64,000 nucleotides of DNA from Catenulispora sp. EB89 (GTDB lineage Bacteria; Actinomycetota; Actinomycetes; Streptomycetales; Catenulisporaceae): assembly GCF_041261445.1 (NCBI RefSeq), contig NZ_JBGCCU010000012.1:124001-188000 (forward strand), read 5' to 3'. The notes below the pieces were generated by a model, which had not been told where the DNA came from, did not search any database, and worked only from the letters and a program-made list of their open reading frames with translations. Positions 1 to 64,000 of the stretch are shown here, one piece after another; position 1 is the first letter of the stretch; each line of letters begins with the position of its first letter. A program made the translations under genes and the position numbers.

Positions 1-219
1 AAGATCGCCTGGAAGCTCCAGGTCGAGACCACCGAGATTTCGATCAGCGACTTCTTCGACTCCTTCGGCCTGGACTCCACCGAAGCCCTGGTGCTGGCCA
101 ACGAGCTGGAGTCCTGGCTGGGCTTCGAGCTGGAGACCACGGCGCTCTGGTACCACCCGACCATCGACGAGCTCGCTCGATACATCGTCTCCGCCAAGGA
201 CCGCCTCGCGGCGATCTGA
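1..219 (+). CDS. Acyl carrier protein, C-terminal part (5' end outside window)
   Basis: Frame 1 is open from the window edge to TGA at 217-219 and encodes the last 72 residues of an acyl carrier domain. The phosphopantetheine serine lies in GLDSTEA, followed by the usual helix II (ANELESWLG) and the helix III region (HPTIDELARYI). The style, with LWYHPTI, resembles ACPs fused to or partnered with fatty acyl-AMP ligases, but the upstream part is not visible, so it could be a free ACP or the end of a larger protein. The next gene starts 31 bases downstream in the same direction, so they probably share an operon. An ACP here could deliver a starter acyl chain to the PUFA-synthase-like enzymes that follow (inference). 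Confidence 0.8.
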   Translation, partial: KIAWKLQVETTEISISDFFDSFGLDSTEALVLANELESWLGFELETTALWYHPTIDELARYIVSAKDRLAAI

Positions 220-250
220 CACGACCGCCGGCGACCAAGGGATAAGCACT

Positions 251-3200
251 ATGGACACTCAGACGAAGCTCAGCGACACGCCGATCGCCATCGTCGGTCT
301 GGGCGCGCTGTTCCCGCGTTCGGCCGACCTCTCCGAGTTCTGGACGAACGTGGTGGAGGCCGCCGACTGCATCGAGGACGTGCCGGAGTCGCACTGGAAG
401 ATCGAGGACTACTACGACCCCGATCCCACCGTCCCGGACAAGACCTATGTCAAGCGGGGTGGCTTCATCCCGACGGTCGACTTCAACCCGCTGGAGTTCG
501 GCCTGCCGCCGAACCAGCTCGAGGTCACCGACGTCCTCCAGCTGCTGAGCCTGGTGGTCGCCAAGCAGACGCTGGCCGACGCCGGCGCGCTGGACTCCAA
601 GTGGTACGACTCCAGCCGCACCGGCGTCATCCTGGGCATCACCGGTGCCAACTCGCTGACCCAGCCGCTGGCCACCCGGCTCCAGACCCCGGTCCTGAAG
701 GAGGTCGTGCGCAGCTGCGGCCTGTCCGACCGGGACGCCGACGAGATCGCGGCGAAGTTCGTGAAGGCCTTCGCGCCCTGGGAGGAGAACTCCTTCCCCG
801 GCATGCTCGGCAACGTCGTCGCCGGCCGGATCGCGAACCGCTTCGACCTCGGCGGCACCAACTGCACTGTCGACGCCGCGTGCGCGAGCTCCCTGGCGGC
901 CGTGCACATGGCGGTCGCCGAACTGGTCTCCGGCCGGGCCGACCTGATGATCAGCGGCGGCTGTGACGCCGAGAACACGATCCTGATGTACCTGTGCTTC
1001 AGCAAGACCCCGGCGTTGTCGAAGTCCGGTGTGATCCGGCCCTTCGACGAGAAGTCCGACGGCACCATGATCGGCGAGGGCATGGGGATGCTCGCGCTGA
1101 AGCGCCTGGAGGACGCCGAGCGCGACGGCGACCGCATCTACTCGGTCCTGCGCGGCATCGGCAGCTCCAGCGACGGCCGGTTCAAGAGCATCTACGCCCC
1201 GCGTAAGGAAGGCCAGGTCGTCGCCCTCCAGCGCGCCTACAACGACGCCGGGTTCGGCCCGGAGCAGGTCGGCCTGGTCGAGTGCCACGGCACCGGCACC
1301 GCGGTCGGCGACGTCACCGAGCTGTCCGCGCTGCGCGAGGTGTTCGCCGCGGCCAGCGAGGAGAAGCAGTTCGTCGCGGTCGGCAGTGTGAAGTCGCAGA
1401 TCGGCCACACGAAGGCGGCGGCCGGCGCGGCCGGGCTGATCAAGCTCTCGCTGGCGCTGCACCAGAAGGTGCTGCCGCCGACCATCAACGTCGACAAGCC
1501 CAAGGAAGCGGCCGACTTCCCGAACTCGCCGTTCTGGGTGAACACCTCGACCCGGCCGTGGGTCCTGGAGCCCCGCCGCGAGAAGCGGCGCGCGGCCAGC
1601 AGCTCGTTCGGGTTCGGCGGCACCAACTTCCACTGTGTGCTGGAGGAGTATGACCCCGCTGGAGCCGAACTCAGGGTGCTGCACCGCGGATACCAGGTGC
1701 ACCTGTGGCAGGGTGCGGATGTCGAGGGACTTCTGGCCGCCGTCGCGGCGAGCCCGAAGGGCGAGAGCGTGGATGCGCCGGTTGCGGCGGACCGGGCTCG
1801 GCTGGCGGTAGTCGCCCGCGACGAGGCCGAGCTGGCCACGCTGCGCGACAAGGCCGTCGACAAGCTGCGTGCGGACCGTACCGTCGCAGCGTTCGAACTC
1901 CCCGGCGGGGTCTGGTACCGCCGCGAGGCGGGTGTGCCGGGCAAGGTCGCCGCGCTGTTCGCCGGCCAGGGCAGCCAGTACGTCGCGATGGGTGTGCAGG
2001 CCGCGCCAGCCGTGCCGCCGGTGCGGGCGGCGCTGGACGACGCCAGCCGCATCTCCGACCCGGACGAGCCGCTGAACCGCGTGCTCTACCCGCCGCAGGC
2101 GTTCGACGCCGAGACCGCGGCGCGCCAGGAAGAGGCGTTGCGGCGCACCGACTACGCGCAGCCCGCGATCGGCGCGCTGTCCGCGGGCCAGTACCGCTAC
2201 CTGACCGAGCTCGGCTTCCTCGCCGAGGGCACGCTGGGCCACAGCTTCGGCGAGCTGACCGCGCTGTGGGCGGCCGGGGCGCTGGACGACGAGGGCTTCC
2301 ACACGCTGGCCCGGGCTCGTGGCAAGGCCATGGCCCAGCTCCCCGAGGGCGCCTCCGACCGGGGCACCATGGCCTCGCTGAAGTGCGCCCCGGAGAAACT
2401 GGCCGAGCTGCTGGAGAAGCACTCGGACGTCGTGGTCTGCAACCTGAACGCCCCCGAGCAGACGGTGGTCGGCGGCGGCACCGAGGCGGTGCGCAAGTTC
2501 GCCGAGGAGGCCAACGGGCTCGGCCTGGGCGCGACCCTGCTGCCGGTGTCCGCGGCGTTCCACACCTCGTACGTCGAGCACGGCGTCCCGGCGTTCCGGG
2601 CGGCCGTGGCCGAGGTGCCGGTCGGCACCCCGCAGATCCCGGTGTACGCGAACACCGCCGGCGCCGGGTACGGCGACGACCTGGAGGCCAACGGAGCGGT
2701 CCTGGTCGGCCAGCTCACCAAGCCGGTGGCCTTCGCCGCGCGCGTGCAGGAGATGTACGAGGCCGGATACCGGGTGTTCGTCGAGTTCGGCCCCAAGACG
2801 GTGCTCTCCGGCCTGGTGCGCAAGATCCTGGACCACCACGACGACGTCGTCGTCGTGTCCTCCGACGCCGGTCCGAAGGGTGACGGCGACCGGTCCCTCA
2901 AGCAACTCGCAGCGCGGCTCGCGGTCCTCGGACTGCCGCTGTCCGGCTTCAACCGCTACAGCGTTCCGACCCCGGAAGCAGTCGAAGGCAAGAAAGGAAT
3001 GAGGATTCCCTTGAACGGCGTCAACTACGTCTCCGAGGAGCGCCGCAGCGCTTATCGGGACGACCTCGAGAACGGGTACCGCGTGCCCGCGCCGCCCGCG
3101 GCGGCTCCGGCCGCCGGCAACAGCCACACCAACGGGAACGGCAACGGCAACGGGTACGCCGCCCCGGCGGCGGCCGGCGCGGCCGTGTCCGGCGGGTACG

Positions 3201-6200
3201 ACAACAGCCTGGCCGGCGACCACCTGGCGCTGCACCGCGAGTACATGAGCAGCCAGCTGCGCCTGGCCGAGCGCCTCAGCGGCATCCTGGAGCACGACGC
3301 TCTGCAGGGGACTCTGAACGACCGCACGGTCGCGGGTCTGGCCTCGGTCAGCGACCACAGCGTCTCCATCGGCCAGGCGCACAGCCAGGCCAGCGAGGTG
3401 CTGCTGGGCTTCGCGTACCTGGAGGCCGGCCTCGGCGGCGCGGCTCCCGCGCCGGTCCGCCACACGGTCGAGCAGCTGCCGCGGCCGCGGACGGAGATGA
3501 ACTACTCCGCTCCCCGCCAGGCCATCGCCGCTCCGGTCGCGCAGATCGCCGCAGCCCCGGCCGCCCCGGCTGCTCCGGTCGCCGCGGTCGCCACCGTCGT
3601 GGCTCCCGCCGCTCCGGCCCCGGTCGCTGCTCCGGTCGCCCCGGCCGCTCCGGCCCCGGCTCCGGTGGCCGTCGCCCCGGCCGCCCCCGCCCCGGCTCCG
3701 GCCGCCGCCGCCCCCGCCGCTCCCGCGGCCCCGGCCGGCGACGTCACCGAGACCGTCAAGCAGGTTCTGCTGGACGTCGTGTCCGAGAAGACCGGCTACC
3801 CGACCGACATGCTCGACCTGGACATGGACGTCGAGGCCGACCTCGGCATCGACTCGATCAAGCGCGTCGAGATCATGGGCGCGCTCCAGGAGCGCTTCCC
3901 GGACAGCCCGCAGGCGGGTCCGGAGCAGATGGGCGAGATGCGCAGCCTCGGCGGCATCGTGACCTTCATCGCCGGTGCGATATCCGGGACGAACGGCGCG
4001 GAGGCGAACCACCCAAAAGCTGACGGCGCGTCCCGCATCGGACGGATGCAGGCGCGCCTTCTTCAGATCCCCTCTGTTCTCCCCCTGGTCGGGGCGTACG
4101 CCGAGCAGCCGGTGGCTCTGCTCGCCGGCGCCGGCAGCGCCCTGACCGAACCCCTCACCGCGGCACTCGCCGCGGCGGGCTGGACCGTGCGGCTCGGTGA
4201 CGAGCCGCCGGCCGGCCGGCTGGACCTGGTGGTCTTCACGGCCCCGGACGCCCCGGCCGACTGGTCGCAGTCCGCTGACACCCTCCAGTCGGCGCTGCTC
4301 GTCGCCGCCTCCGCGCAGCGTGCGCTGGAGTCGGCGGCCGAGCAGGGCCGGGCCGCCTTCGTCACGGTCAGCCGGATCGACGGCCTGGTCGGGTACTCCG
4401 GCGGCACCGACGCCGCCGGACTGCTCGGCGGGCTGGCGGGCCTGGTGAAGACCTTCGCGATCGAGGCGCCCACGCTGTTCTGCCGCGCCCTCGACCTGAG
4501 CCCCGAGCTCGGTGTCGAGGCCGCGGTGGCCCAGCTGATCGCCGAGATCAGCGACGCCGACACCGCGGTGACCGAGGTCGGCGTGGCGGCGGACCCGGAT
4601 CGCACCACCCCGGTCCGCCGCACCCCGGCCGTGTCGCTGGAAGACGGCACCGATCCGCTGCTCCCGCAGGGCGAGTCGGTGGCCGAGCCCACGCCGGAGG
4701 ACCTGTTCGTGGTCACCGGCGGCGGGCGCGGCGTGACCGCGTCCTGCACGATCGGCCTGGCCCGGCGCTACCGCAGCGGCATGCTGCTGCTCGGCCGCAG
4801 CCCGCTGGTCGAGGAGCCGGCGTACGCCGCGGGGGTCCCCGACGACGCCCTCAAGGGCGCCATCGTGGCCGACCTGCGGGCCGGCGGCGCGAAGCCGATG
4901 CCGAAGGACGTCGAGCGGGTCTACCGCGGCCTGGTCGCCTCCCGGGAGATCCGGGAGACGCTGGCCGCCATCGAGGCGGCGGGCGCCACGGCCGAGTACC
5001 TGGCCGTGGACGTGACCGACGCCGCGGCCACCGCGAAGGCGCTGGCCCCGTACCGGGACCGCATCAGCGGTCTGATCCACGGCGCGGGCGTCCTGGCCGA
5101 CAAGGCGGTCGTCGACCAGCGCGCGGCCGACGTCGGCCCGGTGCTGGCCACCAAGCTGGCCGGACTGCGCTCGGCGCTGGACGCCGTCGACGAGGACCGG
5201 CTCAGGCACGTGGTGCTGTTCTCCTCGGTCGCGGGGTTCTTCGGCAACCGCGGGCAGTCCAGCTACGCCAGCGCCAACGAAGCGCTCAACCGCGTCGCCA
5301 CGACGCTGCGCCGGCGGCTTCCGGCCACCCGGGTCACCTCGGTGAACTGGGGCGCCTGGGCCGGCGGCATGGTGACGCCGGCGCTGGAGCGGATGTTCGC
5401 CGAGCGGGGCGTGACGCTGATCCCGCTGCAGACCGGTGTGGAGTTCTTCACCGGGCAGTTCAGCGCCGCGCGCTCGCACGACGTGGTGTGCGTGGTGGGT
5501 CCGAACCAGCCGCTGTCGGCGCGTCCCGAGCGTGAGCTCGGCGAGGCGAAGACGGTCCTGCGGCTGGCGACGACCGAACTGGCGCACAGCGAACTCCTGG
5601 CCGACCACGCGATCGGCGGCATCCCGGTGCTGCCGGCCACCGCGGCGGTGGGTGCCATCCTCGGCACGATGCAGCGCCTGCGCGGCGGTGAAGTGACGAG
5701 GCTGAAGGACTTCTCGGTCCTGAAGGGCGTGGTCTTCGACGAGAACGCGCCGGAGCACCTGGACCTGATGGTGACCGGGAAGCAGGTGCTGGTCACGGAT
5801 TCCTCGGGCCGCCCGCGCTTCCGGGCGCAGGTGCCGACGGAACCCGCCGGCGTCGCGCCGACCGTGAGCCTGCCGTCCATGACCGAGGTCGAGCCGGTCA
5901 CGGCGTACGACACCGGTGTGCTGTTCCATGGTCCGGCGCTGGCCCGGATCACCGGCACGGTCGCAGCTCCGGACGGACGGCTGGTGGCGGTGTGCCGTCC
6001 GGTCGAGGTCCGGCTCGGCGGGGGCGAGTTCGCCGCCGGGCACTACTCCCCGGAATCGGCGGACCTGCTGCTGCAGGCGGCCCTGGTGCAGGTGCACCGG
6101 ATCACCGGCCTGAACAGTCTGCCGACGGCGATCGGCGCGGTCGAGGTGTACGAGGGCCTGCCGGCGACCGGCGAGTTCCTGGTGGTCGTCGACGCCCTCA

Positions 6201-6325
6201 CCGTGAACGGCTCGGTGGCTCAGGGCACTGTCACCGCCTGCCGCCCCGACGGCCGGGTGCTGCTGCGCTTCGGCGCGGTGCAGCTGGTCGCCGACGCGGC
6301 ACTGGGCCCGAAGTTCGCCTCCTGA
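251..6325 (+). CDS. PfaA-like PUFA-synthase subunit, KS-AT-ACP-KR-DH
   Basis: This 2024-residue iterative synthase subunit has the PfaA domain order. KS covers about 8-465, with catalytic C211 in DAACASS and the HGTGT and GHTKAAAG histidine motifs. The AT is at about 570-860, with GQGSQ and S665 in GHSFGE. An Ala/Pro-rich linker (about 1090-1165) leads to a single ACP with S1202 in LGIDSIKR. The KR (about 1480-1800) has an intact GGGRGV nucleotide motif and Y1672. A C-terminal hot-dog DH-like region carries H1786 in DHAIGGIPVLP. Typical PfaA proteins carry several tandem ACPs; only one is present here. The start is the ATG preceded by AAGGGA. It heads a set of same-strand genes. The family normally builds long acyl chains iteratively from malonyl-CoA; here it is likelier to make a chain for a specialised metabolite than a membrane PUFA. 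Confidence 0.93.
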   Translation: MDTQTKLSDTPIAIVGLGALFPRSADLSEFWTNVVEAADCIEDVPESHWKIEDYYDPDPTVPDKTYVKRGGFIPTVDFNPLEFGLPPNQLEVTDVLQLLSLVVAKQTLADAGALDSKWYDSSRTGVILGITGANSLTQPLATRLQTPVLKEVVRSCGLSDRDADEIAAKFVKAFAPWEENSFPGMLGNVVAGRIANRFDLGGTNCTVDAACASSLAAVHMAVAELVSGRADLMISGGCDAENTILMYLCFSKTPALSKSGVIRPFDEKSDGTMIGEGMGMLALKRLEDAERDGDRIYSVLRGIGSSSDGRFKSIYAPRKEGQVVALQRAYNDAGFGPEQVGLVECHGTGTAVGDVTELSALREVFAAASEEKQFVAVGSVKSQIGHTKAAAGAAGLIKLSLALHQKVLPPTINVDKPKEAADFPNSPFWVNTSTRPWVLEPRREKRRAASSSFGFGGTNFHCVLEEYDPAGAELRVLHRGYQVHLWQGADVEGLLAAVAASPKGESVDAPVAADRARLAVVARDEAELATLRDKAVDKLRADRTVAAFELPGGVWYRREAGVPGKVAALFAGQGSQYVAMGVQAAPAVPPVRAALDDASRISDPDEPLNRVLYPPQAFDAETAARQEEALRRTDYAQPAIGALSAGQYRYLTELGFLAEGTLGHSFGELTALWAAGALDDEGFHTLARARGKAMAQLPEGASDRGTMASLKCAPEKLAELLEKHSDVVVCNLNAPEQTVVGGGTEAVRKFAEEANGLGLGATLLPVSAAFHTSYVEHGVPAFRAAVAEVPVGTPQIPVYANTAGAGYGDDLEANGAVLVGQLTKPVAFAARVQEMYEAGYRVFVEFGPKTVLSGLVRKILDHHDDVVVVSSDAGPKGDGDRSLKQLAARLAVLGLPLSGFNRYSVPTPEAVEGKKGMRIPLNGVNYVSEERRSAYRDDLENGYRVPAPPAAAPAAGNSHTNGNGNGNGYAAPAAAGAAVSGGYDNSLAGDHLALHREYMSSQLRLAERLSGILEHDALQGTLNDRTVAGLASVSDHSVSIGQAHSQASEVLLGFAYLEAGLGGAAPAPVRHTVEQLPRPRTEMNYSAPRQAIAAPVAQIAAAPAAPAAPVAAVATVVAPAAPAPVAAPVAPAAPAPAPVAVAPAAPAPAPAAAAPAAPAAPAGDVTETVKQVLLDVVSEKTGYPTDMLDLDMDVEADLGIDSIKRVEIMGALQERFPDSPQAGPEQMGEMRSLGGIVTFIAGAISGTNGAEANHPKADGASRIGRMQARLLQIPSVLPLVGAYAEQPVALLAGAGSALTEPLTAALAAAGWTVRLGDEPPAGRLDLVVFTAPDAPADWSQSADTLQSALLVAASAQRALESAAEQGRAAFVTVSRIDGLVGYSGGTDAAGLLGGLAGLVKTFAIEAPTLFCRALDLSPELGVEAAVAQLIAEISDADTAVTEVGVAADPDRTTPVRRTPAVSLEDGTDPLLPQGESVAEPTPEDLFVVTGGGRGVTASCTIGLARRYRSGMLLLGRSPLVEEPAYAAGVPDDALKGAIVADLRAGGAKPMPKDVERVYRGLVASREIRETLAAIEAAGATAEYLAVDVTDAAATAKALAPYRDRISGLIHGAGVLADKAVVDQRAADVGPVLATKLAGLRSALDAVDEDRLRHVVLFSSVAGFFGNRGQSSYASANEALNRVATTLRRRLPATRVTSVNWGAWAGGMVTPALERMFAERGVTLIPLQTGVEFFTGQFSAARSHDVVCVVGPNQPLSARPERELGEAKTVLRLATTELAHSELLADHAIGGIPVLPATAAVGAILGTMQRLRGGEVTRLKDFSVLKGVVFDENAPEHLDLMVTGKQVLVTDSSGRPRFRAQVPTEPAGVAPTVSLPSMTEVEPVTAYDTGVLFHGPALARITGTVAAPDGRLVAVCRPVEVRLGGGEFAAGHYSPESADLLLQAALVQVHRITGLNSLPTAIGAVEVYEGLPATGEFLVVVDALTVNGSVAQGTVTACRPDGRVLLRFGAVQLVADAALGPKFAS

Positions 6326-6364
6326 CACCACGACAGGGATCTCGACGACAGACACAGTTCCCAT

Positions 6365-6417
6365 CGGTAGATCCGGGATCTAGCGGTAGATCCCGGATTC
6401 TAACGATAGATACAGAT
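6365..6417 (+). repeat. Tandem CGGTAGATC repeats forming a perfect inverted repeat between the PfaA- and PfaC-like genes
   Basis: The 100-base gap between the first two synthase genes holds CGGTAGATC at 6365 and again at 6384, with a degenerate third copy (CGATAGATAC) at 6404. The first two copies create a perfect 10-bp inverted repeat, ATCCGGGATC at 6371-6380 and GATCCCGGAT at 6389-6398, around an 8-base loop. It lies just upstream of the next start codon and no T-tract follows. It may be an mRNA stability or translational element, or a protein-binding site; the sequence does not decide. Confidence 0.6.
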
Positions 6418-6425
6418 CGGACAGC

Positions 6426-9400
6426 GTGACCCCCATGTCGGACACGTACAGCGGCACGCCGATCGCCATCGTCGGCATCGGCTGCCTGCTGCCGGGCGCG
6501 AACACGCCCGAGCAGTTCTGGGACAACCTGCTCGCCGGTGCCGACCTGCGCCGCCCCGGTGACATCTCCACCTTCGGCGCCAACCCGGCCAACCCGGGCG
6601 GCTGGGGAGACGACACCCACAAGATCACCTCGGTGCGGGGCGGTTTCGTGACCGAGCCGGACATGGACCACGACGACCTGCGGGTCGACGCGCGGACCGT
6701 GGACGGTCTCGGCGCGGTGGTCCGGTGGCCGCTGTACGCGATCCGGCAGGCGCTGGCCGACGCCGGGATCGCCGAGGACGACCCGGCGCTGGCCCGCACC
6801 GGCCTGGTCCTGGGCAACTACTCCTTCCCCACGGAACAGTCGGGCAAGCTGTGCCTGCCGTTCTACCGGCACGGGGTCACCAACGGCCTGCGCCAGGCCG
6901 GACTCCCGCTGCCGGAGGCCGGCGAGTCCGGCTCCTGGCAGCCGAACGTCCCGGTCCGCTCGCTGTGGCCGTCCGGCCTGCCGGCCACCGTCGTGGCCGA
7001 CGCCTTCGGCCTCGGCGGGCCGCGGCTCGCGCTCGACGCGGCGTGCTCCTCGGCGCTGTACAGCGTGAGCCTGGGCCGGGACTACCTCGCCACCGGCGCC
7101 GCTGACGTGGTGCTGGCCGGCGCGGTCTGCGCCCCCGACCCGCTGCTGATCCACCTGTCCTTCAGCGATCTGCACGCCTACCCCGCCAATGGGGTCAGCG
7201 TGCCCTTCGACGCGGCCTCCTCCGGCATCGTCACCGGCCAGGGCGCCGGCGTGCTGGTCCTCAAGCGCCTGGCCGATGCCGTCCGCGACGGCGACCGCAT
7301 CCACGCCGTGGTCGAGTCCATCGGCCTGGGCAACGACGGGGCCGGCGCGCACCCCCTGGTCCCCAACATCTCCGGCCAACTGGCCACCTACGCGCAGGCC
7401 TACGGCTCCGGTGTGGACCCGCAGAGCGTGGACTACATCGAGTGCCACGCGACCGGGACCCCCGTGGGCGACCCGATCGAACTGCGCGGCCTCACCGAAT
7501 TCTTCGGCGCCGACCAGGTGCCGCTGCTGGGCTCGGTCAAGGGCAACGTCGGCCACCTGCTCACCGTCGCCGGATTCACCAGCGTCCTGAAGGTGATCCT
7601 GGCCATGCGGCACGGGGTCATCCCGGCCACGCCCACGCAGACCGGGCCGATCCGGCCGGCCGGCGCCGAGAACGCCGCCGACCGCCTGGTGATCGAGAAC
7701 CGGCCGTGGCCGGAGAACGGCGAGCGGCCCCGCCGGGCCGGCGTGTCAGCCTTCGGATTCGGCGGCACGAACGCACACCTGGTGCTCACCGACGCCGTCG
7801 AATCGGTGGCGCGAACGGCATCGGAGACGAAGCCCGCCGCGCCGCAGCCGGTCCGGATGGCCATCACCGGCATGGGAGTCCGGGTCGGCGAGGTCGCGAG
7901 TGTCAGTGCCCTGCGCAGCACCCGCCGGTCCGGCCGCCCGGCGCTCGCCGCGCGGCCGGAAACCCGTTGGTACGGCGCGGAATCCCTCGGCATCACGGAA
8001 CTGGAGTCCGAGGCGGACGCCGGCTACGTGGACAGCGTCGAGGTGGACGTCCGCGGCTACCGGATGCCGCCCGCCGAGCTCGCCCAGGCCAACCCCCAGC
8101 ACCTGCTGCTGTTCGAGGCCGCGAACGAGGCCCTGGCCGAAGCCCGGCTGACCGCGGCCGGCGCCAAGGGCCGCGGCGAGCGCCGCGTCGGCGTGGTCAT
8201 CGCCATGGAGATGGAGCCCCGCTCGCTGGCCCACCGCGCGCGGTTCGACATCGGCGCGCACGTGCGCGCCGAAGTCGCGCGTACCGGACTGGACCTCACC
8301 GCCGACGAGCTCGACCGGCTGGAGGCCGCGGTCCGGGCCGGCGTGCACGACCCCATCGGCGCCAACGAGGTGCTGAGCTACATCGGCAACGTCATGGCCG
8401 CGCGGATCGCCTCCGCGCACAACTTCACGGGACCCGCGTTCACCGTGACCGGCGATGCCACCGGCGGCGCGCGAGCGCTGGAGGTGGCGGGCCTGCTGCT
8501 GCTGGACCCGACCGTCGAGGCGGTCCTGGTCGGCGGCGTCGAACTGGCCGCCGGCTACGAGAACACCTTGGTCAGAACGGCGCTCGCGAACGGCATCCGG
8601 CCGGTGCTGGCCGACGGCGCCGCGGCACTGGTGCTCACCCGCGCGACCGCGGGCTCGGCGTTGACGGTGGACGCGGTGGTCACCGGTACCGCCGGCTCGC
8701 CATCGCTCGCCGCGCACGTGGAAGACGCGCTGGCGGGTACTGGACTGACCAGTGAGGATGTCGGCTATGTGGAACTGGCCGGCGGGATCGACGCCGAGCA
8801 GCTCAGTGCTCTGAGCCGGATCTACGAGGGTCGCGGCGACGACACCCCCGGCTGCGTGCTGGCCGCTCATCCGCCGCTGATCGGCGACACCCAGCAGGCG
8901 AGCGTCCTGGTCGGCGTCGTCAGCGCGGCGCTGAGCCTGCGGCACCGCGAACTGCCTCCGGCCGCGCCGGAACTGTTCGCGACGGCCGCGACGGCCGCCG
9001 GTTTCGGCGCCTCCGCGCTGCGGCTGCTGGAAGCCGGTGTGCCGTGGCTGCCGCGCCGCGTCGACGACCGTCTGGCGGCGGCGGTGCACGCGGTGGACGG
9101 TGCTTCGGCGGCGCACGTCATCCTCTCCGCGCCGCCGGCGCGCCCGGACATCGAGGCCATCGACTGGACCGGGGCCGGTGCCCCGGTGCTGATCCCGCTG
9201 TCCGGCGACTCCGGCGAGGAACTGGCCGCGGCGGCGCAGGAGTGCCTGACCGCCCTCGACAGCGGCCGCGCGCCGATCGACCTGGCTCGGGCGCACGCGG
9301 TGACGCCCCGCAGCGGCCGCTACGTCGCCGCCATCGTGGCCCCCGACGAAGCCGGTCTGCGCCGCGAGCTCGCCTCCGCGATGAAGTACCTGCCGCAGAC

Positions 9401-12400
9401 GGTCGCCGAGGGCCGGGACTGGACGACGCCGGCGGGCAGCTACTGCACGGCGAACCCGGCCGGTGCCGACGGCCGCGTCGCCTTCGTCTACCCGGGCGCC
9501 TTCACCGCCTACCCCGGCGCGGGCCGCGACGTGTTCACCCTGTTCCCCGGCCTGTTGTCGGAGTTCGAGCGCGACGCCCGCGCGCCGTGGTCGGAACTGA
9601 AGCACGCGGCGCTGTTCCCGAGCGCCCCGCTCGGCGTCGACCGCGAAGCGCTGATGCGCCACGAGGGCGAACTCATCGAGTCGATCCCGACCATGCTCGC
9701 CATCGGCACCAACTCCGCCGTGCTGGCGACGCGGATGCTCCGCGACACGCTGGGCATCCGGCCGGACGGCGGCTTCGGTTACAGCCTGGGGGAGAGCAGC
9801 ATGCTCTTCGCCATGGACGTGTGGGACGCGTCCGTGCGCGACGACGCCGCGCTGATCGCCTCCCCGCTGTTCGTGGACCAGCTGTGCGGGCCCAAGCGGT
9901 TCGTGCGGTCCGCGTGGGGCCTGCCGGACTCCACCCGGGACCGCGACGTGTGGACCACGCAGGTGTTCCTGGCCGGCGCCGAGGAGGTGCGGGCCGCGAT
10001 GCCAGGCCTGGACCGGGTGTACCTGACGCACGTCAACACCCCGAACGAGGTCGTCGTCGCGGGCTTCCCGGAACAGGTCGACGAGCTCAAGAACCGTTTG
10101 GGCTGCAAGGCGGCGAAGGCCCCGGCCAACCACGTCATGCACAACGCCGTGGTGCAGTCCGCGCACCCGCAGTTCGCGGCCCTCAACGACCACCCGCTCG
10201 GCGCGCCCGGATCAGGGCTCGAACTGCTGTCGAGCTTCGACTACGGGCTCGTCGATCCCTCGGACCGGGAAGTGATCTCCCGCCGCATCGCCGACACCCT
10301 GTGCACCACCGTCGACTTCGCCCGGCTCACCGAGAACGCCTACGAGCGCGGCTTCCGGGTGTTCATCGAAGTCGGACCCGGTGCGACCTGCACCCGGTGG
10401 ATCGGCGAGACCCTGGCCGGCCGCTCGCACGTCGCGGTCGCGGTGGACCGCCGCGGCATGTCGGTCGGCCAGTCGGTCTGCGCCATGGTCGCCCGCCTGG
10501 TCAGCCATGGCGTCGACGTGCGCCTCGACCGCCTGTTCCCGGCTCCGGCCCAGGCGTCCGTGCCCGCCTTCCGCGCCACTGTCGTCTGCGGCGGTGAGTC
10601 GCTGGTCGAGCGGGTCCGGGAGCGGGCCGAGCCGGTCCTGGCCGACGCGCTCGAGCTGCGCGCCCTGGACGCCGAGGTCGGACCGCTGCTGATCACCGCC
10701 GACCCCGATGTCATCGTCATCGAGGCGGAGCCCTTCGTGTACCTGCCCGCTCGCCGTCCCGTGGAGGTGGCTGCCGTGGCGCAGCCTGTGATCCCCGCCC
10801 AGCAGACCGTTCCGGTCGCCGACTACGTCCCCCAGGCCGCTCCGGTCGCCCAGGCCGCACCATTCGTCCAGGCTGCCCCGGTCTCCGACTACGCGGTCGC
10901 GGCCCGTAGCCGGGTGCTGGGTCCCATGCGCCATACCGTCTTCCAGGCCCATGGCTCGTTCCTGCGAGTACAGGGCACGTTGGCGCACGCCAGTCTGGAT
11001 GCCCTTGAGGCCGAACGGGGTGTGTTCTTGCCGTTCGCCCCCGAGCAGTGGGCGACTCCCGAGCAGCCCGCGATCCCCGCGATCTGGAACGAGGCGCAGC
11101 TGCTCGAGTTCGCCTCGGGCAACGTCGCCAACGTCTTCGGCCCCGAGTTCGCCGAATACGACACCTTCCCGGTGCGGGTGCGGCTGCCCGAGCCGCCGTA
11201 CCACTTCGTCACCCGGGTCACCGACCTCAAGGGCACGCCGGGTGTCTACGAGCCCTCGTCGATCACCACCGAGTACGACGTGCCAGTCGGCGCCTGGTAC
11301 AGCGTCGACGGCCTGGTGCCGTGCGCGGTCACCATCGAGGCCGGGCAGTGCGACCTGCTGCTGATCAGCTACCTCGGCATCGACTTCCGCAACCGCGGCC
11401 AGCGCGTGTACCGGCTGCTGGACAGCGAGCTGGTGTTCCACGGCGGCCTGCCGCGCGAGGGCCAGACCCTGCGCTACGACATCAACATCTCGCGCTTCGT
11501 CTGGAACGGCGACAGCCTGCTGTTCTTCTTCAACTACAAGTGTTACGCCGACGGCGAGCTCATCCTGGAGCTGCTGAACGCCTGCGCCGGGTTCTTCTCG
11601 GCCGCCGAGCTGGAGAACTCCCTCGGCGTGGTGACCAGCGCCGCCGACCGCCGCCGGCGCGAGGCCCTGACCCGCACCTGGTTCAAGCCGCTGGCCCGGA
11701 CCGACCGCACCTCGCTCGGTGCGGCGGACCTCGAACTGCTCGCGCACGGCCGGCCCGCTGAGGTGTTCGGCCCGGCCTGGGACCAGAGCGCTGACGGCAG
11801 CAACCGCTCGCTGCGGCTGCCGGACACGATGCTGCGGATGATCGACGAGATCACCACGATCGACCGGCTCGGCGGTCCGTGCGGGATCGGCGAGATGAGC
11901 GCGGTCAAGCACCTGGACCCCGAGGGCTGGTACTTCAAGTGCCACTTCCCGGGCGACCCGGTCCTGGCCGGCTCGCTGGTCGCCGAGGGCGGCGTGCAGC
12001 TGCTCCAGGTCTACGCGATGTACCTGGGTATGCACCTGGTGCTGCCGGACGCCGAGTTCCAGTCGGTGCCGGGCCTGAAGACCCAGGTGAAGGTGCGCGG
12101 CCAGATCACGCCGAACCAGAAGAGCCTGCGCTACCACGTGGAGATCACCAAGCTCACCATGCTGCCGCGGCCGACCGTGATCGCCGACATCGTCGTCTAC
12201 GACGGCGACAAGGCGATGATCAGCATGCAGAACTTCGGCGTGCAGGTGCGGGAGAAGCCCGGCACCCACTACCGGCCCGAGACCGGGGGCATCCCGGCCT
12301 TCCTGGGCCGCCGCAACGCCCAGGGCGAGCCGGCCTTCATCAACGAGCTGCACCTGTCGCACGCCGCCAAGGGCGACCTGGCGACCGCGATGGGCCCCGA

Positions 12401-13472
12401 GTTCGAGATCTACGCCGACCGCAAGGCCCCTTACATCCCCAACGGGGACTTCCGCTTCGTCGACCGGATCATGAAGTTCGGCGGGGTGCGCGGCACGCTG
12501 AAGTCCGGCGCGACCATGGAGACCGAGTACGACTGCCCGCCCGAGGCCTGGTACTTCCACGAGAACTCCTTCCCGGGCATGCCGAACTGCGTCTACATGG
12601 AGTCCTCGCTCCAGGCCGCGATCCTGCTCGGCTACTACCTCGGCGCGACCCTGGCCACGCCGGAGCAGGAACTCAACATCCGCAACCTGGACGGCACCGC
12701 CAGCGTGGTCAAGCAGATCGACCTGCGCGGCAAGACGATCCGCCAGCAGACCCGGATGACCTTCAACCAGATCATGCCCGGGACCTCGCTGCAGAAGTTC
12801 AGCTACGAGCTGTTCGCCGACGGCGAGCTGTTCTACAAGGGCGAGTCCATGTTCGGCTACCACACGGCCGAGGCCCTGGCCAACCAGGTCGGCCTGGACG
12901 CCGGCAAGTACGTGGCGCCCTGGCTGGACCAGCAGGAGAGCCTGCCGGCCGCGGCGAAGCGGACGCTGGCGATCCGCCACGTCGACGACTGGTTCACCCG
13001 GCCCGGCCTGCGCCTGGCCGACGGGCACCTGCGCATGGTCGACACCGTGGACATCGTCGCCGGCGGCGGCAAGTACGAGCAGGGCTACCTGTACGGCAAC
13101 CGCGAGATCGACCACGACGACTGGTACTTCGAGTGCCACTTCTACCGCGACCCGGTCATGCCCGGCTCGCTCGGTGTCGAGGCGCTGATCCAGGCGCTCC
13201 AGGTGTACGCCATCGACCTGGGGCTGGGGGAGGACTTCGCGGACCCGGTGTTCGCCATGCCGCTGGGCGTCGCCACGACCTGGAAGTACCGCGGCCAGAT
13301 CCTGCGGACCGAGGGCCCGATGACCTTCGACCTGCACGTCAAGGAGATCCGGCGGGAGGCGGACCGGGTCCTGGTGATCGCCGACGCCAACGTCTGGAAG
13401 CCCGGAATGCGCATCTACGAGATCACCGACATCGCTGTTGAGGTGCACGACCGTCGAGAGGACGAACGATGA
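6426..13472 (+). CDS. PfaC-like PUFA-synthase subunit with embedded PfaB-type AT, KS-CLF-AT-DH-DH
   Basis: This 2348-residue subunit starts with an active KS (about 12-460, C207 in DAACSSA, plus CHATGT and GNVGHL). A second KS-like domain (about 475-900) has Ala (A678) where cysteine is expected, marking it as a chain-length factor. An AT follows (about 1020-1360), with the PfaB-style YPGAFTAYPG motif and S1120 in GYSLGES. The C-terminal half (about 1500-2340) holds two double hot-dog FabA-like dehydratases. Their signatures are CHFPGDPVLAGSL (H1840), WYFHENSFPGMPN (H2045) and CHFYRDPVMPGSL (H2238). PfaC is normally KS-CLF-DH-DH with the AT on separate PfaB, so this is a PfaB/PfaC merger. The start is GTG at 6426 or ATG at 6435; neither has a strong ribosome-binding site. 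It overlaps the next gene by ATGA, so translation is coupled. Confidence 0.92.
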   Translation: MTPMSDTYSGTPIAIVGIGCLLPGANTPEQFWDNLLAGADLRRPGDISTFGANPANPGGWGDDTHKITSVRGGFVTEPDMDHDDLRVDARTVDGLGAVVRWPLYAIRQALADAGIAEDDPALARTGLVLGNYSFPTEQSGKLCLPFYRHGVTNGLRQAGLPLPEAGESGSWQPNVPVRSLWPSGLPATVVADAFGLGGPRLALDAACSSALYSVSLGRDYLATGAADVVLAGAVCAPDPLLIHLSFSDLHAYPANGVSVPFDAASSGIVTGQGAGVLVLKRLADAVRDGDRIHAVVESIGLGNDGAGAHPLVPNISGQLATYAQAYGSGVDPQSVDYIECHATGTPVGDPIELRGLTEFFGADQVPLLGSVKGNVGHLLTVAGFTSVLKVILAMRHGVIPATPTQTGPIRPAGAENAADRLVIENRPWPENGERPRRAGVSAFGFGGTNAHLVLTDAVESVARTASETKPAAPQPVRMAITGMGVRVGEVASVSALRSTRRSGRPALAARPETRWYGAESLGITELESEADAGYVDSVEVDVRGYRMPPAELAQANPQHLLLFEAANEALAEARLTAAGAKGRGERRVGVVIAMEMEPRSLAHRARFDIGAHVRAEVARTGLDLTADELDRLEAAVRAGVHDPIGANEVLSYIGNVMAARIASAHNFTGPAFTVTGDATGGARALEVAGLLLLDPTVEAVLVGGVELAAGYENTLVRTALANGIRPVLADGAAALVLTRATAGSALTVDAVVTGTAGSPSLAAHVEDALAGTGLTSEDVGYVELAGGIDAEQLSALSRIYEGRGDDTPGCVLAAHPPLIGDTQQASVLVGVVSAALSLRHRELPPAAPELFATAATAAGFGASALRLLEAGVPWLPRRVDDRLAAAVHAVDGASAAHVILSAPPARPDIEAIDWTGAGAPVLIPLSGDSGEELAAAAQECLTALDSGRAPIDLARAHAVTPRSGRYVAAIVAPDEAGLRRELASAMKYLPQTVAEGRDWTTPAGSYCTANPAGADGRVAFVYPGAFTAYPGAGRDVFTLFPGLLSEFERDARAPWSELKHAALFPSAPLGVDREALMRHEGELIESIPTMLAIGTNSAVLATRMLRDTLGIRPDGGFGYSLGESSMLFAMDVWDASVRDDAALIASPLFVDQLCGPKRFVRSAWGLPDSTRDRDVWTTQVFLAGAEEVRAAMPGLDRVYLTHVNTPNEVVVAGFPEQVDELKNRLGCKAAKAPANHVMHNAVVQSAHPQFAALNDHPLGAPGSGLELLSSFDYGLVDPSDREVISRRIADTLCTTVDFARLTENAYERGFRVFIEVGPGATCTRWIGETLAGRSHVAVAVDRRGMSVGQSVCAMVARLVSHGVDVRLDRLFPAPAQASVPAFRATVVCGGESLVERVRERAEPVLADALELRALDAEVGPLLITADPDVIVIEAEPFVYLPARRPVEVAAVAQPVIPAQQTVPVADYVPQAAPVAQAAPFVQAAPVSDYAVAARSRVLGPMRHTVFQAHGSFLRVQGTLAHASLDALEAERGVFLPFAPEQWATPEQPAIPAIWNEAQLLEFASGNVANVFGPEFAEYDTFPVRVRLPEPPYHFVTRVTDLKGTPGVYEPSSITTEYDVPVGAWYSVDGLVPCAVTIEAGQCDLLLISYLGIDFRNRGQRVYRLLDSELVFHGGLPREGQTLRYDINISRFVWNGDSLLFFFNYKCYADGELILELLNACAGFFSAAELENSLGVVTSAADRRRREALTRTWFKPLARTDRTSLGAADLELLAHGRPAEVFGPAWDQSADGSNRSLRLPDTMLRMIDEITTIDRLGGPCGIGEMSAVKHLDPEGWYFKCHFPGDPVLAGSLVAEGGVQLLQVYAMYLGMHLVLPDAEFQSVPGLKTQVKVRGQITPNQKSLRYHVEITKLTMLPRPTVIADIVVYDGDKAMISMQNFGVQVREKPGTHYRPETGGIPAFLGRRNAQGEPAFINELHLSHAAKGDLATAMGPEFEIYADRKAPYIPNGDFRFVDRIMKFGGVRGTLKSGATMETEYDCPPEAWYFHENSFPGMPNCVYMESSLQAAILLGYYLGATLATPEQELNIRNLDGTASVVKQIDLRGKTIRQQTRMTFNQIMPGTSLQKFSYELFADGELFYKGESMFGYHTAEALANQVGLDAGKYVAPWLDQQESLPAAAKRTLAIRHVDDWFTRPGLRLADGHLRMVDTVDIVAGGGKYEQGYLYGNREIDHDDWYFECHFYRDPVMPGSLGVEALIQALQVYAIDLGLGEDFADPVFAMPLGVATTWKYRGQILRTEGPMTFDLHVKEIRREADRVLVIADANVWKPGMRIYEITDIAVEVHDRREDER

Positions 13473-15064
13473 GCATCACCCTGGGAACCGAGGACTTCGT
13501 CGAACCGGTGGTCCACACGTCCGTCGAAGGCTGTTACAGCACCCTGACCGACCTGGAGTCGCCGGTCTACGTGGTGCGCAGCCCCGAGGGCATCGGGGTC
13601 ACCACCCGCCGGCCGGACGACGACGAGACCGTGGTCGCGGCGATCGGGCCGCTGACCCCGGACCGGCTGGGCTCGCAGGCCTTCCGCGCGCACCACGGCG
13701 TCAAGTACGCCTACATGGGCGGCGCCATGGCCGGCGGCATCGCCTCCGAGGACTACGTGATCGCGCTGGCCAAGGCCGGCTACCTCGGCTCGTTCGGCGC
13801 GGCCGGGCTGCTGCCGGCCCGCGTGGAGTCCGCCCTCCAGCGCTTCCAGGCCGAGATCCCCGGGCTGCCCTACGCCGCCAACCTGATCCACAGCCCCAGC
13901 GAGGCCGAGCTGGAGCGCGCGGCGGTCGAGCTGTTCCTGCGCTACGGCGTGCGCTGTGTCGAGGCCTCGGCCTTCATGGACATCACGCCGAACATCGTGC
14001 GCTACCGCGTGGCCGGGCTCGGCCGCACCGCCGACGGCTGGATCACCGTCGCGAACCGGGTGATCGCCAAGGTCTCCCGGGCCGAGGTGGCCGAGAAGTT
14101 CATGCGCCCGGCGCCCGAGGCCATGGTCGCCGAGCTGGTCGCGGCCGGCCTGGTCACCGCCGAGCAGGCCGAGCTGGCCCGGCAGGTCCCGCTGGCCGAC
14201 GACGTCACCGCCGAGGCCGACTCCGGCGGCCACACCGACCGGCGTCCGCTCACCACGGCGTTCGCCTCGGTGCTGCGCCGCCGTGACCAGCTGCGGCACG
14301 AGCTGCGGCTGCCGCTGGAAGTGCGGGTCGGCGCGGCCGGCGGCATCGGGACCCCGCTGGCCGCCGCGGCGGCCTTCGCGATGGGCGCCGACTACATCGT
14401 CACCGGTTCGGTGAACCAGTCCTGCCTGGAGGCCGGCACCTCCAGCGAGGTGCGGCACCTGCTGGTCCAGGCCGGCGTCGCCGACGTGGACATGGCGCCG
14501 GCGGCCGACATGTTCGAGATGGGCGTGCAGCTCCAGGTGCTCAAGAAGGGCACCATGTTCGCGATGCGCGCGAAGCGCCTCTACGAGCTGTACTCCGCCT
14601 ACCCGGGCCTGGAGGCGCTGCCGGCCGAGGAGCTGGCCCGCCTGGAGACGCAGATCCTGCGCCGCACCGTCGACGAGGTCTGGCAGGACGTCACCGAGTA
14701 CTTCACCCGCCGCGACCCCGACCAGCTGACCCGGGCCGCCGGCGACCCGAAGCGCAAGATGGCGCTGATCTTCCGCTGGTACCTGGGCATGGCCTCGCGC
14801 TGGGCGGTCGTCGGCGAGGGCGACCGCGGGCTGGACTACCAGATCTGGTGCGGTCCGGCGATGGGCAGCTTCAACGAGTGGGTGCGCGGCACCTACCTGG
14901 CCGTGGCCGAGAACCGCCGGGTCGCCGACGTCGCCCGCAACCTGATGCAGGGTGCCGCGTTCACCTCCCGGGTGCAGCAGCTGGCCCTGGCCGGGGTGCG
15001 GATGCCGCGCGGCTGCGGCGACTTCCGCCCGGTGCCCTCCGAGCTGGCCGGGGACGAGCTGTGA
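13469..15064 (+). CDS. PfaD-like FMN-dependent trans-acting enoyl reductase
   Basis: This 531-residue protein of the PfaD / 2-nitropropane-dioxygenase TIM-barrel family supplies enoyl reduction in trans to PUFA synthases. The FMN/phosphate-binding signature GAAGGIGTP is at about 288-296, followed by GADYIVTGSVNQSCLEAGTS, which is very characteristic of PfaD. Its length is normal for PfaD. The ATG overlaps the stop of the PfaC-like gene (ATGA) and its own stop overlaps the next start (GTGA), so stoichiometry appears coupled. It completes the KS/AT/ACP/KR/CLF/DH/ER set needed for iterative chain building. Confidence 0.93.
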   Translation: MSITLGTEDFVEPVVHTSVEGCYSTLTDLESPVYVVRSPEGIGVTTRRPDDDETVVAAIGPLTPDRLGSQAFRAHHGVKYAYMGGAMAGGIASEDYVIALAKAGYLGSFGAAGLLPARVESALQRFQAEIPGLPYAANLIHSPSEAELERAAVELFLRYGVRCVEASAFMDITPNIVRYRVAGLGRTADGWITVANRVIAKVSRAEVAEKFMRPAPEAMVAELVAAGLVTAEQAELARQVPLADDVTAEADSGGHTDRRPLTTAFASVLRRRDQLRHELRLPLEVRVGAAGGIGTPLAAAAAFAMGADYIVTGSVNQSCLEAGTSSEVRHLLVQAGVADVDMAPAADMFEMGVQLQVLKKGTMFAMRAKRLYELYSAYPGLEALPAEELARLETQILRRTVDEVWQDVTEYFTRRDPDQLTRAAGDPKRKMALIFRWYLGMASRWAVVGEGDRGLDYQIWCGPAMGSFNEWVRGTYLAVAENRRVADVARNLMQGAAFTSRVQQLALAGVRMPRGCGDFRPVPSELAGDEL

Positions 15065-16878
15065 CTGCCGTCGGCCTGATCGACGCCGCCGTCGAGCTGC
15101 ACTCGGCGGCGGCCGACCTGGACGCCGCGCTCGGGGACCCGGCCGACCCGGGCAACCCGTGCGGCTTCCAGGCCATGGTCGACCGCGCGGAGTCCGGATC
15201 CTTCCCGGAGGCGCTGACGAAGGCGGCCGGGCCCGCGCTGCGGCTGTCCTATGTGCCGTTCGCGCAGGGCGGGGACCTGGTCCGCTACGACGACCTGTTC
15301 GCCCTGGTGCGGGTCGCGGCCCGGCGTGACCTGACGGTCATGCCGGCCACCATGATCGACATCACCGCGACCAGCTGCGTGCTGCTGTCCGGGTCGCGGG
15401 AGCAGCAGGAGCGGGTGGTGGAGCTGCTGCGCGGCGGCGGCTCCATCGGCTTCTCCTTCTCCGAGCCCGACCACGGCAGCGACCTGCTCGCCAACACCTG
15501 CACGCTGACCCCGGCCGAGGACGGCTGGCGCCTGGACGGCGTGAAGTGGCTGACCGGTTTCGGCGGCCCGGCCGAGGCCGCGCTGGTGATCGCCAGCACC
15601 GGGGGCCGCGGGCCGGCCGCGTTCAGCGCGGTGCTGCTCGACAAGCCGCTGGAGCCCTGGCAGAGCCCGGATTCGGCCACCACGGTCCGGTTCCAGCAGG
15701 TGGCCGGCATGCGCGGCGCGCACTACGCCGAGATCCGGTACGCCGGCGTGCCGATCGCCGCCGACGCGCTGGTCGGCCAGGTCGGGCACGGCATGGAGAC
15801 CGCGATGAAGGCGATGCAGATCGTCCGCGCCACCAGCACCGCCGCCAACCTCGCCGCCGCCGACAGCGCGCTGCGGCTGACCCTGGACTTCGCGCACGGG
15901 CACGTGGTGGCCGGCAAGCCGGTGGATCAGCACCCTGCCAACCGCCGGGAGCTGGGGACCGCCGCCGCGGCGCTGATCGCCGCCGACGCGGCGGCACTGG
16001 GCTGCGTCCGGGCCATGCACACCTTCCCTGAGAAGCAGAGCCTGTGGTCGGGCACGTTGAAGACGGTGCTCACCGGGCTGTCCGAGGAGGTGTTCGCGCG
16101 GTGCGCCGACGTGCTCGGCAGCCGCAGCGTGCTGCGCGAGGGCGCGGCCGGCGCGTTCGACGTGCTGCGCGCCGACAACGCGGCGGTCCGGTTCTTCGAC
16201 ACCAGCCCGACAGCGAACCAGCGGCTGGTGGTGATGCAGCTGAACGCCTTCTCCGAGAGCAAGGATCCTGGCACGGATCCGGCGCTGCTGGCCGCCACCT
16301 TCGATCTGGGGCGTCAGCTGCCGCCGCTGGAGTTCGACCGCCTCGCGCTCGCCTCGCGCGGACGCGACGTCGTCACCGGCGAGCTGTCGCATGTTCTGAT
16401 CGGTGTCCGAGCGGCGATAGCGTCCGTGGTCCTGGACCCCGACGTGCTCGAAGCCGACGCGGTCCTGCTGCTGGAACTGCTCGCGCGGCTGGAGGCCGAG
16501 CTGGCTTCGGCCGCCTCCGACATCCGCGCCGCCGCCTCGCTGCCTCCCGCCCTGCGCGGCACCACACAGCTGGACCTGGCCGCGCGCGTCGCGTTCCTGC
16601 ACGCGGCCGCCTCGTGCGTGCACCTGTGGTGGTTCAACCGGCAGCGCTCGCTCTACGGCTGCGTGCCCGGCGCGCTCGGCTGGCTGACGGCGTCGTTGGC
16701 ACTGCTGCTGGACCGCGCCGCCGAGCGCACCGCCCGGCTCTCCACGCCGCTGGCCGACCAGGCGTACCGAATCGCCGCCGGCCTGTGGCGAGACGTGCGG
16801 ATGTTCTCCGCCGTCCCGCTCCAGCTGGCCGGGCGGCGACCACATCAGGACGATGCGAAAGGACCGGTGCTGCCATGA
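15061..16878 (+). CDS. Acyl-CoA dehydrogenase-family protein, first of a coupled pair
   Basis: This 605-residue flavoprotein of the acyl-CoA dehydrogenase superfamily starts at a GTG overlapping the previous stop. The N-terminal helical domain, the middle beta domain (FSFSEPDHGSDLL) and the C-terminal helices are all recognisable. A further helical region of about 190 residues follows, as in very-long-chain enzymes. At the usual catalytic-Glu site (FEG or YEG in classical enzymes) it reads FFDTSPTANQR, so the Glu is missing and an Asp is nearby. It overlaps the second dehydrogenase gene by ATGA, which suggests a heteromer like some actinobacterial FadE pairs. The substrate is probably an acyl chain on the PUFA-like synthase ACP or its CoA ester (inference); it could introduce a double bond. 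Confidence 0.85.
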   Translation: MTAVGLIDAAVELHSAAADLDAALGDPADPGNPCGFQAMVDRAESGSFPEALTKAAGPALRLSYVPFAQGGDLVRYDDLFALVRVAARRDLTVMPATMIDITATSCVLLSGSREQQERVVELLRGGGSIGFSFSEPDHGSDLLANTCTLTPAEDGWRLDGVKWLTGFGGPAEAALVIASTGGRGPAAFSAVLLDKPLEPWQSPDSATTVRFQQVAGMRGAHYAEIRYAGVPIAADALVGQVGHGMETAMKAMQIVRATSTAANLAAADSALRLTLDFAHGHVVAGKPVDQHPANRRELGTAAAALIAADAAALGCVRAMHTFPEKQSLWSGTLKTVLTGLSEEVFARCADVLGSRSVLREGAAGAFDVLRADNAAVRFFDTSPTANQRLVVMQLNAFSESKDPGTDPALLAATFDLGRQLPPLEFDRLALASRGRDVVTGELSHVLIGVRAAIASVVLDPDVLEADAVLLLELLARLEAELASAASDIRAAASLPPALRGTTQLDLAARVAFLHAAASCVHLWWFNRQRSLYGCVPGALGWLTASLALLLDRAAERTARLSTPLADQAYRIAAGLWRDVRMFSAVPLQLAGRRPHQDDAKGPVLP

Positions 16879-18671
16879 CGGTTCAGCACAATGTCGCCGT
16901 CGCCGAGGACCTCGAACGGAACCTCGGCGATCCCCACGACCCCGCGACGCTGCTGTCGTTCCAGCGGATCCTGCGGTACGACGAGCTGGAGGAGTTCCCG
17001 CACGAGCTGGTCGGCGAGCTCCAGCGGCGGGCGGTGCACGAGTACTGCCTGCCGGCCGAGTGGGGCGGGCGGGCCGGCGACGTCGAGACCGGGTTCCTGC
17101 TGCTGCGCCTGGTGGCCCGGCGCGACCCGACGACCGCCAGCGCCCTGATGCTCACCGACCTGGCGTTCATGCCGACCTGGATCGGCGGCAGCCAGGAGCA
17201 GCGGACCCGCTTCGTCTCGATGATCAACAACGGCGCGAAGATGGCCTGGGGCCTGTCCGAGCGGCACCACGGCAGCGACGTGCTGTCCAACGACATGCGC
17301 GCCGAGAAGGTGGACGGCGGCTACCTGCTCACCGGCGAGAAGTGGCTGATCGGCATCGCGACGCTGGCCGACGTGGTGACCGTGCACGCCCGCACCGGTG
17401 AGCGCGGCGGGCCGGGGGACTGGTCGATCTTCGCCGTCGAGAAGCGCCTGTGCTCGGCCGGATCCGTGCGCGAAGTGCCGAACGAGCGCCTGCACGGCCT
17501 GCGCGCCCTGGACCTCAGCGGCATCGAGCTGGACCAGGTGTTCGTCCCCGACAGCCACCTCATCGGCGGCGAGGGCCAGGGCCTGGAACTGGTCCTGAAG
17601 AGCGCGCAGGTCGCCCGGACCACCATCAGCGGCATCGCGCTGGGCGCGGCCGACACCGCGCTGCGGGTGACCGCCGACTTCATCGTGACCCGGGAGATCT
17701 TCGGCAAGACGGTCGCCGAGATCCCCTACACCCGGCGCCAGATGGCCGAGAGCTTCGCCGACCTGCTGCTGGCCGAGGCGGTCGCGACCGGCGGCGTGCG
17801 CGCTCTGCAGGCGTGCCCGGACCAGGTCGGCATCACCTCGGCGATCGTGAAGTACTTCGTCCCGACCTCGCTGGAGCGCACGCTCTCGCAGCTGTCGCTG
17901 GTGCTCGGGGCGCGCCTGTACCTGCGCGAGCACCCGCACTACGGCATCTTCCAGAAGATGCTGCGCGACATCCTGGTCTCGGTGTTCGCCGACGGCAACA
18001 CGGTCGTCAACCTCAAGAGCGTCGGCGCGCAGCTGCAGACGATCCTCACCAGGTCCGCCACCGCGACCGCCGACCAGCGCGCCGCCGCGGTCGCGAAGAC
18101 CGCGCTCATGTACGACATCGACGCCAAGCTCGCCGAGTGGGTGCCGGCCCAGCAGCAGCTGTTCAGCCGCGACGGCGACGTCGTGCTGGTGGCGCTGCCG
18201 GAGGCCATTGCCAAGCTGCGCGAGCTGGCCCGGACCCGCGAGGGCGAGCAGCGCACCTGGTTCGAGCAGTCCGCCCTGCTCGCCGACCGGCTGCTCGTCG
18301 AGGTGGACCGGCTGGCCGAGGACCAGCGCGCCGCGCAGGAGCTGCTCGGGCGCGCCTACGGCGCCTCCGCCGAGCTCTACCGGCTCGCCGAGCGGTACTG
18401 CGCCCTGCACGCGGGCGCGGCGGTCATCCACCTGATCGTGAACTCCCAGGCCGTGCTGGCGGACCCCTTCCCGGACGGCGCGGTCCTGCTGCTGTGCCTG
18501 GAGCGGGTCTGGCGCACGTTCCACCCGACCGACGCCGTCACCGACGTGGCCGCCATCGACCGCGTCACCGACGTCCTGCTGCGCCTGCACGGCGAGCGGA
18601 AGCTGTTCTCGCACTGGCAGATCCAGGTCCAGGCCTCGGGCGAGGCCCGAACCCCCGAAGAGACGGAATAA
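16875..18671 (+). CDS. Acyl-CoA dehydrogenase-family protein, second of a coupled pair
   Basis: This 598-residue acyl-CoA dehydrogenase homologue is translationally coupled to the previous one. The start is set by the ATGA overlap, with AAAGGACC just upstream. The flavin-domain motif GLSERHHGSD and a GEKWLIG beta-strand are clear, and the C-terminal flavin domain ends in a long helical extension. The classical Glu position reads FADGNTVVNL, so this protein also lacks the standard base. Either the pair builds its active site from both chains or uses another residue, or one chain is structural. The pair sits between the enoyl reductase and the aminotransferase, which points to tailoring of the chain before amination or release (inference). 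Confidence 0.85.
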   Translation: MTVQHNVAVAEDLERNLGDPHDPATLLSFQRILRYDELEEFPHELVGELQRRAVHEYCLPAEWGGRAGDVETGFLLLRLVARRDPTTASALMLTDLAFMPTWIGGSQEQRTRFVSMINNGAKMAWGLSERHHGSDVLSNDMRAEKVDGGYLLTGEKWLIGIATLADVVTVHARTGERGGPGDWSIFAVEKRLCSAGSVREVPNERLHGLRALDLSGIELDQVFVPDSHLIGGEGQGLELVLKSAQVARTTISGIALGAADTALRVTADFIVTREIFGKTVAEIPYTRRQMAESFADLLLAEAVATGGVRALQACPDQVGITSAIVKYFVPTSLERTLSQLSLVLGARLYLREHPHYGIFQKMLRDILVSVFADGNTVVNLKSVGAQLQTILTRSATATADQRAAAVAKTALMYDIDAKLAEWVPAQQQLFSRDGDVVLVALPEAIAKLRELARTREGEQRTWFEQSALLADRLLVEVDRLAEDQRAAQELLGRAYGASAELYRLAERYCALHAGAAVIHLIVNSQAVLADPFPDGAVLLLCLERVWRTFHPTDAVTDVAAIDRVTDVLLRLHGERKLFSHWQIQVQASGEARTPEETE

Positions 18672-18677
18672 GGACCC

Positions 18678-19088
18678 ATGTACTCGATGAATTCCCGACT
18701 CCCCATGTCGTGCGAGCCCCAGCAGGTCTGGGACGTGCTGCTGGACTACAAGTCCTACCCCGAATACATGACCGGCGTGAACGAGATCGAGATCCTGGAC
18801 CAGGACGGCGACCGCCGCACCAGCAGCTGGATCGTCGAGCTCAAGGGCTCGGAGATGGAGTGGGAGCAGGAGGACCACATCTCCGCCGACGACCGCCGCA
18901 TCGAGTTCCACCAGACCGACGGCGACCTGAACAGCTACCAGGGCTTCTGGCAGGTGCACGCGAACGAGCTGGAGGTCAGCGTCGAGTTCGACATCGGCCT
19001 GCCGCTGGTGGCCGAGATGATCCATCCCGCCGTGGCCAAGGCCATCGAGGGTTACGCGGGCGCCATCGTGGCCCGCGCCGAGCAGTAG
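18678..19088 (+). CDS. SRPBCC (START/COQ10-like) ligand-binding protein, possible cyclase
   Basis: This 136-residue single-domain protein looks like a SRPBCC helix-grip fold. It has an N-terminal strand and helix ending in VWDVLLDYKSYPEYM, a run of beta strands and a long C-terminal helix. Relatives are often named polyketide cyclase or COQ10-like; they bind hydrophobic ligands and sometimes steer cyclisation or dehydration. No catalytic residue can be assigned here. The gene starts 6 bases after the dehydrogenase stop and lies 16 bases before the aminotransferase, so it belongs to the same operon. A role in holding or folding the long acyl chain is inference. Confidence 0.75.
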   Translation: MYSMNSRLPMSCEPQQVWDVLLDYKSYPEYMTGVNEIEILDQDGDRRTSSWIVELKGSEMEWEQEDHISADDRRIEFHQTDGDLNSYQGFWQVHANELEVSVEFDIGLPLVAEMIHPAVAKAIEGYAGAIVARAEQ

Positions 19089-19104
19089 GAGACGGGGACA
19101 GGTT

Positions 19105-20355
19105 ATGAGCGACATCAAATCCGGGGACGCCAAGGCGACGTTCAAGCAGGTGAAGAAGCACTTCTCGCCGTCGCTGGCGATGGCCGGGAAGTTCATGGGC
19201 CAGGGCGCGGTCGAGACCTCCGCCGAGGGCTGCCGGGTGACGCTGTCCGACGGCCGCCAGGCGCTGGACTTCGGCTCCTACGCGGTGGCGCTGCTCGGAC
19301 ACCGGAACGTCGCGGTGGTCCGGGCGGTCCGCGAGCAGCTGGACCGGATGCCCACCTCGACGCGCTCGGTGCTCAACCCGGTGCCGGCGCTGGCCGCCGA
19401 GACCGTCGTGGACTACCTGGGCGGCGCGCTGCCGAAGGTGTACTTCGGCGGCGGCGGCGCGGACGCGGTCGAGGTGGCGGTCAAGCTGGCCCGCGTGGCG
19501 ACCGGCCGCAGCACCGTGATCGCCGTCGAGGGCGCCTTCCACGGCAAGACCCTCGGCGCCCTGGCGCTGACCCACCACGACCGGTTCCGCGGCGGGCTGG
19601 ACTCGGTGCTGCCCGGCGCCGTGCACATCGACCCGACGCAGCCCGACGCGGTCGCCCGGGTGCTGGCCGAGACCGACGACGTCGCGGCCCTGATATTCGA
19701 GCCCGTCCAGGGCGAGAACGGCGTGACCACGCTGGACCCGGCGATCCTGGCGCGCTGGTGCGCCGACGCCAAGGCGGCCGGCGCGTTCGTCATCGCCGAC
19801 GAGATCCAGGTCGGCCTCCGGCGCTGCGGCGAGCGGTCCGTGGCGCTGGCGGCCGGCCTGCCGGTGGACGCGGTGCTGCTGGGCAAGGCGCTCGGCGGCG
19901 GCGTGGTGCCGGTTTCGGCCATGGTGTGCACCGAGGAGCTGTACGCGCCGCTGGCGGCCGACTTCGTCCTGCACACCGCGACCTTCTCCGGACACCCGCT
20001 GGCCACCGCCGCGATCGTGCCCGCGCTGGCCACCATCGAGGAGCACGTCGCGGACGGCCTGCGGGTCAGCGCCGAGATGGCCGCCGGGCTGGCGGCGATC
20101 GCCGCCGACCACCCGGAGTCCGTCACCGCGGTGCGCGGCCGGGGCCTGCTGTGGGGCGTGGACTTCGTCTCGCCGGAGTTCGTCGGCGAGGTGCAGGTCG
20201 GCCTGGCCCAGCGCGGGCTGGTCGTCTCGACCTGCCTGAGCCGGCCGGAGGTGTTGCGGCTGATCCCGCCGATCGTCGCCACCTCCGAGGACATCGAGCA
20301 GGCCCTGTTCCTGCTGCGCGGATCGATCGAGCAAGCCCGCGCCGCAGTGGCGTAG
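19105..20355 (+). CDS. Class III PLP-dependent aminotransferase
   Basis: This 416-residue protein belongs to the acetylornithine / ornithine / omega-aminotransferase family. The PLP-binding aspartate is in FVIADEIQVGL and the Schiff-base lysine is K261 in LLGKALGGG. The FGGGGADAVEVAVKLAR stretch is the usual phosphate-binding helix region. It moves an amino group from an amino-acid donor to an aldehyde or ketone. The thioester reductase gene follows after 35 bases, so the likely substrate is the aldehyde released by that enzyme, giving a terminal amine. Repeated use on the growing chain, as proposed for zeamine and fabclavine, is possible but unproven. The start has GAGACGGGGACAGG upstream. 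Confidence 0.9.
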   Translation: MSDIKSGDAKATFKQVKKHFSPSLAMAGKFMGQGAVETSAEGCRVTLSDGRQALDFGSYAVALLGHRNVAVVRAVREQLDRMPTSTRSVLNPVPALAAETVVDYLGGALPKVYFGGGGADAVEVAVKLARVATGRSTVIAVEGAFHGKTLGALALTHHDRFRGGLDSVLPGAVHIDPTQPDAVARVLAETDDVAALIFEPVQGENGVTTLDPAILARWCADAKAAGAFVIADEIQVGLRRCGERSVALAAGLPVDAVLLGKALGGGVVPVSAMVCTEELYAPLAADFVLHTATFSGHPLATAAIVPALATIEEHVADGLRVSAEMAAGLAAIAADHPESVTAVRGRGLLWGVDFVSPEFVGEVQVGLAQRGLVVSTCLSRPEVLRLIPPIVATSEDIEQALFLLRGSIEQARAAVA

Positions 20356-20390
20356 CCCGAGACGGCGAGAACAGTAAGGAAGGCAAGGAC

Positions 20391-21608
20391 ATGACATCTG
20401 CCGACATCGAAGGCGACACCACCCAGATCGAAGGCGACGCCGCCCAGCTCGCCGAGGACAGCGTGCTGGCGGCGGACATCGAAGGCTTCACCCCGCGTAT
20501 CCCCGTGGCGCAGGCGACGTCGGTGCTCCTGACCGGGGCGACCGGCTTCGTCGGCTCGTTCCTGCTGCGCGAGCTGCTGGCCACCGAGCTGACGGTGCAC
20601 TGCCTGGTCCGCGGGGACTCCGCGGAGGCGGCTCGTGAGCGGCTGCTGGCGAACCTGGAAGCGCTCGACGTGGACGTCACGGACGTGGCCGACCGGATCG
20701 TGGTCGTCCCCGGCGACATCACGCTCGAACGGTTCGGCCTGTCCGAGACCGACTACCAGGCGCTCGCCGGCCGGGTCGAGGCGATCTACCACACCGCGGC
20801 CAAGGTCAACTTCCTGACTCCGTACAAGTGGCTGCGCAAGGCGACGGTCAGCGGGACCCACGAGGTGCTGCGCTTCGCGTGCGCGGCCTCGGCCCCGTTG
20901 CACCACGTCTCGACCGCCGGCATCTTCAACGGCCGGACCGGGGACAACACCACCCCGCGCGACGAGCAGTACCCGACCGGCCCGGCGGACGACATGCCGC
21001 TGGGCTACTCCAAGGCCAAGTGGGTCGCCGAGGAGCTGATCTCCACGGCGCGCGAGCGCGGCGTGCCGGTCACGGTGCACCGGCCCACGCAGGTGTGGGG
21101 CGACTCGCGCTCGGGGGCCTGCCAGCGCAACGACTTTGTGTGGCGCTTCGTCATCGGGTCGGTGCAGGCCGGGGCGTACCCGCGGAACTTCCGGCTGAAG
21201 ATGAACCTGGTGCCGGTCGACTACGTGTGCGCGGCGATCGTGGCGATCTCGCGGCAGGAGGCCGCGATCGGCGGGAACTACCACGAGATCGGGCCGGAGG
21301 CCATCGAGTCGGCGACGATTCAGGGCTTCATCGGCGCCGCGGGATACGACCTCAAGGAGGTCAGCATCATCAAGTGGCTCAAGGCGATCTCGGCGCAGGG
21401 CGTCAGCAACGCGATGTTCCCGCTGATCCGCACCGCGATGCTGATGGAGCAGGAGGAGCAGCCGCCGTTCGGCGACGAGGTGACGCGCGGGTTCTTGCGC
21501 GGGGCCGGGGCGCAGGGGGCTGACATCACGTGTCCGGCGATCGACGAGGTGTTGTTCGCCAAGTACGCCGACTACTTCGTGCGGCGCGGGTTCCTGCCCG
21601 CGGCGTGA
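20391..21608 (+). CDS. Thioester reductase (NAD-binding_4, extended SDR)
   Basis: This 405-residue stand-alone reductase is of the type found at the end of NRPS and fatty-acyl reductases. The Rossmann motif GATGFVG is at 49-55, CLVRGDSAEAARERL matches the family, and the catalytic pair is Y206 and K210 in GYSKAKW. Such enzymes use NADPH to reduce a carrier-bound thioester to an aldehyde (or alcohol) and so release the chain. The ATG was chosen for its strong AAGGAAGG site; the open frame upstream is only a shadow of the aminotransferase. Its place after the aminotransferase suggests reductive release followed by transamination of the PUFA-like chain. It could instead act on the NRPS carrier protein, which has no release domain of its own. 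Confidence 0.9.
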   Translation: MTSADIEGDTTQIEGDAAQLAEDSVLAADIEGFTPRIPVAQATSVLLTGATGFVGSFLLRELLATELTVHCLVRGDSAEAARERLLANLEALDVDVTDVADRIVVVPGDITLERFGLSETDYQALAGRVEAIYHTAAKVNFLTPYKWLRKATVSGTHEVLRFACAASAPLHHVSTAGIFNGRTGDNTTPRDEQYPTGPADDMPLGYSKAKWVAEELISTARERGVPVTVHRPTQVWGDSRSGACQRNDFVWRFVIGSVQAGAYPRNFRLKMNLVPVDYVCAAIVAISRQEAAIGGNYHEIGPEAIESATIQGFIGAAGYDLKEVSIIKWLKAISAQGVSNAMFPLIRTAMLMEQEEQPPFGDEVTRGFLRGAGAQGADITCPAIDEVLFAKYADYFVRRGFLPAA

Positions 21609-21687
21609 CGGGGTGCGGTGACTTCCTGCTGCTGACGTGTGCTCCGCTGCTGACCTTGACTCTCGACTGCTGAAAAGGGCTGAGACA

Positions 21688-23886
21688 GTGTTCGAAAGAC
21701 TCGGGCGTTTCATCCATCGCCGGCGTTCGGTGGTTCTGGCGGCGTCCGTCGTTCTGGCGGTGCTGTCGGGGATCTACGGGGTCGGCGTGTTCGGGGACAT
21801 GGTGCCCAACGGCTTCGAGGCGAAGGGCGCGGACAGCCACACGGCGGCCGTGCTGGCCGACAAGTCGTTCGCGCAGCGGAGTCCCGACGCGGTCGTCATC
21901 TATCGCAGCGCCGACCGCACGGTCGACGATCCGGCGTTCCGCCAGGCCGTGGAGGGCGTGCTCGACGCCCTTCCGGCCACGGCGGTCACCGGGTCGGTCG
22001 ACTACTGGCGGTCCGGGATGCAGGCGCTGGTCAGCAACGACCGGCACGCGACGTACACGTTGTTGAACTTCGTCGGCGAGGACGACAACAGCAAGCAGAA
22101 CAGCTATTTGAAGGTCAAGGACAAACTGTCGGCGGCGGGCTTGCAGACCATCCAGGGCGGCAACACGCCGGCCGGGTACGAGGCGGGGCAGCAGGTGGGG
22201 AACGACCTGGGGATGGCCGAGGGGCTGTCATTCCCGGTGTTGTTCATCTTCCTGGTGGTCGTCTTCGGGGGACTGGTCGCTGCGAGCCTGCCGCTGGCTG
22301 TGGGCGGGCTGTCGATTCTCGGGTCGATGGCGGTGCTGAGGTTGTTTGCTCAGTTCACTGATATCTCGGTGTTCGCCATGAGCCTGGTGACGATCCTGGG
22401 GTTGGCGGTGGCCATCGACTACGGGTTGTTCATCGTCAGCCGGTACCGGGAGGAGATGGAGCAGGGGCGTTCCGGTGCTGATGCGCTGTCGCGGACGTTG
22501 GCGACGGCGGGGCGGACGGTCGCGGTTTCCGGCGTCACGGTCGCTGTCGCGCTGGCTTCGATGGCGTTCTTCCCGTTCGCGTTCCTGAAGTCGATGGCTT
22601 ACGGCGGCGTTGCGGCGGTGCTGTTGTCGATGTTCTTCTCGCTGGTGGCGTTGCCTGCTGTTTTGGCGCTGCTGGGTTCGCGTATCAATGCTCTGTCGCT
22701 GTGGAAGCAGCGTTCGGTGATTCCGAGTGCGACAGGGTTCTGGTACCGGTTGTCGCAGGCGGTCATGCGCCGGCCGGTGCTGGTCGCCTCGGCTGCTGTG
22801 GTGCTGTTGCTGGCGTTGGCGTCGCCGGTGTTGCGGATCCAGTTCGGGGTGAACGACGCGCGTCAGCTGCCGAACTCCGCTCAAGGGCGGCAGGTGTTCA
22901 CCATGCTGCAGACGGACTTCCCCGACGGTGGCGCCAAGACCATCGACGCGGTGTTGGTGCTGCCTGCTGCCGCTGGTTCTGCTGGTTCCGCTGAGCAGGC
23001 AGCGCTTGATTCTTACGCCAAGCGCCTGGCCGCGGTTCCGGGTGCGCGTAGTGCGCAGATCACCGGCACTGGCGGCGATGTCGCGCGGGTGTCCGTGGAC
23101 TACGACGGGGTGGCGGTGTCGACGCCGAGCCGGGACCTGCTGCACCGGCTGCGTACCGTGGCGCTGCCGGCCGGCGCGAAGGCGTACTTCGGCGGGGAGA
23201 CCGCGCAGTACGACGATACTTTGAGGCTGCTCGGCGCGACGCTGCCCGGGATGCTGGCGTACATCGCGGTTACCACGTACATACTGCTGTTCCTGGCGTT
23301 CGGTTCGGTGCTGTTGCCGCTGAAGGCGATGGCGATGAACCTGCTGTCGCTGGCGGCGACGTTCGGGGTGCTCGTCTGGGTTTTCCAGGACGGCCACTTC
23401 GAAGGCCTGCTGGGTTTCCAGTCGACGGGCAACATCGAACCCAACAACCCGATCATGCTGTTCGCCCTGATCTTCGGACTGTCGATGGACTACGAGGTCT
23501 TCCTGATGTCGCGGGTGCGCGAGCAGTACGTGGCGCTCGGCGACCCGACGGCCGCGGTGGCGACCGGTGTGCAGCGCACCGGGCGGCTGATCACCAGCGC
23601 GGCGCTGCTGATGTGCGTGCCGCTGGCCGCGATGTCGTCCAGCAAGATCCTGACGATGATCCTGTTCGGGGTGGGGATGGTGGTCGCGATCGTGCTGGAC
23701 GCGACGGTCGTCCGCATCCTCCTGGTCCCGGCGATCATGCGACTTCTGGGACACGCCGGCTGGTGGGCCCCCGCACCGCTGCGGCGGGTCTACGATCGCT
23801 TCGGTATCCGCGAATCAGACGGCGAACTCGCACCGTCTCTGCCCACTCACCCGCCGGCCGACACGGTCGAAAGCCCCACGCACTGA
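21688..23886 (+). CDS. MMPL/RND-family membrane exporter
   Basis: This 732-residue integral membrane transporter of the MMPL branch of the RND superfamily probably uses the proton motive force. The N-terminal membrane helix follows FIHRRRSVVL. The two repeated transmembrane halves each carry the conserved aspartate signature (VAIDYGLFIVSRYR and GLSMDYEVFLMSRVR). It likely exports the lipid-like or amine product or an intermediate. The GTG at 21688 is preferred because of AAAAGGG about 10 bases upstream; an earlier GTG at 21637 lacks such a site. Compared with the upstream genes it uses more codons ending in T or the TTG codon, especially between 22300 and 23250. Confidence 0.88.
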   Translation: MFERLGRFIHRRRSVVLAASVVLAVLSGIYGVGVFGDMVPNGFEAKGADSHTAAVLADKSFAQRSPDAVVIYRSADRTVDDPAFRQAVEGVLDALPATAVTGSVDYWRSGMQALVSNDRHATYTLLNFVGEDDNSKQNSYLKVKDKLSAAGLQTIQGGNTPAGYEAGQQVGNDLGMAEGLSFPVLFIFLVVVFGGLVAASLPLAVGGLSILGSMAVLRLFAQFTDISVFAMSLVTILGLAVAIDYGLFIVSRYREEMEQGRSGADALSRTLATAGRTVAVSGVTVAVALASMAFFPFAFLKSMAYGGVAAVLLSMFFSLVALPAVLALLGSRINALSLWKQRSVIPSATGFWYRLSQAVMRRPVLVASAAVVLLLALASPVLRIQFGVNDARQLPNSAQGRQVFTMLQTDFPDGGAKTIDAVLVLPAAAGSAGSAEQAALDSYAKRLAAVPGARSAQITGTGGDVARVSVDYDGVAVSTPSRDLLHRLRTVALPAGAKAYFGGETAQYDDTLRLLGATLPGMLAYIAVTTYILLFLAFGSVLLPLKAMAMNLLSLAATFGVLVWVFQDGHFEGLLGFQSTGNIEPNNPIMLFALIFGLSMDYEVFLMSRVREQYVALGDPTAAVATGVQRTGRLITSAALLMCVPLAAMSSSKILTMILFGVGMVVAIVLDATVVRILLVPAIMRLLGHAGWWAPAPLRRVYDRFGIRESDGELAPSLPTHPPADTVESPTH

Positions 23887-23932
23887 TCCAGCACACTGAC
23901 CCCGCACGTCTCTCACCACGAAGGAACCCGCC

Positions 23933-24325
23933 ATGCCCGCTCTGCCCTGGACCAAGGGACCCTTCAAGCCCGCCGAGGACGCCGAGCTGCACGTGCTCAC
24001 CTCCCGCCTGCCGCTCCGCAAGTACACGGACGTCCCGCGGTTCCTGATGTGGACGCTGCGCATCCGCAAGCAGCTGCGCAACGCTCCGGGCTGCGCGGGC
24101 TACGCCCTGGACGCGAAGCTGCTGAAGAAGACCTTCTGGACCCTGTCGGCCTGGTCGGACAAGGCGGCGATGGACCAGTTCGTCCGCGAGGGCTCGCACG
24201 CCGCGATGCTGGTCGCGATGCAGGGGCGGGTCGGGAACCCGAAGTTCATCGAGACGCCGGCCGGCGCCGGGGATCTGCCGCTGGCGTGGAGCGCGGCTCG
24301 GGAGCGGATCGCGAGTCTGGGGTGA
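23933..24325 (+). CDS. Small dimeric alpha/beta-barrel protein (DUF3291 / monooxygenase-like)
   Basis: This 130-residue protein starts at an ATG with a good AAGGAA site 46 bases after the exporter. The central stretch KKTFWTLSAWSDKAAMDQFVREGSH is typical of the dimeric alpha/beta-barrel superfamily, which includes antibiotic-biosynthesis monooxygenases, spheroidene monooxygenase-like proteins and DUF3291. No catalytic residue can be assigned. It may be a tailoring enzyme or an accessory protein. It is the last gene of the plus-strand group and is followed by a hairpin terminator. Confidence 0.6.
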   Translation: MPALPWTKGPFKPAEDAELHVLTSRLPLRKYTDVPRFLMWTLRIRKQLRNAPGCAGYALDAKLLKKTFWTLSAWSDKAAMDQFVREGSHAAMLVAMQGRVGNPKFIETPAGAGDLPLAWSAARERIASLG

Positions 24326-24396
24326 GGGTTGCAGGCTTTTCTGACGGCTTCGCCTAAGGTCTGGTGACCCCGTAGGGGGACGCAGTTCGGGTGAGC

Positions 24397-24427
24397 ACCG
24401 GCGGTCGCATTGGCGGCCGCCGGTTTT
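24397..24427 (+). terminator. Rho-independent terminator after the first plus-strand operon
   Basis: ACCGGCGGTCGC at 24397-24408 pairs with GCGGCCGCCGGT at 24413-24424 (12 bp with one G-U wobble) around an ATTG loop, and the transcript continues TTTT. It lies 71 bases after the stop of the small barrel protein. Confidence 0.7.
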
Positions 24428-24575
24428 CGTGTGCCCGACCACGCACCGGTCTGAGCCACTGCGCGCACGTTTGGTCTGGCGGCTGTCTGCCGGGTTTGGT
24501 GGGCGCCAGGGGGCGGATCTCAGTGGTCGTGCCTGTAAAAACACCTGTAAGCGCATCCCGACCGCCCGCAGCCAC

Positions 24576-24617
24576 AAAAAGGCCCGGCGCGACCTCCCGT
24601 GGAGATCGCGCCGAGCC
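24576..24617 (-). terminator. Rho-independent terminator after the NRPS gene (minus strand)
   Basis: On the minus strand, 18 bases after the NRPS stop, a long stem (24581-24597 with 24601-24617; two mismatched positions, three-base loop) is followed by a TTTTT run at 24580-24576. With the plus-strand hairpin at 24397 it separates the two convergent operons. The remainder of the 310-base gap shows nothing else recognisable. Confidence 0.8.
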
Positions 24618-24635
24618 GTCAACTCGGGACCAGCG

Positions 24636-27600
24636 TTACCCGACCTCCCCCTCAGCCCGCAGCACCGCCGCGAGCCGGGCGACGGTCGGGTTGTCGAACA
24701 GCCGCCGGAGTCCGTCGTCCTGGCTTCCGCCGGCGCCGAATTCCTTCGCGATCCGCTCCTGGATTCCGATCGCGCGGAGGGAGTCGCCGCCGAGTTCGAA
24801 GAAGTTTTCCTCGATGCCGAAGTCGTCGCGTTCCAGGACCTCGCGCCAGAAGCGGAGCAGGGTCCGCTCCAGTTCGTCGCGCGGTTCCGACGGTGTCGCG
24901 GAAGCCTGCTGCTCGCGGGGTGCCGGGAGCGCCGAGACGTCGACCTTGCCGTTCGGGCTCAGGGGGACCTTCGGGATCAGCAGGTAGTGCCGCGGCACCA
25001 TGTACTCCGGCAGCAGTTCCTCCAGCTCGGCGCGGAGTGCCTCGGCGGCGGGGTGGGGGCGGCCGGCGGGGGCTTCGCCTTCGGTGGGGACCAGGTACGC
25101 CACCAGCTGGCGGCGGCCTGTGCGGGGGTGGGTGTCCACCGCGACGATCGCCTCGCGGATGCCCGGGTGGCGGCGGAGGGGGGCCGCTATCTCGCCGAGT
25201 TCGATGCGGTAGCCGTTGACCTTCACCTGCGAGTCCTCGCGGCCCAGGAACTCGATGTCGCCGCCGGGGAGGTAGCGGCCGAGGTCGCCGGTGCGGTACA
25301 GGCGTGCCTTGGTGCGGGGGTGCACGATGAAGCGTTCCGCCGTGCGCTCCGGGTCGCCCCAGTAGCCGCGGGCCACGCCGCTGCCGCCGATGTAGATCTC
25401 GCCGGTCGCCCAGACCGGGCTCGGTTCGAGCCACTGGTCGTAGACGTGCATGGTCTGGTTGGCCAGGGGCTTGCCGTAGGGGATCGACGTCCACTCCGGC
25501 GGTACTGCGCCGATCGGGTGGTGGATCGACCAGATCGACGCCTCGGTGGCGCCGCCGAGGCTCATGATGCGGGTCGCCGGGTACGTCGCGCTGATGCGGT
25601 CCGGCAGGGTCACCGGGATCCAGTCGCCGCTCATCATCACCAGTCGCAGGGCGGTGCCGGGCGGGGCCGCGTCCGCGTCGTGCGCGTCGATCCACGCCTG
25701 CATCAGCGCCGGGACGGTGTTCCACAGCGTCACCTGGTGCCGGTTCACCAGCTCGCTCCAGTGCCGCGGTTCGGCCGAGCGGCCCGGTTCCGGCATGACG
25801 ACCGCGCCGCCGGCTGCCAGGAGGCCGAACACGTCGTACACCGACAGGTCGAAGCTGAGTGCGGACAGCGCCAGCACTCGGTCCTGCGGGGTGACCTGGA
25901 AGCGGCCGTTGAGGTCCTGGATGGTGTTGGCCGCGGCGCGGTGGTCGATCATGACGCCCTTCGGCGTGCCGGTCGATCCGGACGTGAAGATCACGTACGC
26001 CAGGTCCTCCGGGGCCGGTCCGGTCGGCGGCGGGGTAGGCGGCGCCGAGCGCACTTCGGCGTCCGTCAGGGTCAGCAGGCTGATGTCGTCGGGCCAGCTC
26101 AGCTCGTCGCGCAGGCGGGGCGTCGTGACCACCGTCCGGACCCGGCCCTGCCGCAGGATCTGCTCGCGCCGGGCGGCCGGCCAGTGCGGCTCGATCGGCA
26201 GGTATGCCGCGCCCGACCTGGTGACGCCGAGGGCGGCGGCCACCTGCGCGTAGCCCTTCTCGGCGATGATGCCGACCAGCGTGTCGCGCTCCGCGCCGGC
26301 CGAGTGCAGCACGTGCGCCAGCCGGTACGCGTCCCCGACCAGCTCGCGGTAGCTGTGCTCGCCGCCGTCGGCCGTGATCACGGCCACCGCGTCCGGGGCC
26401 CGCTCGGCCTGCTCCTCGACCAGGTCGCAGAGCGTCCGCGCCGGGATCGGCGCCTCGGTGTCGTTGGCCCGGCAGCGCTCCACGGCCTGCGCCTCCGGCA
26501 GGACGACGAGCTCCGCCTCGTCCCAGGCGCCCTCGCTCCCGCCGAGCTGCTCCAGGCACGCGCGGTGCGCGGCGAACATCTCCGCCACCATGTCGTCGGG
26601 GAACAGGCCGTCCACGTAGTCCCAGTTGACCAGCAGCTCGCCCCGCTCCTCCAGCACCTGGTAGTCCAGCCAGACCTGCGGCGTCTGGCTCGCGCCGAAC
26701 ACGACGTCGCCGAACATCTGCGCCGACTCGGTGATGTTCGACGCGGAGTCGAACCCGATCATCGACGTGAACACCACCGGCATCGCGGCCCCTGGCCGCC
26801 CGCCGAGGCGCCTCGCGCGCTCCCGCAGGACCCGGACTCCGGAGAACGAAGAGTGTCCGAGGTCTTCCATCAGCTGGTGGTGCAGCCGCTTGGCGCGCCC
26901 GGCGAAGGAGTCCTCGGACTCGGGCCGCGATTCCAGCAGCACCACCGAGGTGAAGTCGCCGATCACCTCGCCGAGCCGCGGATGCGACGGCGGCCGGTTG
27001 AACAGCGTCAGGTTCAAGGTCAGCTCCGGCCGCTTCGACCAGCGGCGCAACACGTCGGCATAGGCCGCCAGCAGCACCGCCGACGGAGTCAGGCCCCTGC
27101 TGCGCGCCGTCTCCTTGATGGCCGACCAGTGCTCCGCGGACAGCCGGGTGTGCTGCCGGGCGAACGCCGGGCGCGAGAGCTGCCCGGGCTGGACCGCCAG
27201 CGGCAGCTCGGGAGCCGGCGGCAGCTGGTCGAGCCGGTCCAGCCAGTACTGCTTGTCCGCCTCGAACCCGCGCCCGTCCTGCTGCTGCTTCTTCTCGGCG
27301 AGCACGTAGTCGCGGAAGCTGACGTCCAGGGGTTCGGGCTCGGTCTCGGGGTGGCTGTAGAAGGTGAACCAGTCGCGCTGGAAGATCCCGATGCTGAACC
27401 CGTCCATGATGAGCATGTCGAAGCTCATGTGCAGCCGCCAGCGCCGGTCCTCCAGCTTGGTGGCCCGGATCTCGAACAGCGGCCAGCGGTCGGCGGGGAT
27501 GATCTGGTCGGACAGCTCCGCCCGGATCGCCTCGATCCCGGCCTCCCGCCCGGCGTCATCCAGCCCGGACAGGTCGGCGACCGCGATGTCGTACTCCGGC

Positions 27601-28031
27601 ACCTCGGGCCGGACCTGCTGGTACCCGCCGGGCTGGATGACGGCGCGGAGCATGCCGTGCCGCCGGATGAGCTTGTTCAGCGCCCGGCCGAGCCGGGGGA
27701 CGTCCAGATCCACGGCGTCGAACTCGAGATAGCCGTGCGCCGCGTTCCCGCCCAGCTCCACCGCCGGCGTCCGGCCCACCCAGTAGGCCTGCTGGATGTC
27801 GGTCAGCGGGAACGGCTCGTGCCACTGGGCCGGCTGCGCCCGCAGGCCCGCCGGCTCGTCCGCGCGCTCGGCCCGCGAGATGATCTCGATGAGCTCGTCC
27901 TTGCGCAGGCTCATCTCCTCGCGCAGCGCGGGCGTCAGGGCGCCGGGCGGCGCCGTCACGTGCAGCTTGCCGTCGGCGAGCCTCAGCCGCACCCCGCGGC
28001 GGTACAGCTCGGCGAACAGGTCCGTGGTCAT
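24636..28031 (-). CDS. NRPS module Cy-A(Cys)-PCP with N-terminal docking domain
   Basis: This 1131-residue single module begins with a TubC-like docking domain of about 50 residues (ALTPALREEMSLRKDEL). A heterocyclisation domain follows, with FPLTDIQQAYWVGR and the diagnostic DxxxxD (D205-D210, DMLIMD) that replaces the HHxxxDG of ordinary condensation domains. The adenylation domain has SGSTGTPKG at about 680-690. Aligned to the GrsA pocket, its specificity residues read D-L-Y-N-M-S-L-I-W, one change from the cysteine code DLYNLSLIWK. The PCP has S1084 in LGGDSLRA. It should activate cysteine, condense it with the upstream acyl chain and cyclise it to a thiazoline. There is no oxidase, thioesterase or reductase domain. 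It starts 21 bases after the PKS stop, with AGGAAGG as ribosome-binding site. Confidence 0.93.
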   Translation of the reverse strand: MTTDLFAELYRRGVRLRLADGKLHVTAPPGALTPALREEMSLRKDELIEIISRAERADEPAGLRAQPAQWHEPFPLTDIQQAYWVGRTPAVELGGNAAHGYLEFDAVDLDVPRLGRALNKLIRRHGMLRAVIQPGGYQQVRPEVPEYDIAVADLSGLDDAGREAGIEAIRAELSDQIIPADRWPLFEIRATKLEDRRWRLHMSFDMLIMDGFSIGIFQRDWFTFYSHPETEPEPLDVSFRDYVLAEKKQQQDGRGFEADKQYWLDRLDQLPPAPELPLAVQPGQLSRPAFARQHTRLSAEHWSAIKETARSRGLTPSAVLLAAYADVLRRWSKRPELTLNLTLFNRPPSHPRLGEVIGDFTSVVLLESRPESEDSFAGRAKRLHHQLMEDLGHSSFSGVRVLRERARRLGGRPGAAMPVVFTSMIGFDSASNITESAQMFGDVVFGASQTPQVWLDYQVLEERGELLVNWDYVDGLFPDDMVAEMFAAHRACLEQLGGSEGAWDEAELVVLPEAQAVERCRANDTEAPIPARTLCDLVEEQAERAPDAVAVITADGGEHSYRELVGDAYRLAHVLHSAGAERDTLVGIIAEKGYAQVAAALGVTRSGAAYLPIEPHWPAARREQILRQGRVRTVVTTPRLRDELSWPDDISLLTLTDAEVRSAPPTPPPTGPAPEDLAYVIFTSGSTGTPKGVMIDHRAAANTIQDLNGRFQVTPQDRVLALSALSFDLSVYDVFGLLAAGGAVVMPEPGRSAEPRHWSELVNRHQVTLWNTVPALMQAWIDAHDADAAPPGTALRLVMMSGDWIPVTLPDRISATYPATRIMSLGGATEASIWSIHHPIGAVPPEWTSIPYGKPLANQTMHVYDQWLEPSPVWATGEIYIGGSGVARGYWGDPERTAERFIVHPRTKARLYRTGDLGRYLPGGDIEFLGREDSQVKVNGYRIELGEIAAPLRRHPGIREAIVAVDTHPRTGRRQLVAYLVPTEGEAPAGRPHPAAEALRAELEELLPEYMVPRHYLLIPKVPLSPNGKVDVSALPAPREQQASATPSEPRDELERTLLRFWREVLERDDFGIEENFFELGGDSLRAIGIQERIAKEFGAGGSQDDGLRRLFDNPTVARLAAVLRAEGEVG

Positions 28032-28052
28032 CGTGGCTGCCTTCCTGGCGGG

Positions 28053-31000
28053 TTACAGGATGAGTTCTTCGATCTCGCCGGCGGCCGCCGGCTCTTCGTC
28101 GCCGGTGACGACCAGGCTTCGGGCAGCCAGGGACCGGCAGACCAGGTCCACGACGTCCGCCACGGTGGCCTCGCCCAGCAGGCGCTGCGGCGGGACGTCC
28201 ACGGACAGCACGGCGCGCAGCTGCTCCCGGAGCCGCATCGCGCGCAGCGAGTCCAGGCCGAGATCGCCCAGCCGCAGTTCGGGGAACCGCTCGCGCAGGT
28301 TCTCGCGGTCGTCGTCGAGTCCTTCGACCATGGTGGTGACCCGGGTGAACAGGATGTCGGTGAAGGTCTGTCGCGCGGCCTGCGGTTCTTCGATGGCCAG
28401 GCGCGACAGTTCTCCGACATCCCAGGACGCGGTGTCGTCCGGCTTCAGATCGGCGAGATCAGCCGGGTCGGCGGCAGTGTGTCTGAGCCCTGTGATGCTC
28501 GCCAGCGGTTCGCCGGAGTCGGAGTACAGCTCCAGGTCGATCGGGCCTTCGGAGGTGCGGCGTGCGTGGCACCACAGTCGGTGTGGGAGGTCGCGGTGGC
28601 GGGTGAGCTGGGACAGGCTCGACGGCAGCCACGTCCGGTCGGAGTCGCCGCCTTCGACCAGCGGCAGCGCCGTGCGGAAGCAGGCTTCGAGAACAACAGG
28701 ATTCAGAAGGTACTGATCGGTGTCGGCCTCGATGAGTGCCAGGGCCTCGTCCTCGCCCAACCGGGCGCGCAGCCCGTTCAGATACGTGGCGGACGGGACT
28801 GGCTGGTCGGCCTGCGTGGCCGAGGCCGTGAACACCGGCGTCCAACCGCGGTCGGCGTCCGCGCTGAAACCGCGGATCGCGCCGTGGGAGTGGACCGTCG
28901 TCTGGAGGACGAGGGGGAGCGCGGCGGGCTCACCGAGGGCGAGATCCTCGATCGTCAGGGTATTGCCACCGTGGCTTGCGGCGGCCAGTGCCCACTCGGC
29001 GACGACGGCCAGCGGCAGGGTAGGTGCGTACCAGGGCTCTTGTGCGGTCAGCACCTGGGAGAAGCGGCGCTCGGTCGAGCCGGCGAGGTCGATCGGGCCG
29101 CCGAGCAGCGGATGCACGGATTCCTTGACGATGTCGGGCCCGGCTCCCGCGCGGCTCCGGCCGGTCGGCGCGTCGAGCCAGAAGCGTCGGCGCTGGAACG
29201 GATACCCGGGCAGCCGGATCCGTCCGGCGCCGGTCCCGGCGAAGACCGCCGGCCAGGACACGGATGTCCCAGCGGTGAAGGCCGTGGCCAGACGCGGCAC
29301 CAGCTGATCAGCCGTGATGTCGGGATCCAGCTCCAGGACGCTCGCCGCTCCCCGCGCCCGGACTTCGGACCGGACGTCCTCGGCGTCGGAGCGCAGGAAA
29401 TCGGCCGAGGCCCAGTAGCTCGGGTCGGCCGGGTCGCCGCCGGTGGAGACGAGGGTGAGACGCGGCTTGGCGTAGTCGATCCGCTGTGCGGTGGCGCACA
29501 GGGTGTCGGGCGCGCAGGCGCTCGCCGCGAGTGACAGGGCGTCGGCGTACGACAGGATCCCGGCGACGTGTGCGGCGGCGATCTCGCCGATTCCCGAGCC
29601 CGCGACGAGCTCCGGTGCCACTCCGCACGCACTCAGCCGCTCGTAGGCCTGCACCATGGCCGGGAAGCATTCGGCGGCCGAGGCGGGTTCGCAGCCCACG
29701 AACACCATCGCGGTCTTCGCCGAGGCGGAAGCGCCGGTGTGCAAGCCGGGTGCGTCGTCGCCACGAGCCAGGGCCGCCAGCGCGGCGAGGTGTTCGTCGA
29801 CGGACGCGGCCAGAATCACCGCGCGGTGCTTGAACGAGGACCGGTGGGCCAGCGAGACTGCGACCTCTGCGATACCGGCCGGTGAAGTGGCGAGAAAGGA
29901 ACCGAGCTCCGCGGCCATGGCTCGCAGCGCCGGTTCGGTCTTCGCCGAAAGCACCCACGGTGTGGCCGAACCAGCGGCCGAACCAGCGACCGGACCCTCG
30001 GCATCACCCGGAGCGCTGTCGGCTTCTGCCGCAGCCGCCTCCTCAAGAATCACATGCGCGTTGGTCCCGCTGATCCCGAACGACGACACCCCGGCCCGCC
30101 GGGGCCGCCCCTCGGCCGGCCACGGCACCGACTCCGTCGTCGGCACGACGGTCCCGTCGGACCAGTCGACGTACCCGGACGGCCGGTCGATGTGCAGCGT
30201 GCGCGCGTGGATCCCGGCGCGCATGGACATCACCGTCTTGATCACGCCGGCCACGCCGGACGCGGTCTGCGTGTGCCCGATGTTCGACTTGACCGAGCCC
30301 AGCCGCAGCGGCCGGGCCGGATCCCGCTTCTCGCCGTAGACGGCGATCAGCGCCTCGGCCTCGATCGAGTCGCCGAGCGCCGTGCCGGTCCCGTGCCCCT
30401 CCACCGCGTCCACCTGGTCGGGGGTGAGCCCGGCGGCCTCCAGTGCCTGCCGGATGACCGCTTCTTGCGCCGAACGGCTCGGCGAGGTCATGCCGTTCGT
30501 CGCGCCGTCCTGGTTGATCGCCGTGCCGCGGATCACCGCGAGCACGGAGTGGCCGTTGCGCTGTGCCACGGACAGCCGTTCCAGCGTCAGCAGCCCCGCG
30601 CCCTCGCCGAACCCCATGCCGTCCGCGGCGCTCGCGTAGGGCTTGCAGCGGCCGTCGGCGGCCAGGGCGCCGCGGCGGCTGAACTCGTCGAGGACGCTGG
30701 AGGTGGCCATCACGGTGACGCCGCCGGCCAGTGCCAGGTCGCAGTCGCCGCGCCGCAGGGCCTGGCACGCGAGGTGGATGGCCACCAGCGCGGAGGAGCA
30801 GGCCGTGTCGATGCTGATCGCCGGCCCGCGCAGGCCCAGGGTGTGGGAGACGCGGCCCGAGGCCGTGCTCGGCGAGCTGCCGATGATCAGCTGGTCCGCG
30901 ACGCTCGCCGGGAGCGCGTCCCGGGGCCCCGCGCCGTAGTCGGAGTAGGACACGCCGGCGTAGACGCCGGTCTGGGATCCGCGCAGGCCGACCGGGTCCA

Positions 31001-31382
31001 CGCCGGCGTCTTCGAGTGCTGACCACGCGGTCTCCAGCAGCAGCCGCTGCTGCGGATCCATCGCCAGCGCCTCGTGGTCCCCGATCCCGAAGAACTCGGC
31101 GTCGAACAGGTCGGCTCCGGTGATGAAACCGCCGCGGCCCGCGCCGGAACCGGAGCTCCAGCCGCGGTCGTCGGGAAACGGCGAGATCCCGTCGCCCTCG
31201 CCGGCCACGAACCGCCACAGCTCGGCCGCGGAGCGCAGGCCGGGGGGAAAGACGCAGCCCATGCCGACGACGGCGATCGGCTCGGAATCCCTGAGCTCGG
31301 CCTCGCGCAGCCTCCGGGCGGTCTGCTGAAGTTCGCCGGTGGCCTTCTTCAGATACTGGCGCAGCTTTTCTTCATCGGCCAT
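28053..31382 (-). CDS. PKS module KS-AT(dead)-DH(dead)-ACP
   Basis: This 1109-residue protein has a charged coiled-coil docking segment (MADEEKLRQYLKKATGEL) and then a complete KS with C195 in DTACSSA, HGTGT and SNIGHTQ. A shortened AT follows, in which the GHSxG nucleophile box has become GSGIG (S596, with G597 at the serine position); it also lacks the GQGSQ and YASH/HAFH motifs. The DH-like region starts at HPLLGG but has WYAPT where WLADH is expected, so its catalytic His is gone. The ACP is intact (S1045 in LGLDSLRA). As drawn it cannot choose its own extender. It may pass a chain through without extension, or be loaded in trans. It is the first gene of the minus-strand operon and feeds the cysteine NRPS. 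Confidence 0.9.
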   Translation of the reverse strand: MADEEKLRQYLKKATGELQQTARRLREAELRDSEPIAVVGMGCVFPPGLRSAAELWRFVAGEGDGISPFPDDRGWSSGSGAGRGGFITGADLFDAEFFGIGDHEALAMDPQQRLLLETAWSALEDAGVDPVGLRGSQTGVYAGVSYSDYGAGPRDALPASVADQLIIGSSPSTASGRVSHTLGLRGPAISIDTACSSALVAIHLACQALRRGDCDLALAGGVTVMATSSVLDEFSRRGALAADGRCKPYASAADGMGFGEGAGLLTLERLSVAQRNGHSVLAVIRGTAINQDGATNGMTSPSRSAQEAVIRQALEAAGLTPDQVDAVEGHGTGTALGDSIEAEALIAVYGEKRDPARPLRLGSVKSNIGHTQTASGVAGVIKTVMSMRAGIHARTLHIDRPSGYVDWSDGTVVPTTESVPWPAEGRPRRAGVSSFGISGTNAHVILEEAAAAEADSAPGDAEGPVAGSAAGSATPWVLSAKTEPALRAMAAELGSFLATSPAGIAEVAVSLAHRSSFKHRAVILAASVDEHLAALAALARGDDAPGLHTGASASAKTAMVFVGCEPASAAECFPAMVQAYERLSACGVAPELVAGSGIGEIAAAHVAGILSYADALSLAASACAPDTLCATAQRIDYAKPRLTLVSTGGDPADPSYWASADFLRSDAEDVRSEVRARGAASVLELDPDITADQLVPRLATAFTAGTSVSWPAVFAGTGAGRIRLPGYPFQRRRFWLDAPTGRSRAGAGPDIVKESVHPLLGGPIDLAGSTERRFSQVLTAQEPWYAPTLPLAVVAEWALAAASHGGNTLTIEDLALGEPAALPLVLQTTVHSHGAIRGFSADADRGWTPVFTASATQADQPVPSATYLNGLRARLGEDEALALIEADTDQYLLNPVVLEACFRTALPLVEGGDSDRTWLPSSLSQLTRHRDLPHRLWCHARRTSEGPIDLELYSDSGEPLASITGLRHTAADPADLADLKPDDTASWDVGELSRLAIEEPQAARQTFTDILFTRVTTMVEGLDDDRENLRERFPELRLGDLGLDSLRAMRLREQLRAVLSVDVPPQRLLGEATVADVVDLVCRSLAARSLVVTGDEEPAAAGEIEELIL

Positions 31383-31795
31383 GACTGATGCGGCCCCCTG
31401 CTATTGGTAAAGTGATTCGCGGACCCGGGATGGATTTCTTGTCGCATTCCCGATTCCCGCCTCGACCCTACGGGGGCGGCCCTGATCGCCGACACCCCAC
31501 TTCCACCCCTACCGGACCCCGGCTTCGATCGGGCGGTGGGGTCCGGCCCGTCTCGCGCAGGATACGGCGACGGTGTCCCGGCCGACACCCTTATCCGCCC
31601 CCTAGTCGCGGCTCCTTTTCGCATAAGGGTGCGATAAGGGTTGGAGCCGGCCCCCGGGGAATCTAACGTTGCCGAGGTGTCGGGCCGAGAATAATCGAAT
31701 GTCAGGGCGCTGTCACTTCCGAGTACGACCTTCACCTACCATCACCGAGGCGGGATTGAAATGGAAACGGTCGACTACATATCGGAAAACCTCTG
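31383..31795. promoter_or_regulatory. Divergent promoter region with paired ATAAGGGT boxes
   Basis: This 413-base region separates the divergent PKS/NRPS and halopyrrole operons. On the plus strand ATAAGGGT occurs at 31623-31630 and 31634-31641, an 11-bp direct repeat. The same box is inverted at 31587-31594 (ACCCTTAT). From the inner plus-strand box to TAACGT (31664-31669) is 22 bases; from the minus-strand box to TATCCT (31559-31564, read on the minus strand) is also 22 bases. Both hexamers fit an actinobacterial -10 (TANNNT), which puts each box over the -35 position, as expected for an activator such as a SARP or LuxR-type protein. No regulator of that kind lies in the window. Ribosome-binding sites are AGGGGG for the PKS and GGAAAA for the dehydrogenase. 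Confidence 0.6.
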
Positions 31796-32932
31796 ATGGA
31801 CTTCGAGCCGTCACCGATTCAGCGTGAACGCTGCGCCGAGATCAGCGCCGCCGTCGTCGAGCGCTTCTCCGAGCACGAGACGTCCACCGACCCGGAGCAG
31901 GTGCGCCTGGCATGGAAGGACGCGGCGGCCGCCGGCCTCACGGCGCTGTGCGTGTCGCAGGAATACGGCGGGACCGGCCTGGGGGCCCTGGACACCGCGC
32001 TGGCCCTGGAGGCGTTCGGCCGTTCCTGCACTGACATGGGCCTGGTGTTCGGGGTGGCGGCACACCTGCTGTCCTGCGCCGTGCCGGTCCAGGACTTCGG
32101 CACGGCCGCGACCAGGGACCTGCTGGCCGGTATGGCCTCCGGCGACGTGGTCGCCGGCAACGCCATGACCGAGGACGAGGCCGGCTCGGACATCGGCCGG
32201 ATCCGCGCCACCGCCACGCGCACCGACGAGGGCTACGTGCTGCACGGCGAGAAGTCCTTCGTCAGCAACGGCCCGATCGCCGACGTCTACGTGACCTACG
32301 CGGTCACCGATCCCACCGCCGGCTTCCTCGGCGTCTCGGCGTTCGCCGTCCCGCGCGAGCTCGACGGCGTCGTCGTCGGTGAGCCGCTGCGCAAGATGGG
32401 CCTGGAGGGCTGCCTGGCCTCGCGGGTCCGGTTCGACGGCTGCGTCGTGCCGGCCCAGTACCTGCTCGGCTCCGAGGGCAGCGGCGGCGCGATCTTCCAG
32501 CACTCCATGGCCTGGGAGCGCGGCGCGCTGTTCGCCGGCTACCTCGGGCAGATGGGGCGGCAGCTCGCCGAGTGCGTCGACCATGTGAACAACCGGCGCC
32601 AGTTCGGCCAGAAGATCGCCGGGTTCCAGGCCGTCTCGCACAAGATCGCCCGGATGCGGCAGCGGCTGGAGAGCGCGCGCCTGATGCTCTACCGCGCCTG
32701 CTGGCTGCTCGACGAGGGCCGCACCGACGTCGTCGCGATCGCCATGGCGAAGACCGCGGTGTCCGAGGCCGCGATCGCCAACAGCCTGGACGCCATGCAG
32801 CTGTTCGGCTCGATGGGCTACCTGGTCGAGACCGGGATCGAGGCGCAGCTGCGGGACAGCCTGCCCACCACCATCTTCTCCGGGACCACGGAGATCCAGA
32901 TGGAGCTCATCGCGAGGGGGACGGGCCTGTGA
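31796..32932 (+). CDS. Prolyl-S-PCP dehydrogenase (acyl-CoA dehydrogenase fold)
   Basis: This 378-residue flavoprotein resembles the L-prolyl-PCP dehydrogenases of pyrrole pathways (PltE, RedW and Bmp3 types). It has the flavin motif TEDEAGSDIG, a likely catalytic glutamate in AWERGALFAGYLG (E241, as in isovaleryl-CoA-dehydrogenase-like members) and the C-terminal FSGTTEIQ flavin loop. The family oxidises prolyl-S-PCP to pyrrole-2-carboxyl-S-PCP with FAD. It is translationally coupled (GTGA) to the proline adenylation gene and is the first gene of the halopyrrole operon, which makes the assignment firm. It is much shorter than the other two dehydrogenases in the window. Confidence 0.93.
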   Translation: MDFEPSPIQRERCAEISAAVVERFSEHETSTDPEQVRLAWKDAAAAGLTALCVSQEYGGTGLGALDTALALEAFGRSCTDMGLVFGVAAHLLSCAVPVQDFGTAATRDLLAGMASGDVVAGNAMTEDEAGSDIGRIRATATRTDEGYVLHGEKSFVSNGPIADVYVTYAVTDPTAGFLGVSAFAVPRELDGVVVGEPLRKMGLEGCLASRVRFDGCVVPAQYLLGSEGSGGAIFQHSMAWERGALFAGYLGQMGRQLAECVDHVNNRRQFGQKIAGFQAVSHKIARMRQRLESARLMLYRACWLLDEGRTDVVAIAMAKTAVSEAAIANSLDAMQLFGSMGYLVETGIEAQLRDSLPTTIFSGTTEIQMELIARGTGL

Positions 32933-34419
32933 GCCTGCACCAGCTCGTCATCGACGCCGCCGCCCGGCGGCCCGACGCGCCGGCGGTGAGCACGCCGTCC
33001 GGATCACTCAGCTACGCCGAGCTGGACGCCGCCGCCGACGCGATCGCGGCCCGGCTCGTCCGGCACGGCGTGGGCCGCGGCGACCGGGTCGTGCTGTGGG
33101 CGGGCAAGAGCCCGGCGACGGTCGCGGCGATGCAGGCCGTGCTGCGGCTCGGCGCCGCCTACGTGCCGGTGGACGGCAGCAGCCCGCCGGCCCGCGTGGC
33201 GACCATCGTCCGGGACTGCGCGGCAGCCGTCGTTCTGACCAACGGCGAGAAGATCTCGCGGCTCTCCGCCGAACTGGGCGAGCAGGTCCGCTATGAGGAC
33301 CTTGACGGTCCCTACGATCCCGCGCCGGCCGTCAACGCCGACACCGCTCCCGAAGACCTCGCGTACATCCTCTACACGTCGGGATCGACCGGCGTGCCCA
33401 AGGGCGTGTGCCTGACCCACGAGAACGCGCGCGCCTTCGTCGACTGGGCCTACGACGTGCTGGCCCCGGAGCCGGACGACCGCTTCGCGAACCACGCGCC
33501 GTTCACCTTCGACCTGTCGGTCCTCGACCTGTACGCGGCGTTCCGCGCCGGTGCCTCGGTGCACCTGATTCCGGCGGAGCTGTCGTTCGCCCCGAAGCAG
33601 CTCGTGGAGTTCGTCCACGAGCAGCAGATCACCATCTGGTATTCGGTGCCCTCCGCGCTGGCCGTGATGATGCGGCACGGCGGCCTGCTCGAGCGCCCGG
33701 CGCCCGACTCGCTGCACACGGTGCTGTTCGCCGGCGAGCCGTTCGCCATCGGGCAGCTGCGCGACCTGGCGGCCTGGACGAACGCCCGGATGATGAACCT
33801 CTACGGCCCGACCGAGACCAACGTGTGCACCTACCACGTGGTTCGCAAAGAGGACCTGGGCCGGGACCGGCCGGTGCCGATCGGCGTCGCGGCCTCCGGG
33901 GACCGGGTCTGGGTGGTGCGCGACGACGGGATCATCGCGACCGCCGGCGAAGAGGGCGAACTGCTCGTGGACGGCCCCACGGTGATGCCCGGCTACTGGG
34001 GCCACCCGCCGCAGCGCGGCCCCTACAGCACCGGCGACATCGTCAAGGTCCTGCTCGACGGCACCCTGGACTACGTCGGGCGCCGCGACCACATGGTCAA
34101 GGTCCGCGGCCACCGGGTCGAGCTCGGCGAGATCGAGGCGGTGCTGGAGAACCACCCCGGCGTCGCCGAGGCCGCGGCCGTGACGGTCGGGGAGGGCGTC
34201 GACACCCGCCTGGTGGCGTTCGTCGCCGCCCGGCCCGGCGCCGACCTGGGCGTCCTGGCCCTGCGCCAGCACCTGGCCGAGCATCTGCCGCGCTACATGG
34301 TCGCCGACGAGGTGCGCTTCCTGTCCCCGCTGCCCAGGAACGGCAACGGCAAGATCGACCGGACCGCGCTGGCGGCGCGCGCCGTCCCCAACCTCCCAAC
34401 CGAAAGGCCGGTGCGATGA
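32929..34419 (+). CDS. L-proline adenylation enzyme (prolyl-PCP ligase)
   Basis: This 496-residue stand-alone adenylation enzyme has TSGSTGVPKG, YGPTETN and the C-terminal NGKIDRTAL lysine motif. Its pocket residues, aligned to GrsA, read D-L-L-Y-L-A-L-V-C-K, the code of proline-activating enzymes in pyrrole pathways such as PltF. It activates L-proline with ATP and loads the small PCP encoded by the next gene. The GTG start overlaps the upstream stop, and its own stop overlaps the PCP start (ATGA). Confidence 0.94.
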   Translation: MSLHQLVIDAAARRPDAPAVSTPSGSLSYAELDAAADAIAARLVRHGVGRGDRVVLWAGKSPATVAAMQAVLRLGAAYVPVDGSSPPARVATIVRDCAAAVVLTNGEKISRLSAELGEQVRYEDLDGPYDPAPAVNADTAPEDLAYILYTSGSTGVPKGVCLTHENARAFVDWAYDVLAPEPDDRFANHAPFTFDLSVLDLYAAFRAGASVHLIPAELSFAPKQLVEFVHEQQITIWYSVPSALAVMMRHGGLLERPAPDSLHTVLFAGEPFAIGQLRDLAAWTNARMMNLYGPTETNVCTYHVVRKEDLGRDRPVPIGVAASGDRVWVVRDDGIIATAGEEGELLVDGPTVMPGYWGHPPQRGPYSTGDIVKVLLDGTLDYVGRRDHMVKVRGHRVELGEIEAVLENHPGVAEAAAVTVGEGVDTRLVAFVAARPGADLGVLALRQHLAEHLPRYMVADEVRFLSPLPRNGNGKIDRTALAARAVPNLPTERPVR

Positions 34420-34688
34420 CCCTCGACGAGGTCACACCAAGGATCATGAAATTCATCAGCGAGAGCTTCCTGGAGGGCGACCCCAAGGGCGAGCTGACGG
34501 AGACCACCCCGCTGCTGGAGTGGGACGTCCTGAACTCGATGAACAGCGCGCTCCTGCTGAACTACCTGCGCGAGGAGCTGCACGTCGACGTCCCGCTGGC
34601 CTCGATCAACGCCGCGAACTTCCGGACCGTCGCCGCCATCAGCCTGCTCGTCTCCGGCCTGACGGCCGACTCCGCGGAAGGTGTCTGA
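34416..34688 (+). CDS. Stand-alone peptidyl carrier protein for proline/pyrrole
   Basis: This 90-residue carrier protein has the modified serine in WDVLNSMNSALLL, the pattern seen in the dedicated PCPs of pyrrole biosynthesis (PltL, RedO and Bmp1 types). It carries proline through oxidation and halogenation and then presents pyrrolyl thioester to the first KS of the large PKS. Flanking coupling (ATGA upstream, 5-base gap downstream) places it in the four-gene halopyrrole operon. It needs phosphopantetheinylation, for which an Sfp-type enzyme is encoded nearby. Confidence 0.93.
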   Translation: MTLDEVTPRIMKFISESFLEGDPKGELTETTPLLEWDVLNSMNSALLLNYLREELHVDVPLASINAANFRTVAAISLLVSGLTADSAEGV

Positions 34689-34693
34689 GAACC

Positions 34694-36034
34694 ATGAGTG
34701 TCGACTACGACGTCGTGATCGTCGGCGGCGGTCCGGCCGGCTCCACCGCCGCGGCCTACCTGGCCAAGGCCGGCCTGTCGGTGGCCGTGTTCGAGGGTGA
34801 CAACTTCCCGCGGCCGCACGTCGGCGAGTCGCTGGTGCCGGCCACCACCCGGTGCCTGCTGGAGACCGGCGCGATGGAGAAGGTGGAGGCGGCCGGCTTC
34901 CCGAAGAAGTACGGCGCCGCCTGGACCGCCGCCACCTCGCCGAACATCAACGCCGACCTGGCCGCCACGCTCACCCACGAGCTCGGCACCGCCGACATCC
35001 TGTTCAAGGAGCGCGACCAGCCCGGCACCGACCGGGACTACACGTTCCACGTCGACCGCAGCAAGTTCGACCTGATCCTGCTCAAGCACGCCGAGAGCCT
35101 GGGCGCCAAGGTGTTCCAGGGCATCCGGGTGCTGCGCGCGGACTTCGACGACCCGGAGCAGGTCACCGTGACCGCCCGGATGGGCCGCCACGAGGTCGGC
35201 GTCACCGCGAAGCTGGTGATCGACGCCTCCGGCCGGCAGACCTTCCTGGGCCGGCAGCTGGGGACCAAGGAGTCGGACCCGGTCTTCGACCAGTACGCGA
35301 TCCACACCTGGTTCGAGGGCCTGGACCGCAGCGAGGTCGCCAACAGCCCGGAGAAGGTCGACTACATCTACATCCACTTCCTGCCGATCACCGACACCTG
35401 GGTGTGGCAGATCCCGATCACCGACACCGTCACCAGCATCGGCGTCGTGACACAGAAGAAGCAGTTCGCCGAGGCGAACCTGGACCGCGAGGCCTTCTTC
35501 TGGAAGTTCGTGGAGAGCCGGCCGGACCTGGCCGCGGCGCTGAAGAAGACCAAGCGGGTCACCGACTTCAAGGTCGAGGCCGACTACAGCTACGCGATGA
35601 AGGAGATCTGCGGCGACCGGTACGTGCTGATCGGCGACGCCGCACGCTTCGTCGACCCGATCTTCTCCTCCGGGGTGAGCGTCGCGCTGAACAGCGCGCG
35701 GCTGGTCACCGACGACATCCTCAAGGCCTTCGCGAACGACGACTTCTCCAAGGCGTCCTTCGCCACCTACGAGAAGACGATCCGCAACGGCGTGCGCAAC
35801 TGGTACGAGTTCATCTCGGTCTACTACCGGCTGAACATCCTGTTCACCACGTTCGTGGCGGACCCGCGCTACCGGCTGGACGTCATCAAGATGCTGCAGG
35901 GCGAGATGTACGACGGCGGCAAGCCCGAGGCGCTGCGCGTCATGCAGGAGACGGTGGCCGCGGTCGAGGCCGACCCGACCCACCTGTGGCACCCGCACCT
36001 GGGCAACCTGCGGGTCGCCCCGGTGGACGCGTAG
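34694..36034 (+). CDS. FAD-dependent pyrrolyl-PCP halogenase
   Basis: This 446-residue flavin-dependent halogenase has the FAD-binding GGGPAGS near the N-terminus, the halogenase signature WVWQIP (236-241) and DPIFSSGVSVAL, which lines the FAD/halide site. Length and motifs match the PltA/Bmp2/Mpy16 group that halogenates pyrrole bound to a PCP rather than free tryptophan. It uses reduced FAD (from a flavin reductase not seen here), oxygen and chloride or bromide. The number of halogens cannot be read from the sequence. The ATG at 34694 was chosen because it follows the PCP stop closely and begins just before the FAD fold. Confidence 0.92.
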   Translation: MSVDYDVVIVGGGPAGSTAAAYLAKAGLSVAVFEGDNFPRPHVGESLVPATTRCLLETGAMEKVEAAGFPKKYGAAWTAATSPNINADLAATLTHELGTADILFKERDQPGTDRDYTFHVDRSKFDLILLKHAESLGAKVFQGIRVLRADFDDPEQVTVTARMGRHEVGVTAKLVIDASGRQTFLGRQLGTKESDPVFDQYAIHTWFEGLDRSEVANSPEKVDYIYIHFLPITDTWVWQIPITDTVTSIGVVTQKKQFAEANLDREAFFWKFVESRPDLAAALKKTKRVTDFKVEADYSYAMKEICGDRYVLIGDAARFVDPIFSSGVSVALNSARLVTDDILKAFANDDFSKASFATYEKTIRNGVRNWYEFISVYYRLNILFTTFVADPRYRLDVIKMLQGEMYDGGKPEALRVMQETVAAVEADPTHLWHPHLGNLRVAPVDA

Positions 36035-36051
36035 TCCTCCCCAGCGCAGTC

Positions 36052-36765
36052 CTAGAAACCGTGACCGGCAGCGCCGTCCGAGAAGGGCCCGCCGTGCTCC
36101 GCCGGCAGTCCGAGCGTCCGGGTCAGCACCCTGATCCCCGGCGCCCGGACCGCGACGCAGGCGATCACCGCGGGGTCCCGGACGGCGACATCGGACAGCG
36201 ACCACGCACCGACCTCGCCGAACCCGGCGGGAAGCGAGACCAGGCCACCTCCGGCAGTGGTGACCACCTCGCGCAAATGCGTGGCCAGTCCGGTGCCCAG
36301 GGCCTTGGCCACCGCCTCCTTCCGGGTCCAGAAGCGGAGCAGCTGGGCGTCCCTGAGCTCGTCCGGCAGGGCGTCCAGGGCCTGCTGCTCGCTCGCGGAC
36401 AACGCCGTGCGGGCCAGCGCGTCGCGATCGGGCAGCGGCCGCAGCCGTTCGACGTCGACCCCGACCGGGGCGTCCCGGGACACCGCGGCGGCCACCACGG
36501 CCTCGGCGTGGCTCAGGCTCACGTGCAGACCGCCGGGATCCAGGACGAGCGGACGCCCCCGCTCGTCGCGGTCCCAGTGCTGTTGCTCGGGCGGGCATGA
36601 GGTGTACGCCCGTACGAGCTCCCGGCCGAACCGGCGCGCGGCGTCCCGGATCTCACGGTGCCGCCGGGCGCGCTCCTCCAGGCCCGGCGACCGGTCCCCG
36701 GGCGCCGGGCCGGCCGCCACCCAGACGGCCACCTGGCCAGACCCCGAGGGGTGCGGCTCACCCAT
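36052..36765 (-). CDS. Sfp-type 4'-phosphopantetheinyl transferase
   Basis: This 237-residue enzyme attaches phosphopantetheine from CoA to carrier-protein serines. Magnesium-binding GVDVE is at 102-106 and the catalytic WTRKEAVAKALG at 146-157. It is convergent with the halogenase (17-base gap) and divergent from the big PKS gene (66-base gap). It is the likely activator of the ACP/PCP domains of this cluster, since no other candidate is present in the window. Confidence 0.93.
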   Translation of the reverse strand: MGEPHPSGSGQVAVWVAAGPAPGDRSPGLEERARRHREIRDAARRFGRELVRAYTSCPPEQQHWDRDERGRPLVLDPGGLHVSLSHAEAVVAAAVSRDAPVGVDVERLRPLPDRDALARTALSASEQQALDALPDELRDAQLLRFWTRKEAVAKALGTGLATHLREVVTTAGGGLVSLPAGFGEVGAWSLSDVAVRDPAVIACVAVRAPGIRVLTRTLGLPAEHGGPFSDGAAGHGF

Positions 36766-36831
36766 CGGTCACCCTCCCGGTATCCCGACGCCGACGTGCG
36801 GACGTTCACTGCAGAGCGAGGAACAGCTCCG
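36766..36831. promoter_or_regulatory. Short divergent promoter region between PPTase and first PKS gene
   Basis: These 66 bases must hold the start signals of both genes, or the PKS promoter may lie inside the PPTase gene. Only a GAGGAA ribosome-binding site for the PKS (about 10 bases before ATG 36832) is clear. The ATAAGGGT box of the 31383-31795 promoter is absent. Confidence 0.45.
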
Positions 36832-39800
36832 ATGGTAGAACCACTGACGATGAACCCGGCCGACGACGCGATCGCCGTCGTCGGCCTCGGCTGCCGGTTC
36901 CCCGGCGGCGTCCGCTCCCTGGACGACTTCGGCGCGGCGCTCACCGCCGGGACCGGCGTCTTCCGCGGCGTCCCCGCGACCCGCTGGGACAGCGGGCCGG
37001 ACGGCAGTCTCGGCGGCTTCCTCGACGAGATCGACCGCTTCGACGCCTCCTACTTCGGCATCGCGCCGCGCGAGGCGGGCGCGATGGACCCGCAGCAGCG
37101 GCTGATGCTGGAGGTCGCCTGGGAGGCGATGAGCGACTCCGGACGCCCCGCCGACGCCTGGCGCGGCACCCGCACCGCGGCGTTCTTCGGCGTCTTCTCC
37201 CACGACTACCTGACCCTGCACACCAAGACGCTCGGTCTCGGCGGTGTCGGGCCGCACTACGGCAGCGGCAACGAGTTCAGCTTCGTCGCCGGCCGCCTGG
37301 CCTACACCTTCGACCTGCGCGGCCCGATGGCCTCGCTGACCACGGCGTGCTCGTCCTCGCTGCTGGCCGTGCACCTGGCGAGCCAGAGCCTGCGCAGCGG
37401 CGAGAGCGACGTCGCGCTGGCCGGCGGCGTCAGCCTGATGCTGACCCCCGAGCTGACCGCCTTCATGAACCAGATCGGCGCGATCTCGCCGACCGGCCGC
37501 TGCCGCCCCTTCGCCGCCGACGCCGACGGCATCCTGCGCGGCGACGGCTGCGGCGTGCTGGTGCTCAAGCGGCTCTCGGACGCGCTGGCCGACCAGGACC
37601 GGGTCTACGCCGTGCTGCGCGCCTCGGCGGCCAACCACGACGGCCGCAGCCTCGGCATCACCGCGCCCAACGGCGCCGCGCAGGCCGAGCTGCTGCGCAC
37701 CACCCTCGGTGCCGCCGGGCTCGGCGCGTCGGACCTGGACTACGTCGAGGCGCACGGCACCGGGACCCCGCTCGGCGACCAGGTCGAGCTGATGGCGCTG
37801 GACGAGGTCTACGGCCGGCCGCGCGACGCGGACCGGCCGGCGCTGTATGTCGGCTCCAACAAGGCAGTGTTCGGACACACCGACGCCGCGGCGGGCATCG
37901 CCGGGCTTCTCAAGGGCCTGTACGTCATCAACGCGCGCCAGGTGCCCGCGCAGCCCGATCCCGGCCGGCTCACCTCGGCGGTGGCCTGGAACCGGGGCCG
38001 GATGGCGGTGCCGATCGCGCCGGTGAGCCTCGACGGTCTGGACCGGCCGGTCCGCATAGCGGTGAGTTCTTCGGGGCTCAGTGGGACGAACGTGCACATT
38101 ATCGCCGAAGGGTTCGCGGCCGCGGAGGTCGAGCCTGGCGGTGCCCGGTCGGCCGGCCCCTACGTACTGCTGGCGTCGGCGTTCCACGAGGCGGGGCTGA
38201 CCGAGCAGGTCGCCGGGATGGGGACCAGGGCGGCGGCGGACGAGGACGGGCTCGACGATCTCCTCGCCTCGGCCGCCACCCGGCGCACCCACGAGCGGCA
38301 CCGATTCGCTGCCGTGGTCACCGAACCGCAGGAACTCAGCGCGGTGCTCGGCGAGATCGAGGAGGCGCCGGACGGCGTCTACGTCGGCGAGGTCGATCCC
38401 GACGACGCGCCGGAGACGGTGTTCGTCTACTCCGGCCAGGGCTCGCAGTGGGCCGGCATGGCCGCGGACCTGTATGAGACCTCGCCGGTGGTGCGAGACG
38501 TCCTCGACGAGTGCGACGCCCTGATCCGCCGGGACGTGTCGTGGTCGCTGCTGGACGTGCTGCGCACCTCGGACGGCAGGCTCGAACTCACCGACATCGT
38601 CCAGCCCGCGCTGCTCGCGGTGCAGACCGCGGTGACCGGCTGGCTGGCCGAGTCCGGGGTCCGGCCGGTCGCCGTGGTCGGACACAGCGTCGGGGAGATC
38701 GCCGCCGCGCACGCCGCCGGCGCGCTGTCCCGCGCCGACGCCGTCCGGCTCGCGGTTCGACGTGGTCTGATTCTTCAGGAGACGGCGGGCCGTGGCGCCA
38801 TGCTCGCGGTCCGCGCCGACCGCGCCATGGCCGAGGCACTGATCGCCGAGGCCGGTCTGCCGGTGGTGGTCGCCGCCGTGAACGGGCCCGGTGCGGTGGT
38901 GCTCAGCGGCCCCGTGAAGGACGTCGAAGCGGCTGCGGCGGTGTTCGAACACCGGGGTCTGCGCTGCAAGGCGCTGGCCGGCGGCTACGGGTTCCACAGC
39001 CCGGTGGTCGCCGAATGCGGTCCGCGGCTGCGCCAGGCTCTGGCCGAGCTGACCGCGCTCACGCCTACGGTGCCGATGGTCTCCAGCGTGCTGCCCGACG
39101 AGTCGGACGTCCGCTTCGACGCCGCGTACTGGGAGCGGAACCTCACCGACCCCGTGCTGCTGTGGCCGGCCGTGGACCGGCTGCTCGCCGGGGGAGACCG
39201 GGCGTTCCTCGAGATCGGCCCGCACCCGACCCTGATCCGTCAGCTCGCTGACGCCGGCCGGCTGCGCGAGCGGCGCGGGCCGGCGGTGGCGACGCTGCGC
39301 CGCGGCGAGCCCGGAGAGCTCTCGCTGCGCAAGACCCTCGCGCAGCTGCACGTCGCCGGCGTCGGGGTGGACTGGACGGCGATCACCGGCCGGCCGGGCC
39401 GGTACCGGACCCTGCCGGTGCCCTCCTGGGGCGGCGACTCGTACTGGCTGCCGGGGGTCGACCTCGGCGACCAGGGACGCGACCCGGCGACCGGCCAGAC
39501 CGGAGCGATCGGGACGGCCGCAGCGGCCTCCGCGCCGGTCCGGCTGAGCCTGGTCGACAGCGACGGCCACGTCGTCGGCGAGGTGCTGGCGCACCCCGCG
39601 GCCGGCGTGGCGCCCGACGACGGCGGTGCGCGGGCAACCCCCACGCTTACGCCCGCGCCCGCCGTCGTCCCGGCTTCGGCCGCCGCCCCGAAGGCCGGCG
39701 CGAAGTCCGACCGCGGTGTGACGCAGCGCGTCGAGGCGCATGTCGTGGCGGTCCTCGGGCTGCCGGCCGGGCAGCACCTGCCCCGCCGCCGAGGCCTGTT

Positions 39801-42800
39801 CGACCAGGGCCTCGACTCGCTGACCGCGGTCGAGCTGCGGGACCGGCTGGCCGCCGAGTTCGGCATGGAACTGCCCTCGACGATCGTCTTCGAGAAGCCG
39901 ACCATCGAGGCGCTGAGCGCGTACTTCGCTGAGGCGGGCGCGCGCGATCAGACTGGTGTCTCGTCGGTGGCGTCCGGCGAGGCACCCGAGGAGTCCGACG
40001 ACGCTGTCGCGATCATCGGCATGGCGTGCCGGCTGCCCGGGGCGGACTCGCCCGAGCAGTTCTGGTCGCTGCTGGCCGAGGGCCGCAACGCGGTCCGCGA
40101 CCTGCCCACGAGCCGCCGGGCCGACCCGATCTGGGCCGAGGCCGGCGCCGGCGTCCCGACCCGCGGCGGCTACCTCGACGAGATCGAGGGCTTCGACGCC
40201 GACTTCTTCCGGGTCTCGCCGCGCGAGGCCAAGGCGCTCGACCCGCAGCACCGCCTGCTGCTCGAAGTCGCCTGGGAAGCGCTGCAGGACGGCGGCCAGA
40301 GCGCGGCGCGTCTGGAAGGCCAGGCCGCGGGCGTCTACTTCGGCCTCAACACCGCCGACTACCAACAGCTCCTGACCCGGGATATGGCCGAGGTCAACCA
40401 CTTCTTCGGGACCGGCACGACCTTCGCCGCGGCCGTCGGGCACCTGTCGTACTTCCTGGGACTGACCGGCCCCTCCATCGCCGTCGACACCGCGTGCTCC
40501 TCCTCGCTGACCGCCGTCCACCTGGCCTGCCAGGGACTGCGGCAGGGGGACTGCGGCATCGCGATCGTCGGCGGGGCCAACGTCATCGTCGCGCCGACGG
40601 TGTCGGTCTCGATGTCCGCGGCCGGTGCGCTGGCCCCCGACGGTCGGTGCAAGACCTTTGACGCCGCGGCCGACGGCTACGGCCGCGGCGAGGGCGCGGC
40701 GGCGCTGATCCTGAAGCCGCTGAGCGCGGCGAAGCGGGACGGCGACCGCGTCTACGCGGTGATCCGCGGGACCGCCGTCAACCAGGACGGCGCCAGCGGC
40801 GGCATGACCGTCCCCAACGCCTCCGCGCAGGTCGACGTCATCAAGCAGGCGGTCGCGACCGCGGGCTGGGCCCCGCGCGACGTCGACTACGTCGAGGCGC
40901 ACGGCACCGGCACGCCGCTCGGCGACCCGATCGAGGTCCGCGCCCTCGCCGAGGCCCTGGGTCCGGGCCGCGCCGCGGACGAGGCCGTGCTGATCGGCGC
41001 CGCCAAGGCCAACATCGGCCACCTGGAGGCCGCGGCCGGCGTCACCGGCCTGCTCAAGGTGGTCCTCGCCCTGCACCACGGCGAGCTGCCGCCGCACCTG
41101 ATGAGCAGCCCGTCGAAGGAGATCGACTGGGACCGTCTCCCGGTCTCGGTGGTGACCGAGCTGCGGCCCTGGCCCCGGCGCGACCACCCGCGCCGGGCCG
41201 GGGTGAGCTCGTTCGGGTTCAGCGGCAGCAACGCGCACGTGGTGGTCGAGCAGGCGCCGGAGGTCGAGCCGGAGCACGAGACGAGCGGCGCGCCGCGTCG
41301 GGCCCCATATGTTCTGATGGTGACGGCGGGCTCTGAGCCCGCGCTGCGGCAGGCGGCCGGACGGTTGGCCGCGCGGCTGCGTGCGACGCCGGACGAGCTG
41401 GACGACATCGTCTACACCAGCGCCTACCGCCGCACGTGGCTGGGGCATCGCCTCGCGGTCACCGGCACCGATGCCGCCGGCATCGTGGCCACGCTGGAGG
41501 CCGCGGCGCGTGGGCAGGCCACGCCGGCTGGCTGGATGGCGACGGTCGCCGAGGGCGTCGAGAACACCGTCGGGTTCCGATTCGGCAACGAGCCGCCGTC
41601 CGCTGAGGCGCGAGCGCGCCTCGCGGAGCTGCCGGAGTATGCCAGTGCACTGAATGCTGTTGTGGCTCGCGCTACTGAGCTGACCGCCGAGCCGCCGACC
41701 GGTGCGGTGGATCTGCTCTGCCACCAGGTCGCGGCCACCAAGGTGTGGGCCGCGGTCGGGCTCGTCCCGGACACCGCGGTCGGCGAGGGCTCCGGTCGGA
41801 TCGCCGCCGCCTGGGCCGCCGGAGTGCTGGAGCTGGATGAGGCTCTGCGGCTGGCTGCCGAAGGCGGTGCTGTCGACAGCTGGGACAGCGAGGCTGATGT
41901 CTTCGTGGACGTCCTGCCTCAGGATGCTGATGAGGTTGCCGCCGTCGCAGCGGAGCTCTTCGCCTCCGGTGCCGTCCCCGCCCCGGCCCCCGGCTCGCGC
42001 CGGCCCGTCAGCCTGCCCGCCTACCCGTGGCAGCGCCGCCGGTTCTGGTACCGCGAGTTCGCCGACACCTCCGGCCTGCCGGACGTCCCCTGGGTCCTGT
42101 CCGCCGCCAGCGCCACCGGCCTGCGCGCACGAGCTGCGGCCCTGCGGGACCACGCGGCCCGCGAGACGGACCTCAACCCGCAGAAGGTGGGATCCGCCCT
42201 CGCCGTGCTGCCGGGCTGGGCTGAACACCGGGCCGTCGTACTGGCCAAGGAGTCGGCGGGCTTCGGCGACGGGCTGACTGCGCTCACGGACGGCAAGAGC
42301 ACCGCGAACCTGATTCAGGGCACTGTCACCGACGCCGCGGAGATCGTTCTGGTCTTCCCGGGCCAAGGTGCCCAGTGGCCCGGGATGGCCACCGAACTCA
42401 TGGCCGCCGAGCCCGCCTTCGCCGAGCAGATGCGCGCGTGCGACCAGGCCCTGGCGGAGTTCACCGACTGGTCGCTCGCCGACGTGATCGCCGGCGCGCC
42501 GGGAGCGGCGTCGCTGGACCGGGTCGACGTCGTACAGCCCACGCTGTTCGCGATGATGGTCTCGCTGGCAGAGCTCTGGCGCTCGCGCGGGGTCGTCCCC
42601 TCGGCCGTGGTCGGCCACTCGCAGGGCGAGATCGCCGCCGCCTACATCGCCGGCGCGCTGTCGCTGCGGGACGCGGCGCGTGTCGTGGCCCTGCGCAGCG
42701 CCGAGCTGACCCGGCTGTCTGGGCAGGGCGGCATGGCCTCCATCGCCCTGGACGCCGAAGCGGTCACCCGCCTGCTGGAACCCTTCACCGGCCGGGTGTC

Positions 42801-45800
42801 GGTCGCCGCGATCAACGGTCCGAGCAGTGTCGTGGTGGCCGGCGATGTCGCGGCCCTGGACGAGCTGGCAGCGATCTGCGACGCGGACGGAGTCCGCTTC
42901 CGGCGCGTCGAGGTGGACTACGCCTCGCACTCGCCGCATGTCGAACAGATCCGGGAACGGCTCGCACACGTCCTGGCCGGGATCACGCCGCGCCGCTCGA
43001 CGACGCCGTTCTACTCCTCGGCGACCGGCGGCCTGCTGGACACCGCCGAACTCGGTCCGGAGTACTGGTACCGCAGCCTCCGCGAGCGCGTGCGCTTCCA
43101 GGACGCGGTGAGCGCGCTGCTGGCCGACGGCCACGACCTGTTCATCGAGGCGAGCCCGCACCCGGTGCTCACCCCGGCCGTCGAGGAGACGATCGAGCAA
43201 CTCGGCAGCGACGCCAGAGCGCTGGGCACGCTGCGCCGCAACGACGGCGGCCCCGGACGGCTCCTGACCTCCCTGGCCGAGGCCTACACCCGGGGCGCCG
43301 ACGTGGACTGGCAGCCGGCGTTCGCGCCGGACACCGCCGAGGCCACCGCGATCCCGGACATCGCAGGCCACGAACTCGACGCCTGGCGGTACCGCATCGC
43401 CTGGCGGCCCGCCGACGGATTCACAGACGGGTTCGCAGACGGTCACGCCGCCGCCGAGCCGGCCGGAACCTGGCTGATCGTGGCCCCCGACAACGGCCCC
43501 GGGGCCGAGGCCGCGCAGCATGTGTGCGCCGCTCTGGCCGCCCGGACCGCGACCGCGAAGCTGATCACGCTCGACCCGACGCGCGAGGACCGCGACGGCA
43601 TCGCCGCCTTGCTGCGGAACGAGGCGGCCACCGAGGCCGCCGGAGTGCTCTCGCTGCTGGCGATGGACGAGCGTCCGCATCACGAGTTCCCGGACGCCCC
43701 GGCCGGCACGTCCGGCACCCTGGCCCTGATCCAGGCCCTCGGCTACCTCGAAGCCGACATCCCGCTGTGGCTGGCTACCACCGGCGCCGTGGCCGTGCAC
43801 GACGGCGACCTGGCCTCGCCGACGCAGGCCCAGGTCTGGGGCCTGGGCCGAGTGGTCGGCCTGGAAACCCCGCAGCGCTGGGGCGGCCTGATCGACCTGC
43901 CGGCCGAGCTCGGCCCCGACGCGCTCGACCGGCTGTGCACGGTGCTCGGCGGCGCGCTCGGCGACGAGGACCAGGCGGCGATCCGGGACGGCGACGTGCA
44001 CGTGCGCCGACTGGTCCGCGACCCGGTGGCCGACGTCCCGGCCGCGCGCACCTGGCAGCCCGGCGGCAGCGTCCTGATCACCGGTGGCACCGGACGCCTG
44101 GGCCGCCGGCTGGCCCGCTGGCTGGCCGCGAGCGGTGCGGAACACGTCATCCTCACCGGCCGCCGCGGTGCCGACGCGCCGGGCGCGGCCGAGCTGGAGG
44201 CCGAATTCATCGAGTCCGGGGCGTCGGTGACGTTCGTAGCCTGCGACGTGGCCGACCGCGCCGCGATGGCAGACGTCCTGTGGGCGGCGCGCGCCGCCGG
44301 CCGGCCGGTGCGCACCGTCGTCCACACGGCCGTGGTCTCCGAGCGCGGCCCGCTGACGACGGCCACGACCGCCGAGCTCGCCAACGCGCTGCACGCCAAG
44401 GTGCACGGCGCTCAGGTCCTCGACGACCTGCTCGGCCCGGACGCCGAAGACACCGTGGACGCCTTCGTCCTGTACTCGTCCGTCGCAGGCGTCTGGGGTG
44501 CTTCCGACCACGGCGTCTTCGCCGCCGCCGACGCGCACCTGGAGGCGCTGGCCCTCCAGCGCCGTGGCCGCGGCCTGGCCGCGACCTCCGTCGCCTGGGG
44601 CGTCTGGAACCCGTTCGGGGAAGCCGACGACGACCCGGAGCTGCTGGCGATGCTCGCCGGCCAGGCGCAGCGCCAGGGCCTGCCGCTGCTCGCCCCCGAG
44701 CAGGCGCTGCGCGCTCTGCGGCAGGTGCTGGACCGCGACGAGACCTCCGTCGTGATCTCCGACGTGGAGTGGGACCGGTTCGCCTCGCTGTTCACCTCGA
44801 CCCGGCCGCGGCCGCTGCTCGACGAGATCCCGGAAGCCCGGGGCGGAGCCGGGGCGGGCGACGGCGTCGACGGCGCGACCGCCCTGGGCCGGCTGCTGTC
44901 CGGAGTGACCGAATCAGAACGCGAATGGGCGGTCCTGGACGTCGTCCGGACCGAAGCCGCAGCCGTCCTGGGCTACGACCGCGCCTCCGACGTGGACCCC
45001 GACCGGCCGTTCACCGACATGGGCTCGGACTCCGTGACCGCGGTCGAGTTCCGCACCCGGCTGAACGCGGCCACCGGCATGCACCTGCCGGCGTCCATCG
45101 CCTTCGACTACCCCACCGCCACCGCCGTCGCCGAGCACCTGCTGGAGCTGGTCCTCGGCGAGCTGGCCGGGCCGGCTGCCGATGCCGGCGACGGCGGCGT
45201 CGGATTCGTCGCCGATGACGGCGAGCCGATCGCGATCGTCGGCATGGCCTGCCGCTACCCCGGCGGCGTGGAGTCGCCGGACGAGCTGTGGCGGCTGCTC
45301 GTCGAGGGCCGCGACGCCATCGGCGGCCTGCCGGAGAACCGGGACTGGGACCTGGCCGAGCTGTTCGACGCCGATCCCGACCGCTCGGGGACCGCCTACG
45401 TCCGCGAGGGCGGATTCCTGGGGGACATAGCCGATTTCGACGCACAGTTCTTCGCCATCTCCCCGCGTGAGGCGCTGGCCATGGACCCCCGGCAGCGGCT
45501 GCTGCTGGAGACCTGCTGGGAGCTGTTCGAGCACGCCGGAATCTCCGCGCCGAGCCTGAAGGGCAGCCGCACCGGCGTCTACATCGGCGGCAACCCCACG
45601 GACTACGCCTCGGCCGCGATCCAGGTCCCGGACTGGGCCGAGGGCTACGCCGCGACCGGCACCACCGGCAGCGTGATGTCCGGACGGCTGTCCTACGTGT
45701 TCGGGCTGGAAGGCCCGGCCCTGACCCTCGACGCCGCCTGTTCCTCCTCCCTGGTCGCGCTGCACCTGGCCGCCCAGGCGCTGCGCTCCGGCGAGTGCAC

Positions 45801-48800
45801 GATGGCCGTGGCCGGCGGCGCGGCGGTGATGGCCAGCCCCAAGGAGCTGACCGAGTTCAGCCGCCTCGGCGCGCTGGCGCCGGACGGACGCTGCAAGGCG
45901 TTCGCCGACGCCGCCGACGGTATGGCGCTCGCCGAGGGCGTCGGGCTGTTCCTCGTCGAGCGGCTGTCCGACGCGCGCCGTAATGGCCACCAGGTGCACG
46001 CGGTGATCCGCGGCTCCGCGGTCAACCAGGACGGCGCCTCGAACGGACTGACCGCGCCGAACGGCCCGTCGCAGCGCCGCGTCATCCAGGCCGCGCTGGC
46101 GCGCGCCGGCGTCACCGCGTCCGAGGTGGACGTGGTGGAGGCGCACGGCACCGGCACCTCGCTCGGCGACCCGATCGAGGCGCAGGCGCTGCTGGAGACC
46201 TACGGCCAGGGCCGGGAGGCGAACCGGCCGGTGCTGCTGGGGTCGATCAAGTCGAACATCGGCCACACCCAGGCCGCCGCGGGCGCGGCGGGCGTGATGA
46301 AGCTCGTGCTCTCGATGCGGCACGGCCTGGTGCCCGCGACCCTGCACGTGGACGCGCCGAGCGCCCACGTCGACTGGTCCTCGGGCGCGGTGCGGCTGGC
46401 GGTCGAGCAGCAGCAGTGGCCTGAGACCGGCCGTCCGCGCCGGGCCGCCGTGTCCGCGTTCGGGATGAGCGGCACCAACACCCACGTCATCCTCGAACAG
46501 GCGCCGGCGCTGGAGGAGGAGCCGGTGCGAGCCCCCGAAGCTCCGACCGCGCCGATTCCTTGGCCGATCTCGGCGGCCACCTCCGAATCGCTCCGCCGGC
46601 AGGCCGTGAAGCTGCGGCGGCTGATCGCCGACGAGACTGCGGACTCGGCACCGTCGCCGCGCGACATCGGCTGGAGCCTGGCCTCCAGCCGGGCCGCGCT
46701 CCAGCACCGCGCGGTCGTCCTCGGGGCCGACCGGGACGACTACGAAGGCCTGCTGACCGCGCTGGCCGACGGCGAGCCGGACGCGGCACTGGTCAGCGGC
46801 ACCGCGCGGAACAAGCCGCGCATCGCCTTCGTCTTCCCCGGGCAGGGCAGTCAGTGGTCTGGCATGGCCGCCGAACTGCTCGACGCCAGCCCGGAGTTCG
46901 CCGAGTCGATCCGCGAATGCGAGCAGGCCCTCGCGCCGTACACCGACTGGTCGCTGACCGACGTGCTCCGCCGGGTCGACGGTGCGCCCGGCTTCGAGCG
47001 GGTCGACGTGGTGCAGCCGGCGCTGTTCGCGGTGATGGTCTCGCTGGCCCGGCTGTGGCAGCACTACGGGGTGAGCCCGGCGGCGGTCGTCGGCCACTCG
47101 CAGGGCGAGATCGCGGCCGCTCACGTGGCCGGCGCGCTGTCCCTGGAGGACGCCGCCAGGATCGTGGCCCTGCGGGCGCAGGCGATCACCCGACTGACCG
47201 GTTCGGCCGGCATGGCGTCGCTGCACGCTGACGAACAGCAGACGACCGCGCTCCTGACCCCGTGGCGCGAGCGCGTCACGATCGCGACCGTCAACAGCCC
47301 GACGCAGGTCGTCGTCGCCGGCGACACCGCCGCGCTGGACGAGCTGACCGACGAGTGCGAGCGGCGCGGCGTCCGGATCCGGCGCATCGAGGTCAGCTAC
47401 GCCTCGCACTCGCCGCAGGTCGAGCCGATGCACGAGGACCTGCTCAAGCAGCTGGCCGGCATCACGCCGCAGCGCTCGCGGATCCCCTTCTACTCCGCGG
47501 TGACCGGGGAGCCGATCGACACCACGGCGCTCGACGCCGAGTACTGGTTCCGCAACCTGCGCGAGCCCGTGCTGTTCACGCACGCCACCCGCAAGCTGCT
47601 CGACAACGGCTTCACCACGTTCATCGAGGCGAGCCCGCACTCCGTGCTGACCTCCGCGGTGACCGAGACCGCCATGGCGGTCGAGGGCCTGGCCGAGCCG
47701 CTGACGGTGGGCTCGCTGCGCCGCGACGACGGCGGCCTGGCCCGGTTCGTCGCCTCGCTCGCTCAGGCCTGGGTGAACGGCGTGGATCTGGACTGGGCCA
47801 AGTTGATCCCCAATGGTGAGCGGGTCCCGCTGCCCACGTACGCCTTCGACCGGCAGCGATTCTGGCGGGGCCAGGCGCCCACCGCCGCCGATCCGGCGGC
47901 GCTCGGCGTGCAGGCCTCGACCCATCCGCTGCTCGGTGCGGCGGTGGAGCTCGCCGACAGCGACAGCCTGGTGCTCACCGGACGGCTGTCCGCGGGCACC
48001 CGGCCCTGGCTGGCCGACCACGGCGTCACCGGGGCGCGGCTGCTGCCCGCGACCGGTTTCGCCGAGCTGGCCCTGCGGGCCGGCAGCCAGGCGCAGCACC
48101 CTCGCGTCGAGGAGCTGACATTGGAGGCGCCGCTTTTCCTGAGCGACGCCGAGGCGGTGAGCATCCAGCTGATCGTCGGGCCGCCGAGCGATCCGGGACG
48201 CCGTCCGCTGGCCGTCTACACCCGGCCCGAAGCCGGGGACGGCGAGCTCAGCGCGCCCGGCAGCTGGACCCGGCACGCCTCGGCGGTCCTGACCGCCGAC
48301 AGCCTGCCCGCCCCGGCCCGCACGACCGAATGGCCCCCGGCCGGCGCCGAGCCGGTGTTGCAGGACCCTGACGCCTTCTACACCAAGGCCGAGACCGAGG
48401 GCGGCTACGTCTACGGGCCCTCGTTCCGCGGACTGCGCCAGGCCTGGCAGCACGGCGACGACGTCTACGCCGAGGTGTCGCTGCCCGCCGGGGTGCGCGA
48501 CGAGGCGGACCGGTACGGCGTGCACCCGGCGCTGCTCGACGCGGCGTTCCAGGCGATGATGCTCGCCCCGGCCATGGGACAGGCCGAGGGCGCTAGCAAG
48601 ATGATCCGGCTGCCGTTCAGCCTGACCGGGGTGTCGCTGTTCGCCCCCGGCGCGCGGGATCTGCGGGCGCGGATCTCGCCGGTTGGCCCGGACACCGTGA
48701 CCATCACCGCGACGGACGAGAACGGCGACCCGGTCCTGGTGATCGAGCGGCTGGTGAGCCGGCAGGTGCCGGCTGAGAAGCTGGCGCCGGCCGCCGCCCC

Positions 48801-51693
48801 GGCGGACCGGTCGCTGTTCGAACTGGACTGGATCGCGCCGCCGGCGCGGCCCACGGGCCAGGTCGCCACGGATTGGGCGCTGCTCGGCGCCGGCAGGTAT
48901 CGCGCCGACCTGGCCGGCGCGGATCCGGCTGACCCGGACTTGCTCGGTGCGGACCTGGCTGGTGCGGGCGTGCATGGTGCTGACTTGCTCGGTGCTGATC
49001 CGTTCGGTCTGGTCGCCGGATTGGCGGAGGCCGGGATCTCCCCGCAGAGCTATCCCGATCTCAGTGCTCTGTTGGCCGCAGGCCGGCCGTGCCCGAGCAT
49101 CGTCGTGCTGCCCGTCAGCTCGGCCGCCGACGCGGTCCTGCCCGACTCGGCCTTCGCCACGACCGCCGGTGTCCTGCGTGACGTCCAGGCCTGGCTCGCC
49201 GACGACCGCACCGCGGACTCCCGCCTGGTCGTCGTCACCGGCGACGCGGTCGCGGCCGCACCCGGCGACGGCGCCCCGGACCTGACCACCGCTCCGGTCT
49301 GGGGCCTGCTCCGCTCGGCGCAGACCGAGAACCCGGGCCGGATCGTCCTGGCCGACCTCGACGGCCCCGACGCCGTCGCCCCGCTGGTGCAGGCGCTGGC
49401 CGGCGACGAGCCGCAGCTCGCGATCCGGCGCGGCGTCGCCCTGATCCCGCGGCTGGCGCCGCTGGCCGCCTCGCGGCACGCGCTGACCGCGCCGCCCGGA
49501 GGCCGCTGGCGGCTGGAGCCGGACCCGTCCGGGGTGCTCGACGCCATGGCGCTCAAGCCGTTCCCGGCCGACCCCGAGCCGCTGGCTTCCGGCCAGGTCA
49601 GGGTGCGGATGCGCGCGGTCGGCATCGGCTTCCGCGACGTCATGGTGGCGCTCGGGATGGCCCCGGGCGGCGGCGACTTCATCGGCGGCGAGGGCGCGGG
49701 CGTCGTCCAGGCGGTCGGTCCCGACGTCGTCGGGATGAAGCCCGGCGACCCGGTCCTGGGCATGATCCCGGCGGCGTTCGCCACCGAGGCGGTGACCGAC
49801 TACCGCTGGCTCGCCCCGATGCCCGGGAGCTGGTCCTTCGAGCAGGCCGCCGCGATCCCCTCGGCGTTCCTTACCGCCTACTACGCCCTCGTCGAGACCG
49901 CCGCGCTGAGCGCCGGACAACGGGTCCTGATCCATGCCGGGACCGGCGGCGTCGGCATGGCGGCTGTCCAGATCGCCCGCCACCTCGGTGCCGAAGTCTT
50001 CGCCACGGCCGGCCCGGCCAAGCAGTACGTGCTCCGGGAGCTGGGCCTGGACGACGACCACATCGCGTCCTCGCGCGACGCGGCGTTCGCCGACCAGATG
50101 CTCGAAGCCACCGACGGCGCGGGCGTGGACGTGGTCCTCAACTCGCTGGTCGGCGAGCTCGTCGACGCCTCGCTGCGGCTGCTGCCCAAGGGCGGGCGGT
50201 TCATCGAGCTGGGCAAGACCGATGTGCGCAGCCCGGAGGACGTCGCCCAGGACTATCCCGGCGTGCTGTACGAGCAGATCGACCTGGTGCGTGACACCAC
50301 CCCGGCGGTGATGCGCTCGCTGCTCGACGACGTCGTCCCGCTGCTGGAGCAGGGCACGCTGTCCGAACTGCCGGTCCGCGACTGGGACGTCCGCGAAGCC
50401 CCCGAGGCCTTCCGCTACATGGCCCAGGCCCGGCACGTGGGCAAGCTGGTCCTGACGATCCCGCCGACCCCCGACCCCGAGGGCACGGTGCTGATCACCG
50501 GAGGCACCGGAACCCTCGGCGGCCTGGTCGCCAAGCACCTGGCCGGTCCGTGGGGGATGCGCAACATCGTCCTGGCGAGCCGCCGGGGTGCCGCGGCCGA
50601 GGGTGTCGCGGAGCTGACCGCGGAGCTCACCGAGCTCGGTGCGGACGTGCACGTCGCAGAGTGCGACGTCGCCGACCGCGCGGCCGTGGCCGGCCTGCTG
50701 GCCGACATCCCGGCCGAGCATCCGCTCACCGCGGTGGTCCACCTCGCGGGTGTCCTGGACGACGTGGTCTTCACCGCGCTCACCGAGGACCGGCTGGCCC
50801 GGGTGCTGCGTCCCAAGGTCGACGCCGCCGCGCATCTCCACGAGCTGACCGGCGACCTGCCGCTGGGCATGTTCGTCACCTTCTCCTCGGCGGCCGGCGT
50901 GATTGGCAACCCGGGGCAGGCCAACTACTCGGCCGCCAACGTCTTCCTCGACTCGCTCGCCGCTGCACGGCGCGACCGAGGGCAGGCCGGCACGTCGGTC
51001 GCCTGGGGTCTGTGGGCGCCGGACAGCGGGATGACCGGCAAGCTGGACGAGCAGGACCGGGAGCGGCTGGCCCGGGCCGGGGCGCAGGCCATGTCCGTGC
51101 CCGAGGCGCTGGCCATGCTCGACGAGGCGATCGAGTCCGGGCTGCCGATGGTGGTCGGCGCGCACATCGACCGGGGCGCGCTGCGCGCCCAGGCCGAGGC
51201 CGGCACGCTCCCGGCGGTGCTGAGCCGGCTGGTGCCGCGCGGCGGGCGTCAGAGCACTGAGACGAGTTCGGACCAGGCCGCCGGCGGGCTCACCGAACTG
51301 CTCGCCGGGCTGGCCCCGGCCGAGCGCCGCCAGGCGCTGGTGAACCTGGTCCGCAAGCACGCCGCGGCGGTGCTCGGGCACGGCTCGGTGGCCGCCGTCG
51401 ACGCCGAACGCGGCTTCCTGGACGTCGGCTTCGACTCCCTGACCGCCGTCGAGCTGCGCAACCGGCTCGCCGCCGCGACCGGCCTGCGGCTGCCCGCGAC
51501 GCTCATCTTCGACTGCCCGACCCCGACCGCGCTGGCCCAGCGCCTGGGCGAGCTGTCCGGCCCGGCCGACGAGGCGCTGGACGCCGCCGACGACGCCGGC
51601 GAGGACCAGCAGAGCCATGAAGACGAGATCGACGCCGTGGACGACATGGATCTCGGCGAACTCATCCGCGCCGTTCACAGCACCGAGGAGTAA
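36832..51693 (+). CDS. Type I PKS, three modules: KS-AT-ACP / KS-AT(remnant)-AT-KR(dead)-ACP / KS-AT-DH-ER-KR-ACP
   Basis: This is a 4953-residue protein. Module 1 has KS C173, AT S619 with YGFH (malonyl-like) and ACP S996. Module 2 has KS C1222 and then an AT remnant with GEGSG instead of GHSxG (about 1500-1725). A full AT follows (S1930, YASH at 2030-2033, methylmalonyl type). Its KR has a sound GGTGRLG but Phe (F2563) at the catalytic Tyr and Asp (D2567) at the Asn position; its ACP serine is S2734. Module 3 has KS C2970, AT S3423 with YASH, DH (H3730, D3903), ER (AGTGGVG at about 4370), KR (LDD, Y4699) and ACP S4869. There is no loading domain, so KS1 probably accepts the pyrrolyl-PCP. 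The C-terminal acidic helix should dock onto the next PKS, which starts 8 bases later. The start is the ATG after GAGGAA; the frame upstream is antisense to the PPTase. Confidence 0.95.
48904..49008 (+). repeat. Seven tandem 15-bp units coding ADLxG-like pentapeptides inside the PKS DH-ER linker
   Basis: Seven consecutive in-frame 15-base units encode [30 protein letters not shown] and ADPFG (residues 4025-4059 of the PKS). This matches the A(D/N)LxG pattern of pentapeptide-repeat proteins. It sits in the structural pseudo-KR / DH-ER linker of module 3; the equivalent region of the next PKS does not have it. Confidence 0.7.
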
Positions 51694-51701
51694 AGGCTTC
51701 C

Positions 51702-54700
51702 ATGAGCGCATCGATCGAAGAAATCACCGGCGCCCTGCGGGAATCGGTGAAGGAGACCCGGCGGCTGCGCCGGCGCAACGACGAACTCGAGGCCAAACTC
51801 GGCGAGCCGGTCGCGATCGTCGGCATGGCGTGCCGCTATCCCGGCGGTGTGGCGTCCCCGGAGGAGCTGTGGCAGCTGGTGGCCGAGGGCCGCGACGCCA
51901 TCGACAGCTTTCCGCAGGACCGGGGATGGGACCTGACGGAGCTGTTCGACCCGGACCCCGACCACTCGGGCACCTCCTACGTCTCCGAGGGCGGATTCCT
52001 GCAGGGAGCCACGGAGTTCGACGCGGGGTTCTTCGGGATCTCTGCGCGTGAGGCGCTGTCCATGGAACCGCGGCAGAGACTGCTGTTGGAGACGTGCTGG
52101 GAGCTGTTCGAGGACGCCGGTGTCGACGCGGCGACCCTGAAGGGCAGCAAGACAGGGGTCTTCGTCGGCGCCGGTCCCTCGGACTACCCGACCGGCGTGG
52201 AAGGGTACGTCGTCACCGGCACCACGCCGAGCGTCGTCTCCGGGCGGCTGGCGTACGTGTTCGGGCTGGAGGGCGCGGCCGTCACCGTCGACACGGCGTG
52301 CTCGTCGTCGCTGGTGGCGCTGCACCAGGCCTGCCACGCGGTGCGGACCGGCGAGTGCACCATGGCGGTGGCCGGCGGCGCGGCGATGATGTCGAGCCCG
52401 AAGGTGTTCATCGAGTTCAGCCGGATGCGGGCGCTGGCCCCGGACGGCCGGTCCAAGGCGTTCGGCGCCGGCGCGGACGGGTTCGGGTTCGCCGAGGGCG
52501 TCGGCCTGGTGCTGGTCGAGACGCTGTCGCAGGCGCGGCGGCGCGGGCACGAAGTGCTGGCCGTCATCCGCGGGTCGGCGACGAACCAGGACGGCGCGTC
52601 CAGCGGGCTGACCGCGCCGAACGGCCCGTCGCAGCGCCGCGTGATCCAGGCGGCGCTGGCGAACGCCGGGGTCGCGGCCTCCGAGGTGGACGTGGTGGAG
52701 GCGCACGGGACCGGGACCGGGCTCGGCGACCCGCTCGAGGCGCAGGCGCTGCTGGAGACGTACGGCCAGGCGCACGCCGGGGTGGCGCCGATGCTGCTGG
52801 GCTCGGTGAAGTCGAACATCGGGCACACCCAGGCGGCGGCCGGCGTGGCCAGCGTGATCAAGCTGGTGCTGGCGATGCGGCACGGCGTGGTGCCGGCGAC
52901 GCTGCACGCGGACGAGCCGAGTCCGCACGTGGACTGGACGTCGGGCGCGATGCGGCTGGCGGTGCGGGCGCAGCAGTGGCCTGAGACGGGGCGGCCGCGC
53001 CGGGCCGGGGTGTCGTCGTTCGGCATCAGCGGGACGAACGCTCACCTGATCCTCGAACAGGCGCCTGAGCCGGAAGCACAAGAAGAGACTGCGCCGGAGT
53101 CGCAGCAGGTTGATACGGCGCCTGTCGATGGGCCGGTGCCGTGGGTGCTGTCCGGGCGGGGAGAGGCCGCGCTGCGTGCGCAGGCCGCGCAGTTGGCCGG
53201 ATTCCTTCAGGACCGTCCGGAGCTGGAGCCGCGCGACGTCGCGAGCGCGCTGATCCGGCGCTCGGCGCTGACCCACCGGGCTGTGGTTCTGGGTGCCGAC
53301 CGCGCCGAACTGCTTGCCGGGCTTCATGATCTGGCCGAGGAGCGGCCCGGCGCCGGACTGGTGCAGGGCCTGGCCCGCAACCGTCCCGGCGAGGCGGTGC
53401 TGGTGTTCCCCGGGCAGGGGACGCAGTGGCGGGGGATGGCGCTCGGGCTGCTCGACGCGTCGCCGGTCTTCCGCGACCGGATCGCCGAATGCGACGAGGC
53501 GGTGGCGGCGGTCACCGGCTGGTCGGTGCGCGACGTGCTGCGTGAGGCGCCCGGGGCTCCGGACCTGGAGCGGGTGGACGTGGTCCAGCCGGTGCTGTTC
53601 GCGGTCATGGTGTCGCTGGCCGAGCTGTGGCGGGAGGCGGGCATCGTGCCCGCCGCCGTGGTCGGGCATTCGCAGGGGGAGATCGCCGCCGCGTGCGTGG
53701 CCGGGGCTCTCTCGCTGCGGGACGCGGCGCGCGTGGTCTGCTTGCGCAGCCGGGCGTTGGGGTCGCTGTCCGGGCGGGGTGCGATGGCGTCGTTGGGCGT
53801 GGCGCCCGAGGCGGCCGAGGCGTTGCTCGCGCGGTGGACCGGCAAGGTGTCGATCGCGGTGGTGAACGGGCCAGGATCGGTCGTCGTGTCCGGCGATGTC
53901 GACGCGATCGAGGAGCTGGTCGCCGAGTATCAGGACTCCGATATCAGGGTTCGGCGTCTTCCGGTCGACTACGCCTCGCATTCCTCGCACGTCGAGCGGA
54001 TCCGCGAGGAACTGCTGGCGCAGCTGAAGGGCATCGACGCCGTCGCTTCGCAGATCCCCTTCTACTCGGCGGTCACCGGTACGCAGCTGGACACCGCCGG
54101 GCTCGACGCGGACTACTGGTACCGCAACCTGCGTGAGCCGGTGCGGTTCGACGAGGTGACTCGGACTCTGCTCGACCGGGGCTATGGGCTGTTCGTGGAG
54201 GCGAGCCCGCATCCGGTGCTGACGGTGGCGTTGCAGGAGTCGATCGAGCAGGCGCAGGCTGCCGCGATCGCCGTCGGCACACTGCACCGCGATCGTGGCG
54301 GCCGGGACGACTTCCTCGGCTCGGTCGCGCAGGCTTGGGCCGGCGGCGTGCCGGTCGCGTGGCGGAAGCTGCTCGGCCCGGAGCCGGAGCGCTTCGTCAG
54401 CCTGCCGACGTACGCCTTCCAGCGGAAGCGTTACTGGCAGGAGCCCAAGGCGCCGTCGGGCGATGCGCTCGGCAGGGCGGGGCTGCGTGCCGGAGCGCAT
54501 CCGCTGCTCGGCGCGGCGGTCGACGTCGCGGGCAGCGAGGCCGTGGTGCTGACCGGCCGCCTCGCGCTGCACGGGCAGCGCTGGCTGGCCGACCACCAGG
54601 TCGCGGGCCAGGCGCTGCTGCCCGGGACGGCGTTCGTCGAGCTGGCGTTGCGGGCCGCTTCGGAGGCCGGGTGTCAGGGGATTGAAGAGCTGACGCTGCA

Positions 54701-57700
54701 GGCGCCGCTCGTCCTGCCGTCGGCGGGGGCGGTCCAGCTTCAGGTCGTCGCCGGAACGCCGGACCAGCTCGGCAGGCGCCCGGTGACGGTGTATTCGAGG
54801 CCTGAGGAAGCCTCGCTCGACGGCGAGTGGACGGCACACGCTGTCGGCGACCTCGCCGGCACGACCGGTGCTTCCGAGGAGGATTTCGGCGACTTCGTGA
54901 TCTGGCCGCCGGCCGGCGCCGAACCGCTGCCCACGGACCAGATCTACGCGGGATTCGCAGAGCACGGATACGGCTTCGGCCCGAGCTTCCAGCTGATCGG
55001 CAAGGCCTGGCGCCTCGGCGACGACGTCTACGCCGAGGTCGCCCTGCCCTCCGACCTGCGCGGCGACGCCGAGCGGTTCGGCGTCCACCCGGCGCTGCTG
55101 GACGCGGCCGCGCAGGTGGCCGGGCTGGCCGTGCCGGGGGAGGGGATGGTGCTGCCGTTCGTGTTCGGCGACGTGGCGCTCGCCGCGCCCGGCGCGACCG
55201 ACCTGCGGGTCCGGATCCGGCGCATTGGCCCGGACCGCGTGGCGCTGGCCGCCGCGGACCTCGGCGGACGGCCGGTGGTGTCGGTGGCGGCGATCGTGGT
55301 GCGGCCGGCTTCGTCCTGGCAGCAGCGGGCCGCGACCTCGACCGCGTTGCGGGACGCGTTGTTCCGGCTCACGTGGGTGCCTGTTGCTCCGGCACAGGCA
55401 GCCCCGCAGAGCTTGGCGGTGCTCGGCACAGATGGGACCGAGACCATCGATCAGCTCAGCGGCTCCGGCGCCGCGGTGACCGCCTACCGCGACCTGACCG
55501 AGCTGCGAGCGGCGATTGAGGCCGGAGCACCGGCGCCGGACCTGGTGCTGTGGTCGGTGCCTGCTCGGCAAGGCGGGACCGGTGCTGACGATCTGGCGGC
55601 AGGCGCTCGCTTTTCTACCGCGGCCGCGCTGGAGGTCGCTCAGCAGTGGCTGGCCGGGGATGTTTTCGGCACCGGGCGGCTGGTCATCCGAACGCAGGGT
55701 GCTGTCGAGGCCGGAGCTGAAGCGCCGAACCTGGCCGCTGCCGCCGTCTGGGGCCTGATCCGCACCGCGCAGACCGAGCACCCGGGCCGATTCGTCCTGG
55801 CCGACGACGACGGCTCGGCCGATTGGCCGGCCCTCGCGGCGTCCGACGAACCCCAGGTGGCCATCCGCTCCGGGCAACTGCTCGCCCCGCGCCTGGCCGA
55901 CGCCGAGAGCGGCGAACGTCTGCTGCCCCCGGCGCGCGCCGCGTCCTGGCGCCTGGAAGCCACCGATGCCCGGACGCTGGAGGGCCTGGCACTGGCCGAG
56001 TGCCCGGCGCTCGACGCTCCGCTGGCCTCGGGCGAGGTGCGGGTCGCCGTGCGCGCCGCCGCGCTGAACTTCCGGGACGTGGTCACCGCGCTGGGCATGA
56101 TCCCCGGCGAGACGGAGCTCGGCAGCGAGGGCGCGGGGGTGGTCACCGCGGTCGGTGCGGACGTGACCGACCTGGCGCCCGGAGACCGGGTCCTGGGCTT
56201 CTGGACCAACGCGTTCAGCCCGGTGGCCGTGACCGACCACCGGCTGCTCGCCAAGATCCCCGAGGGCTGGTCCTTCGAGCAGGCCGCGTCGATGCCGGTG
56301 GCGTTCCTCACCGCGTACTACGGGCTCTTCGACCTCGGCGGTCTGACGGCCGGGCAGTCGGCGCTGATCCACGCCGGGGCCGGTGGCGTCGGTTCGGCGG
56401 CGGTCCAGCTCGCGCGGCACCGCGGCGCGCAGGTGTTCGCGACCGCGAGCGAGCGCAAGTGGCCGGTGCTGCGCGACGCGGGGCTCGACGACGCGCACAT
56501 CGCGTCCAGCCGGACGCTCGACTTCGAGCGGCGGTTCGGCGAGGCGACGGCCGGAGGCGGCGTCGACGTGGTGCTGAACTCGCTGGCCGGGGACTTCGTC
56601 GACGCCTCGCTGCGGCTGGTGAAGGCGGGCGGGCACTTCATCGAGATGGGGAAGACGGACATCCGTTCCGCCGCCGACGTCGCGGCGGCCCGTCCCGGCG
56701 TCGACTATCAGGCGTTCGACCTGCGGCAGGCCGGACCGGACCGGGTCCGCGAGATGCTGGTCGAGGTTCTGGAGCTGTTCCGCGCCGGCGCGCTGACGTT
56801 GCCGACGGTGACCACCTGGGACGTGCGCGACGCGGTCGCGGCGTTCCGGTACATGAGCCAGGCGCGGCACGTCGGCAAGATCGTGCTGACCATTCCGGCG
56901 GCGCCGGACCCGGAGGGGACGGTGCTCGTCACCGGCGGCACCGGCACGCTCGGCGGCGTCGTCGCACGGCATCTCGCCGAGCGGGGCGCGCGGCATCTGA
57001 TGCTGCTGAGCCGGCGCGGGCTCGAGGCGTCCGGCGCGCAGGAGCTGCGGGCCGAGCTGGCCGAGTTGGGGGCCGAGGCGCAGATCGTGGCCTGCGACGT
57101 CGCGGACCGCGCGGACCTGGCGCGGGCGCTGGCGGCGGTCCCGGCTGCTCATCCGCTGACCGCGGTGGTGCACGCCGCCGGTGTCCTGGACGACGGGATC
57201 CTGTCTTCTCTCACACCGGAGAAGATCGACGCGGTCATGCGGCCGAAGGTCGACGCGGCGCTGCACCTGCACGAGCTCACCGCGCAGGCCGACCTCGCCG
57301 AGTTCGTGCTCTTCTCCTCCGGCGCCGGGCTGACCGGCGCTCCCGGGCAGGGCAACTACGCGGCGGCGAACGTCTTCCTCGACGCGCTCGCCGGGCGCCG
57401 GCGGGCCATGGGGCTGCCGGGGACGTCGATCGCGTGGGGGCTGTGGGCGCAGACCAGCGAGCTGACCGCGGACATGACGGGCTCGCACCGCGCGCGCGTC
57501 GGCGGATACTTCGGCGCACTGTCCACCGAACAGGCGCTGGCACTGTTCGACGCCGCACGCGGCAGCGCCGAACCGGTCCTGCTGGCGGCCCCCGTCCGCG
57601 CGGCCCGGCTCCGCTCGCTGGCGCGCGAGGGCTCGCTCCCGGCGCTGTGGAGCGGGCTGGTCACCGTGCCGACCGCCCGAACACACTCAGCGTCCGCCGA

Positions 57701-58238
57701 CCCCGCCGCGGACCTGGCGCGCCGCCTGTCCTCGCTGAGCGAGCCCGACCAGCAGGAGTTCCTGCTGAACCTGGTCCGCTCGCACGCCGCCGCCGCACTC
57801 GGAGGCGGCGAGGCAGCGGCGATGGACGCCGACAGCCCGTTCCGCGACTTCGGCTTCGACTCCCTGACCGCGGTCGACCTCCGCAACAGGCTGTCAGGCG
57901 CGACCGGCTGCCGCCTCCCGGCGACGGTGGTCTTCGACCACCCCACGCCGTCGGAGCTCGCGGCCCACGTACGCACCAAGATCGTCCCCGAGGCGGCGGC
58001 CCCCACATCAGCACCGGTACTCGACGACATCGAGAACCTCGAGAAGACCCTCCTGCGCCTCCGCGACGAGCCGGAACTCCGCGACGGAGTCACCCGCCGC
58101 CTGCAGACCCTCCTCAGCCGCTGGAACGAAGCCCAACCGGCGAGCGCGGACCTGCCCGGCGCGGAGATAGCCGTCGACTCCGCGACGGACGACGAGCTCT
58201 TCGCCCTGATCGACGGAGGCGTCACCGGCACCGAGTGA
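51702..58238 (+). CDS. Type I PKS, one fully reducing module KS-AT-DH-ER-KR-ACP
   Basis: This 2178-residue protein starts with a coiled-coil docking helix ([20 protein letters not shown]). KS has C200; AT has S657 and YASH at 757-760 (methylmalonyl type). DH has H965 in [11 protein letters not shown] and D1134, ER has HAGAGGVG at about 1557, KR has LDD and Y1886, and ACP has S2054 in GFDSLTAV. All reductive domains look active, so it should add a methyl-branched, fully saturated unit. There is no thioesterase; the C-terminus has a helical docking tail ending in [12 protein letters not shown], so the chain goes on to another protein, most simply the AT-less PKS encoded on the minus strand. It lies 8 bases after the previous PKS gene and is followed by a strong terminator. 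Confidence 0.95.
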
Positions 58239-58260
58239 CCCGACGCCCCGGCCACACAGA

Positions 58261-58311
58261 CGACACACCGGGTCGGCGCGCAGCTGGGATGCGCGCCGGC
58301 CCGGTGTGTCG
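58261..58311 (+). terminator. Large hairpin terminator after the PKS genes
   Basis: A 22-bp stem (58261-58282 with 58290-58311) with a single G-U wobble and a 7-base loop starts 23 bases after the PKS stop; GTGTTTCG follows. The rest of the gap up to 58593 contains only short open frames without coding support. Confidence 0.8.
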
Positions 58312-58593
58312 CGTGTTTCGGGTAGGTCGGGTGACGGCTGGCGTCGCGCGGACAGTGCCAGACTCGCGGCCCTGGCTGATGCCCCGGCTCGGGCGCAGGC
58401 GATCGGCGGCGGCGGATGGGGATGTGGCCCCGGCCCGGTGCGCTTGTGCGGCCTGAACGGTGGTGCTGTGCAGGTGGCGCGCGAGGCTTGCTGGCTTGGC
58501 TGATGCGGCGGCGGCCGATGATGTTCTGGCGCCGGTCCGGTTGTTCGTGCGGCCGGGCAGGTTAGCGCCGATCGAGCATTTCCGAGCCCTGCG

Positions 58594-59220
58594 TCAGCTC
58601 GCCCTCGCAGCCGCCGCACCGCAAACCCGCAGCGTGCTCTCCAAACACAGCGACTGAGCCTCCTGCGCGCTCAGCTGCCCGCCCGCGACCTGCGCCGCCG
58701 CCGTGTGGTGCAGTCCCAGGACGGCGGCGGCGAGCCAGGTCGCGGGGAGCGCGGCGTCGAACTCGCCGCCTTCCTGTCCGCGCTGGATGATCCGCTCCAG
58801 CCTCGGGGGCACGACGTCGTGCGGGTCGTCGCTGGTCGGGCGGGGGACCGAGGATGCGGCGCCGGTGAGCAGCAGCGGGTACCGGTGCATGAATTCCCAG
58901 CCTGCGGCGAGGAAGCGGGCCAGTGCCTCGGCCGGTGGGGCCGTGTCCAGGTCCGCGTCGTCGAGGAGAGCCGCGTATTCGGCGGCTGCGGTTTGTACGA
59001 CGGTCGCCAGCAGGGCGTCGCGCGAGGGGAAGTGTGCGTAGACGGTCTGGCGGGTGACGCCTGCCGTGGCGGCGATCTCCTCCATGCCGGCGTCGGGCTG
59101 GCGGCCGAGGACGACGCGGGCCGCGGTGAGGATGGCGTCGATGTTCTGCCGGGCGTCGGCTCGGCGGCGCCGGGTCGGCGTGCCGGTGGCGGTGCTGGTG
59201 GTGTCGCGCAGATCGGCCAT
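58594..59220 (-). CDS. TetR-family transcriptional regulator
   Basis: This 208-residue regulator has a TetR helix-turn-helix at about 26-75 (MEEIAATAGVTRQTVYAHFPSRDALL) followed by a variable ligand-binding domain. It is divergent from the ABC exporter operon, the classic arrangement of a drug-responsive repressor that controls its neighbour exporter. The intergenic repeats described below are its likely operator. The ATG at 59220 (MADLRDT) is preferred; the longer frame to 59325 would run through the operator and past the exporter's own start codon, and has no sensible domain. Confidence 0.9.
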   Translation of the reverse strand: MADLRDTTSTATGTPTRRRRADARQNIDAILTAARVVLGRQPDAGMEEIAATAGVTRQTVYAHFPSRDALLATVVQTAAAEYAALLDDADLDTAPPAEALARFLAAGWEFMHRYPLLLTGAASSVPRPTSDDPHDVVPPRLERIIQRGQEGGEFDAALPATWLAAAVLGLHHTAAAQVAGGQLSAQEAQSLCLESTLRVCGAAAARAS

Positions 59221-59243
59221 CTTCAGAAGGGTATCCCGCGGCC

Positions 59244-59304
59244 ATAACTTTGACAACTTGTCAGAGATAGGCGTGAGATAACCTTGACAGCGCGTAAGAG
59301 ATAG
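59244..59304. promoter_or_regulatory. Direct-repeat operator between tetR and the ABC exporter genes
   Basis: Two copies of a 27-bp element start at 59244 and 59278 (34-bp offset), both running ATAAC, TTGACA, a variable core, then AGAGATAG. The first copy contains a perfect palindrome TGACAACTTGTCA (59251-59263). On the minus strand TTGTCA with a 17-base spacer and TACCCT could be the tetR promoter, so a repressor bound here would block both directions. Confidence 0.6.
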
Positions 59305-59318
59305 AGAACGCTGGCAGC

Positions 59319-60671
59319 ATGCCAACGAAGAACGCTGACGAGGGTCGTCCGGCGATCGAGATGCGTGGCCTGGTCAAGGCCTACGGCGAGAAGCGCGCGC
59401 TGGACGGCATCGATCTCGCGATCCCCGCGGGCCAGGTGTTCGGCTTCCTCGGTCCCAACGGGGCCGGCAAGACCACCACGATCCGCATCCTCGCCACCCT
59501 GACCCGCCCGACCGGCGGCAGCGCCCGGGTTCTGGGCCACGACGTGGCCACCGAGGCCGACGCCATCCGGGCCCGCATCTCGGTCACCGGCCAGTTCGCC
59601 TCGCTGGACGAGGACCTGACCGGGTCCGAGAACCTGCTGATCCTCGGCCGGCTCCAGGGCCTGTCCCGGGCCGCCGGCCGAGCGCGGGCCGACGACCTGC
59701 TGGACGCGTTCGACCTGACCGCGGCGGCCGGCCGCCCGGTGCGCGGCTACTCCGGCGGGATGCGCCGCCGGCTCGACATCGCCGCGAGCCTGATCGTCAC
59801 GCCCGACCTGCTGTTCCTCGACGAGCCCACCACCGGGCTGGACCCGCGCAGCCGCAACCAGGTCTGGGAGCTGGTCCGCCGGATCGCCGCCGCCGGGACC
59901 ACGGTCCTGCTGACGACTCAGTACCTTGAGGAAGCCGACCAGCTCGCCGAGCAGATCGCGATCATCGACCAGGGCCGGATCGTGGCCCAGGGCACGGCGA
60001 CGCAGCTCAAGGCGCGCGTCGGCTCCGGCGCGCTGCACCTGCGGCTCCTGGACGGCGGCCAGCGCGCGCTGGCGCAGAAGATCCTGACCCGGGCGCTGGG
60101 CGCGGCGGTCCACCTCGAAGCCGACCCGCTGGCCCTGTCCACCCTGCTGGGCACGCCGGCCGACCCCACCGACGCCAACCGGCTGGTCGGGCAGGCGCTG
60201 GTCCGGCTCGCCGAGGCCGGGGTCGCGGTCGCGGACTTCGCGCTCGGCCAGCCGAGCCTCGACGAAGTCTTCCTCACGCTGACCGGCCACACCACCGGCC
60301 ACCCCGACGGCCCGGGCACCGACTCGGCCGCTGATTCGGCCACCGGCTCGACCGCTGATTCGGCTACCGGCCCGGTTACCGGCTCGGCTACCGGCCCGGC
60401 CACTGATTTGGCGACTGATTCGGCCACTGATTCGGCCACCGACTCGACCGCTGACTCGGCCACCGACTCGGCCACTGCTCCGGGCGCCGGCTCGGCCACC
60501 GACTCGGCTACCGGCTCGGATGCCGGCGCGGCCACCAACTCGGCCACTGCTCCGGGCGCCAGCCCGGCCACCGACCTGACTACCGCCCCCACCCCCGCGG
60601 CCGGCCCGGTTCCCCCGGCCGGGCCGGCCGCACCCGCGACCCCCGCCAACCGTGAGGACGTGAACGCGTGA
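59319..60671 (+). CDS. ABC transporter ATP-binding protein, DrrA-like, with long repetitive C-terminal tail
   Basis: This 450-residue ATPase has Walker [11 protein letters not shown], signature [10 protein letters not shown] and Walker [14 protein letters not shown], closest in style to daunorubicin-resistance DrrA exporters. The ordinary protein ends near residue 325 ([11 protein letters not shown]). About 115 further residues are a low-complexity tail of DSATDSAT-like units and then a Pro/Ala stretch, which DrrA homologues normally lack. It is coupled by GTGA to the permease gene and pairs with it to export a hydrophobic product, probably as self-resistance. The ATG lies directly after the operator, so the mRNA leader must be very short. 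Confidence 0.92.
60320..60545 (+). repeat. Degenerate 12-bp repeats coding D-S-A-T units in the ABC ATPase tail
   Basis: Variants of a GACTCGGCCACC / GATTCGGCTACC unit are repeated about eighteen times, coding (D/G)-(S/P)-A-(T/D). The region is prone to slippage, so its length may differ between strains or be misassembled. Confidence 0.75.
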
Positions 60672-61543
60672 GCACCACCACCGTCCCCGGCCCCGGAGCC
60701 GGCCCGGCCCCCACCCCCGCCGAGGTCAAGACCGACCGCATTGACGCCCTCCTCGCCTCCGGCAAGCGCGGCCGCCGAGCCGGCCCGGTGACCGCCTCGG
60801 CGACCTTCGGCAGCCGGGCCCTGCTCAAGATCAAGCACGACCCCAAGCAGCTGGTCGACTCCGCCGCCATCCCGATCCTGTTCACCGTGCTGTTCACCTA
60901 CCTGTTCGGCGGCGCGATCAGCGGTTCGACCGGCGACTACCTCAAGACCCTGCTGCCCGGCGTCCTGACCATGAGCATCGCCATCGTCACCATGTACGGC
61001 GGCGCGCGCCTGGCCCAGGACATGCACAACGGCGCCTTCGACCGCTTCCGCGGCCTGCCGATCTGGCGTGGTGCCTTCGTGCTCGGCGGCCTGCTCAGCG
61101 ACGCGTTCCGCTACCTGTTCGCCTCGGCCATCGTGATCGTCCTCGGCCTGGCCATGGGCTACCGCCCGCACGGCGGCGCGCCGGGCGTGCTGGCCGCGGT
61201 GGCCGTGGTCGTCGCCTTCGGGATCGCGCTGTCCGTGCTGTGGGCGGTGGTCGCCCTGCTCGTGCGGGACGCGGCGGTCGTCATCAGCATCGCCAACGCC
61301 GTGCTGATCCCGTTGTCGTTCGCCAGCAACATCTTCGTCTCGCCCGGCACCATGCCGCACTGGCTCCGGGACTTCGTCAACGTCAACCCGCTGAGCCACA
61401 TCGCCACCGCGGCCCGGGACCTGATGAACGGCGCCGGCGGGGCCAGCAGCACCGGCGCCGTCGCGTGGTCGCTGATCGCCACCGCTGTCGTCTTCTTCGC
61501 CTGCACTCCGATCGCCCTGCACCTCTACGGCAAGCAGAACTAA
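60668..61543 (+). CDS. ABC-2 type permease (DrrB-like)
   Basis: This 291-residue membrane protein is the channel partner of the preceding ATPase. After a Pro/Ala-rich N-terminus it shows about six hydrophobic helices typical of ABC-2 permeases. It includes the [33 protein letters not shown] region, where the permease contacts the ATPase, and a final helix near [13 protein letters not shown]. The GTG start overlaps the ATPase stop (GTGA). It is expected to export the cluster product or a related toxic compound. Confidence 0.9.
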
Positions 61544-61557
61544 GGATTGGTTGACCA

Positions 61558-63783
61558 ATGTCTGCCCTCGCACGCTGGTGTTATCAACACCGTTTCGTCG
61601 TGATCACCGTCTGGGTGGCGCTGCTCGTCGGCCTGGGGGTGATGTCGGGGGTGGTGAAGAACAAGACCGACAACTCCCTCGTGCTGCCGGGCACGGGCTC
61701 GAACACGGCCCAGGAGCTGCTGCAGCGCTCGGGTGCGGCGCAGGCCGGCGACGCCGACCAGATCGTCTGGCAGGTGGGTCCCGGCCACAGCGTCACCGAG
61801 CCGGCGATCCAGCAGCGGATCTCGGCGATGCTCACCCAGGTGTCGCACCTGCCTGAAGTGGCCTCGGTCGCCGGCCCCTACAGCCCCGGCGGCGAAGTCC
61901 AGCTCAGCTCGGACAAGCGCACCGCGTACGCCACGGTGAACTTCACCCAGCAGGCCGACACGCTGAACCACGACGACGTCAAGCAGGTGATCTCCACGGC
62001 CACCGCGGCCCGCGAGCCGGGCCTGGCGGTCGAGCTCGGCGGCGCCGCGATCGAGAGCGTCCAGACGCCGCCGTCGTCCACCTCCTCGGCGATCGGGATC
62101 GCCGCGGCCGCCGTCATCCTGTTCGTGGTCTTCGGATCGCTGCTGGCCACGGCGCTGCCGATCGTCACCGCGGTGGCCGGCGTCGGCAGCGGCATGCTGC
62201 TGGTCAGCCCGCTGAGCCACGTCATGGCCGTGAACGGCGTCGCGCCGGTCCTCGGCGCGCTGATCGGCCTCGGCGTCGGCATCGACTACGCGCTGTTCAT
62301 CCTGACCCGGCACCGCCGCGGTCTGGAGTCCGGGCTGGACCCGGAGCGCTCGACGGTGGAGGCGCTGAACTCCACCGGCCGCGCGGTCCTGTTCGCCGGC
62401 GGCACGGTGTGCATCGCCCTGCTCGGCCTGCTCACCATCGGCGTGGGGTTCATCAACGGGCTCGCCGTCCCGGCGGCGATGACCGTGGTGTGCACCGTGA
62501 TCGCGTCCCTGACGCTGCTGCCGGCCCTGTTCGGGGTGTTCGGTCTGCGGGTGCTGGGTCGCCGCCGGCGCCGTGCGCTCCTGGCCGGCGAGCAGGGCCG
62601 CGCGGAGAGCGGACAGGGCGCCTGGGCACGCTGGGCGCAGGCCGTGCCGCGCTTCGCCCCGGTGCTCGCTACCGTCGGGCTCGCGGCCATGCTGCTGATC
62701 GCCTCTCCGGTGCTGCACCTGAAGCTGGGCTTCGTGGACGCGTCTAACGACGCCACGTCCAGCACCTCCTATAAGTCCTACGAGATGCTCGCGGACGGCT
62801 TCGGGCCGGGCTTCAACGGCCCGCTGTTCCTGGTCTCCGAGGTCCACTCCCCGGCCGACCAGGCCGCGCTGGACCGGCTCGACACCGCGCTGGCCACCGT
62901 GCCGGGGGTCGCCGCCGTGCAGGCGCCTCCCGCCCCGCCCGCGCCGGCCGCCGGAGGCTCGGCGATCGAGGTGGCTCAGGTCCTGCCCAAGACCGCGCCG
63001 CAGGCCCAGGGGACCTCTGATCTGATCAACCATCTGCGGGACTCAGTGGTGCCGGAGTACGCGGACGGCACCGCGCTGAAGGTCTACGTGGGAGGCGTGA
63101 CGGCCTCGAACGACGACTTCGCGGCGATGACGAACGCCAAGCTGCCGCTGCTGCTGGTCACCGTGGTGGGCCTGAGCTTCCTGCTGCTGCTGGTGGCCTT
63201 CCGCAGCCTGCTGATCCCGACCCTGACGGCGCTGCTGAACCTGCTGGCCGCGGCGGCCTCGTTCGGCGTCCTCACCGCGTACTTCCAGTGGGGCTGGGGC
63301 ACCCGGCTGTTCGGCCAGGGCGCGGCCAGCCCGATCATGGGATACATGCCGGAGATCGTGCTGGCGGTGCTGTTCGGCCTGTCGATGGACTACCAGGTGT
63401 TCCTGGTCAGCAGGATGGCCGAGGAGTGGTCGCACTCCCGGGACAACACCCGGGCGGTGATCGCCGGTCTGACCCACACCGCGCGGGTGATCACCGCGGC
63501 GGCGCTGATCATGATCGCGGTGTTCGCCGCGTTCTCCCTGACCAGCCAGCGCGACGTCGCCGAGTTCGGCGTGGGCCTGGCCGCCGCGGTGGCCCTGGAC
63601 GCCTTCATCGTGCGGACGGTGCTTGTGCCGTCGGTGATGTATCTGTGCGGCGCGGCCAACTGGTGGCTGCCGAAGTGGCTGGACCGCCGGATGCCGCATC
63701 TGGCGATCGAACCGCCGGCCGGCGGGGCCGTCACGGCTCCCGGCGGTGTCCGGGACTTGACAGACAGTTCTGTGAATTCTTGA
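61558..63783 (+). CDS. Second MMPL/RND-family membrane exporter
   Basis: This 741-residue transporter begins SALARWCYQHRFVVI, the usual short cytoplasmic N-terminus before helix 1. Both halves carry the conserved aspartate motif (VGIDYALFILTRHRRG and GLSMDYQVFLVSRMAEEW). It lies 14 bases after the ABC permease gene, with AAGGATTGG as a modest ribosome-binding site, so it is probably in the TetR-controlled exporter operon. It is a different protein from the MMPL exporter at 21688 and might handle the other half of the product or act as a resistance pump. Confidence 0.9.
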   Translation: MSALARWCYQHRFVVITVWVALLVGLGVMSGVVKNKTDNSLVLPGTGSNTAQELLQRSGAAQAGDADQIVWQVGPGHSVTEPAIQQRISAMLTQVSHLPEVASVAGPYSPGGEVQLSSDKRTAYATVNFTQQADTLNHDDVKQVISTATAAREPGLAVELGGAAIESVQTPPSSTSSAIGIAAAAVILFVVFGSLLATALPIVTAVAGVGSGMLLVSPLSHVMAVNGVAPVLGALIGLGVGIDYALFILTRHRRGLESGLDPERSTVEALNSTGRAVLFAGGTVCIALLGLLTIGVGFINGLAVPAAMTVVCTVIASLTLLPALFGVFGLRVLGRRRRRALLAGEQGRAESGQGAWARWAQAVPRFAPVLATVGLAAMLLIASPVLHLKLGFVDASNDATSSTSYKSYEMLADGFGPGFNGPLFLVSEVHSPADQAALDRLDTALATVPGVAAVQAPPAPPAPAAGGSAIEVAQVLPKTAPQAQGTSDLINHLRDSVVPEYADGTALKVYVGGVTASNDDFAAMTNAKLPLLLVTVVGLSFLLLLVAFRSLLIPTLTALLNLLAAAASFGVLTAYFQWGWGTRLFGQGAASPIMGYMPEIVLAVLFGLSMDYQVFLVSRMAEEWSHSRDNTRAVIAGLTHTARVITAAALIMIAVFAAFSLTSQRDVAEFGVGLAAAVALDAFIVRTVLVPSVMYLCGAANWWLPKWLDRRMPHLAIEPPAGGAVTAPGGVRDLTDSSVNS

Positions 63784-63806
63784 CAACTTCTTCCGCATAG
63801 TGGACT

Positions 63807-63855
63807 GCCGAGGCCGGGACGCGAATCCGACATTTGCGGGCATCCCGGCCTCGGT
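63807..63855 (+). terminator. Two-tier hairpin after the second MMPL gene
   Basis: CCGAGGCCGGGA (63808-63819) pairs perfectly with TCCCGGCCTCGG (63843-63854). The loop can itself pair through CGCGAAT and ATTTGCG. It lies 24 bases after the stop and probably ends the exporter operon. The last 145 bases of the window show no gene or clear signal. Confidence 0.7.
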
Positions 63856-64000
63856 TCCAGGTCGCGGGGAAATTGTCGGGCGGGCATTGCCGATCCAAGG
63901 GTCCGCATATGTGACTCCCCGACCTGGAGGAAGTCCGTTCCATCGCGTATATGGCGACCTAGTAGATTCCCGTAGGGGCCTTGGTCCGTTCGCTCTGGTG

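Follow-up and report, generated by a model that had tools for sequence, protein, structure and literature searches.

Two sets of biosynthetic genes face away from each other across a 413-bp intergenic region (positions 31,383 to 31,795) of the window, by which we mean the whole 64-kb stretch of Catenulispora DNA that was analysed. How these genes are switched on, and by which protein, is the question raised by this locus. On the plus strand an acyl-CoA dehydrogenase (ACAD) gene is followed by genes for an adenylation enzyme and a halogenase (Pfam), a combination typical of pathways that make a halogenated pyrrole starter; from its context, we take the ACAD to be of the pyrrole-forming type. 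A PKS and an NRPS gene lie on the minus strand (Table 1). A preliminary description had seen here two mirror-image promoters at which an activator of the SARP or a similar class would turn on the halopyrrole and NRPS operons together.

Divergent arrays of paired boxes

The octamer ATAAGGGT occurs three times within 55 bp of the intergenic region and nowhere else in the 64-kb window, for which the expected count is 0.02 (at least three copies in 0 of 100 shuffles). Read 5' to 3', the plus side is ATAAGGGT-GCG-ATAAGGGT, 22 nt and TAACGT, and the minus side is CTAGGGGG-CGG-ATAAGGGT, 22 nt and TATCCT. It had been claimed that the same octamer stands in each direction 22 nt before a TANNNT hexamer, which is exact on both strands, and that a second plus-strand copy lies 11 bp upstream; the two plus copies do start 11 bp apart. 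Two features of the region had been missed. The minus copy has a degenerate partner, CTAGGGGG, 11 bp upstream, so that direct-repeat pairs are present on both sides, and the minus strand carries a third, weaker array with TAGGGT 23 nt further on. The full element consists of two TARGGGT boxes 11 bp apart, then 21 to 23 nt, then a TA-type -10 element, the octamer being half of the direct repeat. A consensus scan found no sigma-70 site at either -10 element, yet TANNNT at 21 to 23 nt recurs in arrays. No terminator was found by a scan of 31380-31800, where the single promoter-like match lies elsewhere than either -10 element, and Rfam gave no match in 31000-32200.

Table 1. Features of the intergenic region and adjoining genes, in window coordinates (invariant columns refer to an alignment of five species)
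Feature	Position	Strand	Basis or remark
-10 element TATCCT, minus promoter (candidate)	31559..31564	-	22 nt past proximal minus box; 3/6 columns invariant
Proximal minus box ATAAGGGT	31587..31594	-	Window count; 6/8 columns invariant
Distal minus box CTAGGGGG	31598..31605	-	11 bp upstream of proximal box; array scan; 6/8 columns invariant
Distal plus box ATAAGGGT	31623..31630	+	Window count; 7/8 columns invariant
Proximal plus box ATAAGGGT	31634..31641	+	Window count; 7/8 columns invariant
-10 element TAACGT, plus promoter (candidate)	31664..31669	+	22 nt past proximal plus box; 5/6 columns invariant
Third, weaker array GTAGGGGT-GGA-AGTGGGGT	31494..31512	-	Further CCGGGGT unit 11 bp upstream; array also in C. 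rubra
Candidate -10 TAGGGT of third array	31465..31470	-	Gap 23 nt
ACAD, first full gene of plus operon	31796..32932	+	Pfam Acyl-CoA_dh domains
Halogenase, plus operon	34520..36034	+	Pfam Trp_halogenase / FAD_binding_3
PKS module (KS, DH, carrier protein), minus operon gene 1	28053..31382	-	Pfam
NRPS module (TubC docking, C, A, T), minus operon gene 2	24636..28031	-	Pfam
11-codon leader ORF METVDYISENL	31761..31796	+	Stop overlaps ACAD ATG (TGATG); read from sequence

Specificity and conservation of the element

A genome-wide search had been proposed as a check on the octamer. Alone, it is not specific, because the 11.9-Mb genome holds 43 matches to ATAAGGGT against 16 for the pattern read backwards, whereas the spaced pair with its -10 element is. 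Two copies of ATAAGGGT at a gap of 10 to 30 nt, a pattern that leaves out the 3-nt gap of this region, were found nowhere in the genome. None of 5000 dinucleotide shuffles of the 413-bp region matched the two TARGGG-N5-TARGGG pairs observed, nor did any of 5000 reach the two observed composites of TARGGG, 22 to 25 nt and TANNNT (TANNNT stands at 0.7% of positions in the shuffled region).

A position weight matrix (PWM) made from the boxes of the mirrored region was run over the window and 80 kb of flanking DNA and picked out a single further strong array, situated 5' of a thioesterase gene. It reads GTAGGGGT-CTG-ATAGGGGG, 22 nt and TACGGT, and its position (L002:17673, window coordinate -2327) is 2.3 kb beyond the left end of the window. 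As it was not used in building the first PWM, it is an independent match; it was added to the PWM for later scans, from the relatives onward. Scans of the cluster regions gave four arrays in 144 kb of Catenulispora and, in the homologous regions of three Streptomyces, six in 140 kb, six in 80 kb and five in 140 kb (some overlapping). Every one of the four cluster regions scanned has paired boxes, as does the C. rubra promoter, and 400 kb of control DNA (other DNA of three of these genomes) has none. Same-strand TARGGG distances of up to 40 bp were exactly 11 bp in 14 of 18 cases, and of the 14 TANNNT hexamers 5 to 44 nt after 15 arrays, 12 stood at 21 to 23 nt. The second mirror pair of Streptomyces departs from this rule, since one of its sides has TAATAC or TAGTGC at 22 nt, which is not TANNNT.

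TARGGG-N5-TARGGG is concentrated in the cluster rather than enriched genome-wide, for the four genomes contain 20 matches (15 when read backwards), of which 14 fall inside the roughly 0.5 Mb (of 39.5 Mb in all) taken up by the cluster regions. Six pairs lie outside: two in this genome (G000), where no TANNNT is found at 18 to 27 nt, and four in two of the Streptomyces (G011 and G013), two of these with TANNNT at 24 nt (on contigs C24 and C8) and two without. The extra-cluster pair with TANNNT at 24 nt is alike in the two Streptomyces (L160, G011 C24; L159, G013 C8). The two extra-cluster pairs of G000 (L144 and L137; C9:205460 and C5:405091) recur in like surroundings in C. rubra (L148 and L153).

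The mirrored pair was also found in five relatives: C. rubra, three Streptomyces (S. musisoli, Streptomyces sp. NRRL F-5123 and S. echinatus) and one Frankia. A contig search with the ACAD protein, which is 93% identical in C. rubra, returned 25 loci, and the same pair stands upstream of ACAD in four, from C. rubra and the three Streptomyces. The remaining 21 have no mirrored pair (L047 is without upstream DNA), and a single weak array lies within 200 bp of the ACAD start in five of them (L038, L039, L042, L044 and L045). In Frankia (G067) the pair, with both gaps of 22 nt, is on the same contig as orthologues of ACAD, halogenase, PKS, NRPS and the LAL protein described below; another ACAD locus of the same Frankia genome (L048) has no mirrored pair. 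In a five-species alignment 34 of 44 columns were invariant inside the boxes and -10 elements, against 19 of 67 between them.

In all six genomes one side of the mirrored pair is directed at the ACAD gene. What the opposite side points at differs: it is the PKS-NRPS operon in Catenulispora, a second acyl-CoA dehydrogenase gene in Frankia and, antisense, the 3' end of the thioesterase gene in the three Streptomyces. It seems that the layout of the divergent module persisted through changes in its partner genes. The spacer between the mirror halves measures 17 bp in Catenulispora, 15 bp in Streptomyces and 6 bp in Frankia, and this variation suggests that the halves work separately, each on its own side. 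In the three Streptomyces (for example L079, about 9305-9480) the mirrored array and its -10 element both aim antisense into the thioesterase gene, and in two of them (G011 and G013) a second dehydrogenase gene lies just past it; this side may drive an antisense transcript that has been conserved, or it may be left over from a Frankia-like order.

That antisense orientation could be taken to mean that a single promoter is served by all four mirrored boxes acting as one palindromic operator, with a structural role for the mirrored side. This is distinctly unlikely, as the halves are 17, 15 or 6 bp apart according to genus, each has its own TANNNT at 22 to 23 nt, and in Frankia the mirrored side is followed by a gene in sense orientation. 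That the repeats arose by chance in GC-rich DNA has practically no probability: some 8-mer does occur three times in 668 of 5000 shuffles of the 413-bp region, and a repeated 8-mer is weak evidence by itself, but the spacing, the composite structure and the conservation across three genera speak against chance.

The LAL protein as candidate regulator

The preliminary description had looked to a cluster-linked regulator outside the window, and there is one. A LAL (large ATP-binding LuxR-family) protein of 970 aa with AAA_16 and GerE domains (Pfam), that is, an AAA ATPase of the LuxR/GerE kind, is encoded just outside the window (window coordinate 73560-76472), 42 kb away, next to a Na/H exchanger gene that is also its neighbour in the three Streptomyces clusters. 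Sixteen proteins of the region in this genome gave matches in two or all three of the Streptomyces clusters and, in a domain scan that took in most of the 16 after crude gene calling, LAL was the sole one in which a DNA-binding domain was found. It is the only regulator found to be common to the clusters. Its orthologues show 65 to 69% identity in the three Streptomyces in one comparison and 69 to 72% in another (domains confirmed by Pfam in G011) and 65 to 68% on the Frankia contig that bears the mirrored pair. All six genomes have a LAL orthologue, which is on the same contig as the mirrored pair in five; in C. rubra it is on a different contig, which leaves linkage in that species uncertain. 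Upstream of the LAL gene itself the scan detected no array.

The core of the GerE helix-turn-helix, STVEQHLT, did not differ among the 16 LAL loci retrieved by similarity, even in those of 33 to 38% overall identity (some of the 16 are near-duplicates), and a shared operator is predicted from this constancy. A PDB sequence search gave six matches, all to the C-terminal helix-turn-helix region. A plasmid search for LAL proteins had no match at 1e-60 and 46 records at 1e-15. The LAL frames hold one TTA codon in C. rubra, two in S. echinatus and none in the window's genome (counted over the whole open frame and dependent on the start site; L062 and L064 are among the loci), a hint that bldA control may operate in some lineages. 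Among the activators of antibiotic gene clusters, LAL proteins form a major class (PMC6627628, excerpt), and one of them, LodR3, activates several promoters of its own cluster in a reporter host (PMC10100954, excerpt). For the two LALs of geldanamycin, the recognized sequences are said to remain to be elucidated (PMC6784220, excerpt).

From this we judge it probable that the region is a divergent pair of activator-dependent promoters, and that the LAL of the cluster binds the boxes and co-activates both operons and the thioesterase gene. On each side, two head-to-tail TARGGGT boxes would occupy about -53 to -35, presumably on one face of the helix because they are 11 bp apart. If the -10 hexamers start at -12, the proximal box would extend from about -42 to -35, with its centre near -38.5 and no recognizable -35 hexamer. 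The promoter-proximal site of MalT is centred at -37.5 or -38.5, so that the proximal box would be placed much as at MalT sites, and LAL resembles MalT in combining an ATPase with a C-terminal DNA-binding domain. LAL would bind the boxes through its GerE domain and oligomerize along the direct repeats as MalT does; by analogy, the activated oligomer could contact RNA polymerase in place of a -35 element and recruit it with the main sigma factor. The predicted outcome is joint activation of the PKS-NRPS operon (minus), of the ACAD-adenylation-halogenase operon with the large NRPS genes (plus) and, via the array left of the window, of the thioesterase gene, with putative transcription starts near 31676 (+) and 31552 (-) and the operons extending as supposed here. 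MalT is a STAND ATPase that oligomerizes and binds cooperatively to promoter sites (PMC10427625, excerpt); its box differs, being quoted for E. coli as GGA[TG]GA (PMC9628970, excerpt) against TARGGGT here.

The boxes might instead be occupied by another regulator, chromosomal or cluster-linked (TetR, HTH_3, a sigma factor or a GerE response regulator), possibly a repressor. Candidates exist nearby: two TetR genes (58594-59325, -; L003:77-826), an HTH_3 match so weak that it falls below its cut-off (L003:7250-7747) and sigma-factor genes in the left flank (L002). We consider this unlikely, as none of the TetR, HTH_3 or sigma-factor genes is among the proteins with matches in at least two Streptomyces clusters (crude gene calling), though the boxes recur there, and boxes in tandem with their end at -35 are in keeping with an activator. 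TetR operators, moreover, are inverted repeats. Of the earlier proposal, the joint activator of the halopyrrole and NRPS operons agrees with the layout (divergent promoters, 11-bp phasing and boxes just upstream of and touching -35), while its SARP class is not supported. At SARP promoters the 3' repeat is placed 8 nt from the -10 element, unlike the box-to-10 gap here, which is mostly 21 to 23 nt (22 nt on both sides of this region). A BTAD search of four whole genomes found no BTAD (SARP) domain in the homologous clusters of the three Streptomyces (G011, G012 and G013), where the common regulator is LAL. A SARP-type activator encoded elsewhere and binding the 11-bp direct repeats is thus very unlikely, even though this genome has 45 BTAD hits, the nearest of which begins at C12:83761 and is some 37 kb to the left of the thioesterase array. 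The SARP operators, PimR's and others, do share with the boxes here direct repeats of 11-bp units near -35, upstream of the -10 element, but TARGGGT is unlike the PimR heptamer CGGCAAG (PMC5930380, excerpt).

Known operators, other LAL genes and cluster context

NemR, the nemadectin LAL, reportedly recognizes TGGGGTGKATAGGGGGTA (work of Li et al. in 2019), in which GGGGT units are said to be 11 bp apart. The element here has the same units and the same period as the motif reported for NemR, and on that ground would belong with known LAL operators. NemR activates operons directly via a conserved binding motif, according to the introduction of a later paper (PMC12858678, excerpt). Unlike in the NemR operator, the arrays here are mirrored between divergent operons and keep 21 to 23 nt to a TA-type -10 element in three genera; the fixed distance to -10, the mirrored form and the reach over three genera are what the present element adds.

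The PHO consensus is GTTCACC, unlike TARGGGT. The 11-nt period of PhoP (PHO) boxes is alike, these too being made of direct repeat units (PMC6784220, excerpt). The PAS-LuxR operator, CTVGGGAWWTCCCBAG (PMC9942304, excerpt), has a similar CTAGGG half-site, but its repeats are inverted, whereas the two boxes of each array here are direct repeats and do not match that pattern; no PAS-LuxR was present among the cluster proteins scanned. Literature term searches showed no description of a TAGGGGT-type LAL operator among the papers listed, which does not show that there is none in print, and the text matches to CCCTA or TAGGG among those examined were primers or the PAS-LuxR site (PMC9942304, excerpt).

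The composite of two boxes 10 to 12 bp apart and TANNNT at 21 to 24 nt, limits that were fixed after seeing two scans with simple patterns, was sought in 18 other LAL neighbourhoods (709 kb, outside the four training clusters). It had 11 matches, against one in the same DNA read backwards, and none forward and two backwards in 761 kb of control DNA, which was not matched for gene-cluster content. These 11 fall near five of the 18 LAL genes, and 13 neighbourhoods have none. Of the five positive regions, that of Frankia is the orthologous cluster, G014 and G018 had already been glimpsed in the ACAD-locus scan, and G034 and G015 are unlinked to the starting set. With the simple patterns, the first 10 LAL regions (367 kb) had given eight pairs and 10 boxes with TANNNT (zero and four backwards; zero and two in 400 kb of control), and the second eight (255 kb) one pair and three boxes with TANNNT (zero and one backwards; one and one in 361 kb of control), so that the signal in the second set is hardly above the controls. 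Near a LAL gene of 34% identity (L171-L172; G034 C62) there are two copies of ACAAGGGTGYCTAGGGGT followed after 22 to 23 nt by TANNNT.

A general LAL operator code in actinobacteria is possible, and not more, because 13 of the 18 regions lack the element. Such a code would consist of two TARGGGT-like boxes 10 to 12 bp apart and 21 to 24 nt from TANNNT, read by a nearly invariant GerE recognition helix, the mirrored form being a movable divergent module whose partner genes were exchanged between lineages. Our confidence in it falls a little short of even. If it were true, one could predict from sequence which promoters of silent gene clusters are under LAL control. A conserved operator of fixed geometry would let LAL regulons be predicted, and expression of a single gene could activate clusters like this halopyrrole PKS-NRPS.

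The thioesterase and ACAD genes adjoin each other in the three Streptomyces; in Catenulispora they are separated by a block of about 33 kb (window -1447 to 31382) encoding a PfaD-like protein, a dehydrogenase, a cyclase, an aminotransferase, an MMPL protein and the PKS-NRPS pair. Only two of the genes at 251-24325 have matches in at least two of the three Streptomyces clusters, at 30 to 36% identity. A phosphopantetheinyl transferase gene (36052-36765, -) lies antisense between the halogenase gene and a large NRPS gene, and shows 68 to 73% identity in the three Streptomyces. The leader ORF ahead of ACAD may couple its own translation to that of ACAD. An ORF of the same length, with an ATG, TTG or GTG start, is present in C. 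rubra, S. musisoli, S. echinatus and Frankia, and in NRRL F-5123 an ORF of that length is followed by a small gap before the ACAD start.
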